Below are positions 1 to 64,000 of a stretch of 64,000 nt of DNA, one piece after another. This stretch comes from Lineus longissimus (Eukaryota > Nemertea > Pilidiophora > Heteronemertea > Lineidae): assembly GCF_910592395.1 (NCBI RefSeq), contig NC_088316.1, positions 19,778,001-19,842,000 on the forward strand. Direction: 5' to 3'. The notes below the pieces were generated by a model that had not been told where the DNA came from, searched no databases, and was given only the letters and a program-made list of their open reading frames with translations. The translations under genes and the position numbers were made by a program. The stretch's first letter is position 1. Each line of letters begins with the position of its first letter.

Positions 1-1741
1 CAGGCAGCAGCCCTTGGGCTCCTAGGTGGTGGCCGAGGTCGTGGTGGTACCTCGCGTGGTGGCTTCAGAGGAGGGCTGCGTGGTCGTGGCCGTGGGGCAG
101 CAGGACGCTCGATCGATCATCGCCCCAGGATGTTGTCGGTGACAGGCTTTGAAGCTTCGGATGCAGAAGCGGTGCTTACTCATTGTGCTGTAAGTTTGGA
201 ACCCGACAGAGCAAAGTTGGGTTAATATGGTCAACAATTTTAGGGAAAACATTTACTCTTGATGTTCAGTGGATTCATGCTTGCCCTGGTGGTATAGGCA
301 CTGATTACAAGGTTCCAAGGTCTCTTTGATGTTCATTAACCAACACTAACGTGCATCTGCCATGAATTCAAATGTTTGACATCAGATGAGTCAGCACCAA
401 GACGTGAGTTTTCAATGGGTACTGATGATTATTTTTGGTCATATCTTGCAGATGTTTGGTGTGTTAGAAACGTCTGATTTTGATGACTCAAACACTACTC
501 TCGTGGTGACATACAAGACTAGGAAAGAAGCGGAACTCGTGAGTATATCATGGTGTTGACATGTTCAGGTCCCCCTGAAGTGTGGATGACGTGACAATTT
601 CAATTCATCAGCATTTTGCTCCAGCCTGTCTAAGCATGCCAAACATGCTCTGGAAACATTAGTCAGATCGAATACTATACTTGGTGACACTTTTGAATAC
701 TCATACATGTACCTGCCAACCCGTCGTATTTTCCGTATTTAGTCCGGAAATCCGTCAAAAAAAAACCGAGTCCGGAAAGTACGGATATAATAACCCCTTT
801 AAAAGTCCGGTTTCGAACTTTTTGCGTTTTGTCATTTTGATTTTCGGTCGTTCTGTTGATTTTCGTGTGCCAATGTCAGTCTCGCGCAACTATCTCGCAT
901 ATTCATTTATGAGCACTGGGCTTTTCCATTGCGTGTTCAAGTTTAATTTTCTCTGCGTTGTGCAAGCCTGGTAACCATCAATAATGGCGGATTTCACTTG
1001 ATTTTCTAGTCGATTTACGCATGCATTTACATAACAATTACTGTGTTTTTGCCAAATTGACCTAGATTGTGGTTGTACATGAGATAGGCAGCTGTAATGC
1101 GTTTGATTTTACAGTAATCTGACTTGCGACTTGAGAGTCCTGAAGGACTCCCCAAAAGTCTGAAGTTCAAGGAAAACCAGCGAGGAGAGGCCCGCAGATT
1201 GAATTTATGCGATCAACTAACTTCTTCTGAATTTGGTCATTTTCTTCCAGGCTGTCATTGGTGCCAAGAAGTTCAACAGTAAAGTGTTGACAGTTGAATG
1301 GCATAGACCAGTCTCGGTGACCATGATGCCAGTCACGACTAATCCCTCTGATGTCACACTCTCCCTGGAGAGGGAGCTGGCGGCAGCTGTAGCTGATGAT
1401 CAAGACGATGATGTAAGTAAAGCCATGTAGCAGGGTTCAGTGGGATTTTGTGGACAGTGTGGGTCGTTGCTCTCAGTTGATGAGTGGTTGAGGTAGGTAT
1501 CGCCTGTAAGAAACACCACTTCAAGCCATCAGCTGCAACTCATTTCATTGTGGACGCAGTTTCGAATAACTGAGTTAATCTATGATAGATCCTACTACGG
1601 TCAAACAATTCTTTGTAAAACACGTTGATGATTTGTGCCATTTTGTTTCAGATTGATGAGATGGATGAGGAACTCCTGTTGGACCTCGAGGAGGAGGAGG
1701 AAGAGGATGAGGCTGATGAGAGTCGATCTTGGAGGCGGTGA
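1..1741 (+). CDS. RBM26: RBM26/RBM27-like RNA-binding protein, C-terminal part (5' partial)
   Basis: Four coding exons in phase: 1-189, 452-538, 1251-1412 and 1652-1741 (TGA at 1739-1741), each bounded by GT/AG sites. The first opens with an RGG/GR-rich stretch and then starts an RRM-like fold (MLSVTGFE). The second and third complete it (TLVVTYKTRKEAE, then AVIGAKKFNSKVLTVEW). The last is a very acidic tail ending in SRSWRR-stop. This order of RG-rich linker, C-terminal RRM and acidic tail ending in S-W-R-R is what I recall for metazoan RBM26/27. These are nuclear poly(A)-RNA-binding proteins of the PAXT/exosome-targeting system. The N-terminal part (PWI-like, zinc finger, first RRM) lies left of the window. 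RBM26 and RBM27 are vertebrate paralogues, so the symbol is by family only. Confidence 0.85.
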
Positions 1742-4720
1742 GCAACGTGGCCACAGCATCACGATGGCTCGAGGAGGCCATCTTGTAGAATACTACGACA
1801 TACTAGGACATCTCGCCGTCGAATCTGTATCGCGAGTCGGATATCTGTGAACTTTCACCAGGATGGATTCTATGATGTGTTAATGGACACTGAGAAAAGA
1901 CGATGACAAACTGCCAGGGTCTGCTGGTTCAAACAACGTTGGTCACTAATTGGTGTTGCCTAAAACTGTCATCTGTGGAATTAATGACAATTGTAGTTTT
2001 ATGTCTAATTGCCAATATTATGCTTTCGTTTTATGAACCAGTTAGCCCAGAACTGAACTTATTCGGACTTGACCTATTCTGCTCAATTAGACGTAGGGAC
2101 ACTGGGGCTGTGTGTGCTTCTCATCATGAGCATATGTCATGATTTGAGAATTGAGGGTGTTCAAGTGACATTTGGGAAAATTATGATAAGGTGGCTGATT
2201 ATGGTTACACAGCTATAATTACAGTACTAGTTGCTTGTGGGCACACATATATAAATTGGGGCGAAAACAGTGATGGAGATGAAGCATCACCCTCAAATCT
2301 CAGCATGCTAAAACAGTCCAAATGGAAGTCTTTGTAAAGCTCTTTACTTGTCAATGTGTTGCTATTGCATTACACTATGGAAATCAATTGGGGTCGCTTC
2401 ATATCCGTGGGCTTTGGTTTGGGAATCTCCATGAAATTGAGTTGCTTATCTCCTGTGCTTGGTGGTGTCATTGCCTCCCATTTGGAGTCTGTTATTATGA
2501 GCAGAACCTGCAGACTGTACAGAGAGTTTTCAGAGCGTTATATTTCTAAGTCAGTTACATAGTACTGCATACTTTGCTTGGATAGTTTAAAATACATGTT
2601 ACTTGTTTGTACAGCCTACCGTTGGAAAAAAGAAAACAAGAGTCACATACTGCAGCATTGATGTTACTGTGTGTATTTTATGCCATTATTTGTGTTGTGT
2701 ATTTATTTTTGTCATATTGATAAAAATCATGGGGGTTCCAGTCGGTATGAGACAGCTTTGCAGATTTCTGGGGTAAGACTCGTATCAGAGTTGGAACTGA
2801 TAATCTCTTTAGGGTCAATCAAACTCCAATTTCTCTGTGACGATGAGATGAATTGTGGCATATGATTTCTGTGGCAGTTGTGTTCTGTCTCGTTCTAAGT
2901 TTTTATTGAATTGGCTAAAGTGAATGATGTGTTGCTTGGTTGTCAAACCAGAAGATTTTGTTCTTTTCTTGGAAATTTTTCCTCAGTTCTTGGCATGAAA
3001 TGATGTATTTCATCTCCAAACATACATGTACAGTATCAAAAAGAGCACAGTGCTTACAAGCCAAGGGATAATGCTCAAGGCAAAGTAACATTTAGTATGA
3101 CTTTGAGTTGTATGGGACAACAATTTGAGGTTACACAGGGATAGTATCACTTATGTACAGAATTCTTTATGTATATATTGAAGATACATGTATAAGCATT
3201 GTGGTAGCATAAAAATCTAGAGCCATAATTAAGTGTCTTATAAAGTTCGACAAGCACTATACACGCTATAGTTACGAAACAATATACTTTGAAATTTTAT
3301 TTTTGCGTATACATCTGGATACCGGTACTGTAACTTAAAACTATGCAGATTTGACAAAAGTTGTAGAAAAGTTCTTTGTATCAGACATTGTGTATACCTA
3401 GATAATTTGAGTCGAAACAGAAGCACAAAATCATGTGGTCTACGATCAGCGTCAAATATATGGTGCCTGCTTGCCCAAGTTTCAGAGGGCTTTCGCCTTC
3501 GCTTGTCATGACCATTTGATAATAGGGCGCTGATTTTGTTGTGTATCTGGTATTTTGACATTGGTAAGCGAGGGTTCTTTCCTATTTGTACAGTGTTTTC
3601 CTATGGCTTTTGAAGTCGGACTGTGGAGTTGTGACATTCATTAATATTCTATTGTGAAGGGGAAGGACTGTATGAGATCAAGTCTGATGAATTGATGGTA
3701 TGTAAGATGCACTGTATTGAGGTAGTGTAACATCTATTGTAATAGTATACTGTATGAGGATTGTACTGTTTGAAGATATGCTGTGTGAAAAAATGTAAAT
3801 GAAAAGATGAAGAGAATAAAAGAAAAGAAAAGATCTCACAAAAGAAAAAAAGAACACCATGAGACAAGAAAAGAGTGAGACAAGAAAAGAGAGCACCAAC
3901 AAAAGCTCCAACGAAAAAAGATATGTATGTCAGCACTTTCAATAGAAAAAAAACAAAAAAAAAAAAATTTCAAAAGAGATCAACGGTCACAATGAAAAGC
4001 TTGTTCTATTGAAATGATGCTACATGTTAGTGTCTTTCAATTCTTCCTCTCTTTCCTATCCCTCTCGGTCCTATGACATCTGCTTGTCCTGGCTATCCTG
4101 TCTTGGCCAGGTTTCATGAGCCGTTAGAATAAGCTGGTTGCATAGGACTGGATTCCTTCCTTCCTCTCTTGGGCCTTCGCCTGAAGAAACAGAGCACAAG
4201 ACAGTCAAGACCCGTAAGAAGCCAGTCAAAGACCTAAAGTCGAATCAAGACCCGTAACAAGCAAGTCAAGACCCAAGTAAAGACCAAGACAAGCAAAGTC
4301 CAGTCTCAAGAAACGCAAGAAGTCCTGATCCATGAGTACAGGTGCCATCGTAATTCCGATTTTCTGCATAATTCACTGCAAGTTGACTCTCAAAAATTGT
4401 TCTCTTCCTATTTTGCAGGATTCTGTTGTGATGACCTACGCAGACACAGATTGGTGAAGTAATGCAGCAGTCAATCAGAACCCTATGCCCCCCCTGGTCT
4501 GGCATTCGACACTCGGAGAGATTTTGGAGGGTCAGGATTCTACATGTTTTCACCTGCGTGAAAGAGTCTATTTGACAGGAATTCACCATGTGTATAAAAG
4601 CTGTGCTGGACTGACTGGCAAGGAGTCCAGATATTTCTTTGGAATTCCATTAGAAATCAAATGAAGAAATGACAGAAAGTATTTTTTCATGAACTGTCAG
4701 GTTTATTGGGTTTTTTAAAT
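1742..4720. other. RBM26-like 3' UTR and intergenic DNA
   Basis: No exon-like coding segment is visible. The stretch after the stop codon at 1741 is AT-rich and carries an AATAAA at 3815-3820, which could end a 3' UTR of about 2.1 kb. From about 3775 to 3970 the + strand is strongly purine-rich and ends in an A-run. From 4195 to 4310 there are short degenerate repeats around 'caagacccgtaa'. Confidence 0.4.
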
Positions 4721-6484
4721 ATTCCTGTTACACCTGTATAAACGACCAACCAATGCAGTCACAATCAGGACAATTAACTAGACGTTTGCTCCCGGGAATA
4801 GTATTCCTGTTACACCTGTATAAACGACCAACCAATGCAGTCACAATCAGGACAATTAACTAGACGTTTGCTCCCGGGAATAGTATTCCTGTTACACTGG
4901 TAAAGACGGCCTCACAATCAGGACAACTCGACATTTGCTCCAAGGGATAGCATTCCCTGTTACATAGCCGATCTACCAATGCAGTCACAGGACAACGAGA
5001 CGTTTCCTCGAGGGGATAGTATTTCCTGTTACACTGGTACAGACGACCTACCAGTTCAGTATCAATCAGGACAACGCGACATTTGCTCCAAGGGATAGCA
5101 TTCCCTGTTACACAGACGATCTGTCAATGCAGTCACAGAACAACGAGACGTTTCCTTCAGAGGATAGTATTCCCTGTTACACTGATACAGACGACCTGCC
5201 TGTTCAGTCACAGGACAACTTGACGTTTCCTCGAGGGGATAGTATTCCCTGTTACATTGGTACAGACGATCTGTCAGTGAAGACACAATCAGAGGTCTGC
5301 TAGACATTTCCTCCAGGGGATATTATTCCCTGTTACATTGGTACAGACGATCTGCCAATGAAGACACAATCAGAGGACTGCTAGACGTTTCCTCCAGGGG
5401 ATATTATTCCCTGTTACATTGGTACAGACGATCTGCCAGTGAAGACACAATCAGAGGCCTGCTGGACGTTTCCTCCAGGGGATATTATTCCCTGTTACAT
5501 TGGTACAGACGATCTTCCAGTGAAGACACAATCAGAGGCCTGCTAGACGTTTCCTCCAGGGGATATTATTCCCTGTTACATTGGTACAGACGATCTTCCA
5601 GTGAAGACACAATCAGAGGCCTGCTAGACGTTTCCTCCAGGGGATATTATTCCCTGTTACATTGGTACAGACGATCTGCCAGTGAAGACACAATCAGAGG
5701 CCTGCTAGACGTTTCCTCCAGGGGATATTATTCCCTGTTACATTGGTACAGACGATCTTCCATGCAGTGAAGACACAATCAGAGGCCTGCTAGACGTTTC
5801 CTCCAGGGGATATTATTCCCTGTTACATTGGTACAGACGATCTGTCAGTGAAGACACAATCAGAGGTCTGCTAGACATTTCCTCCAGGGGATATTATTCC
5901 CTGTTACATTGGTACAGACGATCTGCCAATGAAGACACAATCAGAGGACTGCTAGACGTTTCCTCCAGGGGATATTATTCCCTGTTACATTGGTACAGAC
6001 GATCTTCCAGTGAAGACACAATCAGAGGCCTGCTAGACGTTTCCTCCAGGGGATATTATTCCCTGTTACATTGGTACAGACGATCTTCCAGTGAAGACAC
6101 AATCAGAGGCCTGCTAGACGTTTCCTCCAGGGGATATTATTCCCTGTTACATTGGTACAGACGATCTGCCAGTGAAGACACAATCAGAGGACTGCTGGAC
6201 GTTTCCTCCAGGGGATATTATTCCCTGTTACATTGGTACAGACGATCTTCCAGTGAAGACACAATCAGAGGCCTGCTGGACGTTTCCTCCAGGGGATAGT
6301 ATTCCCTGTTACATTGGTAGAGACGATCTTCCAGTGAAGACACAATCAGAGGCCTGCTAGACGTTTCCTCCAGGGGATATTATTCCCTGTTACATTGGTA
6401 CAGACGATCTGCCAGTGAAGACACAATCAGAGGCCTGCTAGACGTTTCCTCCAGGGGATATTATTCCCTGTTACATTGGTACGG
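4721..6484. repeat. Minisatellite, 81-bp unit, about 21-22 copies
   Basis: The period is 81 bp (for example, the same motif begins at 5384 and 5465). Units share ttattccctgttacattgg and gacacaatcagagg. Copies from about 5290 onward are near-identical. Those from 4721 to 5290 are degenerate and of variable length (the first step is 82 bp, and one later unit carries a few extra bases near 5763). The homogeneous right part suggests recent amplification from that side. Because 81 is divisible by three, some units read open over several repeats, but most contain an in-frame TAG, so I do not treat it as coding. Confidence 0.95.
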
Positions 6485-6795
6485 TTCGGTCTTGTGAATG
6501 TTGTCTGGGCGACAGGTTTAAGGCTGTGACTGGAATGTTGAGCTTTCTTTGTTGCGGCTGTGTATGATATGACGACTGGCTGATTGTGATTGGAGCAAGA
6601 TCACGACAGGTGATTCCTGCATAAAGTTACTCAACCCAGACATTTAACAGACTCCATCCTTGTAAGTTTGCACTCTGGGAAATGTGTCGTATTGGCTCGG
6701 CTTCATGCCGAGCTGCCAGGCACTATTCAGTAGGGGGAAGGGCCAATGCATTTGTTTCACTTCCTCGATACTGAAGGTAAAGCACTACCTACCAA

Positions 6796-6835
6796 GTACA
6801 GTAGAACCTCTCATTAACACCTTCGATGGTGATGT
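6796..6835. mobile_element. Terminal fragment of a MITE with a CAGTAGAACCTC end
   Basis: The segment acagtagaacctctcattaa matches the left end of the complete element at 30468-30648 (acagtagaacctctctatta). Only one end is recognisable. The rest of 6485-7100 holds nothing else I can identify. Confidence 0.4.
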
Positions 6836-7582
6836 TTGGAGGGGCACTTTTTGCACCCAACTTTGTAATTCTTGCATACATGTAGTTGCAGCATTGGAAG
6901 TGGTCTGTCTCGGCCATAGGGTGAAGCAAGAGAAAGAGCAATTGACTGTTGACAGCCTCATCCTTTGAGTGGTGACGGCATCGAGAATGTTCACAGACAC
7001 TGTGCATCAGATGCTTTATGCCAGGGGGGGAGTTGCTTTCCATATTTCACTCCACATCCAGTCACAGAAGCCACTTCAATTCCATGCAAAAACTTGAAAA
7101 TATCAACTCATGTATGAATTAGAAGATCCTCTTTTATTATTAAGTACTTATTTGTGCCAATGGAAAATAGAAATAGCATTTTACATGTATACAAAACAAA
7201 TATCACCAGAAATCATTGGAATGTGATAAGTTCTATTCTATCAAGTTATTATTATACCAGTCCTCAACTTAAAACACTCCTCCACGAAATTTAGCAATTT
7301 TAAAAGGCACATTTCTAGCACCAAACATCTTCATATTAACACTCTGAAGACCACGTGTCAATCTCATTATTGAACATCCACCCGAGAATCCAATAGCTGT
7401 CCCAAGATTTCAACAGTAAGAGGAGCCTAGTATAAACCTGTCATACAATCTGGCAATTGAGACTATGATCAGATGACATGCAGAAAGCACAACACAGTTT
7501 TCTGTCTTGAAACGTTGAGTAATGGGAAAGTGAATGGCCTCAGTAGCATCGGTACTTTTCTTCATTTGGCACCTTGAGAGTC

Positions 7583-10500
7583 CTAATCTCTCCCCTTCAC
7601 AATAGATCTCAAAGGCTGAAATCGCAAAGTGTCGTCCTTTCCTGCTGGTTTCTTTGCAACAGGCTCCATGGTGAACATGTACGACCCTGTCGGGTAAACG
7701 TAGGCCTGAAAGGAATCACTTGTCGTGAATGTTCCAAGCTTTTTCCCGCTGAATGTCTCTGTGATGTTGTATTTATACAGGGTGTTCCCTACTAGAGTCC
7801 CAACTTTGTAGGATGCGAGGTGAGGGACACCGTCTGTACCCTTGTTTAGAATCACGAAAGCAAAACTGCCCGTTGGCTGGATTGGTTTACGCCAGAGCTG
7901 AATGTTGCCAGACTGAAAATAAAACAGGAAATTAGCTGAAACAGGGCATGACCTGTTGGCAGCCACATCACACATGTGGAGGTTGATAGAAGGACCAAAG
8001 ACAACAGCATCGTCACTGAAGTGAAACAAAGTATGTGGAATTGGTTGGGCCGAGATTACATGTAGAGGATGGAAACTCACACTTCTCCTCATGACGTGGC
8101 ATGAGTTGACATGGGATGCACCACACAGGGCTCATGGATGACTTATGCTCTCTAATAAGAGCCAAGAGGTGATGATGCCTTGCTTCATTCAGTTGGAAGC
8201 TTTAATGAATCACCATCTATCCATTCATACCTACCACTTGTATTCTTGTCCCCTGTACCCCGAGCTTGTCCTGATTGACTGCAATCACCCGTTTATTTTG
8301 CAGTATTGCTACAGATTCAGCTGGTATTGCACGAAGATCGACAGACATCACCAATGGAGCAGCCATCATCGCCCACATGGCCATCTGTGACTGCTGCTGG
8401 GTCAGACTGAGGCCATAGTCTCCCACAATCAACTGCAACAAACAGATATTTGTGCTCTTAGTCTGATTTCAAAATCCTCTTGTTCGTCTAACACGTTTTC
8501 AGGACTTTGACTTAAATCAAAATGCTGAATAAGTTGTGACTGATCAATCATTTAACACTTATTTTTAGTAAAGTAGTTCTATCAAGAGGTTCATTGTAAA
8601 TGTGTATTACGTGTTTCTGTCCCTGCAAAAAAGGATTGAGCTTGGCTACCTCAGGTGCAAACCCAAAATATCCCAATAAACCTTACCATATCTGGATCAT
8701 TGAAGTGCCCAGGACCAGCATAGCTGCTAAAATTAGCTGGATTTTTGCCATAATATTCTATAATGGACTCGATGCTATCCCAGGAATCCTGGATGTCACC
8801 ATAGTTCCTCCACATGTTGCAGTATTTGGCAATGGATTTGTAATCCGGCTAAATGAGGAGGGAGGAAAGTAGAACGAGGCATGAGATACTACTCAGAACC
8901 TATCAGTCAGCTACCTGACTGCCTGCCCTGGTCACACCCTTACCTTGCAGCCTGAAAATGAGGTCAGTTAGTGGACAGACGGGAAGAACAGAAAGAGTTA
9001 AGGATAGGAGGATGTAGTTTGAACATGTTCAAAGGAAATCCGTCAGAAACACAGATGCAGATGTTTTATTTTCAAGACAGTTACTGTTATATCATGGCAG
9101 AGTATAGGCAAGGATTTGCATTATGTTACACGACTCAACGGTTACTGGGTCTCATCAGTGTCGTTCAATTTGTTTTCAAAGGACTTTCTCAGTGGCAGTC
9201 TGGTGACTAGCACACTGGGAGTGATTTACATTACAACGTTACAATATCTCATGCCTATAATCTACCACAAATAGAAAACAAAACACATTCCGATACAGAA
9301 AGGGGTAGTTAGTAGGGGTAGTGTGAGTAGACACAATGTTAGAGAAAACCTATGCTAAGTATTCATTCTACTCTTACCACATCGGGATTGTTCCACGCCC
9401 CAGGTCCCGCAACCTGAGTGAAATTATCTGCATCATCCCCATAGTAATCAACTATGGAGACTACTGTGTCCCACTTATCATCAATATCAACGTAATTACG
9501 GAAAATATTACATGTTTTGGCAACATGGGGGTAGTCGGGCTGTGGAGAAATGAGCAGGAATTGAAATAAAGGATATAAAGAAAAGGGCATCGCCTGGCTA
9601 GAGGACTTGTGTCCATAGTTTACTTTATACTTGTACTACTGGTATCTCAACATCAATGAGTGGTACGGGTTAAGTGGTTTATTCAATGGTTTTGTTCCAA
9701 TTATGAGACACTTTCTGAACAGCTGACATCTCATCACATGAGATAACAGGACCAGCCAGGTGATCTGAGTCACATGAGCGATATGGCCCAAAAACTACAA
9801 ACTTTGGAAAAATTGAGTCAACATGCATATGTATTTGATCAATATTTGTACTCATTTCGGCCGTAACAATCAAGAAGTGAACCAATTTTGTGTACTGATT
9901 GTGGGTTATATTTACATTCTGCCTGATGAGATCACACTCATAGAGACCTTTATCGTAAAGGTCACTTCACAATAGCAGGAGTAAATTGGAAAAAAACCTG
10001 AACCAATGCTTCTACCGAACATGCAAGCAACACCTTGATCTGTTAAAAGAAAGATAAAGAATATGTGACCAAATTATGAGGTTAAGGACAGGTTACACCA
10101 TGACAGGTATCTCAGAGAAAAGTTTGAGAATATGAGGGTAGAAAGGAGAGGTTGGAACTACAAGGGAGGGGACCAATACTCACCTTATCAAGGTAGATCA
10201 GACTAGTCCCTCTGTGATGTTCTGACAGAATGGGTGTGACTGACAGGACAGGCAACCAGGGAGAATCAAACAATATACTTGGACAAGAACAATACATCAA
10301 GTACTTGATCATTGACAGCACATGTCTTCGAAAGAATGAACTTGCATTGTTTTGACAAGAAATGAAAAAGCATATTTGTCATCATATTAGAAGAACATTG
10401 CTTGAAATTACACGAAGCAATTTCTCCCATTTCAAATGTTCAGTGCAGTTTATGAAAGCACAAAGCTACAACATTGAACAGTCAAACTTAACTTTCACTC

Positions 10501-12364
10501 AGTTTCTCATGTTATTACATGTATTTCCTCATAGTGATTCTCATGAATCTGCACTAACCGTTGACTGGTATGCTGGCCAGCTGCAGGAGAAGACGATCGG
10601 CCTGCCAGTCATGTTGAGGAACTTGGTCATGGTTGGGTAACCTAGTCGAGGAAGGAAACTACACATTTATCACAACTGAGGCGAGTGAGGAGGGTTCTGG
10701 TTTTGGGAACATTCCATCGAGTTTCTTTGCCTTTTCAACAAGGGGTGACTTTACCAATCTTCAAATGTAAACAATTCAACTTTCTTTCAACAAATAATGC
10801 AAACGACACTAATCAGAAAAGGGTTTGAGCACATCATGCAACACATAGTAAGCCTCTATGTTGGTTCTCTCAGTCACTAAATTTACCTGTCAAAATTGAA
10901 GGGTGTGAATGCAATGTTTACAGCACGCACAAATGAAATATTAGTCAAAATGCTTTGGCAGACTGATGGTAGGGAAAAGTCTCGGAGCAGAAGCAAGAAA
11001 GAGAATAGGATAGCATCTACAAAGCATCTACAGCACAGACATATGGAGGAGAAGGGCTCATTTCTTTACTGGAAAGAATTCAAAAAGTTGGATATCCTTA
11101 GGTGTTGCCTGCATGTTCCATCAAAGTGTAGCACAACAAAATTACCAGATGACTGACTATAAAACCTGTAGCAATGGTGTAAACTGAACTAACCTTCATG
11201 CCGGAGCCCTGCTGATACAGTGGCCATTCGCAAGAATAGACCATAGGCCTCCCAGTCTGATTGAGAAAGAACTGCATGACAGCATAGCCTACAGGTGAAG
11301 AGCAAAGCACCATAAGCAAAAGAAGGAAAGGGATGAGTGAGAACATTTGACTCAAAGTCAAAATTGGTTAAAGCTGGGGCTTGCATGACAAGAACTAAAC
11401 TGTTTAAATGCTGACTAAGGCCCACTTTGTATGCAAAAGATACTTTAGTTTTTAAAACAAAAACAAGTGAAAACAAGACTTGAAAATATGAGGCAAAAAT
11501 ATGAAAATATGTTGCATGATGTGCTACCTCCCAACTGAAGACTTTTTAAACACAGGCTTTTAACACAGAAGGTCAGTGGTGGAAGAGCTATTTTACCTGG
11601 AGATCCTTCAAATATCAGAAATCTGTGAGGAAAACATTATTATTAGCTTTACCTTCATCCATCTGCTTTGGGTCGGAGTAACATCCATCGAATTTGAGCA
11701 AATCAACACCCCATTCAGCAAATGTGTTGGCATCCAACTGCATGTAGAACTCGCTGCCTGGGTAGCCTCCACATGTCTTGGTCCCAAAGTCTTCATAGAT
11801 TCCAAACTTCATGCCTAAGCTATGAACCTGAAGTTCAAGAAGATGCTTTCAATAATGTGTATCTGTAGGTTTGGTTACATGCAGCATGAAGTCCAGAAAA
11901 TTCTGGAGGCCATGGACAAAAGCACCTACAAGGAACAGTTTGTCATTGATCACATTTTTCTTCTGCATTATAATGAACCTGTACAAAATGAACCTTACGT
12001 CATCACCAACTATTCAACTTACATAATCAGCCAAATGCTTCATGCCATTTGGAAATCTCTCTGGGTCGGGTACCAGTTTAGCCGTCTTTGGATCTCTCTC
12101 CAATGCTGGCCAACAATCATCAATGGTAATGTATTCATAGCCCGCAGCCAAGTAGCCATTGTTCTTCATGTGCAGAGCCATCTCCTTGATGAGGCGTTCA
12201 CTGATGCAGTTGTTAGGGTCGTTCTTACAATCTGTGTTGCACCTGAACCTCTCCCAGGTTAGCCATCCCATGGGCGGAGTCAGTGCTAACCCATTGTCCA
12301 ATGAGAATGAGACCTGCACATGAAGGCAGATGAGAGCAGCAATGATCGACAGGACCCGAGACAT
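7583..12364 (-). CDS. Lysosomal GH27 alpha-galactosidase / alpha-N-acetylgalactosaminidase with duplicated alternative exons
   Basis: Glycoside hydrolase family 27, which removes terminal alpha-Gal or alpha-GalNAc from glycans in the lysosome. Constant exons: 1 (12364-12023), 2 (11827-11653), 5 (8432-8235), 6 (7912-7583, TGA). Exons 3 and 4 each exist in two versions: 3a 11288-11194 and 3b 10641-10559; 4a 9539-9378 and 4b 8848-8687. Isoform 3a+4a sums to 1302 nt (433 aa) and 3b+4b to 1290 nt (429 aa), both typical of the family. Exon 1 encodes a signal peptide ([17 protein letters not shown]), then LTPPMGW and TIDDCW. Exon 2 has the nucleophile motif LLKFDGC. Both exon 4 versions keep the acid/base Asp in RNYxDI. 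Exon 5 carries [12 protein letters not shown]. The ATG at 12364 is chosen because the signal peptide follows it. Vertebrate GLA and NAGA are the two descendants of this family, and this gene has the recognition signatures of both. Confidence 0.95.
8687..8848 (-). other. GH27 alternative exon 4b
   Basis: This exon has exactly the same length (162 nt) and phase (0-0) as exon 4a, with acceptor cctcatttag and donor GTAAGG. It begins [20 protein letters not shown] and ends [10 protein letters not shown]. The catalytic Asp is kept. The IQD and GPGH variants resemble human NAGA more than GLA. Confidence 0.9.
9378..9539 (-). other. GH27 alternative exon 4a
   Basis: This 162-nt exon is phase 0 at both ends (acceptor ctccacag, donor GTAAGA). 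It begins [20 protein letters not shown] and ends [10 protein letters not shown]. The Arg and acid/base Asp (R227 and D231 in human GLA) are kept. The IDD after them resembles GLA. The otherwise strongly conserved NDPDM is changed to NNPDV. Confidence 0.88.
10559..10641 (-). other. GH27 alternative exon 3b, alpha-N-acetylgalactosaminidase signature
   Basis: This 83-nt exon has the same entry phase (1), exit phase (0) and donor hexamer (GTTAGT) as exon 3a, with acceptor ...cgactag. It encodes [19 protein letters not shown], then C-S-W-P-A-Y, then QST. Ser and Ala correspond to human NAGA S188 and A191, which make room for the N-acetyl group. It is four codons shorter than 3a, in the loop after the motif. 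Confidence 0.9.
11194..11288 (-). other. GH27 alternative exon 3a, alpha-galactosidase signature
   Basis: This 95-nt exon follows exon 2 in phase 1 and ends in phase 0, with acceptor ...cctgtag and donor GTTAGT. It encodes [19 protein letters not shown], then C-E-W-P-L-Y, then QQGSGMK. Glu and Leu of this motif correspond to human GLA E203 and L206, the residues that accept galactose and exclude the N-acetyl group. Confidence 0.9.
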
Positions 12365-12734
12365 CCTAAAAGTATAACAAATGAGAAGTCCATCTATTTG
12401 ATTTAGTTACAAGACATGTATATGTTCTATCAGTATCATAGTAGAAGAGCGATGAACCGGCTCCATCCGGTAACTAGAAAAGCAAGTTACTGAAGAACAT
12501 ACTAGCCTTATCTATTTTCGGACAATTATTTTTTACCAAAATGTTTTTCAATGCCCTCCCTTATTAAAATATCAGACTTCGAATAAAATGCAAGGTTATA
12601 TATAACACCGACTTTATACTCTTACCTTAATATATCCGTATTATTAGTGCTCTTGGTAGGAATCGGGAGAAAATCGATGAAAAGTGAAGAAACTTTAAAA
12701 AATTTCTGCTAATTCTGCCCCGGCCATTTGCCCT

Positions 12735-12772
12735 GTCATGTGACTCACGTGAACTCAAGCTTGTCATGTGAC
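12735..12772. promoter_or_regulatory. Three clustered CLEAR/M-box-like E-boxes
   Basis: GTCATGTGAC at 12735-12744, TCACGTGA at 12745-12752 and GTCATGTGAC again at 12763-12772 lie about 375-410 bp upstream of the GH27 start codon. They are in the shared upstream region with the divergent AASDHPPT gene. TFEB/TFE3/MITF factors bind GTCACGTGAC-type (CLEAR) and TCATGTGA-type (M-box) sites in promoters of lysosomal genes. The motifs are seen directly. Their use by such a factor is inferred from the lysosomal product. Confidence 0.6.
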
Positions 12773-13358
12773 TTTTCAATTGGCGGCGAGCGACGACTGA
12801 ACTCGATTTGGGGGCGTAAGCTTCCGGTGACCAGTCAAGTGTTTTTCTATAGGATGAGTAATCTCGAGCCAAGCGAATAATCTGCAATACCAGAGCGCTC
12901 GGTATGACAGTCCATCCATTGTGTATGCACTAAAAATGTATGGCTCGCCTCGGGTAAATCAACGAGGCTTGGCTCGACCCGCGCGGATATGGTCGAGGTT
13001 ACCTTACTGTGAACTCGGCCCTGAGCCGTATTATCAAGTGTGTTGATCGATAGTCAGTATAGTGTTTCTGTTTGCAGTCCTTCAGTGGCAGCAAGTTCTA
13101 GGCCTAGGCCTGTAGCCTACTGACATGACTGAAGAAACGAACAGATTTTTCATGACACTCATAGGGCCTATTGTCACTCTGACCTGGTGTTGGCGATATC
13201 TTATCACCTCTCAGAATTCTACTGGTGAAAAGAGAAAAACCTCCAATCCCTTCGATCGTTCCAAGAACTGGAACAACTGGTGAAAACATGCCAACCAACT
13301 TATCTGTTTTACATGGCTACTGTAGCTGATTTTACATTTCTTTCTTGACTTCAGAAGC

Positions 13359-15127
13359 ATGTCTGTGTCGGACTCAAAAATGAGTGCTTCCAATGTTGCT
13401 CGGACTGCTTTACGTTGGGCGTTTAATTTCGGGTCATGGAGGCCGACCAAAGCAGAGTGGATGCTGGCTGCACAGTGTGTTCAGATGGAGGAGAAGAATA
13501 GGATAGGGAAATTTGTCTTCAAAAGAGATGCGAAATCTGCTATGGTGAGTTGAGCACCGGCCACCGTGGAACCTTCCTTAGTGGTTGCCTCCCTTAGGAA
13601 GACACCCTCTCTGTTAAGGAGAGTTGGCCCCAAGGCAGTTGTTCCTGTATAAACTTTGATGTCTTTATTTTCATTAATAATTGGGACACCTCCCTGTTGA
13701 GGACAGCATTTTCAGTCGCAAGGGTGTTTGTTATTGCAGGCTGGCAGATTGCTTCTCAGGAAGGCCATCTCGGACACACTGCAAATACCCTACGGAGATG
13801 TGAGGCTGGATAGGACAGAGAAAGGCAAACCTTTCCTTGTGAACACTGTGGCAACACATTTCTCATTCAATGTGTCTCACCAAGGGAAACTTGCAGTCTT
13901 GGCAACTGAATTCGATAAGGATGTGGGAATTGATGTCATGGAAATCACACAGCCCAGTAAGTAAGATTTACCCAGAACTTTTTAGGCAGCAGATATCTTA
14001 ATGTCGAGCCACTCCACCAGTGGGGCTCCTCAGTTAGGTTATTGCAATGTTTGTTCGTTATTTTCAGGGGGCAGTAAGTCTGTGGCTGATTTCTTTCACA
14101 CTATGAGAAGGCAATTCACAGATGATGAATGGGAAGCCATAAAGGAACCTATGACAGACTCGGGGAGATTGGCAAGGTTTTATAGATTCTGGGTGAGTAA
14201 GATTCTGCTACCTGCATTTGCAGAAATATTTTCATGCAGAGATGGATAAGGGTTTATCATTCATCAGGCTTACACTGTGCCAGCTCTTTAACATGTTGAA
14301 AGCTGCATGCAATGAAAAGCCCCTTCTGAACTCAGATGATGATTACTCCAAAGACAACCTTCGATTGCCATGATGAAGACTTCTCCAATCTGAAGATGTG
14401 AAAGCTTGGTTTTGTTGACTTACTGGTATGGGAATAGGTTTAAATCTCAACCTTATTAAGGCTTCGTTATTTGCAGTGTCTCAAAGAGAGCTATGTGAAA
14501 GCTGTTGGCATAGGTATAGGATACAGCCTGCAGAGACTGAGCTTCAAGATCAGCACACCTCAACTACGACAAGGAAACCTGACAAAGGACACAGTGTTGT
14601 TTATTGATGGAATCAAGGAGGTGATGTGGGAGTTCCATGAGACGATGGTGGATGAGCACCATTGTACTGCTGTGGCTGTCAGGAAAACCACTCATCAGGT
14701 AGTATTTTCCAGACATTCTGTATACTTCGATCCCAAAATAATTTTGCTGGTGTAAAACTGTGTTCAGGGTAATCCTTTAAGACTGCTATTTCCTTTAATG
14801 CGTTTTTAATGCTCTTTCTGGGTGAACACTACCTGCTATTGATATTGGGTCATCGCTGTCAGTGAATGATGTGTACTATAAGTAACTTGCGTGATGTCAG
14901 ACAAACAAACCTTGACTTATTAGCTCATTTTCACTTTCAAATCTCATGTTGTTATTATTTTGCAGGGGCAGAATGAAGAATGTGACTGTGATGGAATGAT
15001 GACCTCGGGACTGTTCGAGATTTTATCGTTTAGTCAGCTGGTTGTGTCAGCTCAACCATGTTTAGAGACCGACTTGGATTACTGGGAAGCGTTTGATCAG
15101 AAAGACGAATCGCCAGGAGGATCATGA
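13359..15127 (+). CDS. AASDHPPT: L-aminoadipate-semialdehyde dehydrogenase-phosphopantetheinyl transferase
   Basis: A cytosolic Sfp-type 4'-phosphopantetheinyl transferase that moves phosphopantetheine from CoA to a serine of carrier proteins such as fatty acid synthase ACP. Five exons in phase: 13359-13544, 13740-13956, 14068-14192, 14477-14698 and 14966-15127, giving 303 aa (human protein about 309). The N-terminus has RWAFNFGSWRPTKAEW. The core has FSFNVSHQGKLAVLA and the metal-binding GIDVMEI. Across the exon 3/4 junction lies FW-CLKESYVKAVG, the family's W-x-x-K-E-x-x-x-K motif. The start follows an acceptor-like ctgacttcag with four bases before the ATG, so there is a 5' UTR intron. AATAAA follows at 15602-15607. 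The gene is divergent to the GH27 gene, with about 1 kb between the start codons. Confidence 0.95.
13560..13735. mobile_element. Degenerate MITE in AASDHPPT intron 1
   Basis: Intron 1 contains gtggaaccttccttagtgg, aaggagagttgg and ccctgttgaggacagcattttc. These resemble the ends and body of the element at 30468-30648 (guggaacctc-type end, 'ggacac', 'agtgctgtcc'). It is diverged and its ends are not sharp. Confidence 0.4.
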
Positions 15128-15601
15128 TTTGAGGCTCTGTGATTACCTAATGGTTATCTCATCCACCTGACAAGTGTCAGTCCCAGGTTGGCTTCATGGG
15201 CCACTGGGCCAACACGCTAAAACCTCCAACCTTACTTGATAACAATAGCCATGACAAAGGTGTGACTCTTCGGACAGGGTGTTTAAATATTTCAGAAAGG
15301 ACAGTTTCAAGAACAATCAGCAATTGGAAAAATTGCAGATCTCATGTATGGACTGAAATGACTGTTTTATCTTCAGACATGAACTTGAAAGTTCCAAAGG
15401 TCTGAAGACCAGAATGTCAAGGGCAAGCTTGTTCTCGAGTGTACCTCTCTGGGCCTCGGACCAGAATGTTGCAATGGCAAGCTTGTTTGACATGGCTTTG
15501 CAGCCTAGCCTGCTATAAGCCAACACTTCGAGAAAAGATTAAAGATTGATCGAGAAGGTGTGTTTCATCTTCATTTGCATGTGCTTGCTATTAAGGCTTT
15601 C

Positions 15602-15607
15602 AATAAA
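15602..15607 (+). terminator. Polyadenylation signal of AASDHPPT
   Basis: AATAAA about 475 bp after the stop codon, in an AT-rich context. It is the first canonical hexamer downstream of the gene. Confidence 0.55.
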
Positions 15608-16286
15608 ACAAAGTTCTTAGTTTATACGCTTGTTTTATTTTGTTTCTATCGACTGGTAGTACACAGTAGCACCAAGAATGATTAATTCGTTATTCTTGCT
15701 TATTAATCAATACTGACAAAAGAATTCAGTAGGAATGCATGGACATGTGAGACAAAATACAGTTTTCGCTATTCAGTTCATCCGCTGGTCCAGGCAGTAT
15801 GTCGCACCAAAGTATAGTTCCAAGAAATGCAAGCTTCCCTGTACCAGTAGAGCTCAAAGACTACCGGAGACTATGTTTGTTTTACTAAATAGATTTCAAA
15901 TTTAATAACAAATCAAACGTACCAGCATTGGCCTAATGAATTACAGAAATACCAGAGTGACTCTTGAAAATGCAAGTTCACCAAGATGTAAACAAGCAGA
16001 GATCATAGACTACCCGCGACCATGTTTTTTACTTTTAGAATACAAATTTAACAATAATCAAAAATAAAGCATTGACCTGAATAGTAATAAATTATATGAG
16101 AGCAAAAGATTCTTATTAATAATAACAACAGAGTTTTCATTATTCTGTACACCCTTGACATGACTCCACCTGACTGTCCAGTGATACTTGCTAGCTTCTT
16201 GTACATGGAGTGGGGCTTTGCCTATTGCAGGTATGCACTGCCTGCTAGATTTCATCATACATTGTATATCACTTTGAAGAACTCCT

Positions 16287-16413
16287 TTAGACGGGTCTGT
16301 AACAGCCGCACGGTGGCTTGTAGAGAAGCGGTAACGCCATCACTCTCATTGCACTGAAGTCATAGTGCCTTTTCCCTGTATTCTTGATGGCATTTGCCCG
16401 CCTCACACCATCG
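16287..16413 (-). other. INPP4 terminal exon, distal copy
   Basis: Also exactly 127 nt, with a TTTCAG acceptor and the same entry phase. It encodes [19 protein letters not shown], then [22 protein letters not shown] and a TAA. Most nucleotide differences from the proximal copy are synonymous, as expected if both are under selection as protein. Confidence 0.8.
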
Positions 16414-19400
16414 CTGAAATAACACTTGTATCGTAAATATTTGATTCCGATTCCACGAGCGGCAACGAACAGCAGAGCAATCTACAGTAATTCATAAAAC
16501 AAGCTCAAAGGGGGACTATTGGCAGGCGACTGATGGTAGCTAGGCCTGGTTTGACAAGTAATAGAAATATTTCTCATAAAAGTGTGATTGCCGATGTTCT
16601 GTCATGACTCTGACCTTCTAAATACATCTATTGGCAAACTTTTTAAACTCAATCTGGCCCACTGAGACCCTGCCTATAGTCTCCCTTTAACATCAGTTGT
16701 GCGAACACAACTTGATTTCTACACTGTCTACATCTACAAGGGCCTGTAACAACCACTTGGGGGTTTGTAGAGTGTTGGTAATGCCATCACACGCATTGTG
16801 GCGAAGTCATAGTGCCGTTTTCCAGTGTTCTTAATCGCGTTTGCCCGCCTCACACCATCACTGAAATGACATGGAAACTGACTGTGAAAATGTTTTCATG
16901 CATGTCATGTTTATAGCAAGCTGTGGTGGTGCAGTTCACTGTCATTTACCATTGTTGCAGTCTCCATGCATGTGATTGTTGTTCATACATGCACTGGAAG
17001 ACAAAGGCACTATGTCACCCATGCCAACTTTCCCCCAAAGCAGCAAGACTTTATGAAACAGTATTGACACAAGGCTAATAAGCAGGTTGTGGGGCACTTG
17101 CACACCTGTGTAAATTCCTACAACAAACTCGATGGAATGTTTAATACGTACGTTCTGAAACAATCGAGTGCTCTCATGAAGACCTTTTGTGCCAGTTGAT
17201 GTTCTCTCTGCAGGATCATCGTCTGTTCGAGAGTGATACCCATCGATGTTCGGTCCCGAGAACTTTTACAACAGGTGAATCTGAATGCCCTTATCATTCG
17301 GGCAATCTGTCAAGATGAAATGAAAGGGTTAGGTCCTGCAAAGTTTCTAGAATGACTGCTAAAGGAAGAATTGATAGCATGAGACTGGCCTTGCATTGGT
17401 TGGCAACCAGTCTCAGAGAAGGAAAACTGCCAATAAAAGTCAGCAGGGTCCAGCCTGAGTGGCATGGCTGAGTTGAATGGCTTCCAACTAGCTTTCCTTT
17501 GCCTTTGGCTGTCCTCATTTTATTGTCCTTAGCCATTGGCAGTTATAAGAAGTACTGGACGTGAATATCCAAAAGTAGTGGACTGTGGTACTTACTTCAT
17601 CAGAGATGTGCAATATTGCAGTGTTGCGAGATTTCTTCAAAGCAACGCTCTGCTTGAGTGCAGACATTCGCTCTGTTAATGTCTGCCGGGTGTCAGATGT
17701 CACTGAAATGGAACATTAACATTTCAGAAAGGTTGGACAAGGATATTTAGATTTGAGGAACATGGCTATCAACTCATTCTCCTCACCTCATAGCTTGTTT
17801 AGTCTTTATGTAAATGGAATGGCTTCTATTACTTACGGGTAATAGGCATGCAACCTTTCCGAGTCCAAATCCAAGGACATCTGTATTTGATTTTCAAAAT
17901 GGTTGTAAATTGTCTTCCTAATTATCAACTGAAGAGACAATGAGCTAAATGAGAAGAATACTCACATGGCTCTTGGTAGCTTTTCAAAAACTCCTCCTTG
18001 TACTGAGATAAAATCTCAAACCCTTTGTTGTTGATGTGTTTTTCGAGTTCATCCACACCGAGTCTGAAGTAGAAAGTCATCATAGTGTTGTTGTAAGAAC
18101 TGCAGACTGGGCTGATGTCACTACATGTATGCAGCGTTCAGTTCGTTGTGACAAGTGACGTTGCATCATGACATTTTACATGTGTAGAAGGCATGGTTGA
18201 TCCTGATAGTTTGCAACAGTCAAGGTGAAGTGAGGTAAAGTAGTGTTATGATCATAGCAACTGGCAGTACATCAATGCACACCAATGTTGTAAGGGGCTA
18301 TGATTGTACCTTTACTTTATACATAGGTGAACTTACTTCTCTCCCAAAGTAGCCTGTTCATTGACACCAACGTTGAACATACACGTATGGATGTCAATCA
18401 AATGCCCTTCCCTGAGATCAACGGGTAGAAGATTGAATTCATGTGGCGGTAACGGTATCTCCATTATGACGTAAGGTCTGACTTGACAAAGGCGTGGCAT
18501 GCTAGTCTTGTCGCCATTGGAGGGATAGATCCGGAATTTGACGTCATCAAGTTGTTTAAGAATCGCGACCATGTCTTCCAGCATTGCTATTTCATCTCCA
18601 AAACAACTGAGCAAACACTCGAAACTGACTAGAATTCCTATCTTTGAGATCTGTTCGAGTAACTCCTCATTACGAATAGAAGTTGACATTCCTGACATCA
18701 CACCTACAGTTAAAGCGGACAGCTGAAAAATATTGAAAGCTACAGTAAAAGAGGTCATGGCAAATCTTACTCAGCCTACAACACTACAGGTTATGATCAT
18801 CAGTGTTTATGTGTCACTTAGTAGTTCCAGTGAGGTTCTGAATGGAACCTTTCCCTCTTGTGGGAATGGCCACATGTTTAGCAGGCTGAATCTAGTTAAC
18901 TGACCTGACCCATACTTTTAACAGGGAGCTGAATTGCTGGTCGTGCAAAATCTTGTATATCAACACTTGACTTACCCCCTGAGAGTAGCATAGATTCCTC
19001 CTGAATCGTATCGTATGCCACAGTGAGACATTGGGACTGGTCTCCACTATGATCTTGAATGCCAAAGAGTTGAGTATGAGCCTACAGATGTTCTCTACAG
19101 CACGCAGCACTCCCTGGATGAGCAGTTCAGCTTCCTCTCGCATCACCCCACGGCCCTTTGATATGATCTTGTCCGTCTTAGTTTCGAAATTGACACTTAG
19201 CGTCTCCACCAAGGATTTGAGCGAGACCTGTTGAAATAACATGTGTTTTCAAATACATTGTATATTCTCCAATGATGATCCAAACATCACAGAATAATGT
19301 ATATGATGATATATTTGGAGAAATTTCCCAAAAATTGAAGGGCACAAAATTGTTAATTTACACCGACTGTCATCAGTGCCTATATACTCACCCAAGATTC

Positions 19401-22400
19401 CACCATAAAGTTCATGTTCACATCGACACTTTTTCGTCGGTGCTTCTTGAAATTGAGGATTTGTGTGAGACTATTACGCCTCTTCTTCTTTGTCTTGATT
19501 GCCCCATTCTTATTCTCCGTCATCGTGGTGGTGAACGTCTCCAGTGACTCTTGCACCAAGTCTTCCTCACAGAAGTCTAACAGTTGACGCACCTGAAACA
19601 AAGTCATGACAATCATTTGCGATGCATTGCATGCCTATGTTTTGACTAGTTATCCTGACTTGAGGGAGTTGATGGCAACTGTTAATGACCTTAAGCTGAC
19701 AATGGTCCTCAGAGGCATAAGGTTGAAACATGAAGTATGGTAGCGATCACTTACCTTCAATAAGAACTGACTAGCAGTGCTCTTTAATTCTGACTTCCGT
19801 CCCTTCTCAGCACCGTCGCAAAACACCTCACCCTCAGAGTGAACATCCATCTGCAGCTTATTAACATAAGTCAAAAGATACCACAGTTCATCTAAACGTG
19901 GTTTGAAGTTGAATTTAGCGGCAAATTGTTCCTTGAATTGTTGCATTAGTCTCCTGAGACCTCCTTGGCGATAGCGTAACGTGAAGGAAGTGAAGAGTCC
20001 ACAGGTTGTGGTGTCGTAGGATATTCCTTGATTAAAAGGAAAGCAACGTTATTGAAGAAAACAATAGTACTGACATGTTTAAGAAGACATTTCCCCTTGC
20101 GTAGCATGAAAACACTGAACCATCATGTTTCCTTGGTTTTAGTAGGCTTTACTCTTGGTAAGAAAGATAGTTGTGTCGAGGGCAATGGTAAAGCACATTC
20201 TTTAGAGATCGCTGTGTATGAAAGTATAAACATGACATTCGACAGCCTACCTTTTGGTGCCACCTCTGATGTCACATCCAGTCGCTGCTGGTGGAGATTA
20301 GTTGGCAGGAACTCGGTGTGACGGATCAAACGTTTCATGTTTGTGGACGGCACAAAGGGTGGCCCATCATACTCTTCAATGTACTTCAGCCTTTCTTTGT
20401 AGAGCTTAAGTGATTTCCTAAATTGTTCAAGGTGCGTAGTTTGTATGTTTTCCCAGACTTTTGGTAACTGGAAATTGAGCAAAAATTCGTATTTCATTAT
20501 TGGAGTTTTATGTTGGAGGACATCAAATATCGAGGGATTCAATGTCAAGTCTATTCTAAGGGAGTGTATATAATCAGATCACCCTTTGTCAACTCACCTT
20601 GCCAATATCTTCCAGCCTCTGTAGCATCAGTTCATCTTCACTTTCAAAAATTGTTCTGAAAAAGGACAAGTTAGATGATAATATTGAAACTTGATGTGAA
20701 GTTTCAATGATAGTAGATACCCTTCTCTTATCATTATACTTACAGAAGTTTCTGTGGCAAGTAATACGTAAGTTTGCTTTCCCCGAGAAATTCATGCACC
20801 TTGATCTCTGAGCCATTCGTTGCCGGGAACCTGTAGGCCCGAGTGAGGATGTCACCAAACCATACTGATAACTGTTTGACATGGTCTCTTGTGTGTGTCC
20901 GTGACTGAGCTGGACTGGCTGGTGGTAGAATATGGTTTTCATTGGCTTTATCACAGCTAGTGGCACAATTTTGAGCGAGTTGGCTTTCCAGTTCGGTTCC
21001 TTCAGCTGACTGCATGCTTCCAGTATCCGAATCATCTTGCCAGGCAGTTATTGTAATTGTGCCATTACCATCCCTGAAAATATAGGTTCGATGTAGTCCG
21101 AAATAAGTATGCCAGAATTACAAAAGGTTGCCTTGACTGGTTTTGAAACTCGACACTGGTACCATGTATCTTTTAGATTGCAACTACTACTACTGTAATA
21201 AGTATTCCTCACATTCTCAGTCTCAGACTAGTGTCAGTGCAAAATCCTTTAAGTTCCTACCTGAGTGAGCATTGAAGGGTGCTGGCAGGAGATGAGGTCA
21301 AAGACCTCATCGTAAAAAAGGCACAACCGAGCTCTCGTCTCTGTGGAAGAGAAATTGTGATGGTTATTTACACTTAGATCTTTGGAAACATATCAGTATT
21401 GGTTTCTATTGCTTATCTCACCAACACCACAATTATATAAGTTAGCGACTGTACCACTCCATACTCTCCTTTGAGCTTACATGATTGTAATTGTGATTTT
21501 GATGCATAATAAGAGCAGGCAAGCATGTGACACATTTGATTGGAAAGCATTTTGACTCGCATTCGGATTGCCTGTTCAAAACTTAGGCAATCAGTTATCG
21601 ATTTAGTAGGGTTAACATATCGCAAGGGCCTAGCAATGTAAGAACCACAGGTCAAAATGTCCATGTACAATACCTACTATTACTCCTTCACTCATGTCTC
21701 TGGCTTCCAGCTTAATGCGAGTGTCTGTTGATATTTGAGCACTACTAAAACACAATGTCTTCATGAATACTGGGCTGCATGTGTTCTGAAAGACAACAGG
21801 GTGAATGGAGTTAACAATTGTCACCTTATCATGCATGTGTTGCTTTTGGGGAACATTGATGATCAACTATAAGAGGGTGACTGATAATTCACAACCCTGA
21901 CAATGGAAAACAAAATTTGTTTGAAAAATACACTTACCAACTCAATTTCAGTGCGAGTGAGCTCTCGGCATGTATCATCTTGTGGAGACACCTTGCTGAT
22001 AACAACCATAGTATTGGGTTCTTCACCGCCTGGTCCAACAGATAACCCGTCGCAGCCTAGAAGTAGCAGGAGAAATATCCATCAGGAAAACATCATGCCC
22101 AGTCTGTGAAGTCTTTGACCCTTAATGATCAAATTATGGCTAGGCATCTTGAAACACAAGTCCGAGATCACCTTGACAATCTCCAGACATAATCTGACCC
22201 CCTAGCTCCTGTCCTACAGTCCCCATTACAAATGCTGAACACATCAGGGCGGTTTTGTCTGTCCCATTTAAAGTTAACAAACTTACGAAGTGAAAACTCA
22301 AAGAATGCCTCCTCGCCAGTGACAGCAGTCCTCCTGTCTGAATCGATGGGCACAGAGAGCGCTAACTTGGGAAGGAAGTGACCCATCTTGTTCATAAGCT

Positions 22401-23801
22401 GGTCCCGGAGACTGAAGATGAGCTTCTTCATGTATTCATAGCCAGCACTGTTGATGGCTTCAATCCAGACATCTTGATCATTGCCAGATGGTGCTGCTAG
22501 TGAGACAGCTTCATCGTCATTTTCAAAAACTGAAATTGAACAGAAAGTTACACAGAGTCTTGCCCAGTTATTACTTTCAGGCCATATAGATTTAGGTTAA
22601 AAGATTAAATGGAAATCTTTTGGTGTGGTGTTTTTTGTTTACGTCCTTGGTCATAACAAGTCATAATGTAAAATATTTTTCCTACCATGGAAGACTATTG
22701 ACTTGAAGCACAGTGGACTAAATGGTCAGTCTGGTGCTGGAGAAATCTTACTCAACAGAAATAGTAGGATGTAGTTAACACTGGTTTCTATTTCAGTACA
22801 TCCACACCATGAACTTACCAAGTTGAAAGGCAAACAATCGATTGTCATCAGATGAAACAGATTTTGCTTTTACCCTTTCTAGAACAATCAGGCCTAAAGG
22901 GTCCGAGTCCTGAAAAACATGAAGACTATTGCCTAACCCAGAGTTTACTGTCTAAGAAAATGCACCTTGAAAACGATATTATATCACATGCACCCTTTGA
23001 AAACATAGTGATTATGATATGCACTGTTGAAAACATACTGACTAAGATATATACATGCACCTTTTGAAAACTTAGTGACTAAAATATGCACCTCGAAAAT
23101 GTGCATCTTTTGGAAACATACTAGCATGACATGAATAGTGTCTCTATCACTAAGACCTAATATCTGACATACCTTTTTGGCTGAGGAGAAGTAAAACAGC
23201 AAATTTCCTCGCAGAAGAAACCATTTTTCTCTAAATTCTGAAATGTATCAAGGAAAGTGTCTCGTACTTTTGGGTTGGTTTCTCTGAGATATAATGAAGG
23301 TAACCTTTAAGTGGCATTCTGAAGTCTCTTTACAATTGGTACAGAGAACTCTTTCCATAACAAGTATCATAGGCCTAGGTTGCATCACCAGTTTCTTTGA
23401 CTCATGGACTGAGGAATTCTATGGACATTTAAAATTTTGGTCCGTAAACCTTATGACTAGTCGAATCTATGCCAAAAGCGGGAAACTATTTGCTGCACCC
23501 TGTGAGTGAACACTCCGCACTGATGACTGAGCTTATGTAGTGTGTGCAAGGGGAGGAGCATACAAGTGACTTTGGTATTCAAAGATGTGTTTGCTGAGGC
23601 TGTTTCTGGTTAACAGCAGAAATGTCTCCCTACAGAAGTGAACCCATCCACTGTCGTGACTGTTGACTTACCTTGATGGTCCTTCTTTGAACCCTTGCCC
23701 TGACTAGTCTCCTCCAAGAGATACAGCGTCCCTTCCTTGTCAAAGTTGCTGGGATTGGCCTTCCTAGCCAGGTGGGCTAGTTCCTGTGTGTTGTGCTCCA
23801 T
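16287..23801 (-). CDS. INPP4: Inositol polyphosphate 4-phosphatase (type I/II family) with N-terminal PH domain
   Basis: Dephosphorylates PI(3,4)P2 at position 4 on endosomal and plasma membranes, dampening PI3K signalling. Eighteen in-phase exons: 23801-23672, 23237-23173, 22909-22819, 22529-22287, 22056-21938, 21785-21678, 21340-21261, 21073-20744, 20655-20598, 20467-20251, 20026-19755, 19592-19392, 19227-18976, 18722-18337, 18063-17966, 17702-17596, 17306-17152, then a terminal exon at 16860-16734 or 16413-16287. Total 3039 nt, 1012 aa. Exons 1-4 form a PH domain ([17 protein letters not shown]). Exons 5-8 are C2-like, with [11 protein letters not shown] at the end of exon 8. Later marks are [30 protein letters not shown] and [11 protein letters not shown]. 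Exon 17 carries the CX5R active site [16 protein letters not shown]. Whether it is closer to INPP4A or INPP4B cannot be said, because those are vertebrate paralogues. Confidence 0.93.
16734..16860 (-). other. INPP4 terminal exon, proximal copy
   Basis: 127 nt, entered in phase 2 after a TTTCAG acceptor. It encodes [19 protein letters not shown], then [22 protein letters not shown] and a TAG. It completes the C-terminal segment after the phosphatase active site. I see no AATAAA between it and the distal copy. Confidence 0.85.
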
Positions 23802-25518
23802 GGGTCTGGTTCTGTCATATCACCATTTAGTGCTTCATTTTGGTTTATGTGCCTTCAGATGAATTAGGAGTACGTCAATTAAAGGTTTTTTGGAATCAAT
23901 GTGGGTCGTTTGAAATTGGCAAATAGGCCTCATCTAGCCCTTCAGTCCAAATCTGTATATCCCAAGCATCAGAACCAATTGCAAGCAACAAGGTTTAAGA
24001 TGCCTCATGAAGACAGACAACACAAAACCCTATGAACTTGATAGAGGACTGAAAAGTATCCAACAACCAAACATACTTGATACTGATGTTCATAACTCTG
24101 ATCAATGAATGTTTAAAAGAGAACTTTCTTGCTCTGATCTTGATGTCTGATCAAGATGGAATGTGCTGTAGGCCTAACAAAAATCTAGGCCTACTACTAA
24201 CTCATGAGTCATAGGACATGTTTCGTTGATACAAAACTGTTGACATTCTCGTTATGAAAGGTCAAGGAGTCATCATAAGATGAACATGCATGCTTGCTGG
24301 ATTGTGATCCGGACTCCTGAGGGGACACTTAACGTCCTCAAATACAATCTTTGAGTAGGGACAATTGGCTAAATAGCGTCTAATCATTTTATCATTTCAT
24401 GTGGACCTACACGTACATGCTGTGCTTCTGACAGGCCTACTCATGCCATCCTGAGGAAATCATAGGTTAATGTTCGCTTCTCCAACCCTGCACATTAACC
24501 CCCGATTTCCTGAGGATGCCATTGCGGTCACTGGGTGTACAGTATCGCATGATACGCATGATAGAGTTAACAATTAAACAAGCCCCCTCACCACCCACTA
24601 TAAACATCACCAATATAGACTATAAACGACGGCAAAGACGGGCTGATAGATGTGGCTACCAATGGCCTTTCCGAAGACAGGACATAGTGAGAGAATATTC
24701 ACCTACCTTGCCCATCTGACCGACTTACCCGGAGAAATGCAGATATTACTATAACCTATTGCTATTTGCACATTAGTCACTGTACATATGTACACGATGT
24801 GAACCAACTATCGACCCCAATATCAATGCGTCGAGTAAACACACTAACAGTGAGTCCAAACCTGTATCGACCTCTACTGCTCGTCAGTGTTGTGCAGACG
24901 ATTATTGTTCGGCGGTTAATTCAACAATACATCAAACTATTTTCTGACGCCAATAGTCAGCACGCATCATCTTTTGGTGCATTTATCAATATTCCCGATC
25001 GCTGCGTGTTAATTTAGCGTATGTGTGGACTCAGTTGGTCATCTGCCGGGTCATTTGCAAATACTACAAGAAGTAGGCCTAATTGTAGGATTGTCTGTCC
25101 CCTTAGCGAATAACACGCAAGTTTCATCCCTATTCACCTGACGTAGAACAGGACAGGATCCCAGTCTAGAGACATTATTGGTCACTTGGATACAGTCGAT
25201 CCATCCTGCCTGTAGCCCAAGCCACTATCTAAACGTGTTATCCTTTACAAGCAGGGACTATCGATATGTTGCATATAAAAAGCAGGATCTCGAATTAATT
25301 TTCAAATACCGCTTAGTGAACATAGTAAGGGATTAAAATCAGACGTTTTAGAAAAAAATCTATATAAGTACTCGTGTATCTAAAACCAAAATTGAACATT
25401 AAACCCCCAGGCTGGGTGAACCAGGCTAACACTTTCGTTGGCTTCGACGAATCGCGAGACCAACACGTTACGTTTCCTTTTTCGGATTCTGAGTAAGAAA
25501 TTATCCTGTGACAACGAA
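23802..25518. other. Intergenic region between INPP4 and the PAN-domain gene
   Basis: These are divergent genes, so both promoters should lie here. I see no coding exon, no clear TATA box next to either start, and no repeat. Non-coding first exons of INPP4 may be present but cannot be delimited. Confidence 0.35.
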
Positions 25519-28500
25519 ATGAAATCAGCATTCTTTTCAAATAAGGAGTTATCTTTTCTCTTCCTGTTACTCTCGCGGTTTTCTCATGGGCATACTGATC
25601 TCCGGACATCGCATTACACTGTCGTCGAGTTGGGTGGCAAGCGCGTGGTGATCACCGGACCTTACCTACTAGCCTGGTCGATGAGGTCCCCCCTCGACTG
25701 TGCCCGGGAGTGTGCCTGGAGGTCGGAGTGTTTGACCTACAACTTTGACAAGGTCACGGAAATGTGCCAGCTCAGTTCCTACAAGTCGGATTGTCAAAGT
25801 GATCTTGATAAGAATGTGAAAGGAGTAAAGCTTAAAATCGCGAATAAGGTAAGTCTTGTTGTGTACGTCACAGTGAAAGGAGGCGCGTGTACAAAAGATG
25901 AACTGAAATGACACCGGTAGATATATGTAATGGAAGAAATTGATGTGCTCCGATTTCACAAGAGGCACACAACAGTGAAATGAACAACCAGTCCGTTTTG
26001 ACCTGCCTAGCTCAGAGCGACATGCTCGCGCCTGGTTTTGCTGTGAAGGGGTCACTTCTCGGGCTACAGTTTTTGTGTGTCCTGTTGCTTTTATGGCCAG
26101 GTAAAAGCTTTTGGATTAGGCCTAGGCTGTGACCGTGTGTGTTTCCATGGGTGTAATATTATTTTCATCATCATCATCATAATCATCATAATCATTGTCA
26201 TCAACAACAGCGGCGTCCAGTCGCTTCGGATGTCTATGCCCTTGGAGTGCGTCTCCTGATTCGTGCCTATTTTGGTCAACTTCTTCTGGATTTCAGAGCA
26301 AATGAAGGCGTTGAATAATCAAACTTACCTGGAGAGAGAAAATTCAAATGGCAGCCATTTTGCGGCAATATTGTTTCATTATTTATATTGTTGTTTTCAG
26401 CCATATTTGAGGCACTATCACGACTACAGTACTTTCAAAGGTAGGTTATAATCTCCTCAATCTCATTGGAAAACGGCTTAGTGTTCTAAAAATGAAGTTA
26501 ATGTGATAAGATCGATTGTTTAAATAATAAAATGATTGTCTGTCTTATAGCCACATTGTGGCAAATGCAATATCATCACCTGCGTCTTCATATCAGAAGG
26601 GGTGAAATCAATTATTTTGTTAGACTTAAAGTGTAATCACAGGCCAGAGGTTTCCATAGCAGCTTAATCCGTCATCAAATCAATGGAAATACACTTCCTT
26701 TCCCGGTAGTCGTCATAACGTTTCTTGTTTAGCCGACGACGCCCCGCCAAACTGACAGCAAACCTTCTCTTTCAGATCCAACATCGAACGTTACCAGCAA
26801 GTTCCAGCAGTTATCCCGTTTCAGCTTGAACAAGTTCAAGTATGGAGGTGCCATGGGGCTATATAAGGGCCAATTCTACATGGTCAACTCAAAGGCGAGG
26901 GAAATTATGTTTTTCAAGAAATACAAAAGCACTTTTAGATATTCGCGTCGGGTCAAGATTACCAAGGAGCTGGGCATCAGGTTTCTTGCCTTACCGAGAT
27001 ATCAGGATTACTTAATTGCTGACATGACGAAGGTTTCCATGTATTTTTTGATAATAGAGACGGGTAGTTGTGGCTATGCTCCAATTTTACCGGAAAAGAA
27101 AAGAAAGCGTTTCAGGGGCAGTTCATCGTACAGGAACTTTATCCTGTGCCTGATGAACTATGGAAGGAAGAGAAGGTCAGGATTAAAGGCATATTCTGTT
27201 TATCGGTTCGATATCTATGAGATAAAGAAACAGGTGAAGTATAACTCGTTGCCATAAAGCGTGGTTAGGGGCCGAAGTTGACTAAATATTCCACAGAAGT
27301 TTTGTTTATGCGCTGTGAAATTTTACACACGGTACTTGTAATAGGCCTAGCTCAGCCCAAAAGCCAACAGTTGTGATGGAAGTGTTGCATATGACGAGAG
27401 AATAGCAATAACCCCGAGAAATCGGTCTTGCGAGGTCAAAGTCACGACCAAAAGGCGAGGCCAGGATAGGACCACTTGGAAAGTAAGCACTCTTAACCTC
27501 CAAACCGCGCCGACATTGTTAGCGCATGTGGATCTGCTGCCTGGCAAACTCGCCTGAAAGATAATTCTAATGTCTAATATCTAATGGACTTGGTATTTTC
27601 ATGATTGTCATTATCCACTGGCATTCCCAGGAACTACTTGATGCAAAAACTTGAAATATATAGTCTTAGCTTGCAAAGAGCACCGCCTGTCAACCTCAGC
27701 TTTTCCAACGCACTCTCGATCGGCTTTTTGTATGTGTACACATCACACATTCGCGTCACCATTTCAGGACAACGATGTTGCGAACCGAAGTCAAATGATA
27801 CACTCGTGCTCCAGACTGCCCTATCACGTGGTTTACAAGAAATCACTTCAACACCGAGATCTTGTCATTCGGAGAAATGTGCCAAGTTGGTCTGTGAATG
27901 CACACGGGAACCTTGTCGTAATAACTGATATGGGCAAGGTGAGGTTCAATGAATGAGAATCAATAAGTTTACAGACCAGTCGCAATTGATTAACAAATGA
28001 GCCGAACGGACATGATGCAGGTATCGAATATGTACAGTTAGGACAGCAAGTTCAGTGTGACTTGGTCACTTAATGTAATCATTGCACGCATTGCTGGTGA
28101 TGAGGCGGTATAAAACCCTGAGATTTGGGATGACACGCTGAAACCCATCCTAGATCAGATAAATATCGACAGGTGGCGTTCAATATTGAAAACCACTGGT
28201 TGTGCCTCTGCCGATATACTGTAAGCTAGTAGAGACATCTCTCGGTGATTTGTGAAACTCAGATTGGTCTTTTCTTTATGACAGATTGTCGTGATGTCGT
28301 TGCTAAATCCGAATACGGAACCTTACTCTCTGGATCCGAAGGAGAAGTACGCCTGGTACCGACTGATACCACACTCGACCCTTTGGTTCGAGAAAAGAGG
28401 CACTCTGTTCTTGTCCTTCAGTAAGATGGGCAAGCGCAAGACGCAGATGATGGAGATACAACTCCGATGTGCTGGCTATAGAACACTTGAACGGATTCAG

Positions 28501-28668
28501 GATATCCAAGCTGTTTGCCGTGGAGTCAAAGGGACTGTCCCCGGTTCTGTTTTTAGGATGTCTGTGATCCCGGGCACGAACAAGCTGTTTGCCATTTGTT
28601 TGGACAGTTACAAGTATCATTTGAAGTCAGTGTTTATGTTTCAAATCATTGATGAGCTGAACACATAG
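25519..28668 (+). CDS. Secreted PAN/apple-like domain protein of unknown function
   Basis: Five exons in phase: 25519-25848, 26401-26440 (40 nt), 26776-27233, 27768-27938 and 28285-28668, total 1383 nt, 460 aa. The N-terminus has a hydrophobic signal-like stretch (ELSFLFLLLSRFSHG). Next comes a PAN/apple-like module: SPLDCARECAWRSECLTYNF, then MCQLSSYKSDC. The spacing of cysteines and the Y-N-F core are typical of PAN modules, which bind protein or carbohydrate. The remaining 340 or so residues are basic, with YKGQFYMVNSKAREIMFF, VNAHGNLVVITDMGK and ILCLMNYGRK. They could be a propeller-like fold, but I recognise no family. The ATG at 25519 is chosen over an in-frame upstream one because the signal stretch follows it. 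AATAAA lies at 28777-28782. Confidence 0.75.
26159..26205. repeat. ATC-rich microsatellite
   Basis: An imperfect run of tcatcatcatcatcataatc units in intron 1 of the PAN-domain gene. Confidence 0.85.
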
Positions 28669-28776
28669 ACAATACTAAACTTCTTTTAATAGACTTACTG
28701 AGTTGAAAAGAGGCAGCCACTGTTGGTTTCATGGGAGATAACACTACATCCTCCCCCGTATGTACTGTAAAATGGT

Positions 28777-28782
28777 AATAAA
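28777..28782 (+). terminator. Polyadenylation signal of the PAN-domain gene
   Basis: AATAAA 109 bp after the TAG at 28666-28668, with a following A-rich stretch. Confidence 0.6.
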
Positions 28783-29511
28783 ACTTTAAAAAACCACGAG
28801 TTTGAGTTTAGAGATGCTTTGCCCACATCTTGACTCCCATTTCGTCATCCCGTTCATACTGTCTTCGGGTGAGGGACGATGAGGCCAGTCCACTGCGTAC
28901 GGATTGCACCCACATCATGCGCCCGGTTGGTCGGGGCTCACCTTGGAAGCCTCCGATTGGCATCCTGAGATTCATGGTTTTTTCACTCCTTCGTCTGTGT
29001 CGAGAGACGGACATTGAAAACCACTAGTCCAAGCATGGCGATTGGTGATTGGTGCAACTCTATAGTCCTCGGCACATGGATGTAACCACAGACCTCCTAA
29101 AATTGACAAACCATGTCCAAAAATCATTATTAGAGACCCAGGATTGATTGGTATGATATTACGTATGCCCGAACTGTTCCTTAGCGTGAAAGAATCAACA
29201 ATGCACCCAATAACCAAGAAGGAAATCAATAATCAATAAACCCTACTAGACTCCTACTCTAAGCACTTGTATCGGAAAACGGACCCCAACAGTTTTACTG
29301 AAGACCTTCTTTGGGCCGAAGCTTACCAGATTCACTTGTAATTAAACATCCAGCAAGCTAACCCGTTGCAAATGTATCTTACAATCAAGTTAGTCTAATT
29401 TACAATTGGCAGTATCAATCTAACTTTCAATTAATTGACCTCCATCATACACGAGTGCTTTATTTCGGCGTTTGGACACATTTTGAACAACCGGAGCGAG
29501 TGTAACTCGAG
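28783..29511. other. Intergenic region before the ion-channel gene
   Basis: No exon, repeat or RNA gene is recognised. The ion-channel promoter must lie in or near it. Confidence 0.35.
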
Positions 29512-32500
29512 ATGTTGCTGTGGATTGTGACCTGTCTGTTTCTACTGATACGGCCAAGGTAAGTCAATGACTTGGTTCTTCTGATTACTCTCATGTACAC
29601 TTGTTACTAAGTTTGATTTTGGGCGAAACTACTTTTTTCAGATTGTTCGCATTTCAAGGTGTCTTTTGTATTAATGAAATGATATGTGTATATACGACTG
29701 AAAAACAAATCCGGCAAAAGCCTATTTTTCAGTGCAGCTTACATGAATCAAGAGAGGAATGAAGCAGGTTTAGGAGAGCCCTCGCGTAGTTCTGTTGTAC
29801 CGGTTGGGTTCAAAAAGAAATCCATTTTTTTAGCATCGCCGCTGACAACGACACCATTCAGACACTTCTTGATGAGATGCTCACCAACTATGATAAGAGA
29901 ATACGACCAGGTCAAGATGCAGGTACTGATGACTTACCAGATGAAACGAGTCCAAGGTTACAATAATTGTTCTGTATCAGATATACGGCATTATCTTGAT
30001 TTGCCCATGACATGTTGTGTCAATTTAACGGGTTTTTTTTATCGAAAGTGATTTGACGGCTATTCATTGGTATGAAGCAAGCTTCGGATTTGAAGTCTCG
30101 AATCTTCCACATAATCGTCTTAATGAGCAGTTCATCGAACACAATGGATGTTGAGCCCATTTGTTCGATTCTTTCGTTTGACGGGAAAGAAGAAGTATTG
30201 AATGCAATGTGGGTGATTAAGACATTTTTGGAACGCCCAGAGGTACGCTATACGATATTCAAATGAAAATCATGGCAACACCAGACGTCATTACTTGTGT
30301 TAATTCTCACAACAACTCTACATGTTTAATGAGAATTGCGTATTCCCCCAATAACACTGATCAGGCTATTAAAAACCAAGTCTCACAACGGTCTCACAAC
30401 AACTCTACATGTTTAATGAGAATTGCGTATTCCTCCAAAAACACTGATCAGGCTATTGAAAACTATTACAGTAGAACCTCTCTATTAAGGACACCCTCAG
30501 GGCTGAAAAGTGCTGTCCTTAATAGAGAGGTGTCCTGATTAGACAGGTCAAATTGAATGGAAACCACCACTTTGGGACCAAAACTAATGTCCTCAATAGA
30601 GAGGTTGTCCTTAGTAGAGAGGTGTCCGCTAAGGGAGGTTCCACTGTATATAACTTGACCAATTTCTTTATCTTTTTAACGGAAGTGTTTGCCTCTGTAC
30701 AAATGGTTCCTCGCCTTTCAGGACAAGCAACGAAAGTTACGTTCGATATGTTCATTAGTGAGTTCAGTTCGGTGAATGAAAATTCGATGGTAAGTGAGAA
30801 TACAATGATATCTATGGAAGACCGAAGATGAATGTGGGCTGTCTATATTCGTTGGATATCCTCGTAAGATACTGAGCATAGGGAAGTGGTGTTTAGAAGT
30901 TTTAAATCATCATCACATAAGGCATCTTGGCCGAGATTTGGCCCTTTGCCATATGCATATACTCCCATCCGGGAAATAGTCGATGTCCGTCCCTATTCCC
31001 ATCCTGAAATACCATTTATACCCGAAGCTTGCAGTGAACTGCTTTGTATGCTAAGTCCAAATTTTGTGACTGAACTTGTTGAATGCGGTCAATTATCAAT
31101 GTACAATTTCGTTTCAGGACTACAGCATAAATCTGTACTTCCGACAGCGCTGGGTTGACCCCCGGCTCGCCTACGATGACATCTCCACACCCATAACCCT
31201 GGGATATGCTAGAGTCAATGAAATCTGGGTACCTGATACCTTCTTTGTGAATGAAAAGAGGTCGATTCGTCACGAGGTGACAGTACCTAATGTATTACTC
31301 AGGGTCCACCCGGATGGCAGTCTGCTCTACAGTCAAAGGTAGCTGAATACCGAAGTGGCGGGTGTGTGTGCGAGTGTGCGGGTGTGTGTGGGGGAGGGGG
31401 GGGGGGGGGGGTGTCGTTACTTGTTACCTTTTGACCATCCGAAACTGTTACGCAAAGTTAAAGCTAACATGCATGCATAAAAACACTAACGGCCAAGTTA
31501 GAAAACACAAACGCCCGACCACCAAACGACCAACTGCACTTAAAAGATGATAGTCACCCACAGCAACTGGTCTCACTTGACTGCACAAATAACAAGTTCA
31601 TTGACGAGACAGGTCACAGAGACGCTCACGTCTAAAGAAAAAAACGAAAAATATCCTTAAGCGGGACCGAACTTGGAACCCTCGCCACTTGATCTTGCCG
31701 TCTTACCAGCTATGCCATGAAGCCGTTGTTCAGGAGGTATATATTTTTCAGTTTTTGATTTCACTTACAAGCTTGACAGAATGGCGTCTTTTGTACCATA
31801 TGTACCATTTACAGTTTCAAAGTGTCCTTTTACAATATTGGCAAAGTGAATTCATAAGATACATAATCAGGAGATGAACATGACACCCTGTGATGATTAT
31901 AGAAGCACGCAGCTATTTTTCGAGTTTTAAAGATGCAAAACAATTTCCCGCTTTGCTAGTATTGAAATCATGCGTGTATTGAGGAACTGTCTGATGAGGT
32001 GGCATTTGATTTCAAGGAATGGTCGCAATGGCCACTTACAGTAAAATATATGCACTGATGCTGCACGTCCAGTGCTCTGTTGATGAAGACGGCAGCGCCA
32101 CTGCGGCCTGCTGGTAGACTATCGTATCCGAAGGCGGACGGGCGTTAAGGTTTCTCTGCATGCATGTCCGCTCTAAAGGTGGGGTTTAAAGTCTGATATG
32201 GACCACTATAGGCCATCGAAACCCTTCACAACGCCCACCAGAAGTACTGTGACACATGTACTTCTACTGATGGAGGTGGACATTTCGATGTACTCTGAGA
32301 TAGGGAAGACCTCTGCCGGCGACGCCCTGTAAACTAAGCTGTCGTCGTAACTGGCTATGGCCTCTAGTCTTCCTTTAAAAGACATGACTACGTTTCTTCA
32401 TTGCAGGATCTCGCTGACCCTATCCTGTCCAATGTTCCTGGTCCGTTATCCAATGGACATGCAGCAATGCCCCATGAAACTGGAATCATGTAAGAGAATG

Positions 32501-34784
32501 TGTGCAAGACCATAAAGATTTCAAGTATTTCTTACACATAGCAACACGTTACGCGCCGAGAAACGGTTTTTGTCCCCTTCTGTTTCGACTAACTGTGTTA
32601 GCTTGTGTATCAGCCTGTCAAGTACTGTTGGTTCCTCCTCTTACCGAACAATTTCTGTCGATCTTTAGTGTCCCCACTCAATATATGATTCCCGTTTCAG
32701 ATGGATATACCACAAAGGAAGTGATGTTTGACTGGACCAGTAAAACACCGGTAGTTGTGAACGAAGAAGTGGAACTACCTGAATTTGAAATCGGCAGGAA
32801 AATCATTGACCTTTCAAATTGTACTGTCAGTTATAATACTGGTAAGGCCCACTCACTACTGGCGCTCCGATCTCGCCATGGAGCGCTTTGGTGATATTTC
32901 AACACCATTATTATACGGTTATTCGCCACGTTCAATCTCGGATCAAAGTATCAAATATTGGTGAAATAGGAACACTTTCGAAATTAAACTGGTGAAGTAG
33001 CGGGGAACCTTGACAATAGCAATATGTGTACCTTTCGCGCTCTCTCCCCGCCTGTACCCAAGCCAGTATTGGTATCTCCAGGCATAGTATAACAGTTAAC
33101 AGTAAACATAGATAGATCTCAGTGTTGAGTTTCTCTCTTTTAGGGTCTTACAGCTGCCTTCAAGTCAAGTTCAAGCTAACCAGACTGTTCGGTTTCTACA
33201 TCACTGGAACCTACATCCCTAGTATCCTTATAGTCCTCCTCTCGTTCATATCGTTCTTCGTGGATGTGAGGGCCACGCCAGCCAGGATCTCCCTCGGATT
33301 GTTGACCGTCCTTTCCATCACTACAATGAACTCGAGCGTCTCCAGTAAGTCATTCTATACGGACAATGTCATAATCATCTGCATAGTTACCTAGATTGAA
33401 ATAGGCTCCGATCCGCTGTATCCCTCTGGTTGAAGGATGGGCTTGCCAATCTAGCAGTTTCCCCGCTCAAACTTAACGGTTTCTCTTGTATTGGCCAGTC
33501 ATAAGCCACCTCCTGTCAGGCCGTGAAAGCATTATAGAGGTCTCTGATTCGTCATTACCAGAGTTGATATGAGATTCTGCTTGTATCTTCGGGATGTTGA
33601 ATATGACCCTTATGTTTAGGATCTCGTCTAGTGCTCTATGACATAGGTATCCACTAAATAAGTAGTACGTTCAGATAATACTTTTTGTCAATAAAACCAG
33701 TGGAAATATTATCCAAAGGCTATATTATCTCTTGGCAGGCACCCTTTATTGGTCATATCATATACAAGGGAAATGAATTGACTTTCACAACCCATGCACT
33801 TGGTCTGTACTTTTAAACATTTCATAAACTGCCAACGATGCTGGCGAACCTTTTGAAATGTAAGAGACATTGAGGGGCATGCAGAGGGCCATTAATTGCA
33901 TCAGCGTATACAATACTAGCATCCACTTATGGGTCGGGTTACTTTTACTATTTTAGGTTCCATGGCAAAAGTTGCATACTCCAAAGCTATTGATCTCTGG
34001 ATGGCTGTGTGTCTGTGCTTCGTTTTTCTCGCCCTGTTGGAGTTTGCCATTGCCAATCAACTTGCTAGACGTGAGGACAAGGAGGAGTCAGCGAAAAAGG
34101 AGAAGGCCCAGGCGAAGTTCATGAAAGTTGCTATGGTAGTACGGGTAAGGATGGCCTAGAACATGTATAATCGTGAGGTTTTCCGCCAAAATTCGATGGT
34201 ACAAGATGGAGAAGATCTTCAAAGGTTCCCCTGCAGGAGTCATGACTGTAGTTCTTTTGTTTTTTCTCCGACTCGGGCAAACGTGCATCATATTCTTTCG
34301 TTGCCAGGTCCTTACTTTAACTGTGCCAATAAACGCTGGGAAGAAAAGACTTAGTGGCCAGTCCGAATTCGATGAACCTGGGGCTGCAGAAAGATGACCC
34401 GATTTAGATTCTTTCTTCCTCTGTGCGGCTTCATATGGGAAATTCCCTTTCACACGTACATGTACAGCCCTGCATCGTCTTGACATTGAAAGAGTTGTAC
34501 TTTCAAAAACATCTCAGTCTCAGACAAGCACACCTCACGATTACCATTTCTATTTTTTTCAGAACCGAAACCGTTCTCGAAATCGAATCCATGCTGAAGA
34601 TAACAAAAACGGAACCGATCCCATGGATTCAGACGACCCACAAACGTCCGAGCCCGAAGACTTGACCCCAGCTAAACAGCGATATTGGACCTCGTCAAGA
34701 ATTGAAAAAATTTCAAAATGGGCCTTCCCGAGTGCTTTTGGAATTTTCAACATGATATACTGGGTGATATACCTTGCTTTTTAA
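29512..34784 (+). CDS. Cys-loop ligand-gated anion channel subunit (GABA-A/glycine/GluCl superfamily)
   Basis: Pentameric plasma-membrane chloride channel subunit. Nine exons in phase: 29512-29558, 29834-29922, 30722-30789, 31118-31338, 32407-32489, 32701-32841, 33144-33344, 33957-34144 and 34563-34784, total 1260 nt, 419 aa. Exon 1 is a signal peptide ([15 protein letters not shown]). The extracellular domain has [28 protein letters not shown] and [13 protein letters not shown]. The Cys-loop is [15 protein letters not shown], with 13 residues between the cysteines. A second cysteine pair (NCTVSYNTG and SYSCLQV) is characteristic of the glycine/glutamate-gated chloride group. TM1 ([16 protein letters not shown]) is followed by the anion-selectivity motif P-A-R at the start of TM2 ([17 protein letters not shown]). 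TM3 and TM4 follow ([20 protein letters not shown]). The TM3-TM4 loop is short and charged. The ligand cannot be assigned. Confidence 0.93.
30301..30460. repeat. Tandem duplication of about 70 bp in intron 2 of the channel gene
   Basis: The block containing aactctacatgtttaatgag and cactgatcaggctatt occurs twice in direct orientation, with only a few differences, directly to the left of the MITE. Confidence 0.8.
30468..30648. mobile_element. Complete MITE of about 180 bp, pogo/Tc-like ends
   Basis: The left end CAGTAGAACCTCTCTATTAA and right end GGAGGTTCCACTG are inverted repeats flanked by TA on each side, as for Tc1/mariner/pogo target duplications. The interior repeats taatagagagg and tagtagagaggtgtcc, giving several nested inverted repeats. 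There is no transposase. Related fragments lie at 6796 and 13560-13735. Confidence 0.75.
31387..31411. repeat. G-run in intron 4 of the channel gene
   Basis: A GT-rich stretch leads into a run of about twenty guanines broken by one A. It can form a G-quadruplex and is a likely assembly-error spot. Confidence 0.8.
31450..32185. mobile_element. Non-autonomous transposon copy 1 with terminal inverted repeats and a tRNA-like core
   Basis: The left end (agttaaagctaacatgcatg, from 31455) is echoed in reverse complement near 32143-32183 (gcatgcatgtccgctctaaa). The interior 31597-32120 is the reverse complement of 47260-47797, with high similarity over more than 500 bp. On the - strand, about 31740 to 31650, it contains TGGCATAGCTGGTAAGAC and GGTTCCAAGTTCGGTCCC. 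These resemble the A and B boxes of a tRNA-type Pol III promoter. It lies in intron 4 of the channel gene. Confidence 0.65.
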
Positions 34785-34926
34785 AATGATTTGTATAGTA
34801 CCAGATCAAGTTTTTATATGTACTGGAGTGTGAGGTTATATAAGTGATGTTTTAGAATAAGCACTTGTGGTATTTTCTGTTAGTGGATGTCCTAAATTCC
34901 TTCGTTTCCGATATGATTTTTGTTTC

Positions 34927-34932
34927 AATAAA
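34927..34932 (+). terminator. Polyadenylation signal of the channel gene
   Basis: AATAAA about 145 bp after the TAA at 34782-34784. Confidence 0.65.
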
Positions 34933-37298
34933 CTTTAGTGTGATATGTTCGGATCATCGTATCTTTTGTGAACAAGCCCAACACCCTGGATGAAATTACC
35001 GAGTGTTTCCTAGGAAAACGCAATCGGCTGCATGGCACAGGAGTCAAGGCAGTATCATAAGTTGGGATCAGGATATTCTGCCCAAGTTATGGGGCATAGG
35101 GTTAAGAGACGTAAAAGGTTCTCTTCTCTACCGTTTTCTCGATAGAAGACAGAAGAATATCTAAATCTGTTATCAGAATGTAAACGATTTGTGCTCTATC
35201 AATCTGGGTCATTAATTGAACGTAAGTCTAGTCCCACCCCTTGACATTTAGTATCGCACGAATACCAACTTGAATTGGAACGAGTTCTTGCTGTGAAGAT
35301 AATTGTGCCTTTGACTCAAATCATAATAGTTGTTTTGGTACATTTAGGATAGAAAAAAACGTGACGCAGGTGTTTGTCATCATTGTACGGTCGAATGCCT
35401 AGGCCTTGGCGTGAAAGGTAACCATAACACGTCAGGTAAACATTGTACTAAAGGTTTTCTGAATGTCTCGGTTTCTGCCATTGTGTGTTGCATTGGTCGA
35501 AATGAACCCTGGTTCAAAGGTTGACGAGTTTCCAGCTCTGTCATCGATAATCTATACAGTCATAGAAATGGGTTGGTCATAGCTAATTACTTTAAGACTA
35601 CCAGGAGGTGTTACAGCGGTGATATCTTAAATCAATGTAATTAATGCAATTCTATACATACGCGCTGTGGACCCTATTGTCCACATGTGCTCAGCAGGCC
35701 GAATCAAACTGAACTACATGATATTCACAAGAAGTTTAAACAGGAAACGAGAAGGTCTCTTTTCTCGGGCAGTAAAAATTTAAAAGTATAGGCTTAAACG
35801 CTGGTCGTCCGAAATCTCCTTTAACGTTTCAGAGACGTGGTATTCTCTGACATGAGAACACATCGAGCTAAACGTGCTTTCATTCAGTCGGCCAAATCCA
35901 CTCAGTTAGATTTTGATAGGCCCTATTCTTTATTATCGTTTTCATTCTGAAGTGGTGGACAACTACTGTATTCTGCCGATCGCCAAAGCATTCTAATGAT
36001 GGTTACCATGTCTTCATTTGGCAGGTGTATAATTACGAGCATAAACTTACTTGTAAGAGCAGGTATGGGACATCAATGATTTTGAAAGGAAAGTATAGCA
36101 AACATAATGTCATATCTCGGTCAGACAATTGAACCGCAGGGATCTATAACATTGTACAGGGTGAGTCAATAAAGGCATTCCAAAGGTAAAAAGTTGATAC
36201 ATCCAGGATATTCATTTGTTGACTAAAACTGTCGTTGTATCATAAAGTTAGCTTCGATCAATTGACACATCGATTATATTACACTGATCATTCGTTGAGT
36301 AGGCCTACCATTGTTTTGAGAATGAAATGTCAAAACCGTCTTGGTTCAAACAAGTATATAATCCAAACAAAACCTATATCATTTTGGTTTTAGAAAGGTT
36401 TCAGAGGCTTAAGTCATGAATTTGGGTGAAAAACTTAGAATCTTTGAATTCGAGGCCAATGTATTTCATGTGCCAATATTTATGCACAGAAATTGGGTCA
36501 GTTTTTTTTTATTTTTCTCGCTGGAACTGTAATTCGAACGATTTTAAATGCTATTATACTGACACTCAGTGACGCCGGCGTTGACCTCCTTACTTATTTT
36601 CAGCAGGTCAACGTGTTCACAGTAGAAAGATCGATGGCTGAATGGATATATTATGTCTATTCTGAGCCTGCATGGTAACTGCAAATCAATATTTTCATTG
36701 AGGAGGTGCCCTGATTTTGTAACCTCGCTTCCAGAGTTTATAGGCGGTGATGGTTGACTTTATCTGAAGTTGGGCGTAGTATACGCCAAGAAAGATCGTT
36801 GTACATGTAGCTATGGGAATCTGAGTAACAGCCCCCTCGGAAAGTTTGCAAACGATTTGGTTTGATCAACTGGCAAGGAATTTCAGTTGTGTGTTTCAAG
36901 AGTCTTTGACAGCTCAAATGTTAAAAAAATGACTAAGGCGTTGCTATCAAATTGTTATAAAAATTGGAAGTAATCATTGTGGGTAATTCTAAGGTTTGTT
37001 TCGGCAAACATTCTTTTGCCCAGTTGGTCGAGATTTGAGATTATCAAAAGTATCGAGAACCTGAAAACTTGAGATTTCGATTTCTAGTCAGTGGGGACGA
37101 GTTTACACCAAAGGACTTCCTGGCGCGGTTTCAACTTAGAAAATGATTCAAATGTAAATGTTGGTTAGTTACTAGTCTCATAGAAGAATATATAGAAGGG
37201 TGTTTTGACTTGCCACTTCAGTTGCGGTATCGCGCATTCGAATTTCAGAACTCTCAAATAATTTGTCTTCATTTTTCTTCGACTGAGGAACCAGCAAT
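34933..37298. other. Gene-free stretch
   Basis: About 2.4 kb of AT-rich sequence. No open exon with plausible splice sites, no tandem repeat and no RNA gene are visible to me on either strand. Confidence 0.4.
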
Positions 37299-38717
37299 AT
37301 GAAGGGTTATATTGTTGTCATCGTAGTCTTGACGATACTAGCCTGCAGTGGTAAGTAGTTCAAATCCAATATATCGTTGAGCTGGTCGCAAAAGTTTTTA
37401 ACGCCATATTATCTCCACTTGCTTCTTCCATGCATCTTGCCTAATCTTTTGCTGGATGTGGCCAATAAAGAACTGGAAAATACAGCGGATTGTGATGTGT
37501 GTTATGATATGCCTAGTTGAAATCCCACAGTTCAGACGTAACGATACGTTCGTAAGAAAGTTTGTTTTGTGCACTCGGGCGCTGCTATTTTCCAAGCAAG
37601 GCTTGCTCAAGATTCTCTTGAGTAGACACACCACTGCATCTTGGGGATCAAATTCCCAACGACTAGATGAAAATTCCACTCAAAAGATCGATATGGGTCT
37701 TTCCCTTTTACGATAAGGACTGGTATGGACCGGACTAGACTTTCTTGTTTGAAATTATTGATGCATCTATTGCAGCCCTCGCCAGTAAGCCGAAAAGTAA
37801 GCCAAAGTCCTGCAAGAAGAGCGACAAAAATTGCAAGGCGTGTTTCAGTGCTTGTTACACGTGGTCCAACACTAGGACGACCACTCTCTTGTCGTCTTCC
37901 ATCATTCATGGGGCCATTATAAGCCATATCCACAAGGCGGACAGTTCGAGGAAGATACCAGCAGTGCCAGCCACAAAGTGTTCAGGCTCTGGGGCCAAGT
38001 GCGCGGACAAATGCAAGGTAAGTCATAATTAGGCCAGTGAACCCAATATCGTCAAAATAATAAGGGGAATATAAGTACATGTAAAATACTCGTACTCACT
38101 TTGATGATACACTCAGCATAGATCTTTGGAGGTCATCGCCAGCTACGAGCTCTATAGTAGTCTTTGGAGGTCATCGCCAGCTACGAGCTCTATAGTAGTC
38201 TTTGGAGGTCATCGCCAGCTACGAGCTCTATAGTAGTCTTTGGAAGTCATCGCCAGCTACGAGCTCTATAGTAGTCTTTGGAGGTCATCGCCAGCTGCGA
38301 GCTCTATAGTAGTCTTTGGAGGTCATCGCCAGCTACGAGCTCTATAGTAGTCTGATAAAAGATGCCCTGCGCGATGAGTCCCTGGCGCATAACCACAGTG
38401 TAAAGCAATTAAAGCAGCTTTAAGACATGCATATCAATTCATCCTCTATTTCTGTAATTTTTCAGGAGGTAAAAGTCGCCTACAAGTCTACCTCACTGAA
38501 AGTTGCTGCTACCCTGACTATTCACAGCTGTGGGAAGTGTAATTCTACGGAGAAAAACATCCCCTGGGAGAAAACCGGCACAGCACACGAAGCCTTAACG
38601 AGTATCACGGGGGTAGAGATGCGTGTAACTTTTAAATGCGGCAAAGGCTGTTCAGTGAGCGCAAACCTCGGAGTTATCTTCTTTGGAGTCCTACTGACTC
38701 TGAAGGCGGCATTCTAG
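37299..38717 (+). CDS. Small secreted cysteine-rich protein, possibly GPI-anchored
   Basis: Three exons in phase: 37299-37350, 37776-38017 and 38466-38717 (TAG), total 546 nt, 181 aa. Residues 1-17 are a signal peptide (MKGYIVVIVVLTILACS). The mature part starts with a Lys/Ser/Pro stretch and has cysteine pairs: SCKKSDKNCKACFSAC, CSGSGAKCADKCK, HSCGKCN and KCGKGCSV. The last 20 residues are hydrophobic (SANLGVIFFGVLLTLKAA) and follow a Ser-rich site with no charged tail, as in GPI-anchoring signals. No known family is recognised. It may sit on the cell surface or in an extracellular matrix. AATAAA lies at 39258-39263. Confidence 0.7.
38124..38353. repeat. 38-bp tandem repeat, six copies
   Basis: Units read ctttggaggtcatcgccagc, then tacgagctctatagtagt. 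They are almost identical, with one g-to-a and one a-to-g change among copies. The array is inside intron 2 of the small Cys-rich protein gene. Confidence 0.95.
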
Positions 38718-39130
38718 ACATTAAGGATTTAGATTTTAGCCCTCTGTCGCTATTATCATGTACAAAAATGTATGTACAGGTCTTCATACAACCTGCTATT
38801 ATTCACTGGAAAAATTTGAAAAGGTGACATGAAATTATACAAAACCAGGGCCTTTCGCAAACCTTTGCTGTCATTTTGACCCCGACGAATGAGGTGTATT
38901 TTTTCGCTCCTTGAAGGAATACATTCATTTTGTACGCCGCCTCAGTACCCTTTTTTGGGTTGTGGTAGGGGTAATTTATTTTGTTATTATTTGATTTTGA
39001 ATCGCTTTGGAAGCGAGGGCTAAACTTCTCTGCTGTGGTTTAGAGTTGCGATGCTATATTATGCTAAACTATAGACTTAAGGAATTGATACCGAACTGGA
39101 GGTATTTTTTTGTCTCACCCAAACCGCGAG

Positions 39131-39191
39131 GGTGGAGCTGAAATGTAGACCAAACCGAGGCGTAGCCGAGGTTTTGGCCAACATTTTAGCT
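39131..39191. repeat. Imperfect inverted repeat (hairpin)
   Basis: The arms ggagctgaaatgt...accaaaccgaggc and gccgaggttttggccaacattttagctcc are near-complementary around a short loop. It lies after the end of the small Cys-rich gene and resembles a folded short interspersed element. Confidence 0.55.
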
Positions 39192-39751
39192 CCACACTTA
39201 ATGTGCGGTTTATTCCACACCCAGTTGTTTTAGAATTGCAGTTCACTACACGTTGTAAATAAAGTTTTATTCAATGCATGTCGTTATCGTGCTGCCAATT
39301 ATTCTTTCTGTATATTTCTGTGAAAAAAGTAAATACAGCTTTGAATCATCCTTCGAACCTTATTGTGTGATCTCCGTTATTTTGGCTGTCAGAGTGGTTC
39401 AGTGGCACGACTGATGTTCGAATCGCTGCAATTGAGTTTAAATTATGGAATATGGTACATCACCCCTCCTCTCTGAGAGAGCTGGTCACAGCTGGGAACA
39501 GACTTCAGTAGTAGCAAGTATGGATTAAAGAATAAATATCTAATCTATACTTGGTAGTAGAAAGAAATCAAAATGTGTCGTGAATCTAAGGATGCAAATA
39601 TGCTTGGCTGTCGAGCCCGCAGCATATGGCTGCATGTTGATTTGGTCAACCGCGTGATTAAAGTGGATCGACATATCGCCACGTAGCCGAGTATTTATTT
39701 CAAGGAGTCCACAACGAACTGGAAGTGCTGACGCATGAGAGAATTAGCATA

Positions 39752-39905
39752 CACCGCATGACTTAGGACAGGTTTTCTTCACTATTTCCCTGCTGGCGCA
39801 GTCGCGCTTCCACGAATTTCAAGGAGCATTCACTGTCCTTACATGCGCTACCAACACCGCCACACTCGACGTTGCAAGTCTTGGCGCAGTTTCGGGCCAT
39901 CTAAT
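39752..39905 (-). pseudogene. ShK-domain relic with a frameshift
   Basis: On the - strand the sequence reads NCAKTCNVECGGVGSACKDS, then ECSLKF. After a one-step frame change it continues WKRDCASREIVKKTCPKSCG, then VC-stop. This matches the end of the penultimate and the whole last ShK module of the neighbouring astacin gene (HNCHRSCNPEECGG, then SSCEDQKDECAMW...KKACPKSCGTC-stop). The intron that separates those two modules is absent here. It is either a broken copy or a degraded extra exon. Confidence 0.6.
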
Positions 39906-40122
39906 AGTAGATTGTCTACAGCAATACCGCAAGCATGTTGTGTTCTAGTGCTTCTTAAATTGAAATCTGTGCTACCAATTGGCAGTGATAATTCTGGCTC
40001 CGAAGAAAGCTAGTCGAATCAAATGCAAACACCCACATAAACTTATCAATGTTTATTAATGAAACCTACAGCAAACAGGTGAAGTAATGCACCTGGGATG
40101 AATCTTTCACTGGTTGTGATGT

Positions 40123-43100
40123 TTAGCATGTGCCGCATGACTTTGGACACGCCTTCTTCACTGCTCGGTTGAGTTCACAGTGGCCCCAGCTCTGCCACAT
40201 CGCACATTCGTCCTTCTGGTCTTCGCAGCTTGAACCTGAAAAGAAATGGTTTCTTTGTGAGAGCATTCTGCACGCAATGAATAAAGGTATCGGATAACCT
40301 TCAAAAGACATGGTCATGATATGATATGGTCATGACATAGTATCGTTTTGTGAAATATCTTCCCTCGTACCTGTTCCACCAGTTCCAACGGTTCCACTGT
40401 TGCCGCCACACTCCTCGGGGTTGCAAGACCTGTGGCAGTTGTGCTCCATCCAGACTTTGTTGTTCTGACACTCGGCCGATCTCGCCCAGCTCTCGCACGA
40501 ATCGTCATTGGCGAAGTTCTTACACTTTGCTGAAGAGAAATCAAGGGATTGGGTTCATGCACGGCCATGGTCTGGAGATGATTGCTACACATCACCGTAA
40601 TTTAGGCACGTACATCATGATAAAGTGTATAAGAACAATAAACTGGAGATGTCGTCTCAAGTTGTTTTTCGAAGGGTGAATCAAAGGTGAACGGGTGATG
40701 TTTTTACTCATACTTATGCTTGATAGAGATGAACCTATCTCGACCTGCCAAATGCTTGTGAGTCCCCAGTCTTCCACGGGCTGGTAGTTCGTTCAAAATG
40801 GAGGTGTATAAAAAATCGCCTCGGCCTTTCGCAGGAAGTCTGTTTGTCTGGGTTACAACGAGACCAGCAATAGAACTATCGGGGAGAAACACTACACAAA
40901 ATATAAATCATACTTACGGCGCTCGGGATCCTTGACAACTGAAAAGCCATGGAATAAAAATATGTAACTGAAATGTAGGTACTTTCGCTTCCCTCATGAG
41001 ACCGATCCAACTGGTCTTGCTGCCACCATCATGCAGGCCTTAGCTGGTCTAAATATGCAACGTCATTCTTCCTCGGTCTTCCAGATATTTAAAGGTAAAA
41101 TTAAAAAATGCCCCGAGGAAGGCAACTTCGTCATCTTCACAGAGGAAGTGGACGAAATCAAAAGTGCCAAATGTAACGGAGTGTGATCTTAACACCTAGT
41201 CATCCGTAGGCAAACATTGATTAAGTCAGTGCGACAATATAGCTCCACCCACCTCTTTCACCCTTTTCACACATTCCGCAAGTCAATCTGCACTTTTGCG
41301 CCATATACCTAGGTCTCTCCTCACACTCTCCGTTCCCCTGCCAGAATTTACACGTTGTCACACCAGACGTATCGGCGCAGATCTTCTCTAAAGACGGGAA
41401 AGAAAGACAATAAATCAACAAGACGCTGCATAGTCTACGATCAACCTAATCGCCAACAGCAAACTGGATGGTTGCTCAATGATTCGGACAAGATCTGCCT
41501 CTAACTGTACGAGGTCCATCATGCATCATGAGGTCGTGGGTTAATCTCATATTCCGTTAATTATGTACGTAGGTCAAGGGCTTACGCTAGGGTTTAAGCC
41601 AGATATGTTAGTACCTCTTCAACATCATGGGTCTGGTTTTATGTCCTTGCTGATGTGGTTTTCAAAAAGAACTAGCTAAGAAGATTGATGATGCGTTTGA
41701 TCTCTGTTAGGCAATAATAAATGAAGCATGAAACGTTGCCTTTTTTAAAAGAAATGATTCTGGTGTCACGATGTCTTGTCTGTAAATGAATTTTCCCGTA
41801 AAACTTTGCTTAATGTATTTCCCATGAACAAAGCCCTGGAAAACCAAAAAAAACCCTTACCATTAGTGAGAATATGACACGAGTCACACGATTTGGCGCA
41901 GTTGTATCTCATGAAGCCCGGGTTACTGTCACATTCACCACTTTCTGCCCATTTCTTGCATTTATCTTCTGGCTGCAAGTTACGGCAGTCTGAAATATGA
42001 CAGTTTAGAAAGGAATTATTGTTAGGAGGAGGGGTGAATTTGTGTAGGTAATGTCATCGTTGACACTAGTGCAGGCAAAGCTTTGTCCTTTATCGTAACT
42101 GTAGCAAGTTCTGTTAGAATTCTATTGGCGAGGGAATCTAGTCGGGTATTGAATCGCTGTCTCCAACACGAAGTAACTTACTGGCGATGAGGTCCTTTGC
42201 TTGCTGACATCTGTTACAGGATCTGGCGCAGAAGATGAGGAGGTAGCCAGTGTTGAAGTCGCAGCTCCCTTGATCAGCATAGCCATCACAGGCTCGATTG
42301 TCGCCAAACACCGTCTCGTAGTGATTCTTACAGTTACCTGAATTGGTCAGTATGTACACGTGTTGGTCAATAAGAAGCTTATCTTGGGTATGATAATGTG
42401 CCTTACAATGAAGGCTTTTGATGAATAAGTTTTATATCAATGCAGTATAATTCTAAGACGTCCTTATTTCGGACACATACCAATATGAAATGAAATTCTT
42501 GGTTGTAGAAAGAACGTATGACCATTATTTAGTTCTAGTGCCAATACTCATTCGAGTCCTACCTCTCACTCCGTAGTCACATGTGTTGCATGACTTCTTA
42601 CAGTTCTTCTGTGCGTGTTTCGGGTTTGTAGAACATTTTCCGAAATGTGCCATCTTATCACATTCAAAGTCGTCCAAATCGTTTTCACATTTACCTGCAA
42701 CGCGATGATAAGCCAATGAATATCTTGTAAATACATCCGATATTTCAGCTGGTCAGAGACTGGCGATTACCATGGATGTAAACTCTGCAAGTGACTTTCA
42801 TATCAGTTAAGAATGGTTAAGAAGGGAACGTGTATGGAAAAGGGGATGTCGCAGAATACACCTATTTGTACCACGGACCTTGAGTGTACCTGCTAACTCG
42901 TAGTACTGGACAACACGCTGACCTTGTCAAAAAATTGCTGACTTTGCTACGGTCACCCCGAGACGTCGTCCAACGAAAACCAATGAGGTATCATAGAAAA
43001 CCGTTTGGCTGTGATGAGAGGAGTATTGTCACAATAGATTTTGGTTAACTGTTCTTCTGTTTTGCCCAGTGACACCTCCAGAAGGCAAACTGGGTGAATA

Positions 43101-54445: not shown

Positions 54446-57400
54446 TCAGAGCGTGAACTTACTCTTCTTGACTTCAGCATACGTCTTGTCATCCTTGCAG
54501 TAATACTGCTTCCCTTCAAATGTATACGTCTCTCCAATATTTACCTTGGTATTCATTTGTGTTTCACATGCGACTGGAATGAGATAGATCAGCAATATAC
54601 ATGTAATTGCACAGGCACCCTGAGATCAGGCTTTTTTAACTCCTACCTGTAGGTCGTACACAAAATTTGAAATATCGAGAGGCGGGGTTAATGTTGCACT
54701 AATAGCCGATTTTATAGCCGGGCGCGATTGTATTGTGTCACCTATTATTCCTGCTTTTTCTGACCGGCCCCACTCGTTTTGCCGGGATGGTGGCGTCTCT
54801 GTAGGCGAGGATGGCGTAATTGACTCGCTTAGGTATCTCCTCCTCGACGACAGATACGACGCTCCCGGCTCGGTTGAGAGGTCTGGTCAGATCAATGGAG
54901 CGTGCTTTTGAATCTCCTATTTGGAGGTTTTGATAATAATAATAATAATTGTAAACAACTGGTGCCAGGATGCTGCACTAGAGGGTCGTGTACGATAACA
55001 TTGGATAACCTGAGGAAACTTCTCAATTCGTCAGACCCCTCGTTAAGTTTTTGTAAAGGGCAACACTTTTGTTGATGGTATAAGAATCTGCTGAGCAAGT
55101 TCAGCCCCTCCCCTTACACCTCATCTGGAAAGGTTTATCAATTTCGTTTACGATCAATGTGATGCATCGTGCGAACAAGTGTAAGACTATGTTGTATTTT
55201 TGTCTTGTATAAGCCAATAGCTTTGTTCTGTTACTATCATATGTTCAGTCTGATGTGGCTCTGTGCCATAAGGATAATAAAGCCTTTGGTAATTCTTGAT
55301 AGCAACCAAAAAGCGGGAAATACGCTTTACCTTCGCAATACATCCAGTTCTTATCTCCAGTATATGCGGCAACCGTGGCACACCATGGTTTGCCAGTCGA
55401 ACCTACAATACATTCGTTGTGGGTCACTCCGTTGTTGGTGAACGGGAATACACATGCAACTGAAAGACAAATTTATTGAAGTGATATTTTTCTGCCATAC
55501 GATCAATAATCATATAAGGACTTCCATGTCAACGATTGTGATCGTAAGAAAGTGGATAGTGCTCATATCCGAAGGTCGTACCTTTCTTAGGTGGACAGTA
55601 CTTCCACTGGTCATCGTTTTTGAAGTCAGCAACTGTGGCACACCACGGTTTATCAGTCCCAGTGCACTCGTTGTAGGTGACTCCTTTGTGGGTGAACGGG
55701 AAGACGCATGGCTCTGAAAGATTTGAGATGAAGGAGATGTCGTATGAATCATGCAGTCTCGGATTACCGCTGCATAATTAAACATGTCCGCGGAATCTCA
55801 CGTGCTACATAACGATAGTCGGGAGAATGAGGCGGTCACACCGATTTCTCAGAGTACACACTGCGTGTCATGTAATACGCAGACTTGATGAAAGTCTTTC
55901 CCAAAGTGCGATCACGTAATCGACAAGATATGTCTTCTTCAATGGTTAAGGACAACTCATGATTATTACAGAAGATGACAAGATGACAGAACGATTTTAA
56001 TTTCCCAACTGAAACATCAATATGACGTTATTCGTCAACTTACTTGGACAATATCCGAACATTTGGTCAGTTTTATAGTGGGTTGTGACGGAGCACCATG
56101 GCTTGCCAATTGAACCGGCTTCCGTACAAGTGTAGAAGGCCTTCCCTCCGTAGTAAAATGGGAATGCACATGGGGCACCCTCGCCTGTTCCACCTGTGGT
56201 CTTCGGCACCGCTTGAAATGAAGCAGGGAAAGAAATGTTGTTTACCTTATAGACTTGATGTAGAATAGGACCACTTGTCACCACTCTTCATGTGATGCTG
56301 GTTCAGGTCGAAGTAAGCTTGACGTGTAATCTTTGTGATCCACTATGGCTTTCGTGTTTTTCAATGGTTACGGACATTTTTTTTTTTACCAATTCTAGAC
56401 GGCCTTACTATGGCAGCACTTCTGGTGTAGAGGTACAGATGAATAATCTTAAGATTATTGTGGCTTATACGCATGTTATGATGGTTCATGGGAGGCATTA
56501 AAACACTTTCACAAAGCTGCAACAGACAAAGCATTGGAAGGGAGAAGCAGACGCCAATGCGTCTTGGAAGAAAACTTCTGTCGATCTTAATTTTAGTTGG
56601 CTTATTATGTTCTAGTATTAAATGTCATGACTAGTATGGGTAAGCTAAGAAGAATGTGACTTTGCCATGGACAGCTAAACTGATTTATGTGTTTGAAAAA
56701 GTCTGTTAAAGAGACTACGTTCTGTTTGATTCAGGCTGTCAAACTGAGTAAATTTGTTGGTACACTTACGTATGATCTTCTTGCAGGCGGTCGGGTCACC
56801 ATACCAGCCCTTCTTGCACTCACAGCCCATCTTCCCGGTCGGCATGGCCTTGCAAACAGAGTTCTCGTCACATTCGGGGAAGGAAGTCTTCAACATGGCC
56901 GGTTCATTGTCCTGCTTGACGCACGTTACCATTGTCTTACAATCAATTGAGATGGTCTTCTCATTGAGCTGGAGTACAAATTTGGGAGTTGACAGTTATA
57001 AGCAACATTTTGGATCTGATTTCTTCTCGTGCATATACATGCAGAATATGGGATGACCCGCAGAGTTAATTTCAATGTCTCCTTACTATCCATCACTTCA
57101 TTGTAATGCATAGTGTCACCATACACTCATGCACCAACGAAATGCGACCACATACTGCAGGTCAATGTAATTTTTCCCGAGTAGGTCCAAACATTCAGGC
57201 GCTGAGGAAACTAATGCGTGCCAAGATGACTTACTTTGAAGTACTGTCCAGTCTTCTGATCGAAACAGCCACAGTCCTCAGGCTTGACGCAATCATTTCC
57301 GCTGAAGATAAATCCTGGTTTGCACTTGCATCCTTCGATTGGTGCCTTGTCAGGGCAGGTTTTGGGTGCGGGCTGGGCACAGCTTGGTTGACATGGCCGC

Positions 57401-60400
57401 ATCTGGATCTTGTAGTCAGAGTTGGCGCCACATCCGAGAGCTTGTTGAAAAGAACATTTAGGGTTTTGAAACAAGAACCGAATATATCTCACCTGGACGT
57501 GGTAGATGACAAACAAATCTGGGACGTCTTGCTATTTATTCATCCTTTGGACTTTTGGCGTTATCTGCAAGTCATAGAATTTCTGTCCCCATTTTCCACA
57601 TAATTAGTAGGACACAAACACCTCTGAAGTACAGTAATCGTTGGTTAAAATGATGTTAATACAAAACAAAAGGTCACAAACTCGGGTCTAAGAGGCTACT
57701 CACAACAGAAGTCCTTTTGCCGCCAGTCTGCATAAAAACCAGCCCTGTTACAAGCTGCGGCCACTGTGCCTAAGTCCTCGCACACAAGTCTAGTCACTTG
57801 TTTCGTGTCCTTCATATACGCACACACATCGTACAGACATGCATCCATATACTTTTTGGTATCAACCTTCTTGCTCTTGATGCAGTCTCCGAATGGTCCA
57901 TTCACGTTTTGGATGAAGCCACAGAATTTGTCATTTGAGGCGGTTTGTTTGACAGCATCTGAACATGTCACATCTTGCTTTTTTGCGGGTTTGCAACTGA
58001 AAAGACACATTAGGTAGATGGCAATGGATTTCAGGTATCAATAACGGCTACATTAATTGGTCTACACGTACCACTCTGGATGTTTCTCGTGTGTTACTTT
58101 CCTAAGTGTAGCTGTGCAGAATGTGACACTGATCCGTGCTCGTATTGGTAAGGCCATTGATAAAACATTGATAAAGCAGTAATGAATGGAGTCTGTTTGT
58201 TAAGGGCAATTCTCCAAAAGATAATCGTTATGTTCTTGGCTGATATCTGACAAATAATGTGAATCGAATAGCCAATACTTCAAAATGTTTCTTAAAGATG
58301 TCTGGATAATCACAGTTAGCAAAGCTTTTGGTAAGAATTAAGCCAAATTCAATTTATTTTTTCCTGATGAAATCTAACAATATCTGCCTAATTTACCACA
58401 GAAATGAATAGGCTTAAGCTTACGTGTCTTCCGGTGCATCAGAATCATCAGGTACCGAAAACGAGTCCATATTGAGGTCCTTCTCCTTGACTCCATCACA
58501 GTCACCACAAATACCTTCCATTTTGCCACCATACTTCTCCCCACTGGCTGTGAAAATAGCATAGTCCTGGACCCCGCCGAATGTCAGGGAAAGATCGCAT
58601 TCAGGGACCTTAGCTTGAAGGACGGTATTGCCATCCATTGAAAGTTCCACAACTACTCCATTTGAAAGTTTGTACTTCATTGGGAGCGTAACTAAGATGC
58701 CATTAATCTGAAGAAATATTTAAGAATATAATTATCTGATGAAAAACATGGCAACATAAAGAGCAAGAGACAAAGCCGAGAAAACGGTAAATGAAAAATG
58801 TAACAGAAAATAAAGAAAACTTAGTTTGTACAGAGAAGCACAAATGCATGTAGATACACATGTCGAGATAGCGGTGAACGGGAAGAGCGACAGAAACTCA
58901 CCATATACAGCCTACAGGACAAGATAAGGGACAGAAATCTCCGAATCTATGATGGCCCATGGACTTTCCATCCATGGAGAGGTGATGGAGATTCTCCATC
59001 ACCTCTCCATGGACGTAGATGAATAACCACCATCATAGATCCATGGACGGAGACTTTTGCCTGTGTAACTCCGGTGTTAAAAGTATAGAAGTCTTGGGAA
59101 AGAATGTCAGAAGGACAAAGGATTCTATTAAGCATTGTTAATCTCTAAGGCATTAATAGCCAGGGTCCCTTTAGAATATCATATACATTAATCCATCCCC
59201 ATACAACAGGGATGGACACTTCTTCCGAGGAAGGGAGATTTTCGATTGCCACACCGGCCCTCGTGTTAAGTGTTAAGCCCTGAATTTTAAGCAAGATATG
59301 ACACACACGTTGTACTCGAAGTTGACCACAATGATAACGCGAAAAGTACTTACAGATGCGCCTTTCCTTATCTGTAGTCTGAAGTTTGTGCCACCCATCT
59401 TGAGGTCCACTGATCGCGTGAATGTGAAATCGTACACAGCATTCCTGACTTCGTTCTTCACTTCCACATTGAAAGCACACTTATGAGTCTCGTCCTTCAG
59501 CTTTGAGAGAGTGTATTTACATTTGCCTTGGAAGTCTATGCGAGCGATGGTGCTGTCGATGCCGTCATAGCTGATGTAGTGAGGGTCACCCCATGCCTTA
59601 CAGGTACAATCCTCTGCAAGGGTAAACAATCTATATGATTCAAGTCAAAATAGATCGACCAACACCAATATTCAAATGTTGCCTCCAATTATAAAGGTTG
59701 GGACTTTAACATATATGAAAAACTAGCGTAATAACTGAGCAAAATGGCAAAGGAGATAACTAGTAACACTGTAGAGCAAGTGTATGACACAGGTCCAATG
59801 AAAATTGCATGGAAGGTGGCAGTTGTCATCTACATAGACAAGATATAAAAAACGAAGTTGCACATTTTTGGACTAAGTTCCTTTGCTACTGATATCTGAT
59901 GTTGGTATGACTACGATGAATGTTAAGCTTACTTTGCAGACATTTCTGTAAGTCCACATTCCAGACCTTGTCCTTGCCACAACCTGTAAATCAATCAATC
60001 TATTTTACCAACTGCCATTAATAGGAGCATACATGGTTTTGAGTGTTCCCTCCTCGCACGATATCAGCTTTGATTAGAAGTGAAAACGTTGGTTATTTCT
60101 CAGGTGAGCGCTTTGTAGTGAATGGAGCAATTTAAGAAATAAACTCAGACCCCCAATTGGGTCGACTGTCAATGTAAACAGATAACAACTCGATGCAAAG
60201 AACAGAAGCGAGAGAAAAACGCTGTTCTTATTCAACTATTTCAACTGAACAAAGAGAACCCCTCAAACGTTGAAGAATGTACTCACGTAGTACACAGTTG
60301 CCATTTCGCAGTTCTTCGTTTGGTTTGCATTCTGAAATACAACACATGCACACCATTACAGTGGACAGGAGGAGGAGCTAAACAATCCCTGTGCATAACG

Positions 60401-63400
60401 ACACATCTTGTCGATTTCACACACATGTGACCAAATGAAGATTTTACCTGCCAATATTGATATAGAACTTATGATGAGAATTTGAAGTGTCTTATCATAC
60501 ATACCCAATGTGAAATTGTTCGCCAATCCTTAAGATTTTTGAAACCTACTGACATGACCATTTATAAAAGAGTCTCAAAGAGCAATTACTGATCTTGAAT
60601 GTTGCTATCGCAATTGAATACACTTAGCTAGAATTCCATAAAAGCAGCCTCAGATCAATGGCATCTCATTAGATCGCAGCTGTATGGAGATTATAGAATT
60701 AAACTTACTCTTGCCACATTTCTCTGAGACAGGGTCGTACTGTTCAGAATCCTTGCATTCTGTAAACAAACAACGAAATGTGTTCTTTTCAGTGACAAGG
60801 AGGCTTGGAGCGCATAGGCAAATTAAACATTCATATAATTGAATTATTACGAACATCATTTCCTCCTCAAAAAGTACTGGAACAATGATTCTATGCTATA
60901 CGGTGCACTAATACGCTTTACAATCAAAGAATGGAGTGGAATGATAGTAAATCACCATACTTACTAGCATCACATCCTTCCTTTGCTTCATTCCAGTCTT
61001 CATCCTTGGCACATTCTGAATAACCAAAGACAACAAACCACATCATTAACTGAAAATTTAGGTTAACTGCAGAGATGCGATCATTGGCGTTTTATGCTCA
61101 CTATCACATTCTTTCTCAAATCATCTGCCGTCAACATTAAATTAGAGCTTGTTGATTACATCTTGATACATCATGTACTAATTGAATGATATCTGCCGTT
61201 AAACGTGGAGGGATAAATCAGACTCAGATATGATGTTGGCTATCACTTTTATTCCATGTTTCTCATCAACTCGAACGTGTGTACATCCATGGAAGCCATT
61301 ACAGCGAAGTTCGGCATCTGGCCGTGGCGGCGCTATCGTCCGGTGTCTCCGGGATTGCGCGGGAAGGGGATCATACAGGGTGATACCATACACTAATGAT
61401 GGAAGGGGATTCTCATTCTTGTATCTGGAAAATGCAAACTATGAGTTGGTAATAACTTACGTTCGACACAGCCACGTGTTGTCCATCTCTGGGTGTTTTT
61501 CTCACATTCTGAAAGTAAGAGGAAGTTCCATACGGGAGGCATGCAATATAGTAGTCAGAGTTCCACTAGGAAGTCTTGAGCAACAAACAATGGAAACTAT
61601 TACAGGCAATGGATCACAACAACAAAAGGAACGGCCGATAAATTGAAATAACGTTCAAGTATGAGTCGTAATTGATGCGAAACCACTGAGCATGTTACTA
61701 AAGTTGTCAGTCTCCGACACGTTCATACACCACTTACTTGATTTACAATCCGTTCCATCCCCTTCATATCCGCGTTTACATTCGCACTTCCAGTCGCCAC
61801 CTTCAGCTACACATTCGGCGTTGACGTCACATTCAGGGTCGACTGCTTTGCTGGCCAAAATAGGCCAGCCCCAGCCTGTGGTGGTACATACGTCTTTCAT
61901 CTTGCAACCTTCTCGAATAACTTCTTCCTTATTCTATGTGAAAGTTATACATGACAAGTAAGATGATGGCTCACAGAATAGTGGTAAAGGATTAACAGAC
62001 GAATGATAACCATATCCAACTGCAGGGAGACAAAATTAAGGTTGGCCGCTAAACTTTTGTCAGCCTAATTTACCAGTTAGTTAGTAGCTAGAGCGTTCTA
62101 GGATACCAACTGAGGTGTTGTGACCAGCTAAAGTATGGTCTCCACCTGTGACCAGATAACATTCTAACATTTCCTTAGTTTTTGTCAGCTGGTAACCAGC
62201 AGACATCTTTTCAGTTACCATTCGATGCTTGTTTGCTTTGCTGTCAAATGAAGGCCTAGCAATCTACCTTAATAAGCCTGCCATCATCTGTCACGCAGCC
62301 ACAGTTCTCTGCCTTGGTGCATTTGTCCCCATCACGTAGGTACCCAACAATGCACTGACATCCCTGGACGGGTTGAACCCCTTCGTCGATCTTGGGTACC
62401 CTTGGCTGCTTGCACGATGGTTGGATGGGAGCCAGGCTTGGGTTGAAGGAGGAGTTCTCCTCACAAGCAATTGCTGAAAGTGCCATAACAATTAGTGAAG
62501 CCTGTATTATTACCAAGCAGGAAAGTGAAGAATCATGACTCTCAACTGTTATGACACGCTTTGCATTCAGACGATCCTTAGCAGATTATATTCTCAGGAA
62601 ATAACATTGTAAGTTCAAATTGGTTCTTTAAGGAGTCGTGAAGTGTAATGCCGAATTTGCCCCAAACCTGAATAAATGAATACTTCGTGAAACTAAGAAG
62701 TGAAAACATTCCCCGACAAAAGATCTACTGTATGTAGTAAGCTTACGGCAAAATGTCTTTGACCTGTAGTTGACGACGAATCCATTCGCAGCGCATGCAT
62801 CGGCAAGACCTTTCATGGTCTCACAGGTCAGCTTCGCGGCTTCCTCCGTGTTGCCTTCCGTCGCACACACCCTCTCGATACATGACTGCTTCTCCGCCTC
62901 GTACTTGACCTTCCTGCTCTTAATGCACGCAGCGAATGGCCCTGTGGTCTTGGAGATCAGGCCGCAGTATTCAATAGACTTGACCTTCGTCATCCACGCC
63001 GGAGTGCAGTCAACATCATACACTGGGGGTTTAGTTACACAGCTAGGAGGGAGATGATGAGAGGTAACATATCGAGAGTTATTTTACTGTCTTCCGACAA
63101 AAGATACGAGTGACCTGTAGAAAACTAAATACAACTGTTTCCTAAAAGCAAACGGACTAGGTTCATGGACTCGTATTCCCACTAGGTGTTATCAGGTAGT
63201 TTTAGATATCGAGGGATAGAGTGTCCAGCAACAAAGAATTGAGTCAGAACTCCATTATGTGCTATTAATCTCAGAGATTCTGAAAATCATGAGTCTCCTC
63301 GTCCGATAGAACCATACCTTCGCCCATCTATTCAAGGACGGCACTTTTCCGGGGGAAGACTGCTGGATACCGAGCTGTATTTCATTCAGGTGTTCTTAGA

Positions 63401-64000
63401 TAAAAATCGATTTGTCAACGAAGTTAAGATATACAAAAGGGCTTACTCTGTGGAGGCTTCTGTGCCAGTGTTATCGGCCACAACATAACTATCGCCGATA
63501 AGATCGAACTTTTCGGGCGCTTTCTTGGAGGACACATCCGTTCCGTCAGAGGTCATATAATCATTGGGCTGCCCATCACAGTTTCCACAAATACCAGACA
63601 ACATCTTACTATATGGAGTCAGGTCTGTGAAAAACCTGTTCTTGGCGTCGTATGCCACGAAGATGCCACAGCTTTTGTCAACTATCTGGAAGTCTCCATT
63701 AGCGTTCTTGTAGACATTGATGGTCCTCTTGTTCTTAGTCGCCACATCGAAAGGAACTGTCTTGGTGACACCATCAACCTGGACCATGCCTCCAGGGAAG
63801 ATGCTAATCATTTTGAAGCCTGGAAAGGTTGTCAGAAGCGTTATCAACTTATCAAAGTGATGGCAAGTTTATGACTATCCTAATCATTTCACACACACTG
63901 TACATTCGCCATGGCCACATGGATGTCTGGTGTACTTTCAATAAGGCCCCGGGTAGGATGCAGTGTAATGTCATGTTAACCAGTCCGATACATACATAGT
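54446..64000 (-). CDS. Secreted mosaic protein: VWD-C8-TIL-EGF / micro-modules / VWD-C8-TIL-EGF / three FN2 (5' partial)
   Basis: Large extracellular or mucus-type protein, 5' end beyond the right edge. In transcript order: VWD C-half 63819-63447 (SGICGNCDGQPNDYM); C8 63042-62747; TIL 62473-62268; EGF-like 61933-61738; five micro-exons 61508-61461, 61015-60965, 60759-60709, 60331-60287 and 59983-59933; VWD 59613-59354 (CTCKAWGDPHYISYDG) plus 58707-58424 (EGICGDCDG); C8 57996-57704; TIL 57440-57235; EGF-like 56968-56770; FN2 modules 56211-56044, 55713-55582 and 55459-55331 (such as CAFPFYYGGKAFYTC and GKPWCSVT); last exon 54573-54446 (GETYTFEGKQYYCKDDKTYA, TGA). VWD-C8-TIL units build mucins, zonadhesin and von Willebrand factor and assemble by disulphides. 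FN2 modules bind collagen or choline lipids. I know no described protein with this exact order. Confidence 0.88.
58972..59012. repeat. Perfect 41-bp palindrome inside a larger hairpin
   Basis: CCATGGAGAGGTGATGGAGA, one spacer T, then its exact reverse complement. Outer arms ctatgatgg (about 58948) and ccatcatag (about 59029) extend the hairpin. It is in the intron between the two exons of the second VWD domain. Confidence 0.9.

Follow-up and report, generated by a model that had tools for sequence, protein, structure and literature searches.

Alternative exons in a single GH27 gene of the ribbon worm Lineus longissimus may switch between alpha-galactosidase and alpha-N-acetylgalactosaminidase specificity

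A GH27 gene of the nemertean Lineus longissimus carries two versions of exon 3, here named 3E and 3S, and we consider it probable that splicing of one or the other switches the product of this single gene between alpha-galactosidase and alpha-N-acetylgalactosaminidase specificity. Since the two versions carry the residues that set the choice between Gal and GalNAc in the human enzymes, RNA splicing may select the sugar that is removed. One lysosomal-type GH27 glycosidase gene would then provide two enzyme classes through mutually exclusive use of 3E and 3S, with the Gal/GalNAc-setting residues in exon 3 and what we take to be the nucleophile motif, together with the remaining fold, in constant exons. 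The gene occupies positions 7583-12364 on the minus strand of the window, the whole 64,000-nucleotide stretch of DNA that was analysed, and its exons are listed below in plus-strand coordinates of that window.

12023..12364, minus strand: exon E1, coding, with the signal peptide, N-terminal barrel and IDDCW; matches the PF16499 profile
11653..11827, minus strand: exon E2, constant, coding, with LLKFDGC within it; phase 1 at its end
11194..11288, minus strand: exon 3E, alternative, 95 nt, CEWPLY; used by NCBI isoform X1
10559..10641, minus strand: exon 3S, alternative, 83 nt, CSWPAY
9378..9539, minus strand: exon 4x, alternative, 162 nt; RNYVDI retained, NNPDV replacing NDPDM
8687..8848, minus strand: exon 4y, alternative, 162 nt, of the common type HFNDPDM; in NCBI isoform X1
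8235..8432, minus strand: exon E5, constant, coding
7583..7912, minus strand: exon E6, constant, coding, contains the stop codon

All introns separating these exons are GT-AG and in phase, and all four combinations of exon 3 and exon 4 are open, yielding 433 aa with 3E and 429 aa with 3S. The gene model thereby bears out the first-pass annotation, which had placed alternative exons at 8687..11288 and had described both exon 3 copies as intact, with good splice sites and the same phases. The exon 4 pair lies inside that interval and had been named there only among the proposed checks. Both pairs consist of adjacent homologous exons with matching phases, as in mutually exclusive exons, and no third copy of either exon was found in the window, where the next-best matches have E values of at least 0.11. 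The exon 3 pair is, in addition, locked by the reading frame: with 4x as the following exon, joint inclusion of 3E and 3S breaks the frame and meets a stop after 208 residues, and omission of both copies does so after 182. No such lock exists for the exon 4 pair, where 3E with both 4x and 4y (487 aa) and 3E without any exon 4 (379 aa) both remain in frame. The donor GTTAGT is identical in 3E and 3S and has T at +3, in contrast to the A of the other donors of this gene.

Membership of the family is clear from seven exon-wise matches above the cut-off to PF16499 (Melibiase_2, GH27) at the locus, the best at 3.7e-34, and from matches of the isoform products to NAGA and GLA PDB chains at 5e-117 to 2e-132; no match to PF02065 was found. 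LLKFDGC, in the constant exon 2, and RNYxDI, in both 4x and 4y, align to 1r46 and 1ktb, and we take them to carry the catalytic nucleophile and the acid/base Asp, respectively. The whole-genome check for another GH27 gene proposed earlier found none in the 391-Mb assembly, all GH27 matches of the genome falling at the present locus. An assembly artefact, in which two alleles or two genes were collapsed at one locus, is therefore very improbable: exons 1, 2, 5 and 6 are single, a search of 8233-12400 for direct repeats yielded none exceeding 23 nt, the NCBI gene model for L. longissimus shares the same constant exons and no evidence in favour of an artefact was found.

The product 3E4y is identical to the L. 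longissimus protein that NCBI names "isoform X1"; by NCBI convention, such a name implies at least one further isoform. It is the sole Lineus product met by name in a protein database clustered at 90% identity, and such clusters hide further isoforms, the four Lineus combinations being mutually 91.6-97.4% identical. A search with the exon 3-4 stretch alone matched two proteins and no isoforms.

At the two positions concerned, 3E (CEWPLY) carries the alpha-galactosidase A-type signature E203/L206, and 3S (CSWPAY) the alpha-N-acetylgalactosaminidase-type signature S188/A191. The correspondence with the human residues is taken from PDB alignments, which agree with the first-pass reading of the two motifs as the GLA (E203/L206) and NAGA (S188/A191) positions. 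When compared with PDB chains, 3E4x scores higher with wild-type human GLA, 1r46 (416.1 bits), than with 3lx9, which has SWPAY in a GLA background (411.6 bits), and 3S4y reverses that order (3lx9 417.6 bits, 1r46 413.4 bits). Among the matches listed, 157 exon-3 units include 77 with S/A and 45 with E/L, and none with S/L or E/A. Ordered by closeness to 3S, the first 15 units include 12 with S/A, and 3E ranks only 107th of the 157. The units derive from 151 of 153 proteins (P0024 and P0077 yielded none), these being the best-listed matches, up to 120 per search, to Lineus and gastropod queries and thus an uneven sample. We infer that the 3E products would be alpha-galactosidases and the 3S products alpha-N-acetylgalactosaminidases.

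That a swap of two residues alters specificity, as had been asserted for this locus, accords with a study of the human enzymes, in which NAGAL S188E/A191L lost 4MU-alpha-NAGAL activity and gained alpha-GAL activity (PMC5478728). The same study reports that human alpha-galactosidase and alpha-N-acetylgalactosaminidase also differ in aglycone preference, and this lends something to a different reading, namely that both exons are spliced without any division into the two enzyme classes. The swap would then adjust the preferred aglycone, the pH or the stability, or one of the products would be weakly active. The exon 4 pair could be cited in the same direction: 4x alters a conserved loop from NDPDM to NNPDV, and its Asn and the Val at the last position each occur in only 1 of 165 exon-4 units among the matches listed (two mis-cut units included). 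Gastropod proteins with a swapped exon 3 also point that way, with E/L against E/V in Patella vulgata and E/L against Q/G in Biomphalaria, so that such swaps do not always oppose Gal to GalNAc; only Haliotis rufescens, with E/G against S/A, sets E against S/A. We nevertheless regard this reading as unlikely, given that the S/A pair in 3S is the very one present in 77 of the 157 units among the matches listed and that, according to the study, the residue pair alone alters the substrate of the human enzyme (PMC5478728).

The resemblance of the exon copies exceeds chance, with 16 of 27 aligned residues identical between 3E and 3S and 29 of 54 between 4x and 4y, of which 4x is the more divergent exon 4. 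A Nei-Gojobori estimate for both pairs pooled (25 and 54 codons) gave pN 0.30 and pS 0.79, with dN about 0.39, and simulated neutral change preserved reading frames and splice dinucleotides in 17, 1 and 0 of 20000 draws at d = 0.5, 1.0 and 1.5, respectively. Judged by these substitution patterns, the copies are old and under constraint, with synonymous change near saturation. It could be argued that the gene effectively makes 3E4y alone, the other exon 3 (or exon 4) being vestigial or spliced in too seldom to count, as this is the only product met by name, as 4x is more divergent than 4y and as the GTTAGT donor is present on both exon 3 copies. The survival of intact frames and splice sites at near-saturated synonymous change, the failure of any neutral draw to retain them at d = 1.5 and the S/A company that 3S keeps among its nearest listed matches, far from 3E, make this quite improbable.

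Intron sequences around the alternative exons can form three putative helices, A, B and C, with the following arms.

11507..11525, minus strand: helix A, 5' arm, in the intron between E2 and 3E
10828..10846, minus strand: helix A, 3' arm, in the intron between 3E and 3S; A loops out 3E
11100..11118, minus strand: helix B, 5' arm, in the intron between 3E and 3S
10017..10035, minus strand: helix B, 3' arm, in the intron between 3S and 4x; B loops out 3S
10232..10260, minus strand: helix C, 5' arm, in the intron between 3S and 4x
8914..8939, minus strand: helix C, 3' arm, in the intron between 4x and 4y; C loops out 4x

Helices A and B are each of 19 bp, with one G-U apiece on the transcribed strand, and their arms interleave, so that one nested fold accommodates only one of them. 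Two interleaved stems, each enclosing one exon, constitute the arrangement of bidirectional competing RNA structures, although an interleaved pair also occurred in 1 of 40 control blocks. In the predicted local fold A forms with a probability of about 0.9 and B of about 0.1; with the region of helix C added, A reaches 0.98 and B 0.00, with C near 1. The fold of the naked RNA prefers skipping of 3E, yet the only named product, 3E4y, contains 3E. A helix looping out 4y was sought among the intron pairs and none was found. These predicted interleaved helices around the exon 3 copies are new here and, like the altered loop of 4x, were absent from the first-pass annotation.

If the specificity switch exists, we lean towards the helices governing the choice of exon 3. 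Helix A would loop out 3E and bring exon 2 near 3S, and helix B would loop out 3S and bring 3E near exon 4; a message with both or neither exon 3 would be frameshifted, and its decay would be expected. Helix C would loop out 4x and, being compatible with A and incompatible with B, may couple 3S to 4y. It is possible, but on balance we doubt, that the exons are mutually exclusive and the helices unrelated or due to chance, with exclusivity ensured by frame shift and decay, as the stops after double inclusion and skipping would allow, and the choice made by splicing proteins. Inverted repeats of comparable size were present in 6 of 40 control blocks from the same contig, with the one interleaved pair mentioned above, and genome-wide counts for two control arms showed one of them to be as rare as the A and B arms. 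The helices at the locus are harder to attribute to chance in that not one of 300 shuffles of the region contained even a single repeat of the size of A or B, and that A and B each surround exactly one alternative exon. None of the 29 shuffles for A, the 17 for B or the 27 for C reached the observed duplex energy, and, although the best duplex lay below the lowest of six shuffles in 8 of 15 intron pairs, the widest margins were those of A, B and C. The A and B arms are not dispersed repeats: the A pattern, with at most one mismatch, occurs at two places in the genome, both of them the A arms themselves, and the B pattern at three. Moreover, the flanks of A and B match at 4-7 of 20 positions, which is chance level, unlike 4 of 6 control blocks whose repeats have flank matches of at least 12 of 20. 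The splicing of 3S into mRNA, the activity of the 3S products and any part played by the helices are putative.

Several known systems resemble that of Lineus in part. Vertebrate GLA and NAGA belong to the same GH27 family and differ by E/L and S/A at the same two positions, but they are a pair of duplicated genes, a familiar example of paralogues that have diverged in specificity, rather than two exons of one gene. The human GLA exons at the swapped segment are presumably of similar size to those of Lineus. In COQ-2 of helminths, annelids and molluscs, mutually exclusive homologous exons (6a/6e) exchange two conserved residues near the substrates, and experiments indicate that the alternative exon is required for use of the other substrate (PMC7434440). 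That enzyme, however, is a polyprenyltransferase with equal exons of 134 nt (PMC7434440), in contrast to a glycosidase with exons of 95 and 83 nt recognised by sequence. The bidirectional competing structures of insect srp and Dscam likewise have one interleaved stem per alternative exon, such that both together would form a pseudoknot, and the tested examples described are insect genes, some with minigenes (PMC6071210), whereas the Lineus helices are predictions from one genome. Among titles and the opening parts of abstracts, we found no description of a splice-controlled specificity switch in GH27, and in a paper on Schistosoma NAGAL "alternative splicing" occurs only in reference titles.

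The closest parallels are in gastropods, where GH27 products (Haliotis rufescens X1/X2, Patella vulgata X2/X3 and Biomphalaria), known here from database protein models alone, have near-identical constant parts and a swapped exon 3, with exon 4 also swapped in Biomphalaria. Unlike Lineus, for which a second gene was not found, each snail has a separate S/A-type row in the tree (P0036, P0143, P0068). Orthology of the Lineus and gastropod exon pairs was considered and abandoned because trees forcing together 3E and 3S (AU p 0.39, not rejected) and 4x and 4y (p 0.80, score above that of the free tree) were acceptable; these exon-only trees (134 rows by 26 columns for exon 3, 145 by 54 for exon 4) leave the duplications undatable. 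A split of 3E and 3S older than the mollusc-nemertean divergence is not proven. In a gene tree without exons 3-4, comprising 140 rows after omission of 17 (fused, double and overlong models and four joined isoforms), Lineus adjoins P0013 (93), with mainly E-type rows, and belongs to no starred set.

Tentatively, then, and as the less favoured outcome when all its parts are taken together, one gene in Lineus may cover the GLA/NAGA pair by means of a three-helix RNA switch, in which A and C would lead to the 3S-4y alpha-N-acetylgalactosaminidase and B to 3E with 4x or 4y, an alpha-galactosidase, and the same GH27 exon may have been recruited in gastropods, possibly independently. The two-residue GLA/NAGA swap has been engineered with Fabry disease in view, according to the study cited above (PMC5478728). 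If the switch is real, exon duplication would be a second route to the GLA/NAGA solution, with both states in one natural gene, and the gene would join the few enzymes, coq-2 being one, whose substrate changes by splicing. The interleaved helices would then provide a ribbon-worm case for the bidirectional RNA model, and lysosomal glycan turnover would be placed under splicing control.

The GH27 gene lies on the minus strand, extending from position 12364 to 7583, and its exons 3 and 4 each occur in two homologous versions, 3E or 3S and 4x or 4y, in the transcription order 3E, 3S, 4x, 4y. This confirms the alternative-exon GH27 locus proposed in the first-pass annotation, whose interval 8687-11288 is the span from 4y to 3E; the signatures given there for exon 3, CEWPLY in 3E and CSWPAY in 3S, and the intact exons with identical phases were also borne out. 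The constant exons E1, E2, E5 and E6, combined with 3E and 4y, yield a product identical at 433/433 residues to the database protein 'alpha-N-acetylgalactosaminidase-like isoform X1 [Lineus longissimus]' (P0001). Exon E2 ends in phase 1, both exon 3 versions begin in phase 1 and end in phase 0 with the same donor, GTTAGT, and 4x and 4y are each 162 nt in phase 0. All four combinations are open, with 433 aa for 3E and 429 aa for 3S. When 3E and 3S are both included and joined with 4x a stop occurs after 208 residues, and when exon 3 is skipped and E2 joined with 4x it occurs after 182, whereas the frame is kept with 4x and 4y together and also with no exon 4; thus the reading frame allows exactly one copy of exon 3 but sets no such limit on exon 4.

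Additional features of the window are as follows:
12366-12625, minus strand: donor GTAAGA and acceptor TTTTAG just ahead of the ATG, which suggests that the first intron, about 260 nt long, follows a non-coding 5' exon
13363-14200, plus strand: putative exons, head to head with the GH27 gene at about 1 kb, presumably phosphopantetheinyl transferase, AASDHPPT-like
51619-52317, plus strand: open frame matching 7tm_1 (6.3e-9)
25420-25911, plus strand: open frame matching PAN_1 (2.4e-6)
5243-6299, plus strand: two overlapping open frames matching DUF3263 and other unrelated families, no single stretch passing, which look like repetitive sequence

A search for a second GH27 gene, suggested as a check in the first-pass annotation, found none in the whole assembly (391 Mb, 30 contigs). 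PF16499 gave seven exon-wise matches at E<=0.001 (weakest 2.9e-5) and the protein search eight at E<=10 (weakest 5.4e-4), all at the GH27 locus, and PF02065 gave no match in the assembly at E<=1. Another GH27 gene with similar exon sizes should have been detected.

In alignments with PDB sequences, CEWPLY of the 3E4x isoform fell on CEWPLY of wild-type human alpha-galactosidase A (1r46), which scored 416.1 bits versus 411.6 for 3lx9, a chain carrying SWPAY in the alpha-galactosidase background. For 3S4y the order was reversed, with 417.6 for 3lx9 and 413.4 for 1r46. This gap is small and is the product of the two residues; the best PDB score of both isoforms was to the chicken NAGA chain 1ktb. 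The nucleophile motif resides in constant exon E2 and the acid/base Asp in both 4x and 4y. Exon 4y carries the common HFNDPDM, and 4x reads AWNNPDV; among 165 exon-4 units, Asn replaces the Asp before Pro in one (P0087) and the final residue is Val in one (P0130), both E-type. The residue pair at human GLA 203/206 or NAGA 188/191 was S/A in 77 and E/L in 45 of 157 exon-3 units from 151 proteins, with S at position 203 in 86 and E in 62, and none of the 157 carried S/L or E/A. A third state, CQWPGY, was observed in P0005, P0010, P0046, P0067, P0101, P0117 and P0124, the named ones being snails and sea slugs. Exchange of both residues in human NAGAL (S188E/A191L) is reported to abolish 4MU-alpha-NAGAL activity and approximately double 4MU-alpha-GAL activity (PMC5478728).

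The exon copies have diverged: 3E and 3S match at 16/27 aligned residues and differ at 15/27 third codon positions, and 4x and 4y match at 29/54 residues and differ at 35/54 third positions. Nei-Gojobori estimates for both pairs combined were pN 0.30, which gives dN 0.39, and pS 0.79, from which dS could not be computed. When neutral change was placed on one copy only and without indels, the frames together with two splice dinucleotide pairs remained intact in 17, 1 and 0 of 20000 draws (d = 0.5, 1.0 and 1.5). It is therefore most likely that both members of each pair were kept by selection, for whichever function. In a similarity ranking that included 156 other exon-3 units, 3S came only 107th of 157 for 3E, as did 3E for 3S; the 15 units nearest 3E comprised 12 E-type and three S/A, and those nearest 3S 12 S/A and three E or Q type. 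Trees of these short stretches did not reject a lineage-specific duplication of the exon pairs, which may thus be older or younger than the divergence of molluscs and nemerteans.

Among 153 fetched proteins, five pairs shared their flanks (identity at least 90% across more than 80 residues ahead of exons 3-4 and at least 88% across more than 60 residues behind them) and differed in exon 3 or exon 4 (below 85%), the snail isoform pairs being database protein models rather than reads:
Biomphalaria, P0005/P0046 and P0030/P0046: exon 3 53%, exon 4 65%; E/L versus Q/G
Patella vulgata, P0045/P0062: exon 3 66%; E/L versus E/V
Haliotis rufescens, P0098/P0111: exon 3 53%, rest 100%; E/G versus S/A
P0064/P0119: a cross-species pair from two Haliotis species

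In the Biomphalaria pfeifferi model P0005 the two exon 3 versions are followed by the two exon 4 versions (E, Q, 4, 4'), and the protein borders of this model fit the Lineus exon borders except for four extra residues. In a gene tree lacking exons 3-4, E and S states were spread across several groups, and Lineus fell outside every starred set. Swapped pairs and scattered states together indicate that exon 3 exchange is either recurrent or old.

Tandem arrangements were also seen in P0002 of Fasciola gigantica (716 aa), where consecutive GH27 units with CSYPAY and CEYPVY bring the two states together in a different phylum, and in P0132 of the amphipod Trinorchestia, with S/V and S/F exon-3 units, which may be a further exon duplication at this position.

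A candidate mechanism for the choice of exon 3 would be competition between two intron helices, A and B, which are accompanied by a third:
A: 11507-11525 with 10828-10846, 19-nt inverted repeat enclosing 3E
B: 11100-11118 with 10017-10035, 19-nt inverted repeat enclosing 3S
C: 10232-10260 with 8914-8939, 26 pairs enclosing 4x

On the transcribed strand A (-29.8 kcal/mol) and B (-32.7 kcal/mol) form uninterrupted 19 bp duplexes, each containing a single G-U, and their arms interleave, so that a single nested structure holds at most one of them; C interleaves with B and not with A. This arrangement corresponds to the bidirectional model sketched in PMC6071210, in which every stem has its own exon to loop out. 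In the predicted fold of 9900-11652, pairing was 0.74-0.90 for A and 0.09-0.10 for B, and in that of 8860-11652 it was 0.98 for A, 0.00 for B and near 1 for C. The modelled naked-RNA fold is in tension with the one named isoform, since it favours skipping of 3E whereas that isoform includes it. Weaker inverted repeats span the 3E donor (10076-10101 with 11174-11199, 77%) and the 3S donor (9130-9147 with 10552-10569, 83%); they could mask these donors or be chance.

None of 300 dinucleotide shuffles of 8433-11652 contained even one such repeat, and the best-duplex energies of A, B and C were matched by 0/29, 0/17 and 0/27 shuffles. The best duplex lay below the lowest of six shuffles in 8/15 intron pairs; the gap was widest for A (10.4 kcal/mol), C (9.5 kcal/mol) and B (6.5 kcal/mol), and none of the others exceeded 3.6. 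Of 40 control blocks on the same contig, six carried at least one such repeat, four at least two and one an interleaved pair; under the same filter the GH27 block was the one positive among 15 window blocks, and omission of the span and complexity filters added two blocks with short-loop repeats. Next to A and B, 4-7 of 20 flanking positions match, and four of the six repeat-bearing control blocks have a repeat with at least 12/20 flank matches. At no more than one mismatch the A pattern occurs at two places genome-wide and the B pattern at three (one elsewhere), with 139 for one control arm and two for another. These counts show that comparable repeats occur elsewhere, though seldom so arranged.

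Taken on sequence, the locus is most likely a GH27 gene present in one copy, with mutually exclusive splicing setting the substrate class of its product. Splicing-controlled substrate choice is already known for coq-2, whose authors describe so clear a specificity change from one splice event as rare (PMC7434440); for GH27, no description of splice-controlled specificity was found in the openly licensed literature, by title and abstract start, among the matches listed. If the single-gene result holds, 3S would be the animal's sole GH27 source of the S/A type.
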